DNA of 55,105 bases. Source: Streptomyces alkaliterrae. Its GTDB lineage: Bacteria; Actinomycetota; Actinomycetes; Streptomycetales; Streptomycetaceae. The notes below the pieces were generated by a model that saw only the letters and a list, made by a program, of their open reading frames with translations, was not told where the DNA came from and made no database searches. Shown one piece after another: positions 1 through 55,105 of this stretch; the stretch's first letter is position 1, and the number at the start of each line of letters is the position of its first letter. The stretch covers positions 1 to 55,105 of the forward strand of contig NZ_VJYK02000003.1 of assembly GCF_007097205.2 (NCBI RefSeq), read 5' to 3'. The position numbers and the translations under genes were made by a program.

Positions 1-49
1 CGGAGGTGAGCGCTAGTCTCGGGGGCTCGGAGATGTGTATAAGAGACAG
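1..49. other. Illumina Nextera adapter (non-genomic)
   Basis: Bases 31-49 (AGATGTGTATAAGAGACAG) are exactly the 19-bp Tn5 mosaic end used in Nextera libraries, and 16-30 match the remainder of the Nextera read-2 adapter with one mismatch at position 22. Bases 8-15 (GAGCGCTA) look like an i7 index as it lies in the adapter; I recall it as index N723. Bases 1-7 loosely resemble the end of P7. This is library sequence, not chromosome, and it marks the true end of genomic sequence at base 50. Confidence 0.96.
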
Positions 50-574
50 GTACAGCACCTCGGGCTCGTGCCCCTCGCCCGGGAAGGTCGGGCCGTCGAA
101 CAGCACCTCGCGCTCCACGTCCGCGCGGTGACGTTCCGCGAACGAGGTGAACAGTCGGTTGGACGGCACGTTGTCCGGGGTGACGGTGGTCTCCACGCGC
201 TGTACGCCCTGCTCCCGGGCGACACGCGACACGAGGCCGTCCAGCATCGCGGCGGCGAGTCCTCGTCCGCGCTGCGAGCGGTCGACGGCGACCTGCCAGA
301 CGAGCAGCGTGTCCTCCTGCTCGGGCCGCACGTAACCGGTGATGAAGCCGACCGGCTCACCCTCGCCGTCGCGGGCCACGACCGACGTCGCCGCGAAGTC
401 CCGGCACCACAGCAGGTAGCTGTAGGACGAGTTGAGGTCCAGGACACGCGAATCGCGGGCGATGCGCCAGATCGCGGCGCCGTCGTCGACGCCAGGCGTG
501 TCGAGCCTCAGTCCTTCCGGCATTTCGAGAACGTCTGTGCTGGCACTTGCAACTTCTGCTTGTGCGGGGGTCAT
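50..574 (-). CDS. ectA: L-2,4-diaminobutyrate acetyltransferase EctA, 3' end missing
   Basis: First committed step of ectoine (compatible solute) synthesis: acetyl-CoA plus L-2,4-diaminobutyrate gives N-gamma-acetyl-diaminobutyrate. The 175 visible codons carry the GNAT fold with the acetyl-CoA loop QRGRGLA after the QVAVD strand, and the EctA signatures IWRIARDS and SSYSYLLWC. The reading frame runs directly into the adapter at base 50, probably only a few residues before the natural stop, so the truncation is an assembly artefact rather than a broken gene. Start ATG at 574 gives an MTPAQAE N-terminus resembling Streptomyces EctA; no good ribosome binding site precedes it. ectB, ectC and ectD would be expected beyond the left edge. 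Confidence 0.93.
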
Positions 575-1017
575 GGGAATTCAATTTACCGAGGAGAATC
601 TGAAATTGCATCGCCGGAAGGGGTTACGTGGAGCGGTCTTGTATGTTATCGCGCGCGTGCGGGCGGGCGTCCGCGCGCGGCGGTGATACGTCGGGTTTGC
701 CCTGGATATAGCGGGCATAACGGACGACGAGTGGGCCTGGTCACAGATGCGTAACGCTCCGGGAACGTGGTTGAATTATGGTGGCACAGGTCGCAAAAAC
801 AGGGCGTTTGAGGTTGAGGAAATCGGGAAGAAGAATACGGGGACCTGCACGCAGAATGGGGCTCGCGGAGAGCACGGGAAGATGCGCGGCGAATATGCGC
901 GACGATTCACTCGAATGGGTCTCTCACGCGGAGTGAGAAAGCGTCGCTCCCGGTGTCCGTGGTAATCCGGTCGGCTCCGCGTTCCGAAGCGTGCGGTGTG
1001 CCTCGTAGAGTGCGGGC
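575..1017. other. Divergent intergenic region ectA / amidohydrolase
   Basis: About 440 bases with lower GC than its surroundings and no credible gene. It must hold the ect operon promoter (minus strand) and the amidohydrolase promoter (plus strand). A perfect 6-base inverted repeat, CAATTT (582-587) and AAATTG (603-608), lies just upstream of the ectA start and would form a hairpin in the ectA leader or serve as an operator. I could not identify convincing -35/-10 boxes for ectA. Confidence 0.5.
1006..1011 (+). promoter_or_regulatory. Putative -10 box, leaderless amidohydrolase mRNA
   Basis: TAGAGT fits the Streptomyces TANNNT -10 consensus and ends six bases before the ATG at 1018. No Shine-Dalgarno sequence precedes that ATG, so transcription probably starts at or next to the start codon. 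The -35 region is weak. Confidence 0.4.
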
Positions 1018-2109
1018 ATGACCGAGAGCGCGGTGCTGCACATCAAGGGCCGGATCCTGGTGGGACCACAGGACGTGCGGGACGAGCTGTGGGCGGTGGA
1101 CGGCCGCGTGACGTTCGAGCGGCCGAGCGGCGCACGGGAGACCACCACGCTGACCGGCTGGGCGCTGCCGGGCCTGGTGGACGCCCACTGCCACGTCGGC
1201 CTCGACGCCCACGGCGCGGTCGACGCGCCGACCAGCGAGAAGCAGGCCCTCACCGACCGGGACGCCGGCACCCTGCTGATCCGGGACGCCGGATCCGCCG
1301 CCGACACCCGCTGGATCGACGACCGCGAGGACCTGCCGAAGATCATCCGGGCCGGCCGGCACATCGCGCGCACCCGCCGCTACATCCGCAACTACGCGCA
1401 CGAGATCGAGCCCGGGGATCTCGCCGCCTACGTCCGGCGCGAGGCCAGGCGGGGCGACGGCTGGGTGAAGATCGTCGGCGACTGGATCGACCGCGAGGTC
1501 GGGGACCTGAGCGCGTGCTGGCCGCGCTGGGCGCTGGAGGAGGCCATCGAGGCGGCGCACGCCGAGGGCGCCCGGATGACCGCCCACTGCTTCGCCGAGG
1601 ACTCCCTGGCGGACCTCGTCGAGGCCGGCATCGACTGCGTCGAGCACGCCACCGGGCTGACCGAGGAGACCATCCCGCTCTTCGCCGAGCGGGGCGTGGC
1701 CATCGTGCCCACCCTTGTCAACATCAACACCTTCCCGGGGCTGGCGGACGGCGGCGAGGCGAAGTTCCCCCGCTGGTCGGCGCACATGCGGCGGCTGCAC
1801 CGGCGGCGCTACGACACCGTGCGGTCCGCCTACGACGCCGGCATCCCGGTGTTCGTCGGCACGGACGCCGGGGGCTCGCTCGCGCACGGCCTGGTCGCCG
1901 AGGAGGTCGCGGAGCTGGTGCGCGCCGGCATCCCGCCGCTCGACGCGCTGTCAGCGACGACCTGGGGCGCCCGCGCCTGGCTGGGGCGGCCCGCTCTGGA
2001 GGAGGGCGCGCCGGCCGACCTGGTGCTCTACGAGGCCGACCCGCGCCTGGACGTGCGGGTCCTGGCCGCCCCGCGGCGGGTGGTGCTCCGGGGACGCGTC
2101 ATCGGCTAG
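1018..2109 (+). CDS. Amidohydrolase family protein
   Basis: A 363-residue metal-dependent hydrolase with a TIM-barrel amidohydrolase layout: an N-terminal beta-sandwich, then the metal motif DAHCH (near residue 58), a candidate metal-bridging Lys in WVKIVGD (near 150), His in TAHCF and EHAT (near 188 and 211), and the catalytic Asp in GTDAGG (near 283). These match the imidazolonepropionase/prolidase-like group, but the substrate cannot be read from sequence. It is divergent from ectA, an arrangement I recall from other Streptomyces; a role in ectoine metabolism is inference only. The likely start lacks a ribosome binding site and sits just after a -10 box. Confidence 0.85.
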   Translation: MTESAVLHIKGRILVGPQDVRDELWAVDGRVTFERPSGARETTTLTGWALPGLVDAHCHVGLDAHGAVDAPTSEKQALTDRDAGTLLIRDAGSAADTRWIDDREDLPKIIRAGRHIARTRRYIRNYAHEIEPGDLAAYVRREARRGDGWVKIVGDWIDREVGDLSACWPRWALEEAIEAAHAEGARMTAHCFAEDSLADLVEAGIDCVEHATGLTEETIPLFAERGVAIVPTLVNINTFPGLADGGEAKFPRWSAHMRRLHRRRYDTVRSAYDAGIPVFVGTDAGGSLAHGLVAEEVAELVRAGIPPLDALSATTWGARAWLGRPALEEGAPADLVLYEADPRLDVRVLAAPRRVVLRGRVIG

Positions 2110-2312
2110 GGGTCAAACGGGCCCTGGGTGACGGGAGCGCACCGCGATTCGAGCGGACGTGCGGAAACCTCCCGTACGGGTGAATGCACGGCGGGCGACT
2201 GACGCCACGCCGCCCCGGCGTCAACGATGACGGGGTCCCGGTCACCGGCGCGTGTGATGTCCCCGACGCGACGCGCCCGTGGCGTTACGTACCTCCTGGG
2301 GGTTTCCCAACC

Positions 2313-3269
2313 GTGTCCAAGTCCGTACCCAGCCTGCTCGCCGCCTGCTCCCTGGTCGTCCTCGCCGCAGTCCCCGCGGCCGCGACCGAGAAGCCCGACC
2401 CCGGCCACGCGAGCGCGTCCGTCCTGCGCACCACCCTGGACGTCGGGCTGCTCAAGAAGTCCGTGCACGTCCCGCTGTCGACCACGCTCAACGCGGTGCG
2501 GGCGCCGGGGGAGGGCGGCACCCACCGCGCCGATCAGACGGCACTCACCGCCGAACTCGACGGCGTCGACCGCGGGCGCCCCTTCAGCGTGCTGCGTGCC
2601 GACGTCGCCCGCGCCACCGCCGACGTGACCGAGGACGCCGCCCGGGCGGACGTCGAGCTGGCGAAAGCCCGGCTGCACGTGCCGGGGCTCCCGCTGCTGT
2701 CCGTCGTCGAGGCCGAGGCCGTACGCGCCAAGGCCGTCTGCGAGGCCGGCTCCCAGCCCACCGCCGAGGCCAACGTGCTCGGCTCGGTGAAGGTGCTCGG
2801 TCAGCGCACCCGGCTCACCGCCGGCGGGCCCACACACGTCAAGGTGCCCGGCGTCGGCGAGGTGAAGCTGGAGCTGTCGGCCACCGAGACCACCTCGCGC
2901 ACCGCCGCCGCCAGCGCCCTGCGGCTGTCGATCTCGGTGAACCCGCTCGACCTGGGGGTCGCCGAGGTCGACGGCAAGGTCACGCTCGCCGAGGTGAGCT
3001 GCCGCACCCCCCGCAAGGCCAAGGAGGTCACCACTCAGACGGTGCCGAAGACGCCCGAGACGCCCGAGGCGCCCGACCCGACCACCGAGCAAGTGACCGC
3101 GCCGGAACCGCAGGGCGGCAAGGAGCCCGCCAAGCCGGCCGCCGAGACGCCGGACCTCGCCGCCACCGGCGGTGACTCACGCACCCCGTACCTGCTGGGC
3201 GGCGGTCTCGCGCTGTTCGTGGTGGGCGGCGGCCTGCTGCTCGCCCGACGTCGCCGCAGCGCCGACTGA
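2313..3269 (+). CDS. Secreted LAxTG cell-wall-anchored protein (SCO1860-like)
   Basis: A 318-residue surface protein with a Sec signal peptide (SLLAACSLVVLAAVPAAA, residues 6-23), an extracellular domain of unknown fold, and a Pro/Glu/Thr-rich stalk around residues 245-280. It ends with the sorting signal LAATG, a hydrophobic helix (LLGGGLALFVVGGGLLL) and a basic tail ARRRR. LAxTG is the class E sortase motif of Streptomyces, so the product is predicted to be covalently attached to peptidoglycan. GTG at 2313 is chosen because it starts the signal peptide. Its final 93 bases are overlapped on the opposite strand by the cobC tail. Function beyond surface location is unknown. Confidence 0.85.
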   Translation: MSKSVPSLLAACSLVVLAAVPAAATEKPDPGHASASVLRTTLDVGLLKKSVHVPLSTTLNAVRAPGEGGTHRADQTALTAELDGVDRGRPFSVLRADVARATADVTEDAARADVELAKARLHVPGLPLLSVVEAEAVRAKAVCEAGSQPTAEANVLGSVKVLGQRTRLTAGGPTHVKVPGVGEVKLELSATETTSRTAAASALRLSISVNPLDLGVAEVDGKVTLAEVSCRTPRKAKEVTTQTVPKTPETPEAPDPTTEQVTAPEPQGGKEPAKPAAETPDLAATGGDSRTPYLLGGGLALFVVGGGLLLARRRRSAD

Positions 3270-4397
3270 GGCGGCGCCGACCGAAGGCGCCTGCCGCGGT
3301 ACGGCGCGCGGCACCCCGGCCCTGGTCAGCGCGTCGACCAGGGCGTCGGTGGTCTCCCGGTCGCGTACGGCCAGCCGCAGCCACGGCGGGCCGAGCCCCG
3401 GGAAGGTGTCGCCGCGCCGTACCGCAAAACCCAGCTCCCGCAGCCGCTCCCGCAGCGTGGCGGCCGCCGGATGGCGCACCAGCACGAAGGAGGACGCGGC
3501 CACTGCCCGCGCCGGCCGGAGCCCGTCGAACTCGGCGAGCCGCGCCAGCAGGTACGCGCGGTCGGCGGCCGTGCGGTGCGCCACCTCCTCGGCTTCGGCG
3601 AGCGCCGCCGGGGTGCTGCACACCTCGGCGGCGACCAGCGCGGGCGAGGAGACCGGCCACAGCGGCTGCCGGGCCGCCAGCAGCGAGACGGTGTCCGGAT
3701 CGGACAGCAGATAGCCGATCCGCAGCCCGGCCAGCCCCCACGTCTTGGTGAGGCTGCGCAGCACGACGACGCGGCCGGGCAGCGGCCCCGCCAGCGACGC
3801 CAGCGACGCCAGCGACGCCAGCGACGCCAGCGACTCGGTCTCCCCGGGCACGGTGTCCATGAACGCCTCGTCCACCACCACCGTGCGGCCCGGCGCGGCC
3901 AGCGCGGCCAGCGTCGCCGCCGGGTGCAGCACCGAGGTGGGGTTGGTCGGGTTGCCGACCACCACCAGGTCCGCGTCGGCGGGCACCGAGGCCGGGTCCA
4001 GCCGGAAGCCGTCCGCCTCGGTCAGCAGCACCCGGCGCACCCGGTGCCCGGCGTCCCGCAGCGCCGCCTCCGGCTCGGTGAACTGCGGGTGCACCACCAC
4101 CGGGCGGCTGACGTCAAGACCCCGGGCGAGCAACACAAAGGCCTCGGCCGCGCCCGCCGTCAGCAGCACCCGGTCCGGTTCCAGACCGTGCCGCCGGGCC
4201 ACCGCGCGGCGGGCGGCCCGGTCGTCGGGGTAGGCGGCCAGCGACTCCAGCGAGGCGGCCAGCCGCTCCCGCAGCCAACGCGGCGGAGTGCCGGTGCGCA
4301 CGTTCACCGCGAGATCGACCAGCGCGGCGCCGTCGTCCCGCACTTCCGCGTCGCCGTGGTGCCGCAGCCCGCCGCTCCCGGTCATCTCCGTCGCCAT
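3177..4397 (-). CDS. cobC: CobC: threonine-phosphate decarboxylase-like PLP enzyme
   Basis: A 406-residue fold-type I PLP enzyme of the histidinol-phosphate aminotransferase/CobC group. In cobalamin synthesis CobC/CobD-type enzymes make the aminopropanol arm. Visible motifs: Asn in VVGNPTNPT (N149), Asp in VVDEAF (D176), and the PLP lysine in RSLTKTWGL (K218), with GLRIGYLL after it. Residues 189-203 are five SLA repeats from a 9-bp tandem array. A tail of about 45 residues beyond the normal fold is read opposite the surface-protein gene. Its ATG overlaps the cobE stop by one base (TGATG), so the two are translationally coupled. It is the last gene of the B12 operon. Confidence 0.85.
   Translation of the reverse strand: MATEMTGSGGLRHHGDAEVRDDGAALVDLAVNVRTGTPPRWLRERLAASLESLAAYPDDRAARRAVARRHGLEPDRVLLTAGAAEAFVLLARGLDVSRPVVVHPQFTEPEAALRDAGHRVRRVLLTEADGFRLDPASVPADADLVVVGNPTNPTSVLHPAATLAALAAPGRTVVVDEAFMDTVPGETESLASLASLASLASLAGPLPGRVVVLRSLTKTWGLAGLRIGYLLSDPDTVSLLAARQPLWPVSSPALVAAEVCSTPAALAEAEEVAHRTAADRAYLLARLAEFDGLRPARAVAASSFVLVRHPAAATLRERLRELGFAVRRGDTFPGLGPPWLRLAVRDRETTDALVDALTRAGVPRAVPRQAPSVGAASVGAAATSGEQQAAAHHEQRETAAQQVRGA
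3792..3836. repeat. 9-bp tandem repeat inside cobC
   Basis: Four perfect copies of CAGCGACGC followed by a fifth with one change, in frame with cobC, encoding (SLA)5 between the conserved Asp and the PLP lysine. An in-frame array of this type can vary in length without destroying the frame. Confidence 0.9.
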
Positions 4398-4813
4398 CAG
4401 CGCGCCCGCCCCGGCTCGGCGGGTCCGGCCAGCGCGCACGTCGCCATCGCCGGGCGCCCGTCGGGCGGTGACGACCGGCGTTTGGGCACCAGCAGCCGGG
4501 CGCCGGGGCCCGCGCCGAGCAGCGCGGCGGCCTCGGCGACACTCGGCGTGCCCAGCCGCTCCCTGGCCATACCGGACGGATGCGGCACGTCCACCTCCGC
4601 CAGCTCCGCCGCCGGACGGCATCTCAGCGGTACGCCCAGTTCGGCCGCGGCGGCCAGCAGCGCCGGCTCCCGGCCGCGCACGTCCACCGTGGCCAGCGCC
4701 GCCACCCGGTCCGGGGCGACCCCGGCCGCCGCGAGCACCTCGGCGACCAGCGTCGACACCTCGTCGTGTCCCACCCCCCGGCAGGCGCCGACGCCGACCA
4801 CCAGGCCGCTCAT
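4397..4813 (-). CDS. cobE: CobE/GbiG C-terminal-domain cobalamin protein
   Basis: A 138-residue protein starting MSGLVVGVGACRGV, typical of the CobE / CbiG C-terminal family, which participates around the precorrin-5/6 stage of corrin ring synthesis. It has the GVGAC glycine-rich start, ATVDVRG, and the AELAEVDVPHPS segment. In anaerobic-type pathways the domain is fused to the cobalt-precorrin-5A hydrolase CbiG; here it stands alone. Its ATG overlaps the cobB stop (ATGA) and its own stop overlaps the cobC start, so it sits within a tightly coupled operon. The family is clear; the precise reaction is uncertain. Confidence 0.8.
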   Translation of the reverse strand: MSGLVVGVGACRGVGHDEVSTLVAEVLAAAGVAPDRVAALATVDVRGREPALLAAAAELGVPLRCRPAAELAEVDVPHPSGMARERLGTPSVAEAAALLGAGPGARLLVPKRRSSPPDGRPAMATCALAGPAEPGRAR

Positions 4814-6219
4814 CGGGCGCCGGTCCGGTCGAGCGCGGCGGCGACCAGCCGGCGCGGCAGCTCGGGCTCGGCCGCCCAGTGAACGTGCAGGTAGGAGGCG
4901 TGCACCCGGTCGGTGGCAAAGCCCTCGGTACGGCGTTCGGGCCGCACCACACCCCAGGCCGGCACCGCGCCCGCCGGCGGATCGACCGCCGTGCGGTGGA
5001 ACTCGTGACCGCGCACCCGGGTACCGGCGGCGGCCAGCACGTTGTCCGCCACCGCCACCGCCTCCCGGTAGCCGAGCGTGAGCCGGTCGGTCATCCTGGC
5101 CCGGGCGTCCAGCAGCCCGCACATCGGGCTGCCGTCCAGCTCCCGGCACAGGTACAGCAGCCCGGCGCACTCGGCCGCCACCGGGCCGTCGAACGCCGCG
5201 ACCGCCGCCCGCAGCGGCTCGTTCGCCGACAGCTCCGCCGCGTACACCTCGGGGAAGCCGCCGCCGACGACGAGCGCCCTGGCGCCCTCCGGCAGCCGCT
5301 CGTCCCGCAGCGGGTCGAAGGAGACCACCCGGGCGCCGGCTCCGGCGAGCAGTTCGGCGTGCTCGGCGTAGGAGAAGGTGAACGCCGGGCCGCCGGCAAC
5401 CGCCACCACCGGTCCGCCGTCGGTCACCGGGCGGCCCTCGCCCTCCGGGCCCTCGCCCCCCGGGCTCCACGGCTCGTCGGGCAGCGGCGGCGCGCTGTGC
5501 GCGAGCGCCAGCAGCGCGGTCAGGTCCACGCTCTCCCTGACCTGCGCGGCCATCGCCCGCACCGCCTCGACTGCCTCCGCCTGCCGCTCGGCCGCCGGAA
5601 CCAGCCCCAGATGACGGGACGGCGTGCGGACCTGCCGGGAGCGGTGCAGCGCGCCGAGCACCGGCACGCCCACGATCTCCAGCGCCTCCCGCAGCAGCTC
5701 CTCGTGGCGCGGCGAACCGACCTTGTTGAGGATGACCCCCGCCAGCCGAACCTCCGGATCGAAGGTGGTGAAGCCGTGCACCAGCGCGGCCACCGACCGG
5801 GACTGCGAGGAGCCGTCCACCACCAGCACCACCGGCGCCCGCAGCAGCTTGGCGACCTGCGCGGTGGAGGCCAGCTCGCCCTGACCGGCCGCGCCGTCGT
5901 ACAGGCCCATCACGCCCTCGACGACCGCCAGGTCGGCACCGGCCGCGCCGTGCAGGAACAGCGGGGCGATCCGCTCGGGGCCGCACAGGTAGGCGTCCAG
6001 GTTGCGGCCCGGACGCGGCGGACGCCCCGGGCGGCCTTCGAGGGAGACGGCCAGCGCGTGGTAGCCGGGGTCGATGTAGTCCGGGCCCACCTTGTGCGGG
6101 GAGACGTCCAGACCGGCCTCGGTGAGGGCGGCCATCAGCCCGGTGGCGACCGTCGTCTTGCCGCTCCCCGAGGAGGGGGCCGCGATCACCAGTCGCGGCA
6201 CCCGGGAGGTCGTGCTCAC
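4810..6219 (-). CDS. cobB: Cobyrinate/hydrogenobyrinate a,c-diamide synthase CobB
   Basis: A 469-residue ATP- and glutamine-dependent amidase that converts the a and c side chains of the corrin to amides. The N-terminal synthetase domain has the P-loop APSSGSGKTT (residues 14-23), KVGPDYIDPGYH and VEGVMGLYDG. The C-terminal type-I glutamine amidotransferase domain has the nucleophile Cys in AECAGLLYL and the GFPEVYA segment. Length is normal. The start is GTG at 6219, seven bases after the cobO stop; the end overlaps cobE by four bases. Confidence 0.95.
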   Translation of the reverse strand: MSTTSRVPRLVIAAPSSGSGKTTVATGLMAALTEAGLDVSPHKVGPDYIDPGYHALAVSLEGRPGRPPRPGRNLDAYLCGPERIAPLFLHGAAGADLAVVEGVMGLYDGAAGQGELASTAQVAKLLRAPVVLVVDGSSQSRSVAALVHGFTTFDPEVRLAGVILNKVGSPRHEELLREALEIVGVPVLGALHRSRQVRTPSRHLGLVPAAERQAEAVEAVRAMAAQVRESVDLTALLALAHSAPPLPDEPWSPGGEGPEGEGRPVTDGGPVVAVAGGPAFTFSYAEHAELLAGAGARVVSFDPLRDERLPEGARALVVGGGFPEVYAAELSANEPLRAAVAAFDGPVAAECAGLLYLCRELDGSPMCGLLDARARMTDRLTLGYREAVAVADNVLAAAGTRVRGHEFHRTAVDPPAGAVPAWGVVRPERRTEGFATDRVHASYLHVHWAAEPELPRRLVAAALDRTGAR

Positions 6220-6226
6220 CTGGTCC

Positions 6227-6823
6227 TCACCACTCGATTCCCCGCTGGCCCTTCTGGCCCGCGTCCATGGGGTGCTTGACCTTGCCCATCTCGGTGACCA
6301 GGTCGGCCGCGTCGACCAGCTCCTGAGGCGCGTTCCGGCCGGTGATCACCACGTGCTGGGTGCCGGGCCGGGTGCGCAGCACCTCGACGACCTCGGCGGT
6401 GTCCACCCATCCCCAGTGCATCGGGTAGGCGAACTCGTCCAGCACGTACAGCCGGTACGTCTCGGCGGCCAGGTCCCGCTTGACCTGCTCCCAGCCCTCG
6501 CGGGCGGCGTCCTCGGAGGTGGAGATGTCCCGCTGGACCCACGACCAGCCCTCGCCCATCTTGTGCCAGGCGACCGTGCCGCCCTCGCCGCTGGCGCCCA
6601 GCACCCGCAGCGCCCGTTCCTCGCCGACCTTCCACTTGGCCGACTTCACGAACTGGAACACCCCGATCGGCCAGCCCTGGTTCCAGGCCCGCAGCGCCAA
6701 CCCGAACGCGGCCGTCGACTTCCCCTTGCCCGTACCGGTGTGCACGGCGACCAGCGGCCGGTTGCGGCGCTGTCGCGTGGTGAGCCCGTCCTCGGGAACG
6801 ACACTCGGCTGACCCTTCGGCAC
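6227..6823 (-). CDS. cobO: Cob(I)yrinic acid a,c-diamide adenosyltransferase CobO
   Basis: A 198-residue CobO/BtuR/CobA-type corrinoid adenosyltransferase that transfers the 5'-deoxyadenosyl group from ATP to cobalt(I). The atypical P-loop GTGKGKST lies near residue 30, followed by the FQFVKS and HKMGEGWSW segments and YVLDEFAYP, all family hallmarks. Start is GTG at 6823, overlapping the last base of the upstream chelatase stop codon (TAGTG), which implies coupled translation. The product feeds CobQ and CobD, encoded upstream in the same operon. Confidence 0.95.
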   Translation of the reverse strand: MPKGQPSVVPEDGLTTRQRRNRPLVAVHTGTGKGKSTAAFGLALRAWNQGWPIGVFQFVKSAKWKVGEERALRVLGASGEGGTVAWHKMGEGWSWVQRDISTSEDAAREGWEQVKRDLAAETYRLYVLDEFAYPMHWGWVDTAEVVEVLRTRPGTQHVVITGRNAPQELVDAADLVTEMGKVKHPMDAGQKGQRGIEW

Positions 6824-8922
6824 TACGCTGCCCTCCGTACGTCCTTGACCAGCGCGGACACCGCGTCCGCGCGAAGCTCCGCCAACGTCACCGCCGGGCC
6901 CTGGAGCTCCCCGGCCAGCTCGCCGGCCAGCCCGAGCCGCACCGGGCCCGTCTCGCAGTCGACCACCACGCTGGCGATCCCGTCACCTGCCAGCAGCCGG
7001 GCGGCGTGGCGGGCCCGCACCACGGGCTCGGGGCCGCCGGTGGCTCGTCCGTCGGTGACCGCCACCAGCAGCGGACGGCGCGCCGGATCGCGCAGCCGCT
7101 CGATCCGCAGCACCTCCCGGGCCCGGAGCAGGCCGGCTGCAAGCGGGGTGCGGCCGCCCGTCGGCAGCTTCTCCAGCCGGGCCGCCGCCGCGTCCACCGA
7201 GGACGTCGGCGGCAGCGTCAGTTCGGCGTCCGCACGCCGGAAGGTGACCATGCCGACCTTGTCCCGCCGCTGGTAGGCGTCGAGCAGCAGCGACAGCACC
7301 GCGCCCTTGACCGCGCTCATCCGCTGCCGCGCGGCCATCGAGCCGGAGGCGTCGACGACAAACAGGACCAGATTGCTCTCCCGGCCCTCCCGCACCGCCT
7401 CCCGCAGGTCCTCCCGGCGCACGACCAGCCCCCGGCCGCTGCGGCCGCGGATGCCCTGGTGCGGCGCGGCGGCCTGCACGGTCGCGGCCAGATGCAGCCG
7501 GCCGAGGTGCCCGTTCGGCCGGCGGGAGCCGGTGGTGCGGCCCTGCGCGGTACGCGCCCGGGAGCGGCGCCCGGCCGCACCCTCGCCGACGCCGGGGACG
7601 GACAGCATGCGGGTGCGGAACGGCTCTCCGGCCGGAGCGGGGGCGGCCTCGGTGCCCGCCGCGCCGTCCGACGCGGGCCGCTCGCCCGGCTGTTCCGGCA
7701 CCGAGGGGCCGCGGGTGTCCTCAGGCCCTTCGGCCGGTTCCGGCCGCGGGCCGCCGCCGGGGCCGCCGTCGGGGTCGTCGGGGCCGCCGTCGGGGTCGTT
7801 CGGGCCGCCGCCGGGCCCGCCGTCGGGGCCGTCGGGGTCTTCGTCCGGATCGCCGCCGCCGTCGGTGGTCGGAGGTTCTGGCTGCTCCGGCTCGTCGGGG
7901 GCGTTCTGCTCCAGGATCTCGTCGAGCCGGTCCTCGTCCAGGCCGGGCGCGTCGAACGGGTTGCGGCGGCGCCGGTGCGGCAGCGCGAGCAGCGCGGCCT
8001 GCCGCACGTCCTGCGAGCACACCTGTTCGCGCCCGGCCCAGGCGGCCAGCGCCGTCGCCGTGCGGGCCATCACGATGTCCGCCCGCATGCCGTCGACCTC
8101 GAACGCGGCGCACGTGGCGGCGATCTGACGCAACGCGCCCTCGCCCAGCTCCACGTGCGGCAGCAGCGCGCGGGCCGCGGCGATCCGCTCCCGCAGTTCC
8201 TGTTCCTCACGCGCCCAGCGGGCGGCGAAGGCGGCCGGGTCGCTCTCGTAGGCCAGTCGGCGGCGGACCACCTCGACCCGCTCGTCGGTGTCCCGCGAGG
8301 CGGCGACCTCCACCGTCAGGCCGAACCGGTCGAGCAGCTGCGGGCGCAGCTCGCCTTCCTCCGGGTTCATGGTCCCCACCAGCAGGAACCGCGCGGCGTG
8401 CCGCACCGAGACGCCCTCCCGCTCGACGTGGGAGGCGCCCATCGCGGCGGCGTCCAGCAGCAGGTCCACCAGGTGGTCGTGGAGCAGGTTCACCTCATCG
8501 ACGTACAGCACGCCCCGGTGGGCGTCGGCCAGCAGACCCGGTTCGAACGCCTTCACTCCCTCGGCCAGGGCGCGTTCGATGTCCAGCGCGCCGACCAACC
8601 GGTCCTCGGAGGCGCCGACCGGCAGCTCCACCATGCGGGCCGGACGTTCGTCCCCACCCGGGACGTCTTCGGGCGTGTGCGGGCCGTCGGGGCAGCGCGG
8701 GTCGGGTGCGGCGGGGTCGCAGGAGAAGCGGCAGCCGGTCACCACCGGCACCGGCGGCAGCAGCGCCGAAAGCGCCCGCACCGCCGTCGACTTGGCCGTG
8801 CCCTTCTCGCCCCGCACCAGGACGCCGCCCACCGCCGGGGAGACGGCGTTCAGCAGCAGTCCCAGCCGCAGATCGTCCATGCCGACGATCGCGGTGAACG
8901 GGTAGGGCGTGTGGGTGCTCAT
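6823..8922 (-). CDS. ChlI-ChlD fusion, AAA+/VWA chelatase subunit
   Basis: A 699-residue fusion of the ATPase and integrin-like subunits of Mg/Co chelatases. Residues about 10-330 form the AAA+ ChlI domain with Walker [10 protein letters not shown] and [10 protein letters not shown]. Residues about 345-420 are an acidic Pro/Gly linker with repeats of DPDGGP. The C-terminal third is a von Willebrand A domain with the MIDAS motif DASGSMAA. Within a cobalamin operon such a protein is expected to energise cobalt insertion by CobN, replacing CobS/CobT. CobN itself is not encoded in this window. It is coupled to cobQ by ATGA. Confidence 0.9.
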
Positions 8923-10472
8923 TCGGGTGCTCCCGGCGGTAGGAACGGCAGGCCCTCGGGCACGCCGTCTTCGATGAGCCGCCACAGGGCGGCCGTGTCG
9001 GCATGTTCTTCGATCAGGTCACCGAGCCGGTCCAACTGCTCCTCGCGCAGCGCGGCGAAGTCGGTGTCGGGGGCGGGCACGAAGTCCCGGCCGCTGTCGG
9101 CGGCCACCCGCCGCAGGAACGCCCGGCGGAAGTCGTCGCTCTCCAGGGAGCCGTGCCAGTGCGTGCCCCACACCGTGCCGCGCCGGCAGCCGTCGAGCGG
9201 CGCGCCGGACTCGTCGGTGAACAGCGGCTCGCCGCCCAGCACTTCGGCGACGCCGTGGTGGATCTCGTAACCTTCCGCCCTGGCACCCAGGCCGTGACCG
9301 GCCGGGCGGGCCAGCGTCTTCTCCGGCGCGAAGCGGACCCGCACCGGGAGCAGCCCGAGCCCGGACACCGAGCCGGCCCGGGACTCGACGTCGTCGTGGA
9401 TGTGCTCGCCGAGCAACTGGTAGCCGCCGCAGACACCCAGCACCGGTCGGCCGGCCGCCGCCCGGGCGGCAAGCTCGGCCGCCAGCCCACGCCGCCGCAG
9501 CCAGTCGAGCGCCCGGACCGTCCCCCGCGTACCCGGCACCACGACCAGGTCGGCGTCGGCCAGTTCCTGCGGGCGGTCGGCGAAGCGCACCACCACACCG
9601 GGCTCGGCGGCCAGCGCGTCGATGTCGGTGAAGTTCGACATGAGCGGCACGGGCAGCACACTCACCCGCAGCACCTCGGCGCCGTGCGGGGCGGCGGTGT
9701 TGCTCTCCCGCACGGTGCCGCGCAGCGATATCCGCAGCCCGTCCTCCTCGTCGATGCCAAGACCGTGCTGGTACGGCAGCACCCCGTAGGTGCCCCGGCC
9801 GGTCAGCGAACGCAGTGTCCCAAGCCCCGGCTCCAGCAGCGAGACGTCTCCGCGGAACTTGTTGACCAGATAGCCGGCCAGCAGCTTCTGGTCCTCGGCC
9901 GACAGCAGCGCCGTCGTACCGAAGAACGAGGCGAACACCCCGCCGCGGTCGATGTCGCCGACCACCAGCACCGGCAGCCGGGCGGCCCTGGCCAGCCCCA
10001 TGTTGACGATGTCGCTGTGCCGGAGGTTGATCTCGGCCGGGCTGCCGGCGCCCTCGCAGACCACCACGTCGTGCGTGCGGCGCAGTTCGGCCAGGCAGTC
10101 CGTCACGGTGGCCAGCAGCCGCTCGCGGCGCCCGCTGTGGAAGCCGCGCGCGCTCAACTCGCCCACCGCGCGGCCCATCAGCACGACCTGACTCGTCCGG
10201 TCGCTCCCGGGCTTGAGCAGTACGGGGTTCATCAGCGCGCTCGGCTCCACGCCCGCGGCCGCCGCCTGCATGGCCTGCGCCCGGCCGATCTCGGCGCCGT
10301 CCCGGGTGACGAAGGAGTTCAGCGACATGTTCTGCGCCTTGAAGGGCGCCACCTTGACGCCCTGTCGGGCCAGCCAGCGGCAGATACCGGCGGTGACGAC
10401 GCTCTTCCCCGCGTCGGACGTGGTACCGGCGACCAGCAGCCCACCGCCCGCGGCCCTGCTGTCAGACGACAT
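8919..10472 (-). CDS. cobQ: Cobyric acid synthase CobQ
   Basis: A 517-residue ATP/glutamine-dependent amidase that amidates side chains b, d, e and g of adenosylcobyrinate diamide. The N-terminal domain has the P-loop GTTSDAGKS (residues 16-24), [12 protein letters not shown] and [11 protein letters not shown]; the glutamine amidotransferase domain has Cys in [10 protein letters not shown] and His in GTHWHG. Full length. ATG at 10472 lies inside the end of cobD (11-bp overlap) and its stop overlaps the chelatase start. Confidence 0.96.
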
Positions 10473-11430
10473 CCCGACCCCCGGCCTTCCTCGTGGAGCC
10501 GCCGCGCGGCGACGTGGCGGCGGCGCGCCCGGCGAGGGTGACCGCCAGCGCCAGCGCGCCCACCCGCCGCGACAGCCGCACCGCGCGGTTGATGTCGGCA
10601 ACCTCGACGGCCCGGCCCGCCGCGTTGAGTACCGGACGGTGCTCGATCCGGCCGCCGTATGAGAGCGTGCCGCCGAGCCGCACCCCCAGCGCCCCGGCGA
10701 ACGCCGCCTCCACCACACCCGCGTTGGGGCTCGGATGCCGACCGGCGTCCCGCCGCCAGGCGCGCACGGCGCCGGCCCGGTCGGGGCCGATCGCCACGGC
10801 GAGCAGCCCGGACAGCCGGGCCCCCGGCCAGCCCGCCACGTCGTCCAACCGTGCCGCGCTCCAACCGAACCGAAGATGACGCGGGGAGCGGTGACCGACC
10901 ATCGCGTCCAGCGTGTTGGCGGCCCGGAAGCCCACCAGCCCGGGCACCCCGGCGACCGCCCCCCACACCAGCGCGCCGACGACGGCGTCCGAGGTGTTCT
11001 CGGCGACGGACTCGACCACCGCGCGGGCGATGCCGTCGGCGTCCAGCGCCTGCGGGTCCCGTCCGCACAGATGCGGCAGCCGCTCACGTGCGGCGTCGAG
11101 GTCGCCGGCCGCCAGCGCGGCGCCGACGGCCTCGGCCTCCCGGGCGAGCGAGGTGCCGCCGAGTACGGCCCAGGCGGCGGCGGCGGTCAGCGCGGCGCGC
11201 GGCAGCGGACGGGCCCGGAGCGCGCGCTGCGCGGCGGCACCGGCGAGCGAGGCGCCGCCGACGCAGACGGCGGTGAACACGGCCCCGGCCGCCCGGTCGT
11301 CCCGCCACAGCCGCCGCTCGAGCCGCGTGGCGAACGAGCCGAAGACGGCCACCGGATGACCGCGCCGGGGATCACCGAACAGCACGTCGGCGGCGTAGCC
11401 CAGCAGCGCCCCGGAGAGATGGCTGCGCAT
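10462..11430 (-). CDS. cobD: Adenosylcobinamide-phosphate synthase CobD/CbiB
   Basis: A 322-residue integral membrane protein that joins the aminopropanol arm to adenosylcobyric acid. Family hallmarks include LGYAADVLFGDPRRGHPV at the N-terminus, ARAVVESVAENTSDAVVGAL in the middle and FRAANTLDAMVGH. There are four to five hydrophobic segments. It is the first large gene of the operon and lies directly behind the B12 riboswitch and a 24-codon leader ORF. The ATG at 11430 has only a weak GGGGCGGG ribosome binding site, so coupling to the leader ORF is possible. Confidence 0.93.
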   Translation of the reverse strand: MRSHLSGALLGYAADVLFGDPRRGHPVAVFGSFATRLERRLWRDDRAAGAVFTAVCVGGASLAGAAAQRALRARPLPRAALTAAAAWAVLGGTSLAREAEAVGAALAAGDLDAARERLPHLCGRDPQALDADGIARAVVESVAENTSDAVVGALVWGAVAGVPGLVGFRAANTLDAMVGHRSPRHLRFGWSAARLDDVAGWPGARLSGLLAVAIGPDRAGAVRAWRRDAGRHPSPNAGVVEAAFAGALGVRLGGTLSYGGRIEHRPVLNAAGRAVEVADINRAVRLSRRVGALALAVTLAGRAAATSPRGGSTRKAGGRDVV

Positions 11431-11442
11431 CCGGCCCGCCCC

Positions 11443-11517
11443 TCAGCACGCCGGTCCGGCGGAAGGGCTCCTCGGATACGGCGGCGGGGCGGCGCGGCAG
11501 GGCGCGGTGCGGGGCAT
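11443..11517 (-). CDS. Possible 24-aa leader ORF between B12 riboswitch and cobD
   Basis: ATG at 11517 (MPRTAPCRAAPPPYPRSPSA, then four residues and TGA) is preceded by GTGAGGA about ten bases upstream, a better ribosome binding site than that of cobD. It ends 12 bases before the cobD ATG. Its position exactly between the aptamer and cobD suggests a translated leader through which the riboswitch could act on cobD. It has no recognisable family, and the Pro/Ala composition could arise by chance in GC-rich DNA. Confidence 0.35.
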   Translation of the reverse strand: MPRTAPCRAAPPPYPRSPSAGPAC

Positions 11518-11557
11518 GGCGGTGTCCTCACTCAGGGTCCTCGCCCTGGCTCGACGA

Positions 11558-11735
11558 AACCGGCGGTGAGAGTCTCCTGGCTCCCGGATCCGCACCTTCC
11601 CCGGTCTTCCAGCCGCCGCTCCTGGCGGATCGACCGTGACGTGTAGGGGTGTGCTCCCCGGTGACAGTGGCGGGACCGCGCCGGATTCGCACCGGCTTCC
11701 TCTCCTGCCGCCGTGATGGCTGCGGGAAGTCCACC
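11558..11735 (-). promoter_or_regulatory. Cobalamin (AdoCbl) riboswitch
   Basis: On the minus strand the aptamer hallmarks occur in order: AAGCCGGTGCGAATCCGGC (around 11681-11699), CGGTCCCGCCACTGT directly after it, a variable arm with CGCCAGGAGCGGCGG, GGAAGACCGGGGAAGG, and the B12 box GAGCCAGGAGACTCTCACCG (11564-11583). It lies 130 bases upstream of cobD and is expected to switch off the whole cob operon when adenosylcobalamin is plentiful. The outer boundaries are approximate. Confidence 0.95.
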
Positions 11736-11824
11736 ACGCGCCGCCGAAGCCGTCAACTCGCCGCTTGACCTGCGGCGGGGGAGTGTGAGCGGGCACACCG
11801 AAGCGGGGGCGCGAGAGCCGGGGC

Positions 11825-12040
11825 TCAGGTCGCGATGAGGTAGATGCCGAAGGCCACGGCGGCGGCGCAGAGGGCGTAGCAGGCGACGGCGGCGGAACGG
11901 GCCAGCACCACGCTGCCGCCGGAACGCCCGGCCTGGGAGCTGGAGCCGAGGATGCCCAGGGTGAAGACGCCCACCAGTGCCACGGTGGCCACCAGGCTCA
12001 CGCCGAAGACCTCGCCCAGGGCGGTCCAGTCGATGTTCAT
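11825..12040 (-). CDS. Small two-helix membrane protein downstream of pit
   Basis: A 71-residue protein with two hydrophobic helices (about residues 12-32 and 44-69) and a short polar Ser/Gly loop. It follows the phosphate transporter by about 80 bases in the same direction and is probably cotranscribed with it. I recall the same small partner next to this transporter in other Streptomyces. No known domain; a role as a transporter accessory is inference. Confidence 0.75.
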   Translation of the reverse strand: MNIDWTALGEVFGVSLVATVALVGVFTLGILGSSSQAGRSGGSVVLARSAAVACYALCAAAVAFGIYLIAT

Positions 12041-12119
12041 CGTCGTCGTTTCCTATTCGCTCGAGTCCGCTCGGGCGTGTGTGCGCTCGAGCCGGTTCGG
12101 ACGGGGTGGGAGGTGTGGC

Positions 12120-13460
12120 TCAGGGGGCCACGTCGGCGGTGGGCTTGCTCGGCTCGCCCGGCCCGTCGCCGGGCGTCGACTCGGTGTCGGACAGCGCCGC
12201 CGCGGCACCCGTGGTCGGCGGCGGGACGACGGCCCGGATGGCGGTGGTGACCACACCGGCGGGCTGCGGCTCGGCGCCCTCGTCGGTGGGCCGGGCGGCG
12301 TCCGTGCCGGTCGCGGCGTCCGTGCCGGTCGCGTCGGCGTTCTGCGGGGCGATCGGGTCGACGTCGTTGACGTTGGTGTGGTCGACGACCTCGCGGCGCG
12401 AAGCCAGCCAGATGGCGGCGCTGGAGACCACCAGCAGGACGGCGACCACCGTGACGCCCCAGTCGCCCTGCTCGGCGATGACCGCGGAGATCGCGGCGAT
12501 CAGCCCCGCGGCCGGCAGCGTCATACCCCAACCGACGAACATCCGGGTGGCGGTCGACCAGCGGACCACGCCGCCCTTGCGGCCCAGGCCCGAACCCATC
12601 ACGGCGCCGGAGCACACGTGGGTGGTGGAGAGCGAGAAGCCGATGTTGGAGGAGGCCAGGATGGTGACGGCCGCGCTGGTCTGGGCGGCGAAGCCCTGCG
12701 GCGGCTGGATGTCGGTCAGGCCCTTGCCCATCGTGCGGATGATGCGCCAGCCGCCGAGGTAGGTGCCGAGGGCGATGGCGATACCGGCCGAGGCGATGAC
12801 CCACAGCGGCGGGTCGGCGTCGGCGCCCAGGATGCCACCGGAGATCAGGGCCAGGGTGATGACGCCCATCGTCTTCTGGGCGTCGTTGGTGCCGTGGGCC
12901 AGCGAGACCAGCGCGGCGGAGGTGATCTGACCGGCCTTGTAGCCCTTGGCGGTCTTCCGCTCGTCCGCCTTGCGGGCCAGCCGGTAGGTGAGGCGGGTGG
13001 CCAGCATGGCCGCGGTACCGGCGACCAGCGGCGCGGCCAGCGCCGGGATGAGGACCTTCATGACCACCACGTCGCCGTTGACGCCGCCGAAGCCGACGGA
13101 GGCGAGCGTCGCACCGATGAGGCCGCCCATCAGGGCGTGCGAGGAGCTGGAGGGCAGACCCGCCAGCCAGGTCAGGAGGTTCCACAGGATCGCGCCGACC
13201 AGACCGGCGAAGATCACTTCAGGCTTGATCCCGGACGCCTCGTCGAGCATGCCGGACGAGATCGTCTTGGCCACCTCCACGGAGAGGAATGCGCCGACGA
13301 GGTTGAGGACCGCGGACATGGCCACAGCGGCCTTCGGCTTCATCGCACCCGTCGAGATGGTGGTCGCCATCGCGTTCGCGGTGTCGTGGAAGCCGTTCGT
13401 AAAGTCGAACACCAAGGCGGTGACGATCACGATCCCGATGAGAAGCGTGATGTGTTCCAT
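12120..13460 (-). CDS. pitH2: Low-affinity inorganic phosphate transporter, PiT family (PitH2-like)
   Basis: A 446-residue Pi symporter. It carries both duplicated PiT signatures, FDFTNGFHDTANAMAT near residue 20 and SLAHGTNDAQKTMG near 190, along with SSSHALMGGLIGA and LSTTHVCSGAVMG repeats, and about ten membrane helices. A hydrophilic Pro/Thr/Asp-rich C-terminal tail of about 85 residues follows the last helix. A two-unit PHO box lies 51 to 72 bases upstream, so control by the response regulator PhoP is likely. By position and PHO box this corresponds to the gene I recall as pitH2 (SCO1845). Confidence 0.92.
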   Translation of the reverse strand: MEHITLLIGIVIVTALVFDFTNGFHDTANAMATTISTGAMKPKAAVAMSAVLNLVGAFLSVEVAKTISSGMLDEASGIKPEVIFAGLVGAILWNLLTWLAGLPSSSSHALMGGLIGATLASVGFGGVNGDVVVMKVLIPALAAPLVAGTAAMLATRLTYRLARKADERKTAKGYKAGQITSAALVSLAHGTNDAQKTMGVITLALISGGILGADADPPLWVIASAGIAIALGTYLGGWRIIRTMGKGLTDIQPPQGFAAQTSAAVTILASSNIGFSLSTTHVCSGAVMGSGLGRKGGVVRWSTATRMFVGWGMTLPAAGLIAAISAVIAEQGDWGVTVVAVLLVVSSAAIWLASRREVVDHTNVNDVDPIAPQNADATGTDAATGTDAARPTDEGAEPQPAGVVTTAIRAVVPPPTTGAAAALSDTESTPGDGPGEPSKPTADVAP

Positions 13461-13510
13461 TCACCCGGCAATCAGTTCGGTGGTCAGGTTGGCTCGGCGA
13501 ACGTAAGTAG

Positions 13511-13532
13511 GTTGAGTGAACGGAAGGTGAAC
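13511..13532 (-). promoter_or_regulatory. PHO box (PhoP operator)
   Basis: On the minus strand, two adjacent 11-base direct repeat units, GTTCACCTTCC and GTTCACTCAAC, match the Streptomyces PHO box in which GTTCACC-like heptamers recur every 11 bases. A further GTTCGCC lies at 13496-13502, off that register. The site faces the phosphate transporter gene; the divergent aldolase could also be affected. Confidence 0.85.
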
Positions 13533-13714
13533 TGGGACGGGCGGTCAGGTGTCCCGACGCGGCGGTGGTCGTGTCCTTGAGTGATGGACTCCGCGTATCC
13601 GAAGGTCACCGGGGGTTTTCCGGTTGTCCATACCCCGTTCGGGGAGATCCTTGTCACGCCTGCGGAATCCACCGAAAGAGGGGCGGTCGAAGCCGCCCGG
13701 GAGCGGAGGGGACA

Positions 13715-14455
13715 GTGGAGTCGACGCGAGGGTTTCCCAACAGGAGGTGTCCGGCGGGTGACGGCGGGGCGAACCACCGGGCCGACGGGCCGGACGGCGG
13801 CGAGCGACGCGCCGCATGGGCCCGCCTCGTGGCCACCGCACGCCGCACGGTCGCCGACGGGCTGGTGGTCGGCACCTCCGGCAACGTCTCGGTGCGCCTG
13901 GGGGAGACGGTGCTGGTCACGCCGAGCGGCGTGCCCTACGACAGGTTGGGGCCCGACGACCTGTGCGCCGTGGACCTGGACGGCACGCGCCTCGCCGGTG
14001 ACGCGCCGCCCACCAGCGAACTCCCCCTCCACCTCGCCGTCTACCGGGCGACCGACGCCCGCGCGATCGTCCACACCCACGCCCTCCACGCCACCGCCGT
14101 CTCCACCCTCGTGACCGAGCTGCCGCCGATCCACTACCAGACGGCCGCGCTCGGCGGCCCGGTCAGGGTGGCGCCCTACGCCTGCTACGGCAGCGCCGAG
14201 CTGGCCCACAACACCGTCGCGGCGCTGCGCGACCGAACGGCATGCCTGCTGGCCAACCACGGCACCGTCGCGCTCGGCGCCGACCTCGACCAGGCGCTGG
14301 AGCGGACCGCCCAACTGGAGTGGATGTGCCGCGTCTGGCTCGCGGCGCACTCCGTGCCCGGCCTCACCCCCCGGGTGCTGGACGCCGCGGAACTCGCCGA
14401 GGCCGCCGAACGCTTCCGCGGCTACGGACGTCACCCGGGCGACCCCGCCCGGTAG
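13715..14455 (+). CDS. Class II aldolase/adducin family protein
   Basis: A 246-residue protein of the fuculose-phosphate aldolase family: SGNVSVRLG near the N-terminus binds phosphate, HTHALH supplies two zinc ligands, and ANHGTVALG supplies another conserved His. GTG at 13715 is favoured because GGAGGGG lies seven bases upstream and an N-terminus further upstream would be unstructured. Substrate is unknown: sugar-phosphate aldolase or methylthioribulose-phosphate dehydratase-like activities are both in this family. Confidence 0.85.
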   Translation: MESTRGFPNRRCPAGDGGANHRADGPDGGERRAAWARLVATARRTVADGLVVGTSGNVSVRLGETVLVTPSGVPYDRLGPDDLCAVDLDGTRLAGDAPPTSELPLHLAVYRATDARAIVHTHALHATAVSTLVTELPPIHYQTAALGGPVRVAPYACYGSAELAHNTVAALRDRTACLLANHGTVALGADLDQALERTAQLEWMCRVWLAAHSVPGLTPRVLDAAELAEAAERFRGYGRHPGDPAR

Positions 14456-14487
14456 CGGCGGGCGGCCGTCCGTCCCACACTGGACGG

Positions 14488-15618
14488 GTGCGCCTGCGGA
14501 CCAAGGCGGCGGTGGCCGCCACGACCATGCTCGGCACCGGTGCGGCGGCCCTGGCGGTAGGCCGCGTCGGCTCCGGTGCCGCGCTCCGCCCGCGCCGGAC
14601 GGACGGGCCGCCGGGCTTCGAGCACGCGCCCCTGACCGTGCACGACGTCGGCGTCGACCGGATCACCCTCACCCGCACGCTGGACACCCTGCTGCCCGGC
14701 ACCTACGGCCTGCTCGGCGCCGACTGCCACGCCGCCGTCGGCGAGGTGCTGAGCGACGGCGCCGGAACCGCCGACACGGTCGCCCGGCGACTGGTCCGGA
14801 TCACCCGCGGCGACCTGCGGGCCGGAACCCGGGTCCGGATGACACCGCAGATCCACAGCCGCGACCCCGGCCGGGCGCTGGCGATCCCCTACGCGGACGG
14901 CGCCATCCCCGGCGAGCTGGGTCCGCTGCCGGCCTGGTTCGTGCACGGCGACCGCGACACCTGGGTGATCACCGTGCACGGCCTGGGCACCACCCGCGAG
15001 CACCCGATGAACGTACTGCCGCTGCTGTACCGGCTCCAGGCTCCCGTGCTCAACCTCGCCTACCGGGGCGACGAGGGCGCGCCGCGCTCACCCGACGGTG
15101 TCGGGCACCTCGGCGCCACCGAATGGCGCGACGTCGACGCGGCCGTCCGGTACGCCCTGCGGTACGGCGCCGAACGTGTGGTCCTGCACGGCTGGTCCAC
15201 CGGCGCGACCATGGCGCTGCACACAGCCGTCCACTCCCCGCTGCGCCGCCACGTGTGCGGTCTGGTCCTCGACTCCCCGGTACTCGACTGGCGGGCCACG
15301 GTCCGCGCCCTGGCCGCCGGGCGGGTGCCGTCCTTCGCGCTGCCGCTGGTCGAACGTGCGGTGGAGGGGCGGGCCGGACTCGACCACGCCCATCTGACGG
15401 AGGTCGTCGACCCGCGCCGGCTCGAGATCCCGGTACTGCTGCTGCACAGCAAGGACGACCGGGTGTCGCCGTTCGGCGCGTCCCGCCGCTTCGCCGAGCG
15501 CCGGGAGGAGCTGGTCACCCTCTACGCCGGCCACCACGCCGCGCACGCCGCCCTGTGGAACGCCGACCGTCCGCGCTACGAGGAAGCGCTGCGCCGCTTC
15601 CTCACGCCGCTGGTCTAG
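14488..15618 (+). CDS. Alpha/beta hydrolase with N-terminal membrane anchor
   Basis: A 376-residue protein. A basic start and a hydrophobic stretch (about residues 6-30) suggest a signal anchor. The hydrolase core from about residue 150 has HGLGTTREHP (oxyanion side), nucleophile elbow GWSTGAT, catalytic Asp in LLHSKDDRVSP and His in YAGHHAAHA. The fold resembles serine aminopeptidase-type lipases/esterases, and a substrate cannot be assigned. GTG at 14488 gives the anchor directly; it starts 32 bases after the aldolase stop, so it may share its transcript. Confidence 0.82.
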   Translation: MRLRTKAAVAATTMLGTGAAALAVGRVGSGAALRPRRTDGPPGFEHAPLTVHDVGVDRITLTRTLDTLLPGTYGLLGADCHAAVGEVLSDGAGTADTVARRLVRITRGDLRAGTRVRMTPQIHSRDPGRALAIPYADGAIPGELGPLPAWFVHGDRDTWVITVHGLGTTREHPMNVLPLLYRLQAPVLNLAYRGDEGAPRSPDGVGHLGATEWRDVDAAVRYALRYGAERVVLHGWSTGATMALHTAVHSPLRRHVCGLVLDSPVLDWRATVRALAAGRVPSFALPLVERAVEGRAGLDHAHLTEVVDPRRLEIPVLLLHSKDDRVSPFGASRRFAERREELVTLYAGHHAAHAALWNADRPRYEEALRRFLTPLV

Positions 15619-15714
15619 GGCGATCCGCCGGACGGGGCCCGGCCGCGGCGGCGCCATCTGCGCGGGTACGCGTGCGGTTTGGGCTTTTGGCGGATCACGA
15701 GGAAGACTGCCCCC

Positions 15715-17091
15715 GTGACGTCCCGTACTCCGCGAGACACCAGACTGAGCCTCGTCCCCAGGCAGGCCGTGGCCACCGCCCGCCGCTCCGCCGAGATCCG
15801 GCGAAGCCGCCCGGCGCCGCGCCCACCGGCCTCCCTCGCACCCCGGGAGGAACTGGCCCGGCAGGCGCGGGCCGCACTGGAGGACGCCGTACGCCTCGCC
15901 CGGTGGGCCGCCTCGGCCGGCATATCCGCGCCGGCCGTCTCGGCGCGGGCGGCCGAGGAGTTGGCGATGCCGGCCGACCGCGTCGCCGTGCACTGGGACC
16001 GGGCCAAGCTCGCCGGGCTCGTCGAGCTCCACGGCGGTACCGCGCGGGCCGGTTGGCGGCTGCGCGCCTGGGACCGGGACGACGCGGCCGTGCTGCGCGG
16101 CTGGGTCGCGCTCTTCGACGCGTGGTCCCTCGCCCACCCGGCGGCCGACGAGGCCGACCCGACGCTCATCGGCGACACCGTCGTGGCCGTGCCGCAGTTC
16201 CTGTCGGTGATGCACCTGTCGTCCGGCCCGATGGCCGAGGATGCGCTGCGGGAACTCCTCGCCCAGCGCATCGCCGAACTCCGCACCGAGCGCGCCGGCC
16301 CGGGCGCTCCCGCCGACCAGAGCGGCGCCCTGCCCTCCACCGGTGAGCTGACGCCGATGCTCGACTGGGCCCTGGACGGCCTGGCGGCGGTCGGCGCGCT
16401 GACCCGCTGCCACGCCCCGGACGCCGCCGGGCAGGCGGCGCTCACCCCGCTCGGCGACTGGGCGGTGTGGCTGCGCCTGGAGCGGATCTGCGTGGCCGCG
16501 CTCAGCCCCGCCGGCAACATCGAGCAGTCCGCCGACGCCATGCTGCGCGGCTGCGCCCGGCTCAGCCCGGGACCGGCCCGCGACGAGTACCGGGCCTGGC
16601 TCGCCGCCCGGCCCACCGGACCGGCCGTCGCCGAGCTGCTCGACGCCGCCCGGGGAGAGGACGCCCTGGTGCGGGCGCTGGCATTCGAGGCCCTGCGAGT
16701 GGTGGGCGCGCCGGCCGAGGGCGCCGTACGGGAGGCCGCCGAAGGCGACCCCGTGCTGCGGCCCTATGCGCTGCTCTGGCTCGCCGAGCACGAGGGCGCC
16801 GACCCGGAGGACCTGGCCGGCGGCGCACCCGGCGTACTGACCAGGGCCGAGGCGACCTGGCTGTGGATCGACACCGCCGCCGCCGTCGCCGACCACGGCG
16901 AGGCGCAGCTGCTCGTCGACCACCTGGCCTCGGCCCCCCAGGACTCGCTGCCCCGGCTGCTGGAGGAGGTCCGGGCGACCGGCCACCCCCGCACCGTCCA
17001 GGTGCTCGTGGCGCTGGCCGCGGCGCACCCGGACCCGGCGCTGGCCCGGGCCGTGCGGCGCGCCGCCTTCCAGGTCCACACCGGGGGCTGA
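15715..17091 (+). CDS. Conserved hypothetical protein, helical-repeat rich
   Basis: A 458-residue, largely alpha-helical, alanine-rich protein without signal peptide or membrane segments. The C-terminal half has HEAT-like helical pairs (for example LVRALAFEALRVVGAP and PYALLWLAEHEGADP). A winged-helix-like segment may sit near the middle (LTPLGDWAVWLRLE). GTG at 15715 with GAGGAAG nine bases upstream is preferred over ATG at 15679. I do not recognise the family beyond its being conserved in Streptomyces at this position. Confidence 0.75.
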   Translation: MTSRTPRDTRLSLVPRQAVATARRSAEIRRSRPAPRPPASLAPREELARQARAALEDAVRLARWAASAGISAPAVSARAAEELAMPADRVAVHWDRAKLAGLVELHGGTARAGWRLRAWDRDDAAVLRGWVALFDAWSLAHPAADEADPTLIGDTVVAVPQFLSVMHLSSGPMAEDALRELLAQRIAELRTERAGPGAPADQSGALPSTGELTPMLDWALDGLAAVGALTRCHAPDAAGQAALTPLGDWAVWLRLERICVAALSPAGNIEQSADAMLRGCARLSPGPARDEYRAWLAARPTGPAVAELLDAARGEDALVRALAFEALRVVGAPAEGAVREAAEGDPVLRPYALLWLAEHEGADPEDLAGGAPGVLTRAEATWLWIDTAAAVADHGEAQLLVDHLASAPQDSLPRLLEEVRATGHPRTVQVLVALAAAHPDPALARAVRRAAFQVHTGG

Positions 17092-17157
17092 GCGCCTGCC
17101 GGGGCGGCGAGCGGTGCCGGAGCCGCCGGCTGGTCCGGCGTCGGCGCCCGGCCGCCC

Positions 17158-17580
17158 TCAGCCGCCCTGCTTCACCGTGTACGTGCCGAAGGACCAGACG
17201 TTCCCCTCCGGGTCGCGGGCGATGTAGTCCCGCGACCCGTAGTCCTGGTCGGTGGGCGGCGCGATGATCTCCACGCCGTGGCTCCTGGCGCGGTCGTGAT
17301 GGGCGTCCGCGTCCGGCACGGTGACAAAGACGGCGGTCGTCCCGGCGTCCCGCATGGCCTCGGCGAAGGCGCCCTCACCGCCCCGCGAGCCGACCATGAC
17401 CGCGCCGTTGCCGAAGGACAGCTCGGCGTGCAGCACCTGGCCGTCCTCGTCCTCGTAGACGGCGTCGGCGGTGAAGCCGAACGCCTCGGTCAGGGTGCTG
17501 ATGGCGGCCTTCGCGTCGCGGTAGAGCAGTACCGGGCAGATGGTCGGGGCGGACTGTCCGACGGAGGTGGACTCGGTCAT
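17158..17580 (-). CDS. VOC (glyoxalase/bleomycin resistance) family protein
   Basis: A 140-residue single-module vicinal oxygen chelate protein of the PhnB-like type: CPVLLYRDAKAAISTLTEAFGF at the start, HAELSFGNGAVMVG in the middle, and the end motif YIARDPEGNVWSFGTY. The metal ligands typical of glyoxalase I are only partly present, so dioxygenase, lyase or ligand-binding roles remain open. It is convergent with the hypothetical gene upstream, with a gap of about 65 bases. Confidence 0.85.
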   Translation of the reverse strand: MTESTSVGQSAPTICPVLLYRDAKAAISTLTEAFGFTADAVYEDEDGQVLHAELSFGNGAVMVGSRGGEGAFAEAMRDAGTTAVFVTVPDADAHHDRARSHGVEIIAPPTDQDYGSRDYIARDPEGNVWSFGTYTVKQGG

Positions 17581-17711
17581 CGTGATCACTTCCCTTCGTT
17601 GCCCACAGTGTGCCGCCGGGGTCTGACAATCCGGCCCGTCGACAAGCCCGGCCCGCCGACAAGCCCGGCAGCCCCGCCCGCCGCCGACAAAAACCGCTTG
17701 CCGTGCGCCGT

Positions 17712-17717
17712 TAGACT
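17712..17717 (+). promoter_or_regulatory. Putative -10 box for the ABC-F leader
   Basis: TAGACT fits TANNNT and ends seven bases before the ATG of the seven-codon ORF at 17725. That spacing predicts a leaderless transcript beginning at the leader ORF. No clear -35 box is seen. Confidence 0.4.
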
Positions 17718-17724
17718 GGGCCGC

Positions 17725-17748
17725 ATGGCCTACACACTCCTGCACTAG
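17725..17748 (+). CDS. Seven-codon leader ORF (MAYTLLH) upstream of the ABC-F gene
   Basis: ATG GCC TAC ACA CTC CTG CAC TAG begins seven bases after a -10-like box and ends 87 bases before the ABC-F start. Short leaders ahead of ABC-F genes can sense stalled ribosomes and relieve transcription attenuation. A GC-rich hairpin follows at 17763-17788. The arrangement suggests ribosome-mediated attenuation, but chance cannot be excluded for an ORF this short. Confidence 0.45.
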   Translation: MAYTLLH

Positions 17749-17762
17749 TCGACGACGTACCC

Positions 17763-17788
17763 CACCGCCGCCCCTCCGGCCGGCGGTG
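17763..17788 (+). terminator. Hairpin between leader ORF and ABC-F gene (possible attenuator)
   Basis: Perfect 8-base inverted repeat CACCGCCG / CGGCGGTG with a 10-base loop, inside the transcribed leader. Streptomyces terminators often lack a U-tract, so it could act as an attenuator or simply structure the leader. Confidence 0.4.
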
Positions 17789-17835
17789 CGCGCCAGTCGC
17801 CCCCTTCCCGCGTACGTCATGTCCAGGAGAACCAC

Positions 17836-19434
17836 GTGATCACCGCCACCGGTGTCGAGCTGCGCGCCGGCGCCCGCGTCCTCATCGAGTCCGCCACCTT
17901 CCGGGTCTCCCGGGGCGACCGCATCGGCCTCGTCGGCCGCAACGGCGCCGGCAAGACGACCCTCACCAAGTGCCTCGCCGGAGAGGGCGTTCCGGCGGCC
18001 GGCGCCATCACCCGCGGCGGCGACGTCGGCTATCTGCCGCAGGACCCGCGGACCGGCGACCTCGACGTGCTCGCCAGGGACCGCATCCTCTCCGCGCGCG
18101 GTCTGGACGTCGTGCTGCGCAAGATGCGGGAGAACGAGGACCGCATGGCCGGCGGCCAGGGTGCGACGCGCGAGCGGGCGATGCGCAAGTACGAGCGGCT
18201 GGAGACGGAGTTCCTGACCAAGGGCGGCTATGCGGCGGAGGCCGAGGCGGCGACCATCGCGGCCAGCCTGGGCCTGCCCGACCGGGTGCTCGGCCAGCCG
18301 CTGAACACCCTCTCCGGCGGTCAGCGCCGACGGGTGGAGCTGGCCCGCATCCTCTTCTCCGACGCCGACTACCTGCTGCTCGACGAGCCGACCAACCACC
18401 TGGACGCCGACTCGATCGTCTGGCTGCGGGACTTCCTCAAGACCTACCGCGGCGGCCTGATCGTCATCTCCCACGACATCGACCTCGTGGAGACGGTGGT
18501 CAACAAGGTCTTCTACCTGGACGCCAACCGGGCCTGCATCGACCAGTACAACATGGGCTGGAAGCAGTACCTGACGCAGCGCGAGGCGGACGAGAAGCGC
18601 CGCAAGCGGGAGCGGGCGAACGCGGAGAAGAAGGCGGCGGCGCTGTCCGCGCAGGCCGACAAGATGCGCGCGAAGGCGACCAAGGCGGTGGCCGCGCAGA
18701 ACATGGCCAAGCGCGCCGAGCGGCTGCTGTCGGGGCTGGAGGAGCAGCGGCAGTCGGACAAGGTCGCCAAGCTGCGCTTCCCCGATCCGGCGCCGTGCGG
18801 GAAGACGCCGCTGATGGCCGAGGGACTGTCGAAGTCCTACGGCTCGCTGGAGATCTTCACGGACGTGGACCTGGCCGTCGACCGGGGCTCGCGGGTGGTC
18901 ATCCTCGGCCTCAACGGCGCCGGCAAGACGACGCTGCTGCGCCTGCTGGCCGGCGTCGAGGAGCCGGACACCGGCAAGGTGGTCCCCGGGCACGGCCTCA
19001 AGCTCGGCTACTACGCGCAGGAGCACGAGACGCTCGACCCCGAGCGCACTGTGCTGGAGAACATGCGCTCGGCGGCTCCCGACATGGACCTCGTCCACGT
19101 GCGCAAGGTGCTGGGCTCCTTCCTGTTCTCCGGCGACGACGTGGACAAACCGGCGGGTGTGCTCTCCGGCGGGGAGAAGACCCGGCTGGCGCTGGCCACC
19201 CTGGTGGTGTCCTCCGCGAACGTGCTGCTGCTGGACGAGCCGACGAACAACCTCGACCCGGCCAGCCGCGAGGAGATCCTGGGCGCGCTGCGGACCTTCA
19301 CCGGCGCGGTGGTGCTCGTGACGCACGACGAGGGCGCCGTCGACGCCCTCGCGCCGGAGCGGATCATCCTGCTGCCGGACGGTGTGGAGGACCTCTGGGG
19401 CCAGGACTACGCGGATCTGGTCGCGCTCGCCTGA
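17836..19434 (+). CDS. ABC-F family ribosome-associated ATPase
   Basis: A 532-residue soluble protein with two ABC domains and no membrane segments. Domain 1: Walker A GRNGAGKTT (near residue 36), signature LSGGQRRR, LLLDEPTNHLD. Domain 2: GLNGAGKTT (near 358), LSGGEKTR, LLLDEPTNNLD. The domains are joined by a long Lys/Arg-rich linker (about residues 245-320) that in ABC-F proteins enters the ribosomal E site. Family members act as translation factors or protect ribosomes from antibiotics. GTG at 17836 has AGGAGAA upstream. A leader ORF and hairpin ahead of it suggest regulated expression. Whether it confers resistance cannot be told from sequence. Confidence 0.9.
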   Translation: MITATGVELRAGARVLIESATFRVSRGDRIGLVGRNGAGKTTLTKCLAGEGVPAAGAITRGGDVGYLPQDPRTGDLDVLARDRILSARGLDVVLRKMRENEDRMAGGQGATRERAMRKYERLETEFLTKGGYAAEAEAATIAASLGLPDRVLGQPLNTLSGGQRRRVELARILFSDADYLLLDEPTNHLDADSIVWLRDFLKTYRGGLIVISHDIDLVETVVNKVFYLDANRACIDQYNMGWKQYLTQREADEKRRKRERANAEKKAAALSAQADKMRAKATKAVAAQNMAKRAERLLSGLEEQRQSDKVAKLRFPDPAPCGKTPLMAEGLSKSYGSLEIFTDVDLAVDRGSRVVILGLNGAGKTTLLRLLAGVEEPDTGKVVPGHGLKLGYYAQEHETLDPERTVLENMRSAAPDMDLVHVRKVLGSFLFSGDDVDKPAGVLSGGEKTRLALATLVVSSANVLLLDEPTNNLDPASREEILGALRTFTGAVVLVTHDEGAVDALAPERIILLPDGVEDLWGQDYADLVALA

Positions 19435-19773
19435 GGCCCGTCGGACGATCGACCGACGAGGAATCCGTCATCCGCGTGAGAATCCGTCCGCGCCGCCCCC
19501 GCCGGGGAGCGGCGCGGCGGCGTGTCACCCACCTCCGACGGAACCCGTCGTTCCGCTTCTCCGCGCCACGGCCGGCCCGCTGACCAGCCACGTCGCCGTC
19601 CGGCGCGGGGCGCGCGCGGTTACCCGGCGGGGCGCGGAGCAGTGTCCTCACGCCGAGCACACATATGTGCCGATCGGCAACCTCCTTCCACAGACCTTGT
19701 CGAATGGGTGGCCAGAAGGGCGGGGAGGGGTGATCATGAGAGTCCAGAGCGCACTTCCCATGAGGAGGCACGG
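19435..19773. other. Regulatory region upstream of gbn with GATC sites
   Basis: No gene is seen in these 339 bases. They contain three GATC tetramers: CGATCG at 19446-19451, TGCCGATCGGCA at 19668-19679 and TGATCA at 19731-19736. A 10-base palindrome CACATATGTG lies at 19660-19669. Since Gbn proteins bind GATC, this may be a self-binding region. The promoter is not resolved. Confidence 0.5.
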
Positions 19774-19992
19774 GTGGCCGAGACTCTGAAGAAGGGCAGC
19801 CGGGTGACCGGCGCCGCGCGCGAGAAGCTCGCGGCTGACCTGAAGAAGAAGTACGACTCCGGTGCGAGCATCCGGGCGTTGGCCGAGGAGACCGGCCGCT
19901 CCTACGGATTTGTGCACCGGATGCTGAGCGAGTCCGGGGTGACGCTGCGAGGTCGCGGCGGAGCGACCCGGGGAAAGAAGACGGCGGCCTGA
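19774..19992 (+). CDS. gbn: Gbn-type small helix-turn-helix nucleoid-associated protein
   Basis: A 72-residue basic protein: Lys-rich start, a helix-turn-helix (KKKYDSGASIRALAEETGRS then YGFVHRMLSESG), and an Arg/Gly/Lys-rich tail. It matches the SCO1839 family described as Gbn, a GATC-binding nucleoid-associated protein affecting development. GTG at 19774 is fixed by GAGGAGG seven bases upstream. It is monocistronic, closed by a strong hairpin. GATC sites in its upstream region fit autoregulation, which is inference. Confidence 0.85.
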   Translation: MAETLKKGSRVTGAAREKLAADLKKKYDSGASIRALAEETGRSYGFVHRMLSESGVTLRGRGGATRGKKTAA

Positions 19993-20026
19993 CCGGCCCC
20001 GCGGGCCTTCGGGTCCGCGGGGCCGG
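19993..20026 (+). terminator. Terminator hairpin after gbn
   Basis: Perfect 12-base stem CCGGCCCCGCGG / CCGCGGGGCCGG with a 10-base loop, starting immediately after the gbn stop codon. Confidence 0.75.
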
Positions 20027-20117
20027 GGGCGCGGGGCCCGGGCGCGGAGGTACCGTGCGTTCCGCCGGGTGGTTACTCTTCAGTCACTTGACTGGCGGGT
20101 AACCCATGGAGGATCCG

Positions 20118-20906
20118 ATGACCCTGCTCGACCGGGACGGCGTCCGGCTGACCGTCGACGCCACCGACGCTGCCGTCGCCACCGTCACGCTGGCCAACGC
20201 CGCCAAGCGCAACGCCCAGTCGCCCGCCATGTGGCGGGCGCTGACGGACGCGGGGCGGATGCTGCCGGGCAGCGTCCGGGTGGTCGTCCTGCGCGGTGAG
20301 GGCCGGTCCTTCTCCGCGGGGCTCGACCGGCAGGCGTTCACCCCCGAGGGCTTCGACGGCGAGCCCTCCTTCCTCGACATGGCCAAGGGCCCGGCCGAGG
20401 AGCTGGACAGGCTCATCGCCGAGTACCAGGAGGCGTTCACCTGGTGGCGACGCAACGACGTCGTCAGCGTGGCCGCCGTCCAGGGGCACGCCATCGGCGC
20501 CGGCTTCCAGCTGGCGCTCGCCTGCGACCTGCGGGTCTGCGCCGACGACGCCCAGTTCGCGATGCGCGAGACAAGCCTCGGGCTCGTCCCCGACCTGACG
20601 GGCACCCACCCGCTGGTCCACCATGTCGGCTACGGCCGTGCCCTGGAGATCTGCGCCACCGGCCGGTTCGTCCACGCCGAGGAGGCCGAACGCATCGGCC
20701 TTGCCAACCTCGTCGTGCCCCGCGCCGAACTGGACGCGGCCACCGCGGACCTCGCGGCGGCGCTGCTCGCCGCCCCCCGCGACGCCGTCGTGGAGACCAA
20801 GGCGCTGCTGCGCGGCGCCGTGCGGCGCGACTACGAGGAGCAGCGCGCCGCCGAGCGCGCGGCTCAGGGCCGCCGGCTGGCGGACCTCGCCGGTCTCGGC
20901 GACTGA
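20118..20906 (+). CDS. Enoyl-CoA hydratase/isomerase family protein
   Basis: A 262-residue crotonase-fold protein. The CoA/oxyanion segments are visible as GRSFSAGLDR (near residue 62) and VQGHAIGAGFQLALACDLR (near 120), followed by FAMRETSLGLVPDLTGTHPL. The acid/base glutamate usually found in the second conserved segment is replaced by an Asp/Thr context (VPDLTG), so dehydration chemistry is uncertain. ATG at 20118 is chosen because GGAGG lies five bases before it; an in-frame ATG at 20106 precedes that ribosome binding site. Monocistronic, role probably in fatty-acid or polyketide CoA metabolism. Confidence 0.85.
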   Translation: MTLLDRDGVRLTVDATDAAVATVTLANAAKRNAQSPAMWRALTDAGRMLPGSVRVVVLRGEGRSFSAGLDRQAFTPEGFDGEPSFLDMAKGPAEELDRLIAEYQEAFTWWRRNDVVSVAAVQGHAIGAGFQLALACDLRVCADDAQFAMRETSLGLVPDLTGTHPLVHHVGYGRALEICATGRFVHAEEAERIGLANLVVPRAELDAATADLAAALLAAPRDAVVETKALLRGAVRRDYEEQRAAERAAQGRRLADLAGLGD

Positions 20907-21081
20907 CCGGCGGCGACAGCTCGACGGCGACCGACCGACGACGGAGAGGAAACCCCCGAACGGCCGTGATGGATCCGGCGAATCAGGGCACCCGGGCCTA
21001 ACGTGGCAGGGAGGCGGCGGCGCGGGCCGCCGCCTCCAGCACCGAGAGACCGGAGCCGAGAGGCCGAAAGGGGTGCAGGTG

Positions 21082-21558
21082 ATGAGCGAGACCTCCACAG
21101 CGACCAGGGAGCCCAACGCCGAGGGCAACAGGGGCCCGTCGGGCGCCCGCAAGAAGGCGGGCGACTCCGAGCGCGGCCGGACCACGATCGCCGACGGCGT
21201 GGTGGCGAAGATCGCCGGCATGGCCGCGCGGGACGTGATCGGCGTCCACGACATGGGCGGCGGCCTCTCCCGCACCTTCGGCGCCGTGCGCGACCGGGTG
21301 CCGGGCGGCACCAAGTCCGTGACCCGGGGCGTCAAGGCAGAGGTGGGGGAGACCCAGACCGCCCTCGACCTGGAAATCGTCGTCGACTACGGCGTGTCCA
21401 TCGTCGATGTCGCCAACTCCGTGCGCAGCAACGTGATCTCCTCGGTGGAGCAGATGGCCGGCCTCGAGGTCGTCGAGGTCAACATCGCCGTCAGCGACGT
21501 CAAACTGCCCGACGAGGAGGAGGAAGAGGAGGAGGGCGAGGACCGCCGACTCCAGTGA
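21082..21558 (+). CDS. Asp23/Gls24 family envelope stress protein (first copy)
   Basis: A 158-residue soluble protein. After a polar N-terminus comes the Asp23 core: TTIADGVVAKIAGMAARDVIGV (residues about 34-55), then ALDLEIVVDYGVSIVDVANSVR and VSSVEQMAGLEVVEVNIAV-type strands, ending in a run of seven or so Glu residues. Asp23 proteins coat the inner face of the membrane through AmaP. It opens a five-gene cluster whose last gene is AmaP-like. ATG at 21082; an adjacent in-frame GTG at 21079 is possible. Confidence 0.9.
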   Translation: MSETSTATREPNAEGNRGPSGARKKAGDSERGRTTIADGVVAKIAGMAARDVIGVHDMGGGLSRTFGAVRDRVPGGTKSVTRGVKAEVGETQTALDLEIVVDYGVSIVDVANSVRSNVISSVEQMAGLEVVEVNIAVSDVKLPDEEEEEEEGEDRRLQ

Positions 21559-21660
21559 CCGGTGACGGGCGGAGCGGCCGACCCGACAGAGCCCGGACCG
21601 ACTTCCACCACCCGACTCGACGACCGGAGCCCGGCGGGGCCGGGACGTGAGGAGCGCACG

Positions 21661-21849
21661 ATGAGTATGTCCGCCATCGGCCTGATCGCAGGCATGGCGC
21701 TGGGCTTCGCCGGGTACTTCGGCGGTTTCGGTGCCTTCCTGCTCGTCGCGGCGCTGGGCGCCGTGGGATTTGTCGTCGGTCGCTTCGCCGACGGAGACCT
21801 GGAACCCGGGGACTTCTTCCGGGGCCGCGACAACTCGCGCGGGAGGTAG
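21661..21849 (+). CDS. Small membrane protein, DUF2273-like
   Basis: A 62-residue protein with two closely spaced hydrophobic helices (about residues 4-42) rich in Gly and a short acidic/basic tail (DGDLEPGDFFRGRD). GAGGAG lies eight bases before ATG 21661. Small DUF2273-type membrane proteins commonly accompany asp23 and amaP genes. It is probably another membrane element of the same envelope complex. Confidence 0.85.
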   Translation: MSMSAIGLIAGMALGFAGYFGGFGAFLLVAALGAVGFVVGRFADGDLEPGDFFRGRDNSRGR

Positions 21850-21852
21850 TCC

Positions 21853-22236
21853 GTGGCCGTGGACACCGTCCCGGCCCGGGAACGCGGGGCTCTCGCGATC
21901 ACCGATCGCGTGGTGGCCAAGATCGCCGCGCAGGCGGCGCACGAGGCACTGCGCCGCGCGCCGGGCGGCGCAGGCCGCGCCGCGCACGCGCCGCACGCGG
22001 CGGTGGCCGTCCGAGCCATGCCGGGCACCGACAACACCGGCGGCCGGGCCCGCGTCCGGGTGGCCGTCGAACTCGACTATCCGTGCGACATCGCCGCGTG
22101 GTGTGCGGCCGTGCGCCGCCGGGTCGGCGCGAGACTGGCCGAACTGGCGGGAATGACCAGCTGCGAGGTCGTGGTGGAGGTGCAGCGGCTGCATGCCGTA
22201 CGCCTCTTCGAGCAGGAGACGGAGGGTTTGCGGTGA
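21853..22236 (+). CDS. Asp23/Gls24 family protein (second, divergent copy)
   Basis: A 127-residue protein with the Asp23-type start LAITDRVVAKIAAQAAHEAL and the VRVAVELDYPCDIAAWCAAVR strand-helix segment. It is shorter than the first copy and lacks its glutamate tail. GTG 21853 follows the previous stop by three bases, with GGGAGG inside the end of the preceding gene, so translation is coupled. Its stop overlaps the next start (GTGA). Confidence 0.85.
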   Translation: MAVDTVPARERGALAITDRVVAKIAAQAAHEALRRAPGGAGRAAHAPHAAVAVRAMPGTDNTGGRARVRVAVELDYPCDIAAWCAAVRRRVGARLAELAGMTSCEVVVEVQRLHAVRLFEQETEGLR

Positions 22237-22955
22237 GCGAGGACGCCACGCGGCCCGAGGCGGTGCGGGCCGGGGCCGGGGAGCCCGAGCCGCCACGGCT
22301 CACCAAGTCCGACGACCCGGTCACCGCAGACGACGCCGACGACGGCCGGGAACACCCGGGCCGCGAGCAGCCCCCCACCGCCTCCTACCAGCGCCTCCAG
22401 CAGGGGCGTCCGGACGACGGCGGGGGCCGCTTCTGGTCCGTGCGGCGCGCACCGGCCCTGATCGTCGGGCTGCTGCTGCTCGCCGGCACCGCGCTGCTGC
22501 TGTACGACGTCGCCCTCGTCCGCGCCGGCCGGCGCGGCGGGGCGTGGCGGCGCGAACTCGCCGCCGACCTGGCCACCCGCAGACTCGACGACCCGGTGGT
22601 GGTCGTCTGCGCCGCCGCGGCGGTGCTGCTGGGCCTGTGGCTGCTGGTGCTCGCCCTCACCCCCGGACTGCGCAACCTGCTGACGATGCACGGCGAACCG
22701 GACCTGCGCGCCGGGCTGGAACGCGGCGCGGCGGCCCTGGTGCTGCGTGACCGCGCGATGGAGGTGCCGGGCGTGCGGAGCGTACGGGTGTCGGTGCGGC
22801 GGCGCCGGGTGCGGGTGCGTGCCGAGTCCCACTTCCGGGACGTCGACACGGTCCGCGCGGAGACCGAGGAGGCGCTGGCGGACGGCATGGCCAGTCTGGG
22901 CCTGACCCGCCCGCCACGGCTCGCGGTCCAGGTCAGACGTCCGGTGAAACGGTGA
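22233..22955 (+). CDS. DUF6286-type membrane protein of the Asp23/AmaP cluster
   Basis: A 240-residue protein: a hydrophilic, acidic N-terminal region of about 75 residues, then two membrane helices (ALIVGLLLLAGTALLLYDVAL and VVVVCAAAAVLLGLWLLVLAL). The cytoplasmic tail has VPGVRSVRVSVRRRRVRVRAES, a small alpha/beta domain related to that of AmaP. I recall this family being annotated as DUF6286. The overlap with the upstream gene and an 11-base gap to the next gene place it in the operon. Exact role unknown. Confidence 0.8.
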   Translation: MSEDATRPEAVRAGAGEPEPPRLTKSDDPVTADDADDGREHPGREQPPTASYQRLQQGRPDDGGGRFWSVRRAPALIVGLLLLAGTALLLYDVALVRAGRRGGAWRRELAADLATRRLDDPVVVVCAAAAVLLGLWLLVLALTPGLRNLLTMHGEPDLRAGLERGAAALVLRDRAMEVPGVRSVRVSVRRRRVRVRAESHFRDVDTVRAETEEALADGMASLGLTRPPRLAVQVRRPVKR

Positions 22956-22965
22956 GGTGGACACA

Positions 22966-23616
22966 GTGCTTCGAGTGACGAACCGGCTGCTGCTGGGCCT
23001 GGTCGGTCTCGGCCTGCTGGCGCTCGGCGCCGCCGCGCTGGTCGCGGCGGCGGACCTGCCGGCGCGCTGGGGCTTCGGCCTGCCCTCCGGCTGGTCGTGG
23101 ACGGGCCCGCAGGAGGTGGTCCTGGCCGAGGGCGACCGTACCCAGTGGCGCGGCGAGCGCTGGTGGTGGCCGACGGTCTTCGCCGTGCTCGGCGCGCTGG
23201 TGGCGCTGCTGCTGTGGTGGCTGCTGGCCCAACTCGGCCGCGGCCGGGTCCGGGAGATGACGATCGGCCGCCCCGCCGGCGACGGCCCCGGCGAACGTCC
23301 CGGCGACGGTCCCGAGGAGCGCCCGGACAACGGCCCCGACGCCGTTCTGCGGGCGCGGGCGCTGGAGGAGGCGATGGCGGACGAGGCGGGCACGCTGCCC
23401 GGGGTGCAGCGGGCCGCCGTACGGCTGGTCGGCCGCCCGCGCGCACCGCGCGCCCGGATCGGACTGCTGCTCGAACCGTACGCCGTGCCGGACGAGGCCG
23501 TGCATCTGCTGGGCACCGAGGTGCTGGAGAACGCCCGCACCTCGGCTGGATTGGCACAGCTGCCGGCCGAGACCCGGCTGCGGGCCGTCCGCCACCGTCC
23601 GAGCCGGGTCGGCTGA
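22966..23616 (+). CDS. amaP: AmaP-like alkaline-shock membrane anchor protein
   Basis: A 216-residue protein with two N-terminal helices (LLLGLVGLGLLALGAAALVA and the stretch near WWWPTVFAVLGALVALLLWW) enclosing a short external loop, as in AmaP, which tethers Asp23 to the membrane in Gram-positive bacteria. An acidic Pro/Gly linker (four GERPGDGP-like units) and an Asp23-interacting alpha/beta domain follow. GTG at 22966 is favoured by GAGGTGG upstream; GTG at 22957 is the alternative. It ends the cluster. Confidence 0.8.
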   Translation: MLRVTNRLLLGLVGLGLLALGAAALVAAADLPARWGFGLPSGWSWTGPQEVVLAEGDRTQWRGERWWWPTVFAVLGALVALLLWWLLAQLGRGRVREMTIGRPAGDGPGERPGDGPEERPDNGPDAVLRARALEEAMADEAGTLPGVQRAAVRLVGRPRAPRARIGLLLEPYAVPDEAVHLLGTEVLENARTSAGLAQLPAETRLRAVRHRPSRVG

Positions 23617-23667
23617 CCTCGCCGGCCGGCCCCGGTCGGCTGACCCCGGCCCGCCCGGGCGGGTGCT

Positions 23668-24423
23668 TCAGATCCGGTGCTGGGCGCCGCCGTCGACCGG
23701 CAGCATCGTGCCCGTCAGATAGGACGCGGCGGGGGAGAGCAGGAAGGCGGCGGCCCTTCCGAACTCCTCCGGCCTGCCGTACCGGCGCAACGGGATGTTC
23801 GCCGAGTGCCGGGCCCGGGAGGCCTCCGCGTCGCCGGACAGCGCGTCCAGCTCGCGCAGCCGGTCGGTGTCGATCCTCGACGGAAGCAGCCCGACGACCC
23901 GGACACCGCGCGGACCCAGCTCGTTAGCCAGCGACTTGGCGAAGCCGGCCAGCCCCGGGCGCAGCCCGTTGGACACCGTCAGCCCGGGAATCGGCTCGGT
24001 CACCGAGCCGGAGAGCACAAAGCCGATGACACCGCCCTCGCCCAGCCGCCGCGCCGCCGTCCGGGCCAGCCGGACCGCGCCGAGGAAGACCGACTCGAAG
24101 GCCGTCTGCCACTGGTCGTCGGTGATCGTCTCCGTGTCGCCGGCGGGCGGGCCGCCGACGCTCACGAGCACGCCGTCGAAGCGGCCGAACCGCTCGAAAG
24201 CGGTGTCGACGAGCCGGTCCGCCGTCTGCGGGTCGGCGTTGTCGGCGGCGACCCCGACCGCGCCCGCGCCCAGCGCCTTGGCGGCGGCCTCGGCGGACGC
24301 CTCCGTCCGGCCGCTGATCACCACCCGCGCGCCGTCCTCGACCAGCTCCCTGGCGGCGGCGAGGCCGAGCCCGCGCGTTCCGCCGGTCACCACGTAGACC
24401 CTGTCCGTCAGTCCGAGATCCAT
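23668..24423 (-). CDS. Short-chain dehydrogenase-like protein lacking the YxxxK pair
   Basis: A 251-residue Rossmann protein with the NAD(P) motif TGGTRGLG (residues 13-20), SGRTEAS, and the C-terminal LTGTMLPVDGG typical of the FabG-like SDRs. In place of the catalytic YxxxK the segment reads VSNGLRPGLAGFAKSL: Asn152 stands at the Tyr position and Pro156 (beside Arg155) at the Lys position, while Ser138/140 remains. Either it belongs to a divergent SDR subfamily with altered chemistry or it is a non-catalytic binding protein. It follows SURF1 by five bases, in an exonuclease-SURF1-SDR operon. Confidence 0.85.
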   Translation of the reverse strand: MDLGLTDRVYVVTGGTRGLGLAAARELVEDGARVVISGRTEASAEAAAKALGAGAVGVAADNADPQTADRLVDTAFERFGRFDGVLVSVGGPPAGDTETITDDQWQTAFESVFLGAVRLARTAARRLGEGGVIGFVLSGSVTEPIPGLTVSNGLRPGLAGFAKSLANELGPRGVRVVGLLPSRIDTDRLRELDALSGDAEASRARHSANIPLRRYGRPEEFGRAAAFLLSPAASYLTGTMLPVDGGAQHRI

Positions 24424-24428
24424 GGTGA

Positions 24429-25253
24429 TCAGTCTGCCGTGCCGCCGCCCGCGCCCGCCAGGGCGGGTTCGCCTGACGCCTCGCCCCGCTTGGCGGCCGC
24501 CTGGTCGCGCAGCTCCCGGCGGACCAGGACGACCCAGCCGACCGGCACGGCGGCGGTGAACAGCCACCACTGCACGGCGTAGGCCATGTGCGCGCCGATG
24601 CCGCTGTGGTCCGGCTCGGGCACCAGCTCGGCGGAGCGTTCCGCCGGGGGCTCGGGGCTGGTCGCGGACAGCTGGATGTGGCCGCCGAGCACGGGACGGC
24701 CCAGCGCCTCGGCCTGCTGCGTGCTGTTGATCAGCATCACCTGGCGGTCGGGCAGCCCGCCCCGGTCCTTGATGCCCGTCCTGGCCGACGTCTCGTCCGG
24801 CAGCAGCCGCCCGGTGACGGTGACGGTGCCGGCGGGCGCCTCGGGGGTGTCGGGATGGACGGTCTGGTCCGCGCCCGGCGGCACCCAGCCCCGGTTCACC
24901 AGCAGGATCCCGGCGCCGCGCTCCAGCACCAGCGGGGTCAGCACGAAGTAGCCGATCTGCTTGCCGTCGGCGGCGGTGCGGCGGCGCACCACGACCTCGT
25001 TGTCGGTGTCGTACCGTCCCGTGGCGGTGACCGCGCGGTAGCGGTGGCGCTCCTCGACCTGGCCGCCCGGCTCGGTGAGCCGGGTCACCGGCACCGGGTC
25101 CGCCGCCAGTGCCTGCGCGACGCGGTTGTTGTGCGCGACTCTCGCCTCGTGGCGGTGGAACTGCCAGAAGCCGAGCTTGACCATCGCCGGCATCAGCAGG
25201 AGGGCGACCAGCGTGAGGGTCACCCACTGCCGGGTCAACAGGAAGCGGTACAC
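24429..25253 (-). CDS. SURF1-family cytochrome oxidase assembly protein
   Basis: A 274-residue protein with one helix near each end (residues about 10-27 and near 230-250) and the soluble SURF1 core between. Hallmarks: KLGFWQFHRHEAR after helix 1, VLVNRGWVP, and the final GIGAHMAYAVQWWLFT. SURF1 helps assemble the aa3-type cytochrome c oxidase, probably in heme a insertion. GTG at 25253 begins directly before the first helix (RFLLTRQWV). The cytoplasmic tail is Ala/Gly/Glu-rich. Confidence 0.93.
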   Translation of the reverse strand: MYRFLLTRQWVTLTLVALLLMPAMVKLGFWQFHRHEARVAHNNRVAQALAADPVPVTRLTEPGGQVEERHRYRAVTATGRYDTDNEVVVRRRTAADGKQIGYFVLTPLVLERGAGILLVNRGWVPPGADQTVHPDTPEAPAGTVTVTGRLLPDETSARTGIKDRGGLPDRQVMLINSTQQAEALGRPVLGGHIQLSATSPEPPAERSAELVPEPDHSGIGAHMAYAVQWWLFTAAVPVGWVVLVRRELRDQAAAKRGEASGEPALAGAGGGTAD

Positions 25254-25279
25254 GGTAGTCGACGGTACCCGGCCGCCGG

Positions 25280-26302
25280 CTAGCGCTGTCCGGTGGGTCC
25301 GGGCGCGGGAGCCACGTCCCGCAGCAACTGGGTGAAGGCGGCCTCGTCGATCACCGGTGTACCGAAGCCGCGGGCGCGGACGACCTTGCCGGTGGCCGCG
25401 TCGGGGTCGTTGGTCACCAGCAGGCTGGTGAGCCGCGACACACTGCCCGCGATGTGCAGCCCGGCCTCGGTCGCCCGGTCCTCCAGGATCTCCCGGTCGG
25501 TGCTGGTGTCCCCGGAGATGGCCACCCGCATGCCCTGCACCAGCGGACCGCCCGGCACGTAGTGGCCCGGGTTGGGGTAGGGGCAGGCGGGGCGCCGCCG
25601 GGCCGGCCGCCAGGTGCGCGGGGCGTAGCCGCCCGCCCGCTGACCGGCGGGGGCGGGACGGTCCGACCACTCGGTGAGCGGCTGGCAGGCCAGCAGCGGC
25701 AACCGCAGCCCGGCGCCGGCGGCCAGCCGCAGGCTGGGCCGGAACGCCTCCGCGAGCACCCGGGCGTCGTCCAGCGCGTGGTGCGCCCGCCGCTGCACGA
25801 CGCCGTAGTGCGCGGCCAGCGACTCCAACTTGTGGTTGGGCAGCGGCAGTGCCAGCTCCTTGGCGAGCGCGATCGTGCACAGCCGCTGCCGCACCGGTGC
25901 CGAGCTGCGGGCCCTGGCGTACTCGCGGGAGATCATCGTCCAGTCGAAGACGGCGTTGTGGGCGACCAGGACCCGGCCGGCCAGTCTCCCCGCGAACTCC
26001 TCGGCGATGTCGGTGAACAGCGGCGCGTCCGCGAGCACGTCGGCGGTGAGGCCGTGGATCCACACCGGGCCCGGGTCGCGCTGCGGGTTGACCGGGCTGT
26101 ACCAGTGGTCCTGGACCTCGCCGTGGCGGTCGAGTTGGTAGACGGCCGCGGAGACTATGCGGTCGTCCCGGGCCAGGCCCGTCGTCTCGACGTCCACGAC
26201 GGCGTATCCGTCCGGGTATTCGGACGGCCAGGACCGGTCGGCGGCGTGCTGCTGCGCGGGGATGTGCGGGGCGGCAGCCGTCTGGTCTTCGAGCATGGTC
26301 AC
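25280..26302 (-). CDS. DEDDh 3'-5' exonuclease with C-terminal BRCT domain
   Basis: A 340-residue protein. The DnaQ-like exonuclease (residues about 30-195) has Asp-Glu in VVDVETTG, Asp in VAHNAVFDWTM, and His-Asp in AHHALDDARVL, so the DEDDh set is complete. After a proline/arginine-rich linker, residues about 255-330 (GMRVAISGDT...DREILEDRATEAG...LVTNDPDAATGKVVRA) form a BRCT-like domain. The combination resembles a DNA polymerase III epsilon-like repair nuclease. GTG 26302 or ATG 26296 could start it. First gene of the operon with SURF1. Confidence 0.88.
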   Translation of the reverse strand: MTMLEDQTAAAPHIPAQQHAADRSWPSEYPDGYAVVDVETTGLARDDRIVSAAVYQLDRHGEVQDHWYSPVNPQRDPGPVWIHGLTADVLADAPLFTDIAEEFAGRLAGRVLVAHNAVFDWTMISREYARARSSAPVRQRLCTIALAKELALPLPNHKLESLAAHYGVVQRRAHHALDDARVLAEAFRPSLRLAAGAGLRLPLLACQPLTEWSDRPAPAGQRAGGYAPRTWRPARRRPACPYPNPGHYVPGGPLVQGMRVAISGDTSTDREILEDRATEAGLHIAGSVSRLTSLLVTNDPDAATGKVVRARGFGTPVIDEAAFTQLLRDVAPAPGPTGQR

Positions 26303-26517
26303 AGAGGATACGGGCCGTCACTGACAGGATCCGAACCGACGGTGTGCCTCCCGCACCCGTGCGGGGCGTTCTCCGACACGCCGTCAGGACGCCGAGGAGC
26401 GCGACGAGTAGTGTCCGAGTCGGGCAAAAGCCATCAAAAGTGGCAAGTTGCCGCTACTGACGCCCGTTCTCGCATACTTGTCGGTAACTCCCTCTGGTCC
26501 CCGGGGGGAACTGCTTC

Positions 26518-26523
26518 TACCGT
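26518..26523 (+). promoter_or_regulatory. Putative -10 box, leaderless desaturase mRNA
   Basis: TACCGT (TANNNT) ends six bases before the ATG at 26530. The only purine-rich run, GGGGGGAA, is over 20 bases upstream, too far to serve as a ribosome binding site, so a leaderless transcript is predicted. Confidence 0.45.
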
Positions 26524-26529
26524 GCGGTT

Positions 26530-27450
26530 ATGCCGACTGCGCTTCCCGATGTCGTGTTGTGGTCCATACCCGCCTTCATCGTGCTGACCGTCCTGGAGAT
26601 GGTCAGCCACCGGATCCACCGGGACGAGGACGCCGCCGGGTACGAGGCCAAGGACGCGGCCACCAGCATCACGATGGGTCTCGGCAGCCTCGTCTTCGAC
26701 GCGCTGTGGAAGATCCCCATCGTGGCCGTCTACGTGGCGGTCTACGAACTGACGCCTCTCGCGGTGCCGGTCGTGTGGTGGACCATCCCGCTGATGCTGC
26801 TCGTCCAGGACTTCTTCTACTACTGGTCGCACCGGGGGCACCACGTCGTCCGCGTGCTGTGGGCCTGCCACGTGGTGCACCACTCGAGCGAGAAGTTCAA
26901 CTTCACCACCGCGCTCCGCCAGCCGTGGACGACGTGGACCGTCTGGCCCTTCTACCTGCCGATGATCGCGCTCGGCGTGCATCCGGCGGCGCTCGCGTTC
27001 TGCTCCTCGGTCAACCTCGTCTACCAGTTCTGGATCCACACCGAGCGCGTCGGCAAGCTGCCCGCGCCGATCGAGTACGTCTTCAACACCGCCTCGCACC
27101 ACCGGGTGCACCACGCCTCCCAGGGCGGCTACCTGGACCGCAACTTCGGCGGCATCCTGATCGTCTGGGACCGGATGTTCGGCACGTTCACGCCGGAGAC
27201 GACACGCCCCGTCTACGGGTTGACGAAGAACATCCACACCTACAACCCGCTGCGCGTCGCCACCCACGAGTACGCGGCGATCGGCCGCGACCTGCGGGCC
27301 GCCCGCGACTGGCCGGAGCGCTTCGGCCGGGTGCTGCGCGGCCCCGGCTGGCAGCCACCGGCGGAAGAGCCGGCGGAAGACGATGTTCTCGAGGACGCCG
27401 CCGAGCGGGACTCCTCCAGGCGGGACGTCCCTGCCGGCGGCTCCCCGTGA
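26530..27450 (+). CDS. Sterol desaturase / fatty acid hydroxylase superfamily membrane protein
   Basis: A 306-residue integral membrane di-iron protein. Helices lie near residues 8-25, 60-95 and 138-165. The histidine clusters are HRGHH (101-105), HVVHH (114-118) and ASHHRVHH (near 193-200), the standard eight-His pattern for C-H hydroxylation or desaturation of lipids. The hydrophilic tail of about 40 residues is acidic. The substrate is unknown; related bacterial enzymes act on carotenoids, hopanoids or fatty acyl chains. Confidence 0.88.
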   Translation: MPTALPDVVLWSIPAFIVLTVLEMVSHRIHRDEDAAGYEAKDAATSITMGLGSLVFDALWKIPIVAVYVAVYELTPLAVPVVWWTIPLMLLVQDFFYYWSHRGHHVVRVLWACHVVHHSSEKFNFTTALRQPWTTWTVWPFYLPMIALGVHPAALAFCSSVNLVYQFWIHTERVGKLPAPIEYVFNTASHHRVHHASQGGYLDRNFGGILIVWDRMFGTFTPETTRPVYGLTKNIHTYNPLRVATHEYAAIGRDLRAARDWPERFGRVLRGPGWQPPAEEPAEDDVLEDAAERDSSRRDVPAGGSP

Positions 27451-27474
27451 CGCCGTCCGGGGCCGAACACGGCG

Positions 27475-27507
27475 GAGGGCGCCGGACGGTTGCCGTCCGG
27501 CGCCCTC
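27475..27507. terminator. Bidirectional terminator
   Basis: Perfect 15-base stem GAGGGCGCCGGACGG / CCGTCCGGCGCCCTC with a 3-base loop between the convergent desaturase and subtilase genes. Confidence 0.85.
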
Positions 27508-27558
27508 GTCTGTCACTTCGGACGATCGACGGCGGGGGGTGTGCCGTCGGCCCGTCCG

Positions 27559-29106
27559 TCAGCGCCGGACCGCCGCCAGGGCGTCGACGATGCCGTAACC
27601 GTAGAAGTTGTTCACGTGCTCGGTGCCGGTGCACTGCGCGGCGAACTGGCCGTTTCCGCTCGGGTCGTACGGCTCGTCAGGGCACGCGGTGCTCATCGCC
27701 TGGGCCTTCAGGCGCCACGCGAGCTCCTGCGGGCTGACCTTCGGGTCCTTGCTCTTGATGAGCGCGGCGACACCGGCGACGTACGGGCCGGCCATCGAGG
27801 TGCCCTGGAGGAAGGCGTACTCGCCGTCCGGCATGGTGGACAGCACGCCACCGTGCTTGCCCGGCGCCGGCGGCAGCTGGTAGCGGGCGTCACCGCCCGG
27901 CGCGGCCACGTCGACCTGGCCGGTGCCGTAGTTGCTGTAGTACGACTTCAGCTTGTGCGAGCCGGTCGCGGAGACCGAGATCACGCCGGGCAGCTGGGTC
28001 GGCATGTCCGGGCAGATCCGGGGGTTGATCTTCCGCTCGACCGGAGTGGAGTCGTTCGGGCTGGTGCGGTCGGTGACCTCGCTGGCCGCCAGGTCCGTGT
28101 AGGAGTTGCCGGCGGAGGTCACGTGCGCGGTGCCCTTGCCCCGGCTGTAGTTGATGGCGCGGCTGACGGAGTCGACGAGCGCCTTCTGGTCCGGGTCGTT
28201 GGTGCAGGTGAACAGCCACGGGTCGATGTAGTAGCTGTTGTTGGTGATCTCCACGCCCGTCTTGCTGGCGAACATGAAGGCGCAGACGACGGCCTCGGTG
28301 TAGAAGAAGCCCTCGCCCGGCTCGCTCACCTTGATCGAGGAGACCTGCACGCCGGGGGCCGCGCCGGCGATGCCGACGCCGTTGCGGGCGGCGGCCACGA
28401 TGCCGGCGACGTGCGTGCCGTGGTAGCTGCCGTCCGGGTAGGGGCGCCAGGCGCCGCGGGAGGTGTCGGCGACGCCGCCCACGCAGTTCGCGGACTGCTT
28501 GGCGGAGAAGTTGGGCGCCAGGTCAGGGTGGGTGTCGTCCACGCCGGTGTCGATGACGGCGACGGTGACGTCCCGGCTGCCCTGGCTGATCGCGTGCGCC
28601 TTGTCGGCGTTGATCTGCGGCAGCGCCCACTGGAGGGACTCCAGCGGCTCCTCGTTCAGCTGGTCGCCGCGGGCGGTCTGGTTGGGCTTCGCCTTGGCCA
28701 GCTTCTTCACGTCGACGTACTCGGGCTTGCCGACGTCGGTGGTGGTGGCGGTCTCGATCGGCGCGGTGCGGGTGGCGCCGGCCGAGTTGATCCCCGGAGT
28801 GGCGCGCATCCGGTCGCCGAAGCCGGAGTTGCGGGAGTGGGCGATGACAACGCCGATCTCCCGGTAGGAGGTGACGACCTTGCCGCCGGCGCGGCGGACG
28901 GCGTCCTCGGCCCGTCGGACGGACTTCCTGTCGGGGGCCGTGTTGACCACGTAGGACAGCTTCGGGCCGTCGGCGGTGGCCGACTGTCCCTTGCCGTCCT
29001 CGGCGGCGGCGCTCGCGCCGGGCAGCAGTCCGAGCGAGACGGTCAGGGCGAGACCGGCGGAGAACACGACGCTTCGCCGTTTTCCGGACAGGGGTCTCAA
29101 AGCCAT
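27559..29106 (-). CDS. Secreted S8 (subtilisin-family) serine protease
   Basis: A 515-residue secreted preproprotease. Signal peptide: KRRSVVFSAGLALTVSLGLL, with cleavage near ASA-AAE (about residue 34). An I9-like propeptide (SYVVNTAPD... GGKVVTSYREIGVVIAHS) follows. The catalytic domain has Asp in VAVIDTGVDDTHPDL, His in YHGTHVAGI, the oxyanion Asn in ITNNSYY, and Ser in QGTSMAGPYVAG. No C-terminal domain follows the catalytic region. AGAGGAG lies six bases before ATG 29106. Probably an extracellular nutritional or developmental protease. Confidence 0.95.
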   Translation of the reverse strand: MALRPLSGKRRSVVFSAGLALTVSLGLLPGASAAAEDGKGQSATADGPKLSYVVNTAPDRKSVRRAEDAVRRAGGKVVTSYREIGVVIAHSRNSGFGDRMRATPGINSAGATRTAPIETATTTDVGKPEYVDVKKLAKAKPNQTARGDQLNEEPLESLQWALPQINADKAHAISQGSRDVTVAVIDTGVDDTHPDLAPNFSAKQSANCVGGVADTSRGAWRPYPDGSYHGTHVAGIVAAARNGVGIAGAAPGVQVSSIKVSEPGEGFFYTEAVVCAFMFASKTGVEITNNSYYIDPWLFTCTNDPDQKALVDSVSRAINYSRGKGTAHVTSAGNSYTDLAASEVTDRTSPNDSTPVERKINPRICPDMPTQLPGVISVSATGSHKLKSYYSNYGTGQVDVAAPGGDARYQLPPAPGKHGGVLSTMPDGEYAFLQGTSMAGPYVAGVAALIKSKDPKVSPQELAWRLKAQAMSTACPDEPYDPSGNGQFAAQCTGTEHVNNFYGYGIVDALAAVRR

Positions 29107-29271
29107 GTAGAACTCCTCTTGGGTGAACACACTGGTCATCAACCGCCCGTCCGAATAACGGAGTTGGTCGTTCGTGGGCGGCCCGCTGGAACGTATCGGT
29201 GAGTTGGACACCCAAACAAGATTTCGGGTGGATCGAGATCAAAAGGAGACGCAGAGTGACGACGCGATGAC

Positions 29272-29288
29272 TTCAACGATCTGTTGAA
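29272..29288. promoter_or_regulatory. Palindrome in the subtilase/moaA divergent promoter region
   Basis: Perfect inverted repeat TTCAAC-GATCT-GTTGAA. The right half includes TTGAA of a -35-like hexamer (TTGAAT at 29284), and a -10-like TACGCT lies at 29305-29310, although the spacer of 15 bases is short. A regulator binding here could block moaA transcription. Confidence 0.4.
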
Positions 29289-29350
29289 TGTCGGTGCGGT
29301 CGCGTACGCTGCGGAGAAAGAGGCCCTACGTCGGAGAGGTGTGCCGCGCC

Positions 29351-30340
29351 ATGCTGCTCGACTCGTACGGCCGGACGGCCACCGATCTGCGGGTGTCGCT
29401 GACCGACCGCTGCAACCTGCGCTGCACCTACTGCATGCCGGAGGAGGGCCTTCAGTGGCTCGCCAAGCCCGATCTCCTCACGGATGAGGAGATCGTGCGG
29501 CTGGTGGATATCGCGGTGCGCGAGCTGGGTGTCACCGAGGTGCGCTTCACCGGCGGCGAACCGCTGCTGCGCCCCGGCCTGGTGGGCATCGTGGCCGCCT
29601 GCGCGGCGCTCGAGCCCAGGCCCCAGCTGTCGCTGACCACCAACGGCATCGGCTTGGAGCGCACGGCGGGCGCCCTGCGGGATGCCGGCCTGGACCGGGT
29701 CAACGTCTCACTCGACACCCTCGACCCCGGGGTGTTCCAGCGGCTCACCCGCCGCAAGCGGCACGCCGACGTGCTGCGCGGTCTGGCCGCCGCCCGGGAG
29801 GCCGGCCTGCGCCCGGTGAAGATCAACGCCGTACTGATGCCCGGGATGAACGACGCCGAGGCGCCCGACCTGCTCGCCTGGGCCATGGAGCACGAGTACG
29901 AGCTGCGCTTCATCGAGCAGATGCCGCTGGACGCCCAGCACGGCTGGCAGCGCGACGGCATGATCACCGCGGGTGACATCCTCGCCTCGCTGCGTACCCG
30001 CTTCACCCTCACCGAGGAGGGCGAGCAGGCCCGCGGCTCGGCCCCCGCCGAGCGCTGGCTGGTGGACGGCGGGCCGCACCGGGTGGGCGTCATCGCCTCC
30101 GTGACCAGGCCGTTCTGCCGCGCCTGCGACCGCACCCGGCTCACCGCCGACGGCCAGGTCCGCACCTGCCTGTTCGCCACGGAGGAGTCCGACCTCAGGG
30201 GCGCGCTGCGCACCGGGGCCTCCGACGAGCGCATCGCCGCCCTGTGGCGGACGGCGATGTGGGGCAAGAAGGCGGGCGCGGGCATCGACGACCCCTCGTT
30301 CGTCCAGCCCCAGCGGCCCATGTCAGCCATCGGCGGCTGA
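29351..30340 (+). CDS. moaA: GTP 3',8-cyclase MoaA (molybdenum cofactor synthesis)
   Basis: A 329-residue radical-SAM enzyme that rearranges GTP in the first step of molybdopterin synthesis. The N-terminal cluster motif is CNLRCTYC (near residue 23), SAM motif GGEPLLRPG, and the C-terminal second cluster Cys set is [18 protein letters not shown]. The last residues are the conserved Gly-Gly. ATG 29351 matches the usual MLxDxYGR start; GGAGAGG lies about ten bases upstream. Its last 18 bases overlap the end of the convergent small gene. Confidence 0.96.
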
Positions 30341-30550
30341 GTCGTTCCACTCGCGCAGCGCCACGACGTCCTTCAGGAAGCCGCGGATCCCCAGGAACTG
30401 CGACAGGTGCTCGCGGTGCTCCTCGCACGCCAGCCACGTCTTGCGGCGCTCGGGAGTGTGCAGTTTCGGGTTGTTCCAGGCCAGCACCCACACGGCGGGC
30501 GCCCGGCAGCCCTTGGCGGAACAGATCGGCGCGTCCTCGGTCGTCACCAC
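30323..30550 (-). CDS. Small Cys/His-containing hypothetical protein
   Basis: A 75-residue protein with Cys at C-S-A-K-G-C (residues 10 and 15) and a later C-E-E-H-R-E-H segment (41-47), a plausible zinc-binding set. Aromatic-rich [19 protein letters not shown] lies between. It is conserved next to moaA in Streptomyces as far as I recall and has no established function. GTG at 30550 or 30547. It overlaps the moaA 3' end by 18 bases in convergent orientation. Confidence 0.7.
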
Positions 30551-30579
30551 CCCATCCAAGCACGCCGCACGCGCACAAC

Positions 30580-30615
30580 GACGCCGGGCAGCCACGGGGG
30601 GAGCTGCCCGGCGTC
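30580..30615 (-). terminator. Terminator after the DUF3099 gene
   Basis: Perfect 12-base stem GACGCCGGGCAG / CTGCCCGGCGTC with a 12-base loop, downstream of the minus-strand DUF3099 gene and just ahead of the next minus-strand gene. Confidence 0.65.
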
Positions 30616-30752
30616 GGTCAGTCGCTCCGACGGGGGATACGGAGCGCGTAGGAAGTATGGCACGGCGGCCCCCCGAAGGTGCACTGGATCGCCGCGATTG
30701 ACCACAGGTATTTTCCCGTCGTGGCGCGCCGGGCGCGGCGCGTGACGCCGGG

Positions 30753-31295
30753 TCAACTGGAGAAGTGTGCGGAGCCGTTGGTGCCGCTTCGCGGATGGTC
30801 CCCGCCCGGCCGCGCGGTCGCCGGTCCGTCCTCGGGGCGTGGCGCCGCACGGCCCGGTGAGGGCCTGCCCTCCGTCGGCGCCCGGCCCGCCGAATCCTCG
30901 TCCGGCGCTTCCGACGCCGGTCGCCCGCCCGCCGGCCTCTCGGCCGCCGGGCCCTCCCCGGTCGCACCTTCGCCGGTCGCACCTTCGCCGGTCGGGGCGA
31001 TCGCCTCGCGCGGCGCCGAGCGCAGCAGGGAGGAGGGGATGGCGGGGGAGTTCTCGCGCCCGGCGTTGGCGATCACCACCGCGATGTAGGGCAGCGTCAG
31101 CCCCAGCACCAGCGTGACCACGGCCAGCGGACGCTGGACGTTCCAGAGGAACACGGTCAGGATCACCGCGACGGTACGGACGAGCATGGAGATCACGTAG
31201 CGCCGCTCCCGGCGCCGTACGTCCTCCGCCAGACTCGGCCTCGCGCCGGTGATCCGGAAGACCTCCCCGTCGCGCTTGTCGCGCCGTAGCCGCAT
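30753..31295 (-). CDS. DUF3099 domain membrane protein
   Basis: A 180-residue protein. The DUF3099 part (residues about 10-85) has VFRITGARPSLAEDVRRRERRY followed by two hydrophobic helices (YVISMLVRTVAVILTVFLW and LAVVTLVLGLTLPYIAVVIA). The C-terminal half is a disordered Pro/Gly/Glu tail beginning with a GATGEG repeat from a 15-bp direct duplication. Function unknown. Confidence 0.85.
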   Translation of the reverse strand: MRLRRDKRDGEVFRITGARPSLAEDVRRRERRYVISMLVRTVAVILTVFLWNVQRPLAVVTLVLGLTLPYIAVVIANAGRENSPAIPSSLLRSAPREAIAPTGEGATGEGATGEGPAAERPAGGRPASEAPDEDSAGRAPTEGRPSPGRAAPRPEDGPATARPGGDHPRSGTNGSAHFSS

Positions 31296-31523
31296 CGCAT
31301 CTCACCGCCCGAAACCGCCCGGTCGCGCCGGCCGGCGTGCCCCCGCGCGCCGGTGAACCACCGGATGGCTCCCACGTTACGCTCCGGCCCCCGTCGGACC
31401 GACACCGGCCCGGGAAACGCCCCCGGATCTGTCGCCTCACTCGAACGGAGTACCAAGCGATGCGGTGGGCGACAGCCGGCCCCAGCGTGGGAATGCGCAC
31501 CCGGCGCACGACAAGGAGGCGAA

Positions 31524-31793
31524 ATGAGCTGGTTGTGGGCCATCATCGTCGGTCTGGTGCTCGGCGTGCTCGCCCGGGCCATCCTGCCCGGCAAGCAGAA
31601 CATCCCGATCTGGCTGACGATCATCTTCGGTATGTTGGGCGCGTTGCTGGGCAACGCCGTCGCCGGCTGGATCGGCGTCGAGGACACCAGGGGAATCGAC
31701 TGGATCCGGCATCTGCTCCAGCTGCTCGGAGCCATCCTGATCGTCGGCCTCGGCGCTCCGCTCTACGCGTCGCTACGCGGCAAACAGACCTGA
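31524..31793 (+). CDS. GlsB/YeaQ/YmgE family stress-response membrane protein
   Basis: An 89-residue transglycosylase-associated-type protein with three hydrophobic segments: MSWLWAIIVGLVLGVLARAI, IWLTIIFGMLGALLGNAVAG and LLQLLGAILIVGLGAPLY, and the conserved LPGKQNIP loop. AAGGAGG lies six bases before ATG 31524. Small proteins of this family are induced by general stress in many bacteria. In operonic isolation, ended by a hairpin shared with tyrS. Confidence 0.9.
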   Translation: MSWLWAIIVGLVLGVLARAILPGKQNIPIWLTIIFGMLGALLGNAVAGWIGVEDTRGIDWIRHLLQLLGAILIVGLGAPLYASLRGKQT

Positions 31794-31828
31794 CGCCTCG
31801 CGCGGAGACTCCGTCCGGAGGCGACAGA

Positions 31829-31862
31829 GCCCGGTCGGCACACGCACACGTGCCGACCGGGC
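31829..31862. terminator. Bidirectional terminator
   Basis: Perfect 13-base stem GCCCGGTCGGCAC / GTGCCGACCGGGC with an 8-base loop, between the convergent GlsB-like gene and tyrS. Confidence 0.85.
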
Positions 31863-31881
31863 CCTCTCCGCCGCGTGAGCG

Positions 31882-33291
31882 CTACAGCCCGCGGATCTCG
31901 GCGATCTTCCGCCCGGCCTTGAGGTAGACCGTGCCGCCGACACCCGCCTCGGCGAGCTTCTCCCGCACCACCTCGGCCAGCGGGCGCAGCGCCTCGCCCT
32001 CCGCCAGCACGATCGTGTGCTGGCCGTCGGCCGCCTCCACGACCAGGCGCAAGGCGTTCTGCTTGGCGAGCCGGCGGGCCGCCGACGCGCTCGGCACGAA
32101 CTCCAGCTCCCGGGCCAGCAGCCCGGCGATGCCCTCGCCGCCCAGCTGGGCGGCGTTCAGCGTCGGAAGCGTGTCGACGTCGGCGAAGGACTTCTTCGAG
32201 AACTGGGCGGTGAAGCCGGCCCGGGCCTTCATCGCCGTCGGCACGTCGAACATGGCCGCGACGACCTCCCCGGCGAGCACCTTCTTGAGGTCCATCGGGT
32301 GCAGCGAGCCGCCGGAAACGCGGGCGAGCGCCTGGCCGACCTCCTGGTCGCTCCACTCCGTCCACGCCTTCAGGTAGGGCTCGATCAGCCGGTCAGGCAC
32401 CGACATGATCTTGCCGAAGACGTCCTCCGCCGTGGTGGAGAGACCCACGTAGTTGCCCTTGGACTTGGACATCTTCGCGCCGGTGCCGTCCGTGCCCTCG
32501 ATGAGCGGCATGGTGACGACCAGCTGCGGCTGCTGCCCGCGCAGCTCCATCAGCCGCCGGCCCATCTGGAGGTTGAGCAGCTGGTCGGCGCCGCCGAGCT
32601 CGACGTCGCACTCCAGCGCGACCGAGTCCAGCGCCTGCGCGATCGGGTACAGCAGCTCGGACATCGTCAGCCCGGAGCCCGCCGCGAGCCGGTTGCGGAA
32701 GTCCTCGCGCTGGAGCAGCTGGGAGACCGGCACCTGGGCCATGAGCGTCAGCAGCTCGGGGAAGGTGTAGGGCGCCAGCCACTCGCTGTTCTCCCGGAAG
32801 CTGATCCGGTCGAAGTCGACGAACGGCCGCACCTGGTCGCGGTAGCCGGCCAGGTTGCGCCTGATGTCCTCGTCGGTCAGCGGGGGACGCTCGGCGGTGC
32901 GCCCGGACGGGTCGCCGATCTTGGCGGTGAAGTCGCCGATCAGCAGGGTGACGTCGTGGCCCATGCGCTGGAGCCGGCTCAGGATGATCACCGGTACGGC
33001 GTGGCCGAGGTGCATGTCCTGTGCGGTCGGGTCCACGCCCAGCTTCACCGACAGGCCCCGGCCGGAGGCCGCCCGCTCCTCGATCCGCGCGGCCAGCTTC
33101 TCCGGCCCCGGAAGCACCTCCACCGCGCGGGAGGCGATCAGCTCGGCCTGCTCGCTTGGCGACAGGTCCGTCAGGTCGAGATAGCGCCTCGCCCGGGTCT
33201 CGGTCAGCAGTCGCTCGACCGCGGAGTCGGAGGAGAGGTCCTGCGCCAGCAGCTCACTGGCGCGTGCGACGGAGTCGCCGAGGCGTGTCAT
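31882..33291 (-). CDS. tyrS: Tyrosine--tRNA ligase, TyrZ-like type
   Basis: A 469-residue class Ic synthetase that charges tRNA-Tyr. It has HLGH (residues 94-97, the HIGH motif), LIGDFTAKIGDPSGRT, the KMSKSKGNYVGL motif near residue 273, and a C-terminal S4-like RNA-binding domain from about 400 (LEFVPSASAARRLAKQNALR). The GDFTAKIGDP and KMSKS forms are those of the TyrZ branch rather than the KFGKT branch common as the housekeeping enzyme. An N-terminal extension of about 65 residues precedes the catalytic domain. Whether a second tyrS exists elsewhere cannot be seen. Confidence 0.9.
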   Translation of the reverse strand: MTRLGDSVARASELLAQDLSSDSAVERLLTETRARRYLDLTDLSPSEQAELIASRAVEVLPGPEKLAARIEERAASGRGLSVKLGVDPTAQDMHLGHAVPVIILSRLQRMGHDVTLLIGDFTAKIGDPSGRTAERPPLTDEDIRRNLAGYRDQVRPFVDFDRISFRENSEWLAPYTFPELLTLMAQVPVSQLLQREDFRNRLAAGSGLTMSELLYPIAQALDSVALECDVELGGADQLLNLQMGRRLMELRGQQPQLVVTMPLIEGTDGTGAKMSKSKGNYVGLSTTAEDVFGKIMSVPDRLIEPYLKAWTEWSDQEVGQALARVSGGSLHPMDLKKVLAGEVVAAMFDVPTAMKARAGFTAQFSKKSFADVDTLPTLNAAQLGGEGIAGLLARELEFVPSASAARRLAKQNALRLVVEAADGQHTIVLAEGEALRPLAEVVREKLAEAGVGGTVYLKAGRKIAEIRGL

Positions 33292-33406
33292 CGTGGCGTT
33301 CCTGTGGATGGTCGTCGGGACGTGATCGGGAGCCGCCCGGCGGCCCGGCACCCCGCCACTGGCGAGGGCCGGACCGCTGGTTGACAGGCCGAGTCTACGG
33401 GGCGGC

Positions 33407-34803
33407 TCACACCCCGGGGCTGACGGAGCTCATGTTGAAGTCCGGCACCCGCAGGGCGGGCATCGCGGCCCTGGTGAAGTAGTCCGACCACTCCCTGGGC
33501 AGGCAGCGCTCGGTCCGGCCGGCCTCCTCGGCCCGGGCCAGCAGGTCGACCGGGGACTCGTTGAAGCGGAAGTTGTTCACCGCGCCGACCACCTCCCCGC
33601 CCTCCACCAGGTACACGCCGTCCCGGGTGAGACCGGTCAGCAGCAGCGTGGCCGGATCGACCTCCCGGATGTACCACAGGCAGGTCAGCAGCAGCCCGCG
33701 TTCGGTGCCGGCGACCATCTCCTCCAGCGACTGCTCGCCGCCGCCCTCCAGGATCAGGTTGTCGACCATGGGCGCGGCCGGCAGTCCGGTCAGCTCGGCG
33801 GTGTGCCGTGAGCTGACCAGCCGGGAGAGCGTGCCCTCGCTGATCCACTCGGTGTCCTCCAGCGGCAGCCCGTTGTCGAACACCGAGACGTCGTCGCCGG
33901 AGGAGTGCGCGAGGACAAAGGGCGCGCACTGGAGGCCGTCGGCCGTCGGCGCGCCGCGCAGGGTCAGCGGCAGCCGCGCCACCTTCTCGCCGACCCGGGT
34001 GCCGCCGCCGGGCGAGCTGAAGACGGTCCGGCCCTCGGCGGCGTCCCGGGCACCGGCCGACCACAGCTGGTACACCATGAGGTCGGCGACGGCGGTGGGC
34101 GGCAGCAGCGTCTCGTACCGCCCGGCGGGCAGCTCCACCCTGCGGTTCGCCCACGCCAGCCGCCGGGCCAACTCGGCGTCGAGCGCGGCCGGGTCGACGT
34201 CGGAGAAGTCCCGGGTGGCGCGGCCGGCCCAGGCCGAGCGGGTGTGGTCGGGGCTCTTGGCGTTGAGTTCCACCGTGCCGGTGGGCTGGTCGTGCCGCAG
34301 CCGCAGGCCCGCGGAGGTGCCCAGGTAGCTGGAGACCACCTCGTGCTGGGCGAAGCCGTAGAGCTCCCGCCCCTCCGACGCGGCGCGGGCGAACGACTCG
34401 CCCAGCGCGGGCGCGAACGCCTCGAAGACCGCCGAGGAGGTCTCGGCGGGCGGCGCGGTGAAGTCGTCGGACGGCGGACCGCCGGCGACCAGTCCCCGCG
34501 CGTCCTCGGCGGGCCCGGCCCGGCGTGCCGCCTCCTCGGCCGCCCGCACCAGCGGTTCCAGCTCGGTGGCGTCGGACCCGGAGCGCGCCACGACGCCCGA
34601 GGCGGTGCCCTGGGCGCCGTCCACGGTGGCGATCACGGTCACCGTCCGGCCCCGGGTGACGCCGTTGGTGGTGAGGGTGTTCCCGGCCCAGCGCAGGTTG
34701 GCGGAGGAGCTCTCGTCGGCGATGACCACGCAGCCGTCCGCCCGGCTCAGGTCCAGGGCCCGCTCGACCAGTTCGTGCGGTGCGGTGGTCCGTGCGGGGG
34801 AAG

Positions 34804-34807
<4 letters not shown>
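33407..34807 (-). CDS. pmbA: PmbA/TldE-family protein
   Basis: A 466-residue partner subunit of the TldD/TldE metalloprotease, which in other bacteria matures peptides such as microcin B17 and clears toxin-antidote proteins. It shows the family pattern (SRADGCVVIADES, FAQHEVVSSYLGTSAGLRLRH, NLILEGGGEQSLEEMVAGTERGLLLTCLWYIREVD-type segments) and, like other TldE subunits, no HExxxH motif. Its ATG overlaps the tldD stop (ATGA), so the two are translated together in a 1:1 relationship. Confidence 0.92.
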
Positions 34808-36324
<1,517 letters not shown>

Positions 36325-36505
36325 TCTTCCTCCCATGGTCGGCAACCGATCATGCCCTGTCGCGCCCGGCCGCGCCCGCGGATTCCGGCGGCGCGACTGT
36401 AGGGATCCGACAGGAGGCCGTCGAACCCCCTGTCGGTGGTCGAGTCCCGCGAGGCGGCCCGGTACCGATAGTTTCTTGGGTGCGGTATTGGACCGGCAGT
36501 TCGAC

Positions 36506-36531
36506 CGAACCGACGTGACGAACCGACGTAA
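36506..36531. repeat. 13-bp tandem repeat upstream of fabG
   Basis: CGAACCGACGTGA followed directly by CGAACCGACGTAA (12 of 13 identical), 34 bases before the fabG start and within the tldD/fabG divergent region. The head-to-tail arrangement and position suggest a regulator site or a 5'-leader element. Confidence 0.6.
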
Positions 36532-36565
36532 CGACACAGACCGACAGCAGAGAAGGTGGTCTCTC

Positions 36566-37270
36566 TTGAGCCGCTCCGTACTTGTCACCGGCGGCAACCG
36601 TGGAATCGGTCTGGCCATCGCCCGGGCCCTGGCCGAGGCGGGGGACCAGGTGGCGATCACCTACCGGTCCGGCGAGCCGCCGGCCGGTTTCCTCGCGGTG
36701 AAGTGCGACATCACCGACCCCGAGCAGGTGGAGCAGGCGTACAAGGAGATCGAGGAGAAGCAGGGCCCGGTCGAGGTGCTCGTCGCCAACGCCGGCGTGA
36801 CCCGCGACCAGTTGCTGCTGCGGATGTCCGAGGAGGACTTCAGCTCGGTGCTGGAGACCAACCTCACCGGCACCTTCCGGGTGGTCAAGCGGGCCACCAA
36901 GGGCATGCTGCGGGCCCGCAAGGGCCGCATCGTGCTGATCTCCTCGGTGGTCGGCCTGCTCGGCTCGGCGGGCCAGGCGAACTACGCCGCCTCCAAGGCC
37001 GGTCTTGTGGGCTTCGCCCGATCCGTCGCGCGCGAACTGGGCTCCCGCAACATCACCTGCAACGTGCTCGCACCGGGCTTCGTCGACACCGACATGACCC
37101 GCGCACTCAGCGACGAGCAGCGCGAGAAGATCGTCGGCCAGGTGCCGCTCGGCCGTTACGCGCAGCCCGAGGAGATCGCCGCCTCGGTGCGATTCCTGGT
37201 ATCGGACGATGCCGCTTACATCACTGGAGCCGTCATTCCGGTTGACGGCGGATTGGGCATGGGGCACTGA
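36566..37270 (+). CDS. fabG: 3-oxoacyl-ACP reductase FabG
   Basis: A 234-residue NADPH-dependent reductase of type II fatty acid synthesis. It has TGGNRGIG (residues 8-15), NAGVTRD, catalytic Ser in LISSVVG, YAASK (Tyr-xxx-Lys) and the final GAVIPVDGGLGMGH. The start is the rare codon TTG at 36566, supported by AAGGTGG seven bases upstream and by the absence of any other start that fits the protein. It stops four bases before fabI, and the two form an operon as in mycobacterial mabA-inhA. Confidence 0.95.
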   Translation: MSRSVLVTGGNRGIGLAIARALAEAGDQVAITYRSGEPPAGFLAVKCDITDPEQVEQAYKEIEEKQGPVEVLVANAGVTRDQLLLRMSEEDFSSVLETNLTGTFRVVKRATKGMLRARKGRIVLISSVVGLLGSAGQANYAASKAGLVGFARSVARELGSRNITCNVLAPGFVDTDMTRALSDEQREKIVGQVPLGRYAQPEEIAASVRFLVSDDAAYITGAVIPVDGGLGMGH

Positions 37271-37274
37271 CACC

Positions 37275-38054
37275 ATGAGTGGACTTCTCGCAGGCAAGCG
37301 CATCCTCGTCACCGGGGTGCTCACCGACGCGTCGATCGCCTTCCACGTGGCCCGGCTGGCCCAGGAGGAGGGCGCGGAGGTCGTGCTGACCGGCTTCGGC
37401 CGGCTCAGCCTCGTCCAGCGCATCGCCAAGCGGCTGCCCAAGGAGGCGCCGGTCATCGAGCTGGACGTGCAGAACAGGGAGCACCTGGCTACGCTCGCCG
37501 ACCGGGTCGCCGAGCACCTGGGCGAGGGTGTGGGCCTGGACGGCGTGGTGCACTCCATCGGCTTCGCGCCGCAGGACGCCCTCGGCGGCAACTTCCTCAA
37601 CACCGAGTGGGAGTCGGTCGCCACGGCGGTGGAGGTCTCCGCCTACTCGCTCAAGTCGCTGACCATGGCCCTGCTCCCGCTGCTCGAGCAGCGCGGCGGC
37701 TCGGTCGTCGGCATGGACTTCGACGCCCAGGTGGCCTGGCCCAAGTACGACTGGATGGGCGTGGCGAAGGCCGCGCTGGAGTCGACCTCCCGCTACCTGG
37801 CCCGGGACCTCGGCCCGAAGAACATCCGCTGCAACCTGATCTCGGCCGGCCCGATCAAGTCGATGGCCGCCAAGTCGATCCCCGGCTTCGAGGAGCTGGC
37901 CGACGTGTGGAACACCCGCGCGCCCATCGGCTGGGAGCTGAGCGACCCGGAGCCGGCCGCGCGCGGTGTCGTCGCGCTGCTGTCGGACTGGTTCCCCAAG
38001 ACGACCGGCGAGATCGTGCACGTCGACGGCGGCGTGCACATGATGGGCGCCTGA
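37275..38054 (+). CDS. fabI: Enoyl-ACP reductase FabI/InhA
   Basis: A 259-residue NADH-dependent enoyl-[acyl carrier protein] reductase. Rossmann start GKRILVTGVLTDASIAFHVA, VHSIGFAPQDALGGNF, and the catalytic Tyr/Lys spacing in YDWMGVAKAALES (Tyr-x6-Lys). It resembles the actinobacterial InhA type, target of triclosan and isoniazid-type inhibitors. Immediate neighbour of fabG, followed by a very strong terminator. Confidence 0.96.
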   Translation: MSGLLAGKRILVTGVLTDASIAFHVARLAQEEGAEVVLTGFGRLSLVQRIAKRLPKEAPVIELDVQNREHLATLADRVAEHLGEGVGLDGVVHSIGFAPQDALGGNFLNTEWESVATAVEVSAYSLKSLTMALLPLLEQRGGSVVGMDFDAQVAWPKYDWMGVAKAALESTSRYLARDLGPKNIRCNLISAGPIKSMAAKSIPGFEELADVWNTRAPIGWELSDPEPAARGVVALLSDWFPKTTGEIVHVDGGVHMMGA

Positions 38055-38074
38055 GCCCGTCCCCCGTCTCAGGG

Positions 38075-38116
38075 GCGAGGGCCCGCCGTGCCGCTTCCGG
38101 CACGGCGGGCCCTCGC
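38075..38116. terminator. Strong terminator after fabG-fabI
   Basis: Perfect 18-base stem from GCGAGGGCCCGCCGTGCC to its exact complement, six-base loop GCTTCC, then a pyrimidine run CTTCTTCTCCC. It also serves the convergent GntR gene. Confidence 0.92.
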
Positions 38117-38136
38117 CTTCTTCTCCCGGCCCGCGC

Positions 38137-38817
38137 TCACTCCGGCCCGGACGTGCCGCGGCAGTGCCAGGCGTGCGAGGCGGCCTCGGCGGCCGCCGCC
38201 GCCTCGTCCCGGTCGCGGATCGCGGCGAGCATCCGCGAGTGGTCCAGGTGCTCCTCGGGGCGCAGCTCGTCGCCGACGTCCGAGCGCAGGAAGTCCCGTA
38301 CGACGGCTCCCAGGTCGGCGTAGAGGGCGGTCAGCACCTCGTTGTGCGAGGCCTCGACGACCGCCAGGTGCAGCGTCGCGTCGGCCTCCACGAAGCGGCC
38401 GACGTCCCCGGAGTCCCAGGCCGCCTCCCGGCGCTCCAGCAGCGCCTCCAGCCGCTCGACGTCCTCCTCGGTGCGGCGGCGGGCGGCCAGCCGAGCACCC
38501 TCCGCCTCCAGCGTGGACCGCAGCTCCGCCACGTCCCGCGTCGCGGCGTCCGCGAAGCGGCGCTGCATCACCCCGGCGAGCTCGCTGGTGGCCGCCACGA
38601 ACGTGCCCGACCCCTGGCGGATGTCCAGCAGCCCGTTGTGGGCGAGGGCGCGCACCGCCTCCCGCACCGTGTTCCGGGCCACCCCGAGCTGTTCGACCAG
38701 CTCGGGCTCGGTGGGGATGCGGGAGCCGACCGGCCAGGCGCCGGAGGTGATCTGGCGCCGCAGCTCCTCGATCACCTGCGCGGAGAGCGCCGCGCGGCGC
38801 GGCGACGTCAGCGGCAT
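38137..38817 (-). CDS. GntR/FadR-family transcriptional regulator
   Basis: A 226-residue repressor. Winged helix-turn-helix in residues about 8-75: LRRQITSGAWPVGSRIPTE, LGVARNTVREAVRAL and the wing LLDIRQGSGTFVA. A C-terminal all-helical FCD ligand domain follows (VAELRSTLEAEGARLAA, metal-site-like D/H residues in EADATLHLAVVEASHNEVL and HLDHSRML). It is divergent from the MFS exporter and is expected to control it through the palindrome at 38880-38898. The ligand is unknown. Confidence 0.9.
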   Translation of the reverse strand: MPLTSPRRAALSAQVIEELRRQITSGAWPVGSRIPTEPELVEQLGVARNTVREAVRALAHNGLLDIRQGSGTFVAATSELAGVMQRRFADAATRDVAELRSTLEAEGARLAARRRTEEDVERLEALLERREAAWDSGDVGRFVEADATLHLAVVEASHNEVLTALYADLGAVVRDFLRSDVGDELRPEEHLDHSRMLAAIRDRDEAAAAAEAASHAWHCRGTSGPE

Positions 38818-38879
38818 GCCGACTCCCCGGGTCTCCCCGGCCCGCGGACCGGGAGCGGAACCTGTTGGCGTGGATTCAT

Positions 38880-38898
38880 CCCATGATTCTATGATGGG
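38880..38898. promoter_or_regulatory. Operator-like palindrome over the MFS promoter
   Basis: CCCATGAT-TCT-ATGATGGG is an inverted repeat with 7 of 8 matching positions in each arm. It contains TATGAT (38890-38895), a near-consensus -10 box whose end lies seven bases before ATG 38903, with TTGGCG at 38865-38870 as a possible -35 (19-base spacer). Repressor binding would directly mask the promoter and the start of a leaderless mRNA. Confidence 0.6.
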
Positions 38899-38902
38899 CG
38901 GC

Positions 38903-40258
38903 ATGGGTAAGGACGACCGGCTCGCAGAACGCACCACCGACACCACCGCGACCGGCCCGGGGGAACCCACCGGGGGAGCGAGCCGCGTGGGAGGGGGACG
39001 CACGGGAGTGGGACGCACCACCGCGCTCCTCGTCGCAGCCGGTCTTGTCCTCACCGCGCTCAACCTCCGCCCGGCGGTCGCCGGCCTGGGCCCGCTGCTC
39101 GCGGAGGTGCGCACCGGCCTCGGTATGAGTGGCACGGTCGCCGGCCTGCTCACGTCCGCCCCCGCTCTGTGCTTCGCGCTCTTCGGCGGCCTCGCGCCCC
39201 GCCTCGCCAGGCGCTTCGGGCCGACGACGGTGGTCGCCGGCGCCGTGCTGGTCCTCGCTCTCGGTCTGCTGCTGCGCCCGCTGGCCGGCAGCACGGCGGT
39301 CTTCCTGGGCACCAGCGCGCTCGCGCTCGGCGGCATAGCGGTCGGCAATGTGCTCATGCCGGTACTGGTCAAGCGCTGGTTCCCCGACCGCGTCGGCACC
39401 ATGACCGGCCTGTACTCCATGGCGCTCGCCCTGGGCACCGCCGCCGCGGCGGCCCTGACCGTACCCGTGGTGCGGGCGCTGGACGCCGACTGGCGCTTCG
39501 GCCTCGGCATGTGGGCCGGGCTCGCCCTGCTCGCGCTGCTGCCCTGGACGGCCGTACTGCTGCGCCACCGGGCGACCGAGCGGGCGCGGGCGTCCGCCAC
39601 CGGCACCGCGCCCTCCGGCGAGCGCGTCGGGTCCGGCCCCCCGATCGGCCAGACCCCGGCCGCCGAGCTGCGTATCACCCGTTCCCGCACCGCCTGGGCA
39701 CTCGGTCTCTTCTTCGGCCTCCAGGCGACCGGCGCCTACGTGGTGCTCGGCTGGCTGCCGCAGATCCTCCGCGACGCCGGCGTCCCCGCGACCACCGCGG
39801 GCGTGCTGCTGGCGGTGACCATGGGCATGGGCGTCCCGCTCTCCTTTGTCCTGCCCCGGCTCGCCGCCCGCCTCGGCCACCAGGGCCCGCTGGTGGCCGC
39901 GCTCGGCGTGAGCGGCCTCGCCGGCTATCTGGGGCTGCTGCTCGCCCCGGCGGCCGGCGCCTGGGCCTGGGCGCTGCTGCTGGGCGTCGCGAACTGCGCC
40001 TTCCCGCTGGTCCTGACCATGATCGGCATGCGGGCCCGCACCCACGCCGGGGTCATCAAGCTCTCCGGCTTCGTCCAGGGCACCGGCTATCTGCTGTCCG
40101 TGCCGGGGCCGCTGCTGGTCGGTGTGCTGCACGACGCCTTCGGCGGCTGGCGGGCGCCGCTGCTGATGATGGCCGCGCTGGTCGTCGTGCAGATGGGCGT
40201 CGGCGTCGTCGCCGGGCGGGACCGCTGCGTGGAGGACGACGTCCCGGTGCGACACTGA
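38903..40258 (+). CDS. MFS transporter, CynX/NimT family
   Basis: A 451-residue membrane protein with 12 predicted helices. A hydrophilic 38-residue N-terminus leads into TTALLVAAGLVLTALNLRPAVAGLGPLLAEVRT-type sequence, the hallmark LNLRPA of the cyanate/nitroimidazole transporter group, and RRFGPTT loops. A long central cytoplasmic loop lies near residues 215-255. ATG 38903 is preferred since it follows a -10 box by seven bases; in-frame ATGs at 38891 and 38894 lie within the promoter. Divergent GntR regulator probably controls it. Substrate unknown. Confidence 0.9.
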   Translation: MGKDDRLAERTTDTTATGPGEPTGGASRVGGGRTGVGRTTALLVAAGLVLTALNLRPAVAGLGPLLAEVRTGLGMSGTVAGLLTSAPALCFALFGGLAPRLARRFGPTTVVAGAVLVLALGLLLRPLAGSTAVFLGTSALALGGIAVGNVLMPVLVKRWFPDRVGTMTGLYSMALALGTAAAAALTVPVVRALDADWRFGLGMWAGLALLALLPWTAVLLRHRATERARASATGTAPSGERVGSGPPIGQTPAAELRITRSRTAWALGLFFGLQATGAYVVLGWLPQILRDAGVPATTAGVLLAVTMGMGVPLSFVLPRLAARLGHQGPLVAALGVSGLAGYLGLLLAPAAGAWAWALLLGVANCAFPLVLTMIGMRARTHAGVIKLSGFVQGTGYLLSVPGPLLVGVLHDAFGGWRAPLLMMAALVVVQMGVGVVAGRDRCVEDDVPVRH

Positions 40259-40262
40259 ACGC

Positions 40263-40379
40263 ATGCCAGTGCTCGAACCCAATCCCCCGGGCGGCCAGCG
40301 CAAGCTGCTGCTCGTCCTCGGCGCCATGCTCGGAATCTCCGTGGTGATCGGAGTGATCGCCACCATCTTCGCGCCCTGA
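40263..40379 (+). CDS. 38-residue single-helix protein (SGM_5486-type transporter-associated)
   Basis: ATG 40263 lies four bases after the MFS stop. The product is a short polar start (MPVLEPNPPGGQRK) followed by one membrane helix (LLLVLGAMLGISVVIGVIATI) and ends FAP. I recall this tiny family being annotated as SGM_5486 family transporter-associated protein because it follows the same transporter in many Streptomyces. Translational coupling suggests a small subunit or stability factor for the MFS protein. Confidence 0.8.
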   Translation: MPVLEPNPPGGQRKLLLVLGAMLGISVVIGVIATIFAP

Positions 40380-40424
40380 CGCGGACCCGACCCTGACGCG
40401 GACCTGCCCCTGACGCGGACCCGC
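40374..40424. repeat. Three 17-bp tandem repeats
   Basis: CCCTGACGCGGACC followed by a variable CGA, TGC or CGC occurs three times head to tail. The first copy contains the stop codon of the 38-residue protein; the other copies are intergenic. Confidence 0.85.
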
Positions 40425-40585
40425 CGACGACGCGGCGGGGTGGGGCTGGCCCCACCCTCCCCTAGGGGGCCTGGCTCAGGGGCAGATGGGTGGGAAGCCT
40501 GATGGGCGCGCGCCCCCGCGGAGCCTAGCGTTGTTCCCAGGACGACAGGCCTGACGCGGACGGCGAGGCGACGGAGGCGTAGACG

Positions 40586-40804
40586 ATGAGTGCCCGGACC
40601 CGCATCCCCACCTCTCCCGCCGTCCGCGCGCTGCCGTGGTGGGCGCTGCTGCCGTCGGTCGCCGCGTTCACCGGTCTGTTGGCGCTGCTCGCCCTCGGCG
40701 GCGGCGCCGGGGAGGCGGCGGGCGGTGAGTGGGCCGCCACGCGGGCGGTCGGTGTACTCGTCGGGGACCTCGTCGAGCAGCTGCGGCAGACCTTCGCCGG
40801 CTGA
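40586..40804 (+). CDS. Small hypothetical membrane protein
   Basis: A 72-residue protein with one hydrophobic helix (ALPWWALLPSVAAFTGLLALLAL, residues about 15-38) followed by a Gly-rich turn and an amphipathic helix ending in VEQLRQTFAG. GGAGG lies eight to nine bases before ATG 40586. No family recognised. It precedes the SixA-like phosphatase gene by 56 bases. Confidence 0.6.
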   Translation: MSARTRIPTSPAVRALPWWALLPSVAAFTGLLALLALGGGAGEAAGGEWAATRAVGVLVGDLVEQLRQTFAG

Positions 40805-40860
40805 TCCGAGAGGTCTCCAACACCCGGGCTGACTGGCTCGTTTCGTGCGAAGCTGGGGAG

Positions 40861-41379
40861 ATGAGCGTCGATGTGCCACGCAGAATCGTTCTTCTCCGCC
40901 ATGCCAAAGCAGACTGGCCCGAGGTACCCGACCACGAGCGTCCCCTCGCCGACCGCGGGCGGCAGGACGCCCCCCTGGCCGGCGGCTGGCTCGCCGCCCA
41001 GGGCCTCGTGCCGCAGCTGACCCTCTGCTCGACCGCCGTCCGCACCCGGGAGACCTGGAAGCTGGCCGTCCCGCAGCTCCCCGAGCGGCCCAGGACGGTC
41101 TACGAGGAGCGGCTGTACGAGGCCTCGCCCGGCGAGATCATCGCGGTGGTCAACGAGGTCCCCGACGAGTACACGGACGTCCTGGTGGTCGGGCACAACC
41201 CGGGCGTCCAGGGCACCGCCCAGGTCCTCACCGGCGAGGCCGACGAGGAGGCCGGCACCCGGCTGGAGCGCCGGGGCTTCCCCACCTCCGCCATCGCCGT
41301 ACTGGAGTTCACCGGCTCCTGGAAGGCACTCCAGCCCGGCGCGGCCCGCCTCGCCCGTTTCTGGCTGCCGCACGAGTGA
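40861..41379 (+). CDS. SixA-like phosphohistidine phosphatase
   Basis: A 172-residue histidine phosphatase superfamily protein. The phosphoacceptor motif is LLRHAKADW (RHG-type, His near residue 13), second His in VVGHNPG, with ERPLADRGRQDA between. Length and motif fit the SixA group, which removes phosphate from histidine phosphotransfer domains in E. coli; the actual substrate here is unknown. GGGGAG precedes ATG 40861. Confidence 0.88.
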   Translation: MSVDVPRRIVLLRHAKADWPEVPDHERPLADRGRQDAPLAGGWLAAQGLVPQLTLCSTAVRTRETWKLAVPQLPERPRTVYEERLYEASPGEIIAVVNEVPDEYTDVLVVGHNPGVQGTAQVLTGEADEEAGTRLERRGFPTSAIAVLEFTGSWKALQPGAARLARFWLPHE

Positions 41380-41400
41380 CCGCGCGCCGCTGACGACGAC

Positions 41401-41433
41401 GAGGGCGCCCGGAGTCGGCCTCCGGGCGCCCTC
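41401..41433. terminator. Bidirectional terminator
   Basis: Perfect 14-base stem GAGGGCGCCCGGAG / CTCCGGGCGCCCTC with a 5-base loop, between the convergent SixA-like gene and serB. Confidence 0.88.
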
Positions 41434-41452
41434 GGACGTGTCGCGGCGGACG

Positions 41453-42697
41453 TCACTCCTGCACGTCGGCCGCCTCCACCTCCTCGCGTGTGACGCCGAG
41501 CAGGTACAGCACGGTGTCCAGGAACGGCACGTTCACCGCCGTGTGCGCGGCCTGCCGTACCAGCGGCTTGGCGTTGAACGCGACACCGAGGCCGGCCGCG
41601 TTGAGCATGTCCAGGTCGTTGGCGCCGTCGCCGATGGCGACCGTCTGGGCGAGCGGCACACCCGCCTCGGCGGCGAAGCGGCGCAGCAGCCGGGCCTTCC
41701 CGGCCCGGTCGACGACCTCGCCGGTCACCCGACCGGTGAGCTTGCCGTCCACCACCTCCAGGGTGTTGGCGGCCGCGAAGTCGAGCCCGAGGCGTTCTCC
41801 CAGGTCGTCGGTGACCTGGGTGAAACCGCCGGAGACCACGCCCACCTGGTAGCCGAGCCGCTTGAGGGTGCGCACGAGCGTGCGGGCGCCGGGCGTCAGC
41901 CGCACCTCGCCGCGCACCTTCTCCACCACCGACTCGTCCAGCCCCTCCAGCAGCCGCACCCGGGCGTGCAGGGACTGCTCGAAGTCCAGCTCCCCGCGCA
42001 TGGCCGCGGCGGTGACCTCGGCCACCTGCTCCTCACAGCCGGCGTGCGCGGCGAACAGCTCGATGACCTCGTCCTGGATGAGGGTGGAGTCCACGTCCAT
42101 CACGACCAGGCGCTGGGCGCGGCGCTGCAGCCCGGAGGCGACGACCGCCACGTCCACGCCGAGCGCCGCGGCTTCCGGCGCCAACGCCGTGCGCAGCGCC
42201 GCCGTCTCGGTACCGGAGACCTCGAACTCCACTGCGGTGACCGGGTACTTGGCGAGCCGGAAGATGCGGTCGATGTTGCCGCCGCCGCGCGCTATCGTCG
42301 CCGCGATCGCGGCCGTCGACTCGGCGGTGAGCGGGTGCCCGAGCACGGTGACGTGCGAGCGGCCGACACCGCGCGGTCGGTTGTCGCCGCGGCCGGAGAT
42401 GATCTCCGCCTGGAGTTTCACGGACTCGGCCCAGCTGTGCACGGTCGCCCGGAGCGAGCCCTCGGAGCCGTCGCCGGCGGGCTGCGTCACGAGGGCGCAC
42501 AGCGTTATCCGGCCACGGGTGACCACCTGTTCGATGTCGACGACGTCCACGCCGTACGCGGCGAGGGTGTCGAAGAGTCCTGCGGTGATGCCCGGGCGGT
42601 CCTTGCCGAAGATCTTGACCAGCAGGGTGGGGTCGTCCTCCCCGCCGGGGACCGTCGGGTGCGGAGAGGGCTGCGACGAGGTCTGCGATGCGCTCAT
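41453..42697 (-). CDS. serB: Phosphoserine phosphatase SerB with N-terminal ACT domains
   Basis: A 414-residue enzyme for the last step of serine synthesis. Two ACT-type regulatory domains occupy residues about 20-175 (TLLVKIFGKDRPGITAGLFD; HVTVLGHPLTAES). The HAD domain has the nucleophile motif MDVDSTLIQDE, VSGGFTQV and GDGANDLDMLNAAGLG. This is the Mycobacterium SerB2-like architecture. ATG 42697 is taken as start; an in-frame GTG at 42709 is possible. Confidence 0.95.
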   Translation of the reverse strand: MSASQTSSQPSPHPTVPGGEDDPTLLVKIFGKDRPGITAGLFDTLAAYGVDVVDIEQVVTRGRITLCALVTQPAGDGSEGSLRATVHSWAESVKLQAEIISGRGDNRPRGVGRSHVTVLGHPLTAESTAAIAATIARGGGNIDRIFRLAKYPVTAVEFEVSGTETAALRTALAPEAAALGVDVAVVASGLQRRAQRLVVMDVDSTLIQDEVIELFAAHAGCEEQVAEVTAAAMRGELDFEQSLHARVRLLEGLDESVVEKVRGEVRLTPGARTLVRTLKRLGYQVGVVSGGFTQVTDDLGERLGLDFAAANTLEVVDGKLTGRVTGEVVDRAGKARLLRRFAAEAGVPLAQTVAIGDGANDLDMLNAAGLGVAFNAKPLVRQAAHTAVNVPFLDTVLYLLGVTREEVEAADVQE

Positions 42698-43017
42698 GGT
42701 GGTTCCCACGGTATCCGCCCTCGGCGGGGTTCGTACGCCCGTCCGTCACTCGGACAGGTGACGGACGTCCGTGCGGCGGTGTGCCCAGCGCGTCCGGCGC
42801 GTCTGCCACCAGCCTGTCACGCGACGGCGGACGCCACGAAGCGGTACCCCGGTGTGCCGGGGCCGTCGCTCTGCGTGCGTCCTTCGACGCTTCGGTCACC
42901 GTGTGGTCACCGGATCCGGGGCCGACTTCCTGTGAGGCGGTGAAGCCTGGAATAGTTCCCCATCGATGTTCGCCATCCCAAGACCCCGCTGGACGGGGTC
43001 GCTCGGGGGAAAAGTTT
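42698..43017. other. Divergent intergenic region serB / FHA-ABC gene
   Basis: About 320 bases without a credible gene. A 7-base perfect hairpin (GACCCCG / CGGGGTC, 42982-43000) lies immediately before the ribosome binding site GGGGGAAAA of the FHA-ABC gene and could affect its translation. Promoter boxes not resolved. Confidence 0.4.
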
Positions 43018-45687
43018 GTGGGGCATGGAGTGCCGGAACTCGTACTGGAACTGAACGGTCAGACCTGGACGCTCGATCCGTCCAGGTCGTACACCCTGGG
43101 GCGGGACCCGCAGGGCGATGTGGTGATAGAGGACGCCCGCGTGTCCTGGCGGCACGCCGTACTGCGCTGGGGCGGCAACAGCTGGCTGCTGGAGGACCAG
43201 GGCAGTACCAACGGGACGTTCGCGCAGGGGCACCGGGTGCAGCACCTGGACCTCTCGGCGGGGACCGTCGTACACCTGGGCAACGCCGGTGACGGCCCGC
43301 GCCTGACCTTCGGCGGCGCCGCGTCGCCGGGCGGTCAGCCGCAGGGTGGGGAGTGGCACCAGGCCGCCGCCCGGCAGCATGCCCAGCCGCAGCACGCCCC
43401 GCAGGCGCAGCCCGGCTGGCAGCAGCAGGGCGGCCAGCAGCAGGGCGGTTGGGCGCAGCAGCCGCAGGGCGGCCGGCAGCAGGCCGCCTGGCCGCAGCAG
43501 CCCGCGGCCCAGCAGCCGCAGGGCGGCCAGCAGCCGCACCCGCCGCAGCAGCACGCCGCCCAGCCGCACGTACCGGCACAGCAGGCCCCGCACGCACCGG
43601 CGCACGACCCGGCCGCCGCCGGGCAGCCGTCCGCCGCGGGCGTGACCCCGGCAGCCCAGCGGCCGCAGTCGCAGGGCCTCGGCGGGGACCGCAGCCCCAC
43701 CACGTTCCACCAGCTCGCACTCGGCCGGGTCATGCGCATCGGTCGTGCGCTGGAGAACGAGCTGGTCGTCTCCGACCTCCAGGTCTCCCGGCTGCACGCC
43801 GAGTTCCTGGCCGCGCCCGACGGCCGCTTCGAGATCCACGACCTCGGCAGCCACAACGGCACCTACGTCAACGGTCAGCAGCTGCCGAAGAACGGCCGCC
43901 AGCAGATCGGCCCGAACGACATCGTCGGTATCGGTCACTCCACCTTCCGCCTGGTGGGGGACCGGCTCGAGGAGTTCGTCGACACCGGCGAGGTCTCCTT
44001 CGCGGCACGCCACCTGACCGTGCAGGTCGACGGCGGCAAGACGATCCTCAACGATGTGTCCTTCGGGGTGCCGGAGAAGTCCGTCATCGCGGTGATCGGC
44101 CCCTCCGGATCCGGTAAGTCCACCCTGCTCAAGGCGCTGACCGGGTACCGCCCGGCCAACCAGGGCGAGGTGCTGTACGACAACCGGAACCTCTACACCC
44201 ACTTCGCCGAGCTGCGGCACCGCATCGGCCTCGTGCCGCAGGACGACATCCTGCACACCGCGCTCAAGGTGCGCACCGCGCTGCGCTACGCGGCCAAGCT
44301 GCGCTTCCCCGGCGACGTCGCCGAGGCCGAGCGCAACGCCCGGGTCGAGGAGGTGCTCGCCGAACTCAAGCTGGACATCCACGCGGACAAGCGCATCACC
44401 TCCCTCTCCGGCGGTCAGCGCAAGCGTGTGTCGGTGGCGCTCGAACTGCTCACCAAGCCCTCGCTGATCTTCCTCGACGAGCCGACCTCCGGCCTCGACC
44501 CGGGCATGGACCGCGACGTCATGCAGCTGCTGCGCGGCCTCGCCGACGACGGCCGCACGGTCCTGGTGGTCACCCACTCCGTCGCCGAACTCCAGCTGTG
44601 CGACAAGCTGCTGGTGATGGCTCCCGGCGGCGGCGTGGCCTACTTCGGCCCGCCCGAGGAGGCGCTGAACTTCTTCGGCTACGAGACCTGGGCCGACGTC
44701 TTCTCCGCGTTCGAGAACTACCGCGACTACGACTGGATGGGCCGCTGGCGCGGCTCGGAGCACTACCGCCTGTACGCGGCCGACATCGACGCCGTGGCCC
44801 CCCAGCCGGTCAACTTCCAGCAGCAACAGGCGAAACTCCAGAAGCCGCAGAGCTGGGGCAGCCAGCTGTGGACGCTGATGCGCCGCTACGGCTCGGTGAT
44901 CGCCTCCGACCGCGGTTTCATCGGCCTGATGTTCATCCTGCCCGCGGTGCTGGGCGTGGTGAGCGTGGTCATCCCGTCCGACCACGGGCTGGCCTTCGGC
45001 AAGCCGCCGACGTTCACCAACCGGGACGCCAGCACGATCCTGCTCATCCTCGCGGTCGGCATGTGCTTCTCCGCCGCCGCGAACTCCGTCCGCGAACTCA
45101 TCAAGGAACGGGTGATCTACGAGCGGGAACGCGCCACCGGACTGTCCAGGTCCGCGTACCTGATGTCGAAGGTGATCATCCTCGGACTGATCACCGCCCT
45201 CCAGGGCGTGATCATCTGCGCGATCGGCTTCATCCCGCGTGACATGCCCGAAGAGGGCCTGCTCTTCTCGAACACACCCGCCATCGAGATGACCCTGGTC
45301 GTCATCGCGCTCGGCCTGGCCTCGATGATGGTCGGCCTGATCATCTCCTCGCTGGTCAAGACGGCCGAGAAGACGATGCCGCTGCTGGTCATGTTCGCCA
45401 TCGTCCAGGTCGTCTTCACCGGCGTGCTCTTCCAGATCCACGACAAGCCCGGCATCGAGCAGCTGGCCTGGCTGATGCCCTCCCGGTGGGCGGTCTCCGG
45501 CATGGGCAACACCGTCCAGCTGAACGTCCTGCTCCCCTGGGACGTCCAGAACCCCGACCCGCTGTGGGACCACGAGCTGAGCCAGTGGTTCCTCAACATG
45601 GGCGTGCTGCTCACGATGAGCGTGCTGTGCGGTGTGGTGGTGGCCCGCTTCCTGCGGCGCCACGAGCCGGAGGTCATGCGCAAGTAG
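43018..45687 (+). CDS. Two-FHA-domain ABC-2 exporter (Rv1747-like)
   Basis: An 889-residue half-transporter with regulatory FHA domains. FHA-1: residues about 10-100 (YTLGRDPQGDVVIEDARVSWRHA, GSTNGTFAQG). A Gln/His/Pro-rich low-complexity linker spans about 105-225. FHA-2: about 240-320 (IGRALENELVVSDLQVSRLHAE, GSHNGTYVNG). ABC domain: Walker A GPSGSGKST (361-369), LSGGQRKR, FLDEPTSGLDP. C-terminal ABC-2 membrane domain with six helices. FHA domains bind phosphothreonine, so a Ser/Thr kinase probably controls transport, as for M. tuberculosis Rv1747. GTG 43018 has GGGGGA upstream; GTG 43030 is the alternative. Cargo unknown. Confidence 0.92.
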   Translation: MGHGVPELVLELNGQTWTLDPSRSYTLGRDPQGDVVIEDARVSWRHAVLRWGGNSWLLEDQGSTNGTFAQGHRVQHLDLSAGTVVHLGNAGDGPRLTFGGAASPGGQPQGGEWHQAAARQHAQPQHAPQAQPGWQQQGGQQQGGWAQQPQGGRQQAAWPQQPAAQQPQGGQQPHPPQQHAAQPHVPAQQAPHAPAHDPAAAGQPSAAGVTPAAQRPQSQGLGGDRSPTTFHQLALGRVMRIGRALENELVVSDLQVSRLHAEFLAAPDGRFEIHDLGSHNGTYVNGQQLPKNGRQQIGPNDIVGIGHSTFRLVGDRLEEFVDTGEVSFAARHLTVQVDGGKTILNDVSFGVPEKSVIAVIGPSGSGKSTLLKALTGYRPANQGEVLYDNRNLYTHFAELRHRIGLVPQDDILHTALKVRTALRYAAKLRFPGDVAEAERNARVEEVLAELKLDIHADKRITSLSGGQRKRVSVALELLTKPSLIFLDEPTSGLDPGMDRDVMQLLRGLADDGRTVLVVTHSVAELQLCDKLLVMAPGGGVAYFGPPEEALNFFGYETWADVFSAFENYRDYDWMGRWRGSEHYRLYAADIDAVAPQPVNFQQQQAKLQKPQSWGSQLWTLMRRYGSVIASDRGFIGLMFILPAVLGVVSVVIPSDHGLAFGKPPTFTNRDASTILLILAVGMCFSAAANSVRELIKERVIYERERATGLSRSAYLMSKVIILGLITALQGVIICAIGFIPRDMPEEGLLFSNTPAIEMTLVVIALGLASMMVGLIISSLVKTAEKTMPLLVMFAIVQVVFTGVLFQIHDKPGIEQLAWLMPSRWAVSGMGNTVQLNVLLPWDVQNPDPLWDHELSQWFLNMGVLLTMSVLCGVVVARFLRRHEPEVMRK

Positions 45688-45707
45688 CGGCCGCCCCGCA
45701 GACACGC

Positions 45708-45745
45708 CTGACGGCGGTGCCCCTGTCCGGGGACACCGCCGTCAG
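45708..45745. terminator. Bidirectional terminator
   Basis: Perfect 12-base stem CTGACGGCGGTG / CACCGCCGTCAG with a 14-base loop, between the convergent exporter and transglycosylase-like genes. Confidence 0.85.
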
Positions 45746-45770
45746 TGCTTCCGGGCGCTTCTCGAGCGCG

Positions 45771-46238
45771 TCAGTACCAGTGGTTCTGCTGCCAGAAGGA
45801 CCAGGCGCCGCACGGGCTGCCGTAGCGCTCCTTCATGTACTCCACACCCCACTCGATCTGGGTGGCGGGGTTGGTACGCCAGTCCGAGCCGGCCGAGGCC
45901 ATCTTCTCCCCGGGGAGCGCCTGGACCAGGCCGTAGGCGCCGCTGCTCGGGTTCTGCGCGGTGTGGTCCCAGCCGCTCTCCCGCTCGACGATGTTCGCGA
46001 AGCAGGTGTACTGCCGCTGGTCGTCGATGATCTCCTGGGCGGCCTGCCGCGGGGCGCTCGCCGACTGCGCTCCGGCGGCCTGCGCGGCCGACGGCTGTCC
46101 CTGCGCGGGAGCCGCCTGTGCCTGCCCGGAGAGGGCCGACAGGGCGAGCGTGGCGGCGCCCACGGTGGCGGCGCCTGCCGCGACCACACGGCGACCGAGG
46201 GGCTGACGCGGGAGACGAAGGGCGGAGAGGACGGGCAT
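45771..46238 (-). CDS. Secreted transglycosylase-like (SLT-fold) protein
   Basis: A 155-residue secreted protein. Signal peptide of about 42 residues (RRVVAAGAATVGAATLALSALS, cleavage near AQA-AP). After an Ala/Gln-rich spacer comes a lysozyme-like domain with the catalytic-type Glu in FANIVERESGWDH, GAYGLVQALPGEKMAS and the closing WGVEYMKERYGSPCGAWSFWQQNHWY. Such small domains remodel peptidoglycan during growth and sporulation. ATG 46238 with GGAAGG about ten bases upstream. The neighbouring chaplin genes fit a cell-surface developmental context. Confidence 0.88.
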   Translation of the reverse strand: MPVLSALRLPRQPLGRRVVAAGAATVGAATLALSALSGQAQAAPAQGQPSAAQAAGAQSASAPRQAAQEIIDDQRQYTCFANIVERESGWDHTAQNPSSGAYGLVQALPGEKMASAGSDWRTNPATQIEWGVEYMKERYGSPCGAWSFWQQNHWY

Positions 46239-46736
46239 GTACGTCTGACCTTCCGAGTCGGGTGACGCAGTGGACCCTGCGCCGACGGACATTGGTAGCA
46301 ACCCACCGGAAGACCGGGCAAAAGGTGCATGTACTGCCGCGCCTAGTGGACACCGGCCGGCGTCTTCGGCGGAGGCCCCTTCCCAGGCCGCGCGGAAGCC
46401 CTCCCCGGCACTAACCGGCCTCGTACGTGACGCGGGTCCTATGCGCCGACTCACATCCCGGGACCCGCCGGACCCGCACCGCCGAGACCCACGTCACCCC
46501 GGACGGCGTGCCGACACGGCGCTCGGTGCCGGCCCTGCCGTCGACCGCGCCGACCCGTGCGGCGCGGCACGTTCCCACCAAGCGGCGGCGGACACAAGTC
46601 ACCCGTCCGAATGCGGCACCTGATTCATGCTGTCGTGTGATAGTCCCTCAGATGCGCGCAACCTTCCGGCGGCCCCGCCGTTCTCCATGGCGTGCCGCGG
46701 CGAAACCGCCGCGGAACCGCTAGGAGGGTTGAGAAA
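46239..46736. other. Divergent intergenic region transglycosylase / chaplin
   Basis: About 500 bases without a supported gene. It must carry promoters for both neighbours. I searched by eye on the minus strand for the conserved parts of a ydaO-type c-di-AMP riboswitch, which precedes some Streptomyces cell-wall hydrolase genes, and did not find them. The region holds no convincing BldN-type promoter that I can assign. Confidence 0.4.
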
Positions 46737-46982
46737 GTGAAGAACCTGAAGAAGGTCGTCGCCGTCACCGCGGTCGCCGGCGGGATCGTCGCCGCCACCG
46801 CGGGTGCCGCCGCCGCGACCGGCGGCGCGCACGCCCACGGCAAGGCCGTCGGCTCCCCGGGCGTCATCTCCGGCAATGTCATTCAGGTCCCGGTGAACAT
46901 CCCGGTGAACGTCTGCGGCAACACCGTCAACGTGATCGGTCTGCTGAACCCCACGTTCGGCAACACCTGCATCAACAAGTGA
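46737..46982 (+). CDS. Short chaplin (hydrophobic aerial-hyphae surface protein)
   Basis: An 81-residue short chaplin: signal peptide (KKVVAVTAVAGGIVAATAGAAAA) and one chaplin domain, HGKAVGSPGVISGNVIQVPV... VCGNTVNVIGLLNPTFGNTC. The two Cys residues fit the intramolecular disulfide of short chaplins. It has no sorting signal, so it is secreted and self-assembles into the amyloid-like film on aerial hyphae and spores. GTG 46737 with TAGGAGG upstream. Its N-terminus resembles ChpE as I recall it, but ChpE lacks the Cys pair, so I do not assign a letter. Confidence 0.95.
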   Translation: MKNLKKVVAVTAVAGGIVAATAGAAAATGGAHAHGKAVGSPGVISGNVIQVPVNIPVNVCGNTVNVIGLLNPTFGNTCINK

Positions 46983-47228
46983 CGTCCGCGGCGCCCCGCG
47001 CGCCGCGACCAGCGCTCCGGCCCCGGACCGCACCGCCGTCCGGGGCCGGCCCGCTGCCAGGCTGCCCCTGACACCGTCTCGCCGGCGCGGGCCGCCGACT
47101 GCTCCGAACGGGGGTATTCGCCCCACGGATGGCTTTCCAACCGTGTCAAGGCGACCCCGCCCGCGTTGATCGGCATGTGGCTCCCGGCCGGAGCCACGGA
47201 CCGTCATTCAGAAGGAAGACCAGCACCC

Positions 47229-47468
47229 ATGAACGCAGCCAAGAAGGCCGTCGTCCTGCTCGCCGCGTCCGGCGCGGTCGTCGGCGCCACCGCCGGCACC
47301 GCCTCCGCCGACGCATTCGCCGGAGCCAAGGCCGCCCACTCGCCGGGCGTCGCCTCCGGCAACGTCATCAGCGTGCCGATCCACGTGCCGATCAACTTCT
47401 GCGGCAACACCATCAACGGCATCGCCGGGCTGAACCCGACGTTCGGCAACACCTGCGTCAACGGCTGA
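47229..47468 (+). CDS. Second short chaplin
   Basis: A 79-residue short chaplin with signal peptide AAKKAVVLLAASGAVVGATAGTASA and chaplin domain AAHSPGVASGNVISVPIHVPINFCGNTINGIAGLNPTFGNTC, again with two Cys. It lies 246 bases after the first chaplin in the same direction, so it may have its own promoter. The pair probably arose by duplication, though the signal peptides differ. AGAAGGAAG precedes ATG 47229 at a longish distance. Confidence 0.95.
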   Translation: MNAAKKAVVLLAASGAVVGATAGTASADAFAGAKAAHSPGVASGNVISVPIHVPINFCGNTINGIAGLNPTFGNTCVNG

Positions 47469-47484
47469 CCGAAGCGCACACCCC

Positions 47485-47519
47485 GACACCCCGTCCGGCA
47501 CACCGCCGGGCGGGGTGTC
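47485..47519. terminator. Terminator between chaplin and convergent gene
   Basis: Nine-base outer stem GACACCCCG / CGGGGTGTC enclosing an inner CCGGC / GCCGG stem, 17 bases after the second chaplin. Confidence 0.75.
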
Positions 47520-47534
47520 CGCGCGTCCCGACCG

Positions 47535-48329
47535 CTACGGCGCCCCGTGCCGCCGCGCGACCTCCTCCGCGTACGCGTTGTACGCCGCCACCTGGGCGCG
47601 CCGCGCCACCCGCTCCACCGGCCGCAGCAGGTCGGCGCGCGCCCCCATCTGCCCCGCGCTCACCGCGCCGCCGTGCTCCGGCGCCGCCGCGATGCCCAGT
47701 AGCGCCGACACCCGCTGCGCCAACTCCAACACCCGGACCGCACGCGGCGGATAGCCCGGCGCCAACACCCGGCGACCGGCCTCCGCCCGGGCCTGGTACG
47801 CCTCCAACGCGGCCCGCGCCACCGGCCCCGAACCCGCCACGTCCAACCGCACCAGCGCCTCGGTCGCCTCCCGCAGCGCCTCGACCAGCTCCCGCTCCGC
47901 CTCGCCGAGCGAGGGCACGTCCGCCGGCGTAGCCTGACGCACCGGCAGGCACGTCCATTCCACCTCCACGTGCTCGTCGCCCTCCGGCCCCACGGCCGCC
48001 GCCTCCGGCACCAGCCCGAGTCCCGCCCCGGGCGCCAGCACGGCCTCGCCGACCTCCAGCGCCCGCGCGTTGAACTCCGGTGGGCCGCACAGGCCGAGCG
48101 GGTGGCCCGGCGCCGGCAGCGCCACCGTCAGACCCGTCGCGCCGAGCGCCCGCAGCCGCCCCAGCGCCAGCGTCAACCCGACCGGGCCCGTCTCTCCGGG
48201 CAGCTCCACGACCCGGTGCGCGGCGTCGCCGCCGACCGCTTCCGAGGCCGCCTCGTCCGGTGACACGGCACCGGCGTACAGTGCGTTTCCCCAGGCGGCG
48301 AGCCGCCCGGAGCGAGGTTCTTCCAGCAT
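47535..48329 (-). CDS. Conserved hypothetical protein
   Basis: A 264-residue soluble protein, Ala/Glu/Leu-rich, predicted alpha/beta in the first half (RVVELPGETGPVGLTLALGRLRALG) and helical in the second (AERELVEALREATEALVRLDVAGSGPVARAALEAY). No signal peptide and no recognised motifs. TGGAGGG immediately precedes ATG 48329. Conserved in Streptomyces as far as I recall; divergent from the ABC ATPase gene. Confidence 0.75.
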   Translation of the reverse strand: MLEEPRSGRLAAWGNALYAGAVSPDEAASEAVGGDAAHRVVELPGETGPVGLTLALGRLRALGATGLTVALPAPGHPLGLCGPPEFNARALEVGEAVLAPGAGLGLVPEAAAVGPEGDEHVEVEWTCLPVRQATPADVPSLGEAERELVEALREATEALVRLDVAGSGPVARAALEAYQARAEAGRRVLAPGYPPRAVRVLELAQRVSALLGIAAAPEHGGAVSAGQMGARADLLRPVERVARRAQVAAYNAYAEEVARRHGAP

Positions 48330-48448
48330 CCCTCCACCTTAGAGAGGAAGCCGGGGGACCACGGGCGAGTACGGGTGGCGTAGGTTTTCCCTGGGGACCG
48401 TGCCCACAGGCACGGGCAAACGCGATTGCATTGGGAGACAGCGCGCTC

Positions 48449-49240
48449 ATGAGCGATGTACTGGAGCTGGTGGACGTATCCGTGGTCCGCGAGGGTCGCG
48501 CTCTGGTGGACGAGGTCTCCTGGTCGGTGAAGGAGGGCGAGCGATGGATCATCCTCGGCCCCAACGGCGCCGGGAAGACCACCCTGCTCAACCTCGCCTC
48601 CAGCTACCTGTTCCCGACCACCGGCACCGCCACCGTCCTCGGTGAACGCCTCGGCGCGGTCGACGTCTTCGAGCTCCGGCCCCGCATCGGCATGTCCTCC
48701 AGCGCGCTCACCGAGAAGCTGCCGCGCAGCCAGACCGTCCTGCAGACCGTGCTGACCGCCGCCTACGGAATGACCGCCGGCTGGCAGGAGTCCTACGACG
48801 CCGTCGACGAGGAGCGCGCCCGCGCCTTCCTGGACCGGCTCGGCATGAGCGACTACCTCGACCGCCGCTTCGGCACCCTCTCCGAGGGCGAGCGCAAGCG
48901 CACCCAGATCGCCCGCGCCATGATGACCGACCCCGAACTGCTGCTGCTCGACGAGCCGGCCGCCGGACTCGACCTCGGCGGCCGGGAGGACCTGGTGCGC
49001 CGCCTCGGCCGACTGGCCCGCGACCCCTACGCCCCCTCCATGATCATGGTGACGCACCACGTCGAGGAGATCCCGGCAGGCTTCACCCACGTCCTGATGA
49101 TCCGCCAGGGCAAGGTCCTCACCGCCGGCCCGATGGAGACGGAGATGACCTCCGCCAACCTCTCCCGCTGCTTCGGCCTGCCCCTGGTCCTGGAGCGCCA
49201 GGGCGAGCGCTGGACCGCCGCCGGGCTCCCGCTCGGCTGA
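48449..49240 (+). CDS. Stand-alone ABC transporter ATP-binding protein
   Basis: A 263-residue single ABC domain: Walker A GPNGAGKTT (near residue 38), signature LSEGERKR (rather than LSGGQ), Walker B LLLLDEPAAGLD, and switch His in MVTHHVEEIP. The form with GMSSSALTEKLPRSQTV is typical of the YfbB/ModF-like ATPases without a genetically linked permease. None is encoded next to it. It may act in transport with an unlinked partner or be a non-transport ATPase. Confidence 0.88.
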   Translation: MSDVLELVDVSVVREGRALVDEVSWSVKEGERWIILGPNGAGKTTLLNLASSYLFPTTGTATVLGERLGAVDVFELRPRIGMSSSALTEKLPRSQTVLQTVLTAAYGMTAGWQESYDAVDEERARAFLDRLGMSDYLDRRFGTLSEGERKRTQIARAMMTDPELLLLDEPAAGLDLGGREDLVRRLGRLARDPYAPSMIMVTHHVEEIPAGFTHVLMIRQGKVLTAGPMETEMTSANLSRCFGLPLVLERQGERWTAAGLPLG

Positions 49241-49260
49241 CGACCGGTCGTCCCAGGACC

Positions 49261-49300
49261 GCGCGCCGCGGCCGGGAACGTTCCCCGGCCGCGCCGCGCA
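49261..49300 (+). terminator. Terminator after the ABC ATPase gene
   Basis: Near-perfect inverted repeat GCGCGCCGCGGCCGGG... to ...CCCCGGCCGCGCCGCGC centred on AACGTT, with one mismatch and one bulged base. Confidence 0.65.
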
Positions 49301-49324
49301 CTGTCCGTGAACGCCCGCCACCCC

Positions 49325-49330
49325 TATCAT
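49325..49330 (+). promoter_or_regulatory. Putative -10 box, leaderless nfeD mRNA
   Basis: TATCAT ends seven bases before the GTG at 49338. TGTCCG at 49302-49307 is a weak -35 candidate at a 17-base spacing. No ribosome binding site lies before the GTG. Confidence 0.5.
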
Positions 49331-49337
49331 TGACCTT

Positions 49338-49760
49338 GTGGATGCTTGGGTGTGGTGGCTGATCGCCGCCGTAGGGCTGCTCATCCCGCTTGTCATCACC
49401 GCCATGCCGGAGTTGGGCATGCTCGCCATCGGCGCGGGCGCGGGCTCGCTCACGGCGGCGCTCGGTGGCGGCCCGGTCGCGCAGGTCGCGGTCTTCGCGA
49501 TCGTCTCCACCGCGCTGATACTGGTGGTCCGCCCGGTCGCCCGCCGGATGCGCGCCGAGCGGCCCGAACTCGCCAGCGGCGTCGACGCGCTCAAGGGCCA
49601 GCGGGCCGTCGTCCTGGAACGCGTGGACGAGAGCGGCGGCCGGGTGAAGATCGGCGGCGAGGTCTGGTCGGCCCGTGCGCTGGACTCCGGCGAGGCCTAC
49701 GAACCCGGCAGCCGCGTCGACGTGGTGGAGATCGACGGGGCCACCGCCGTCGTGATGTGA
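49338..49760 (+). CDS. NfeD family membrane protein (short, OB-fold type)
   Basis: A 140-residue protein with two to three hydrophobic segments (VWWLIAAVGLLIPLVITAMPELG, LAIGAGAGSLTAALGG, VAVFAIVSTALILVV) and a C-terminal OB-fold beta-barrel (LKGQRAVVLERVDESGGRVKIGGEVWSARAL). It is the short form without the N-terminal ClpP-like protease. NfeD proteins partner SPFH/stomatin proteins in membrane microdomains, and the SPFH gene follows directly. Confidence 0.9.
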   Translation: MDAWVWWLIAAVGLLIPLVITAMPELGMLAIGAGAGSLTAALGGGPVAQVAVFAIVSTALILVVRPVARRMRAERPELASGVDALKGQRAVVLERVDESGGRVKIGGEVWSARALDSGEAYEPGSRVDVVEIDGATAVVM

Positions 49761-49836
49761 TGGCCCGTGACACAGGCACGGTCACGCACGGTGGCCGCCG
49801 CCCAGCGAACACCTACCGACAGTCCAGGGGGACGCG

Positions 49837-50802
49837 ATGGATGCAGTCATCATCGTCTTGATCATCCTGGTGGTGCTTGTCTTCATCGCACTCATCAAGA
49901 CGATCCAGGTCATCCCACAGGCGAGCGCGGCCATCGTCGAGAGGTTCGGCCGTTACACCCGCACCCTCAACGCGGGCCTGAACATCGTCGTGCCGTTCAT
50001 CGACACCATCCGCAACCGCATCGACCTGCGTGAACAGGTCGTGCCCTTCCCGCCGCAGCCGGTGATCACCCAGGACAACCTGGTCGTGAACATCGACACC
50101 GTCATCTACTACCAGGTGACCGACGCCCGGGCCGCGACCTACGAGGTCGCCAGCTACATCCAGGCCATCGAGCAGCTCACCGTCACCACACTGCGGAACA
50201 TCATCGGCGGTATGGACCTGGAGCGCACCCTGACCTCCCGCGAGGAGATCAACGCGGCACTGCGCGGCGTCCTCGACGAGGCCACCGGCAAGTGGGGAAT
50301 CCGCGTCAACCGCGTCGAGCTGAAGGCGATCGAGCCGCCCACCTCCATCCAGGACTCGATGGAGAAGCAGATGCGCGCCGACCGCGACAAGCGCGCCGCC
50401 ATCCTCCAGGCGGAAGGTGTCCGGCAGTCGGAGATCCTCCAGGCTGAGGGCCACAAGCAGTCCGAGATCCTCCGCGCCGAAGGTGACGCCAAGGCCGCCG
50501 CACTGCGCGCCGAAGGTGAGGCGCAGGCGATCCGCACGGTCTTCGAGTCCATCCACGCCGGAGACCCGGACCAGAAGCTGCTCTCCTACCAGTACCTCCA
50601 GATGCTGCCGAAGATCGCCGAGGGCGACGCCAACAAGCTGTGGATCGTGCCCAGCGAGATCGGCGACGCGCTCAAGGGCCTCGGCGGCGCGTTGGATACC
50701 TTCCGAGGCGGCAACGGAGGCGGCAGCGGCGGCGGCAACGGAGGCGGCCAGCAGGGCGGAAAGTCCGTCACGCCCCCCACCGAGCGCCCCTCGATCGACT
50801 GA
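49837..50802 (+). CDS. SPFH/Band 7 (paraslipin-type stomatin) protein
   Basis: A 321-residue membrane-tethered protein: one N-terminal helix (VIIVLIILVVLVFIALI), then the SPFH domain (QASAAIVERFGRYTRTLNAGLNIVVPFID...), and a charged coiled coil with repeated ILQAEG units (ILQAEGVRQSE, ILQAEGHKQSE, ILRAEGDAKAAALRAEGEAQ). A Gly-rich low-complexity tail ends the protein. AGGGGGA precedes ATG 49837. With NfeD it likely forms a ring-like membrane scaffold linked to envelope quality control. Confidence 0.93.
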   Translation: MDAVIIVLIILVVLVFIALIKTIQVIPQASAAIVERFGRYTRTLNAGLNIVVPFIDTIRNRIDLREQVVPFPPQPVITQDNLVVNIDTVIYYQVTDARAATYEVASYIQAIEQLTVTTLRNIIGGMDLERTLTSREEINAALRGVLDEATGKWGIRVNRVELKAIEPPTSIQDSMEKQMRADRDKRAAILQAEGVRQSEILQAEGHKQSEILRAEGDAKAAALRAEGEAQAIRTVFESIHAGDPDQKLLSYQYLQMLPKIAEGDANKLWIVPSEIGDALKGLGGALDTFRGGNGGGSGGGNGGGQQGGKSVTPPTERPSID

Positions 50803-50848
50803 TTCAAGCCGTTCGGCCGCCCGCCCCTGGGCGCTTGTGGAACACAAA

Positions 50849-50889
50849 CGGGCCCGCCGTCCGACCTCCCCGGTCAAACGGCGGGCCCG
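50849..50889. terminator. Bidirectional terminator
   Basis: Perfect 12-base stem CGGGCCCGCCGT / ACGGCGGGCCCG with a 17-base loop between the convergent SPFH and HNH genes. Confidence 0.8.
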
Positions 50890-50918
50890 CGTCATTCGCG
50901 GCAGTCACCGCGCACCGC

Positions 50919-51431
50919 TCAGGCCGCCGGTGCCGGTAGCCGCAACCAGTCCGGAAGCCCCTCCCCGTCACGGAAGTTGAGCGCCAGCAGCAGCGCGTCC
51001 GCCGGCGTCGGCTCGAACGGCCGCACCAGCAGCCGCATCCCCGCCTCCGCCGGAGTGCGGTCCGCCTTGCGGTGGTTGTCCGCAGCGCACGCCGCCACGG
51101 TGTTCAGCCAGGTGTCCCCGCCGCCGTGCGACCTGGGCACGATGTGGTCGACCGTGGTCGCGCGCCGCCCGCAATAGGCGCAACGGTGGCGGTCCCGCAC
51201 CAGCACACCGCGCCGCGACCACGGCGCCCGTTGTCGGAACGGCACTTTCACGTACCGCCGTAGCCGGATGACCTGCGGCACCGGGAGCTCGACGTGCGCC
51301 GCCCGGACCTTCAGCCCACCGTGAGCCTGCTCCACCACGGCCTTGTTCTGCATCACCAGAACAACCGCCCGTCGAAGCGCCACCGTCGCCAGTGGCTCGA
51401 AACTCGCGTTCAGAACCAGCGTCTCCCGCAC
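50919..51431 (-). CDS. HNH endonuclease family protein
   Basis: A 170-residue protein. The N-terminal half (TLVLNASFEPLATVALRRAVVLVMQNKAVV) is a conserved domain of this actinobacterial family; the HNH motif is CAYCGRRATTVDHIVPRSHGGGDTWLNTVAAC then DNHRKADRTP, with His, Asn and the zinc-type Cys pair intact. GTG 51431 is favoured by GGGGAGG five bases upstream. No restriction methylase or toxin partner is adjacent, so it is probably a chromosomal nuclease of unknown role. Confidence 0.88.
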   Translation of the reverse strand: MRETLVLNASFEPLATVALRRAVVLVMQNKAVVEQAHGGLKVRAAHVELPVPQVIRLRRYVKVPFRQRAPWSRRGVLVRDRHRCAYCGRRATTVDHIVPRSHGGGDTWLNTVAACAADNHRKADRTPAEAGMRLLVRPFEPTPADALLLALNFRDGEGLPDWLRLPAPAA

Positions 51432-51588
51432 GTCCACCTCCCCGTCAGGCCCGCCGGGCGGCGGGTGGCACCACTGTGCCGGTGCCCCTTCCGGCCGACA
51501 ACGCAATTTCCCCGCGGTGTACGGCGGGCGACGGAAGCGGGACGTGCGGGGGACGGGTGGACGGCGGGAGAACCGCGGCCGCGCGTCG

Positions 51589-52125
51589 CTAGCGCTCGCG
51601 CACCTCGTACTCGGCGATCAGGTGCGCCCGACCGATCGCCTTGAACCGCAGGTTGAAGCCGACCGCCGCGGGGGTCGCGCCCTCGTCGACGCCCAGCTTG
51701 TCCTCGCCGACGGCGTAGACCGTGAACACGTACCGGTGCGGCCCGTCCCCGGGCGGCGGGGCCGCACCGCCGAAGTCGGCCGTGCCGTAGTCGTTGCGCA
51801 CCTGCACCGCGCCGGCCGGCAGCCCGGTGAAGTCACCGCTACCCGCCCCGGTGGGCAGCTCGGTCACGTCGACCGGGATGTCGAAGACCGTCCAGTGCCA
51901 GAAGCCGCTGCCCGTCGGCGCGTCCGGGTCGAAGCAGGTCACCGCGAAGCTCCTGGTGCCCTCCGGGTGGCCCGCCCAACGCAGGTGCGGCGACGTGTTG
52001 CCCGCCGCGTACACCTGGGCCGGCCCGAGCGTGCCACCGTCCTCCACATCGTCACTGACCACGGTGAAGGAGGGCACCGGGGGGTGGAAGTCGTGGGGGA
52101 GCGGACGCCGTCGCTGCTCGGTCAT
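51589..52125 (-). CDS. YbhB/YbcL (PEBP) family protein
   Basis: A 178-residue Raf-kinase-inhibitor-like protein. It shows the PEBP ligand-site motifs [15 protein letters not shown] and [15 protein letters not shown], with [10 protein letters not shown] at the start of the core. Bacterial members bind small anionic ligands; no definite role. GAGGCTTCAC precedes ATG 52125. No signal peptide. Confidence 0.9.
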
Positions 52126-52204
52126 GTGAAGCCTCCTCGTCGCGAACTTCGGTGCCCGGCCAGCCTAACCAGCCGCCGAGGGGCGGTGCTGGCAGCATGT
52201 CGGA

Positions 52205-52627
52205 GTGCTCAGAAGGATATTGCTCGCCCTCGTGGCCGCCCTCGCCCTGCTGCTGACCGGTTGCGGCGCCGACACCCCCACCACCGGCAACCCGTCGGAC
52301 CCCACCGCGACGCCCGGCGTCACCGCGACGCCCGAATGGGCCGAGGGCATGCCGCTCCTCACCCCCGGCGAACTCCCCGCGGAAGCCCGGGAGACGCTGC
52401 GCCTCATCGAGGCCGACGGCCCGTTCCCCTACGCCAAGGACGGCAGCGTCTTCGGCAACTACGAACGCCGACTGCCGCTACAGGCGAGGGGCTACTACCG
52501 CGAATACACCGTGCCCACACCCGGTGCCCGCAACCGCGGCGCCCGACGCATCGTCACCGGCGACGAGGGCGAGCGTTACTACACCAGCGACCACTACGAA
52601 TCGTTCAAGGCTGTGGTGAACCCATGA
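52205..52627 (+). CDS. Lipoprotein ribonuclease of the RNase Sa/barnase (N1/T1) family
   Basis: A 140-residue secreted RNase. The N-terminus has a basic start, hydrophobic core and lipobox LTGC (Cys about residue 20), so it should be lipid-anchored outside the membrane. A Thr/Pro spacer follows. The RNase domain aligns by eye with RNase Sa: FGNYERRLP, the catalytic Glu in YREYTVPTPGAR, Arg in ARRIVTGDE, and His in TSDHYESF, all conserved. GTG 52205. Its stop codon overlaps the barstar start (ATGA), coupling enzyme and inhibitor. Confidence 0.92.
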   Translation: MLRRILLALVAALALLLTGCGADTPTTGNPSDPTATPGVTATPEWAEGMPLLTPGELPAEARETLRLIEADGPFPYAKDGSVFGNYERRLPLQARGYYREYTVPTPGARNRGARRIVTGDEGERYYTSDHYESFKAVVNP

Positions 52628-53070
52628 CTCTGCCCCTCCCGGCCCTGCCCGACGCCTCGGTGCCGGGCCTGCTCGACGAATCCGTCCCGCCGGGCGCCTA
52701 CCTGTGGGAGCCGTCTCCCGATGTCACCCGCGTCACCGAGGTACTGGAGGCCGCGCGCGCCGCCCGCTGGCGCTGTGCACTCGCCCCACTCGAAGGAGTG
52801 ACGGACAAGGCCGGCTTCCTCGCGGCCTGCCAGTCGGGCATGGAACTGCCCGACTGGTTCGGCCGCAACTGGGACGCCCTCGCGGACTGCCTGACCGACC
52901 TCTCCTGGTGGGAGGACGGCGACCCCGAGGGCTATCTGTTCGTCCTCACCGGCTGGGCCGACTTCGCGGCGGCGGCGCCGGAGGACGCCGCGACCGCGAC
53001 CGACGTGCTCACCGCCGCCGCGGGCTTCTGGTCCGCGCGTGACACACCCTTCGCCGTCCTACTGGGCTGA
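52624..53070 (+). CDS. Barstar-family ribonuclease inhibitor
   Basis: A 148-residue cytoplasmic protein. The barstar domain occupies about residues 45-140 with the typical KAGFLAACQSGMELPDWFGRNWDALADCLTDLSW segment and the acidic cluster that blocks the RNase active site. The N-terminal 45 residues are Pro/Leu-rich and beyond the minimal barstar. Translation is coupled to the RNase gene by ATGA, giving a classical enzyme/immunity pair that protects the producer before export. Confidence 0.93.
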   Translation: MTLPLPALPDASVPGLLDESVPPGAYLWEPSPDVTRVTEVLEAARAARWRCALAPLEGVTDKAGFLAACQSGMELPDWFGRNWDALADCLTDLSWWEDGDPEGYLFVLTGWADFAAAAPEDAATATDVLTAAAGFWSARDTPFAVLLG

Positions 53071-53086
53071 GCGGCCCGCACGGTCG

Positions 53087-53110
53087 CGGGGTGCCCTCCG
53101 AGGCACCCCG
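53087..53110. terminator. Terminator after the RNase/barstar operon
   Basis: Perfect 9-base stem CGGGGTGCC / GGCACCCCG with a 6-base loop, between the convergent barstar and spo0M genes. Confidence 0.75.
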
Positions 53111-53139
53111 CCGCCAGGCCCCGCCGGACCGCGCGTCCG

Positions 53140-53922
53140 TCAGAACCACTTGCGGCGACCGCCCACCTCCGCCAGCCAGTGGTTGAGGTAGCCCGCCCAG
53201 TCGGTCTGGTGGAAGTCGGCGAGGTTCATCTGGAAGCAGCGGTAGGAGTCGCTGTGGCCGCTGAAGAGCCCCGGCTTCTTGTCCATCTCCAGGACGACGT
53301 CCATCGTCTGTCCGTCGGCCACGAACGACAGCTCGACCTCCTTCAGCCCCCGGTACCGCTCCGGGGCGTGGAACTCGATCTCCTGGTAGAACGGCAGCTG
53401 CTGCCGGGTGCCGCCGATCATGCCCTTCTCCAGGTCGGCGCTCTTGAAGCGGAAGCCGAGCGCGCCGAAGGCGTCCAGGATCGCCTGCTGCGCGGGCAGC
53501 GGGTGAACGGCGACCGGATCGAGGTCCGTGGAGTCGATGGCCCGAGCGATGTCCAGCTGGGTGGTGACGCCCACGTGCATCCCGGTCAGGTGCTGGCCGA
53601 GGAAGCAGGTGACGGGCGTCTCCCACGGGATGCCCAACGCGAACGGCACCGTGTGCACGGCACCGGGAGCCAGCTCGAACGCCCCGCCCAGCTGCTGCTG
53701 GTAGAAGGACATGTCCTCCCGACGCTCACCGTCCTGCGTCTCCACCTCCACCCGGGCCTGGAGCCCCACCGAGAGCCCCTGGACGCGCTGGGCCACCGAA
53801 CCGCCCTCGATCCGCACCTCCCCGTGCACCACGCCACCCGGCAGGACGTTCGGCTCGGACAACACCGTCTCCACCGACGCCCCGCCGATACCCATCGACG
53901 CGAACAGCTTCTTGAGGGCCAT
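53140..53922 (-). CDS. spo0M: Sporulation-control protein Spo0M
   Basis: A 260-residue arrestin-like protein: [24 protein letters not shown] at the N-terminus, two beta-sandwich halves ([27 protein letters not shown]), and a C-terminal helical segment ending RRKWF. Spo0M-family proteins influence sporulation and possibly cytoskeletal or membrane protein interactions. GGGGAGAAGAG lies directly before ATG 53922. It is divergent from the DNA glycosylase gene. Confidence 0.93.
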
Positions 53923-53943
53923 CTCTTCTCCCCGAGACTCGAC

Positions 53944-53949
53944 TACGCT
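53944..53949 (+). promoter_or_regulatory. Putative -10 box, leaderless glycosylase mRNA
   Basis: TACGCT ends eight bases before ATG 53958. No purine-rich ribosome binding site lies between. Only 35 bases separate this gene from the divergent spo0M start, so the promoters overlap. Confidence 0.4.
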
Positions 53950-53957
53950 CGAACGAC

Positions 53958-54650
53958 ATGATCTCCGGCCGTGACCGTACTGCTCTGCCACGTACCTTCT
54001 TCGACCGCCCCGTACTCGACGTCGCCCCGGACCTGCTGGGCCGGATCCTCGTCCGCACCACCCCGCGCGGGCGCATGGCCCTGCGCCTCACGGAGGTGGA
54101 GGCCTACGACGGCGAGCGAGACCCGGGATCGCACGCCTACCGGGGGCGCACCGCCCGCAACGCCGCGATGTTCGGACCGCCCGGACACGCCTACGTCTAC
54201 TTCACCTACGGCATGTGGCACTGCCTGAACCTGGTGTGCGGGCCGGAGGGCAAGGCGAGCGGAGTCCTGCTGCGAGCGGGGGAGGTCGTCTCCGGTGTGG
54301 ACCTGGCACGAAGCCACCGCCCCAACGCCCGTCGCGACGCCGAACTCGCGAAGGGACCGGCGCGGCTCGCGACCGCTCTGGACGTCGACCGTGCGTTGAA
54401 CGGTGTCGACGTCTGCCTCGTGGAGACGGACGCCGAGCTGCCGGCCGCCCCCGAACCGGACGGAGAACTCGGCGTGCTGACCGGGCGGCCGCCCGGCCGC
54501 GGCCGCGTCCGCAGCGGGCCGCGCACCGGCGTCGGCGGGGAGGGCGCGCCGTACCCGTGGCGGTTCTGGATCGAGGACGATCCGACGGTCAGCCCCTACC
54601 GCGCGCACCAGCCGCGAAGCCGTGCGCGGCTTCGCACCGAGGCGACTTGA
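53958..54650 (+). CDS. DNA-3-methyladenine glycosylase (AAG/MPG family)
   Basis: A 230-residue base-excision repair enzyme that removes alkylated purines. Motifs: [29 protein letters not shown] with the catalytic Glu in [44 protein letters not shown] (DNA intercalating Tyr and base pocket), and [12 protein letters not shown]. Full length. Its stop codon lies within the -35 box of the downstream rRNA promoter. Confidence 0.93.
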
Positions 54651-54675
54651 CTCTGTCCGCCCGGCCGCCTAACGT
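54647..54675 (+). promoter_or_regulatory. rRNA operon promoter (HrdB type)
   Basis: TTGACT (54647-54652) and TAACGT (54670-54675) separated by exactly 17 bases, the best vegetative promoter in the window. It overlaps the stop codon of the glycosylase gene and lies about 420 bases before the 16S gene, as expected for one of the tandem rrn promoters of Streptomyces. Another -10-like TAAAGT occurs at 54845-54850 without a convincing -35. Confidence 0.7.
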
Positions 54676-55096
54676 AGTCCGAGCCGCAACAAGAGGCGGC
54701 GGGGACGCGAAGGCCGTTCAAGGTCGTACAGCCCCCGTCGAACCGGGCGGCGCAACTACTCCAGCGGATCACCTGAAGGTGTGCCAAAGGCATGCCATCA
54801 CGCATTCCAGAAGAGCTCGATTATGAGTTCCACGGAAGAAACGCTAAAGTAGTGAACACCGAAGGGAAGCGCCCGGAGGAAGCCCGGAAGGGAATCCGAA
54901 GGAAGCGTCCGTTCCTTGAGAACTCAACAGTGTGCCAAAAGTCAACGCCAGATATGTTGATACCCCGTCCGTTCACGTTTGTGGATGGTCGAGGTTCCTT
55001 TGAAACACAACACAGCGAGGACGCTGTGAACGAGTGGGCTTATTCCGCCTGCTTGTTCCGCTCTTCTGTGGTTGTGACCCCGATTACGGGGAAGCA
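54676..55096 (+). promoter_or_regulatory. 16S rRNA leader with antitermination and processing elements
   Basis: Noncoding, AT-richer than the surroundings. It contains GTTCCTTTGAA (54994-55004), a boxA-like element, followed by the boxB-like hairpin CACAGCG-AGGA-CGCTGTG (55011-55028). A second hairpin, CCCCG-ATTA-CGGGG, lies at 55078-55091 just before the mature 16S start. TGAGAACTCAACAGTGTGCCAAAA (54917 onward) is the sequence usually seen in Streptomyces rrn leaders. Confidence 0.8.
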
Positions 55097-55105
55097 TTCA
55101 TGGAG
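55097..55105 (+). rRNA. First bases of the 16S rRNA gene (cut by the window end)
   Basis: The window ends TTCATGGAG, matching the start of Streptomyces 16S rRNA (TTCACGGAGAGTTTGATCC, one difference). The remainder lies beyond the edge, as is usual where a short-read contig meets a multicopy rRNA operon. Confidence 0.65.

Follow-up and report, generated by a model that had tools for sequence, protein, structure and literature searches.

The window, the whole 55,105-nt stretch of Streptomyces alkaliterrae DNA that we analyzed, carries an ABC-F gene behind a short leader. An initial annotation had described this leader as a TANNNT box, an ATG 7 nt on, the peptide MAYTLLH, an 8-bp GC hairpin, and then the ABC-F gene, all of which are in the sequence. 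The −10 box TAGACT (17712–17717) is separated by 7 nt from the ATG at 17725, and, because of this spacing, we infer that transcription starts at the A of this ATG. The elements of the locus are the following.

17689–17693 and 17698–17701, forward strand: upstream promoter element (A-tract, 4 nt, TTGC), conserved in Streptomycetaceae.
17712–17717, forward strand: −10 box TAGACT of a putative leaderless promoter, from the sequence, the spacing in 81 loci, and S. lividans precedent.
17725–17748, forward strand: leaderless upstream open reading frame (uORF) ATGGCCTACACACTCCTGCACTAG, encoding MAYTLLH, stop TAG; ORF conserved in Streptomycetaceae and 13 further families.
17733–17742, forward strand: predicted anti-RBS (ribosome-binding site) strand within the uORF, from the minimum-energy fold, with pairing and covariation in relatives.
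17754–17760 and 17812–17818, forward strand: inner structure of the window copy predicted by folding, GACGTAC/GTACGTC around the 8-bp hairpin.
17763–17770 and 17781–17788, forward strand: GC hairpin arms CACCGCCG and CGGCGGTG, eight perfect pairs.
17824–17829 and 17836–17838, forward strand: Shine-Dalgarno (SD) sequence CAGGAG and GTG start codon of ABC-F, the predicted masked site, from the sequence and its uORF partner.
17836–19434, forward strand: ABC-F ribosome-protection ATPase, 532 residues, ortholog of mycobacterial OcrA (Rv1473/MAB_2736c), from NF000355 and the neighborhood.

The ABC-F protein scores 394 bits against the NCBIfam ribosomal-protection ABC-F model NF000355, just above the cut-off of 380, and its closest solved relative is PoxtA. 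Gene order in the window is ABC-F, an HTH_58 protein, and an enoyl-CoA hydratase, which we take to be the arrangement around Rv1473. An HTH_58 protein also follows ABC-F in both mycobacterial-type genomes that were checked (G423 and G440), and in G440 an enoyl-CoA hydratase–like protein, identified by reading its sequence, lies immediately upstream of ABC-F. The HTH_58 protein of the window (72 residues, 19777–19992, forward strand, 3′ of ABC-F) is a conserved partner, likewise found in these two genomes. Because of both its sequence and its neighborhood, the window gene is identified as the ortholog of mycobacterial OcrA/Rv1473. In mycobacteria, Rv1473/OcrA and MAB_2736c confer protection from linezolid and chloramphenicol and also influence macrolide susceptibility (PMC9159947, PMC13041422). 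Orthologs occur in 140 of the 148 genomes sampled from the class, usually as one copy per genome and with 64–92% identity, and even genomes as small as 1.2–1.4 Mb in this sample hold one. A survey of ABCF proteins defined a group restricted to actinobacteria, AAF6 (649 members), which is not one of its predicted resistance groups (PMC6723617), and we think that the window protein belongs to it. In two actinobacterial families, a paralogous ABC-F, 61–65% identical to that of the window, has a leaderless uORF of its own, MS[TL]PR[IV]S, and this peptide is conserved at the paralog loci L171, L209, L210, and L211.

All 80 Streptomycetaceae orthologs that were fetched have a leaderless mini-ORF upstream of ABC-F, as in the window, and a TANNNT box stands 6–7 nt ahead of the start codon in 81/81 loci, window included. 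The mini-ORF nearly always has seven codons, with length differences that amount to whole codons (L033, L049, and L052), and encodes mostly MAILL[AV]H; the peptides include MAILLAH (29), MAILLVH (10), MANLLAD (6), MAFLLVH (5), and others. A peptide pattern search found exact MAYTLLH in only 1 of 394 family genomes, the window's own. We dropped the idea that this rarity reflects non-conservation, since a locus-based comparison shows that the window copy belongs to a conserved leader from which it has diverged; in the ABC-F tree, the locus groups with that of S. cacaoi (MPALLVH). Codon choice in the uORFs departs from that in the genes they precede: Leu is encoded by CTC/CTT 144 times vs. 5 for CTG, while the corresponding counts in the ABC-F genes (L002–L081), where CTG makes up about half of the Leu codons, are 2615 vs. 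2841.

Several smaller features of these uORFs were also observed. Their final sense codon is CAT 65 times and CAC 9 times (14 and 496, respectively, in the ABC-F genes), and Ile is encoded by ATT 45 times and never by ATC (22 vs. 1708 in the ABC-F genes), all counted over L002–L081. The ATTAG at the uORF end is almost invariant, although it lies outside the helix described below; these rare final codons and the ATTAG may represent either slow codons or a further RNA signal. In three Kitasatospora loci (L061, L065, and L079), the uORF stop overlaps the SD of ABC-F (TAGGAG).

The promoters share further elements. TTGC is found 9–10 nt ahead of the −10 box, which reads TAGANT in these Streptomyces promoters, in 72 of the 81 Streptomycetaceae loci, and the A-tract is present as well in 69. 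This arrangement resembles a WblC site plus −35 element, but the gap to the −10 box is far shorter, since WblC promoters consist of GAAAWY, 3 nt, TKGMNN, 16–19 nt, and TANNNT (PMC7157823). A WblC/WhiB7-dependent promoter was ruled out on account of this 9- to 10-nt distance. Leaderless promoters mapped in S. lividans show the same −10-to-start spacing as seen here (PMC8079986).

How widespread is the uORF? Defining the mini-ORF as leaderless and 2–15 codons long, we found it upstream of 51 of 125 class-wide orthologs, in 26/71 genera and 14/36 families, when dinucleotide shuffles predict 0.87 of 125 loci by chance. The reverse strand, examined for the first 90 loci, contained no leaderless mini-ORF, and the 29 EttA loci taken from this class sample had none upstream of the gene. 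When all genera with a leaderless RTG were counted, whatever sequence came next, an in-frame stop occurred within nine codons in 25/28 genera, compared to 3 and 2 genera for the two alternative frames, which argues that the reading frame is selected. The initial annotation had named the absence of a conserved leader ORF as grounds for rejecting its proposal and had suggested aligning leaders in search of a conserved peptide; the ORF is indeed preserved, across Streptomycetaceae and in 14 families class-wide, but the peptide is unrelated between families. Peptides are largely preserved inside several families and vary from one family to another (MMPVAD, M[RH][TA]PD, VLLLD, VFTAS, VIRTS, VSYYQRE, MTSAAS, and others). 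Since the peptide differs in this way, the uORF is unlike a classical drug-specific arrest peptide. A penultimate Ala/Ser/Thr, considered as a chloramphenicol/linezolid stall signature, was not significantly enriched (p 0.08). The remaining ~60% of the orthologs, including every mycobacterial-type locus sampled, have no such uORF, and there ABC-F follows another gene, is itself near a −10 box, or has an ordinary 5′UTR.

The GC hairpin, to which the initial annotation had drawn attention, turned out not to be generally conserved. In the window, the region after the uORF is more stable than shuffled sequences over its first 60 nt (z −2.6), and the hairpin and the GACGTAC/GTACGTC stem lengthen the structure; the fold of the 146-nt leader as a whole is not unusually stable (z −0.42). 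These elements are not preserved as such in relatives, where post-uORF hairpins are variable and on the whole no stabler than shuffles, and RNAalifold detected no conserved post-uORF hairpin in 60 Streptomyces leaders. Neither the shuffle comparison nor RNAalifold supports a post-uORF hairpin as a conserved switch. Rfam covariance models gave no match over the gathering score for the window leader and six relatives; elsewhere in the window, a cobalamin riboswitch was detected at 11570–11702 on the reverse strand (77 bits).

These results bear on the possibility that control is exerted on transcription, with a ribosome on the uORF governing a terminator/antiterminator in the leader. Such control has precedent among ABCF genes, tiaA/are5sc, lmrC, and vmlR (PMC12421871, PMC9226507), and the stable GC hairpin of the window copy would fit. 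In addition, a distant relative, L131 from family f8, has a leaderless uORF (VMLAV) directly followed by CGCCCACGGCAG-ctc-CTGCCGTGGGCG-TTTT, a perfect 12-bp GC hairpin with a T-run, so that ABC-F in this relative is predicted to lie behind a textbook transcription attenuator. The window leader, however, has no intrinsic terminator or terminator-like site between uORF and ABC-F, and with post-uORF hairpins no stabler than shuffles in most families and none conserved in Streptomyces, we consider transcription attenuation unlikely as the general explanation.

What has been preserved in evolution instead is a direct helix between uORF codons and the RBS of the downstream gene. In the minimum-energy fold of the window, CAC (17733–17735) faces the GTG start codon and CTCCTG (17737–17742) faces the SD. 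Comparison of duplex energies for matched and swapped pairs showed the uORF to be complementary to the RBS of the ABC-F gene that it precedes. When every family was represented by a single entry, the mean was −14.46 kcal/mol for matched duplexes and −10.50 kcal/mol for swapped ones (sd 0.54; p 5e-5); with a single entry per genus, the values were −13.96 vs. −10.10. No signal was obtained with reversed uORFs at the family level (p 0.27) or with the neighboring stretch −50..−26 at the genus level (p 0.90). Pre-promoter sequence also gave a weak signal against the RBS (p 0.018), and composition may therefore account for part of the pairing effect. The pairing is also found within Streptomycetaceae (p 5e-5), but the signal weakens to p 0.02 within Streptomyces, once Kitasatospora is removed.

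The pairing sequences themselves are unrelated between families, for example CCGTGGC/GCCACGG (f19), ACTCCCG/CGGGAGT (f17), GCTCGAC/GTCGAGC (f7), and GGCGAGC/GCTCGCC (f12). In Streptomyces, AUGG..CA..CUCC pairs with GGAG..UG..CCGU, a helix spanning both the SD and the start codon, and in Kitasatospora the first seven uORF bases, AUGGCUG, pair with CAGCCAU across the ABC-F start codon. Given no hint, RNAalifold predicted this uORF:RBS helix and nothing else from the 60 Streptomyces leaders. Helix cells are paired in 94% of cases, vs. 30–44% in slid versions, and double changes number 22 vs. 7.3 in shuffles. Pair 6:100 of the alignment is C-G in 36 leaders, A-U in 16, and U-A in 1; the wobble base of Ala-2 forms one side of this pair, and a silent codon change thus tracks a base beside the SD. 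On the ABC-F gene tree, this silent covariation corresponds to three concordant independent switches, none discordant, and one unchanged, which is too few to reach significance by itself.

We also modelled how far the RBS would be released if the uORF were masked. In a typical Streptomyces leader, the predicted cost of opening the RBS falls from ~11 to ~6 kcal/mol. At the family level, the modelled gain exceeds that with shuffled uORFs (p 0.011), with several families showing none, and release in the window is modest, from 9.1 to 8.2 or 6.4 kcal/mol. The initial proposal of ribosome-mediated attenuation of ABC-F can thus be retained for the uORF, whose layout and frame hold class-wide, but the switch has to be relocated from the GC hairpin to the uORF:RBS helix.

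Taken together, the mini-ORF, its frame, its pairing, and its covariation, each evident from sequence comparison, suggest that ABC-F is probably controlled by a translational attenuator in which a leaderless uORF acts largely independently of its peptide. Transcription would start at the A of the uORF ATG, and the first ~24 nt of the mRNA would be at once a leaderless mini-ORF and an antisense of the ABC-F RBS. With the uORF free or quickly translated, the 5′ end would pair with the SD/start-codon region and keep ABC-F translation low. A peptidyl-transferase inhibitor, or another translation stress, would park a 70S ribosome on the start codon or elsewhere among the few codons of the uORF, where it would cover the 5′ strand, release the RBS, and allow the ribosome-protection ATPase to be made; both the blocking of the RBS in the cell and the induction by drugs are what we infer from this arrangement. 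Since the uORF is the very strand that would fold onto the RBS, a ribosome stuck there would most likely switch ABC-F on. The peptide would matter little because the ORF is so short that a ribosome at any position on it covers the pairing strand, and this would explain why ORF and pairing, but not peptide, are conserved across families.

The uORF might alternatively act by translational coupling or constitutive tuning, its translation opening or reloading the RBS without any drug sensing. The lack of peptide conservation and the Kitasatospora stops that overlap the SD are compatible with this, but the other uORF stops lie mostly ~50–120 nt upstream of the start codon, which is far for reinitiation, and a plain SD would be enough for constant expression, yet a masking helix is maintained; we regard this reading as improbable, slightly more so than transcription attenuation. 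Far less credible is that ATG and stop are by-products of a plain 5′ hairpin masking the RBS. The pairing of the Streptomyces 5′ AUGG with the start-codon region would indeed explain part of the sequence without translation, but not the frame-specific stops, the whole-codon length changes, or a start codon placed exactly 6–7 nt past TANNNT in 14 families. The least credible is an amino-acid attenuator in which the Streptomyces uORF senses charged tRNA through its Leu/Ile codons. Three codons of MAILLAH specify branched-chain residues, and S. lividans has leaderless leader peptides of this type (PMC8079986), but a branched-chain run is missing from other families (MMPVAD, MRTPD, VTSTH, and MTSAAS), and the downstream gene is not biosynthetic.

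Because no peptide is shared between the families, we favor an attenuator that senses ribosome occupancy as such over one with a drug-specific arrest peptide. It is tempting to extend this to the whole class, a generalization that we hold only tentatively and judge a little short of an even call: the mRNA 5′ end would combine start codon, mini-ORF, and anti-RBS, ABC-F would be turned on by any 70S parked on the first codons, with no need for a specific nascent peptide, and many actinobacterial families would have retained the device despite continual rewriting of its sequence.

The open literature that we searched contains no report of a uORF on ocrA/Rv1473 orthologs. As far as this literature shows, three aspects are new: 1) the combination of a uORF with an OcrA gene, 2) a mini-ORF that is itself the anti-RBS from the first mRNA bases, and 3) conservation of ORF and pairing over 14 families without conservation of peptide. 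Nearly all members of the class have an OcrA-type ABC-F protein, and in mycobacteria these proteins are the basis of intrinsic tolerance to linezolid and chloramphenicol, but the papers found give no description of how their level is controlled in other actinobacteria; the leader offers a concrete, testable switch for it. It would also be an RNA device whose sensor may be leaderless initiation itself. More generally, uORF searches based on peptide conservation can miss regulators that keep ORF and pairing but not peptide.

The mechanism resembles the classical translational attenuators of ermC and cat-86, in which a leader-stalled ribosome frees the sequestered RBS of a drug-resistance gene, as proposed here. 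Unlike here, those leaders are SD-led and have a specific stall site, and their masking strand is formed by the 3′ part of the leader or located beyond it, not at the mRNA 5′ end. Among ABCF genes, uORF control is an established strategy (PMC12421871, PMC9226507, PMC10201436), and the OcrA leaders show its hallmarks: a ribosome-protection ABCF gene downstream, a conserved short uORF (81/81 Streptomycetaceae loci and 51/125 class-wide), and a leader structure predicted to be switchable by a ribosome on the uORF, with release not in every family; a conserved nascent-peptide motif, as expected of a drug-specific arrest peptide, is not common to the families. In C. difficile cplR, with the uORF MRI, translational and transcriptional attenuation are combined (PMC10201436). 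As in cplR, a ribosome-protection ABCF gene has a very short uORF ahead of it, the mechanism includes control of the RBS, and the uORF consensus varies among related ABCF genes, but cplR belongs to a different ABCF subfamily, ARE1 (PMC10201436), and, in contrast to it, the OcrA-type mini-ORF is predicted to start at the mRNA 5′ end, to mask the RBS itself, and is kept over 14 families without a common peptide. Uor​F-mediated, ribosome-dependent control of an ABCF resistance gene is also shared with tiaA, are5sc, lmrC, and vmlR, of which tiaA and are5sc are Streptomyces genes with 5′UTRs of 194 and 232 nt (PMC12421871, PMC8546547, PMC9226507). These four have long 5′UTRs, uORFs with ribosome-binding sites, and a terminator/antiterminator, whereas the leaders described here are leaderless at the uORF and have no general terminator. 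The amino-acid attenuators of S. lividans likewise use short leaderless ORFs to control the next gene, but their leader peptides are rich in the sensed codon, have 12–29 codons, and lie upstream of amino-acid genes (PMC8079986). Finally, the actinobacterial uORF of whiB7/wblC (cited in PMC10727445 and PMC7157823) also senses ribosome-targeting drugs to drive resistance gene expression, but the gene behind it encodes a transcription factor, and its leader is long and contains a Rho-independent terminator.
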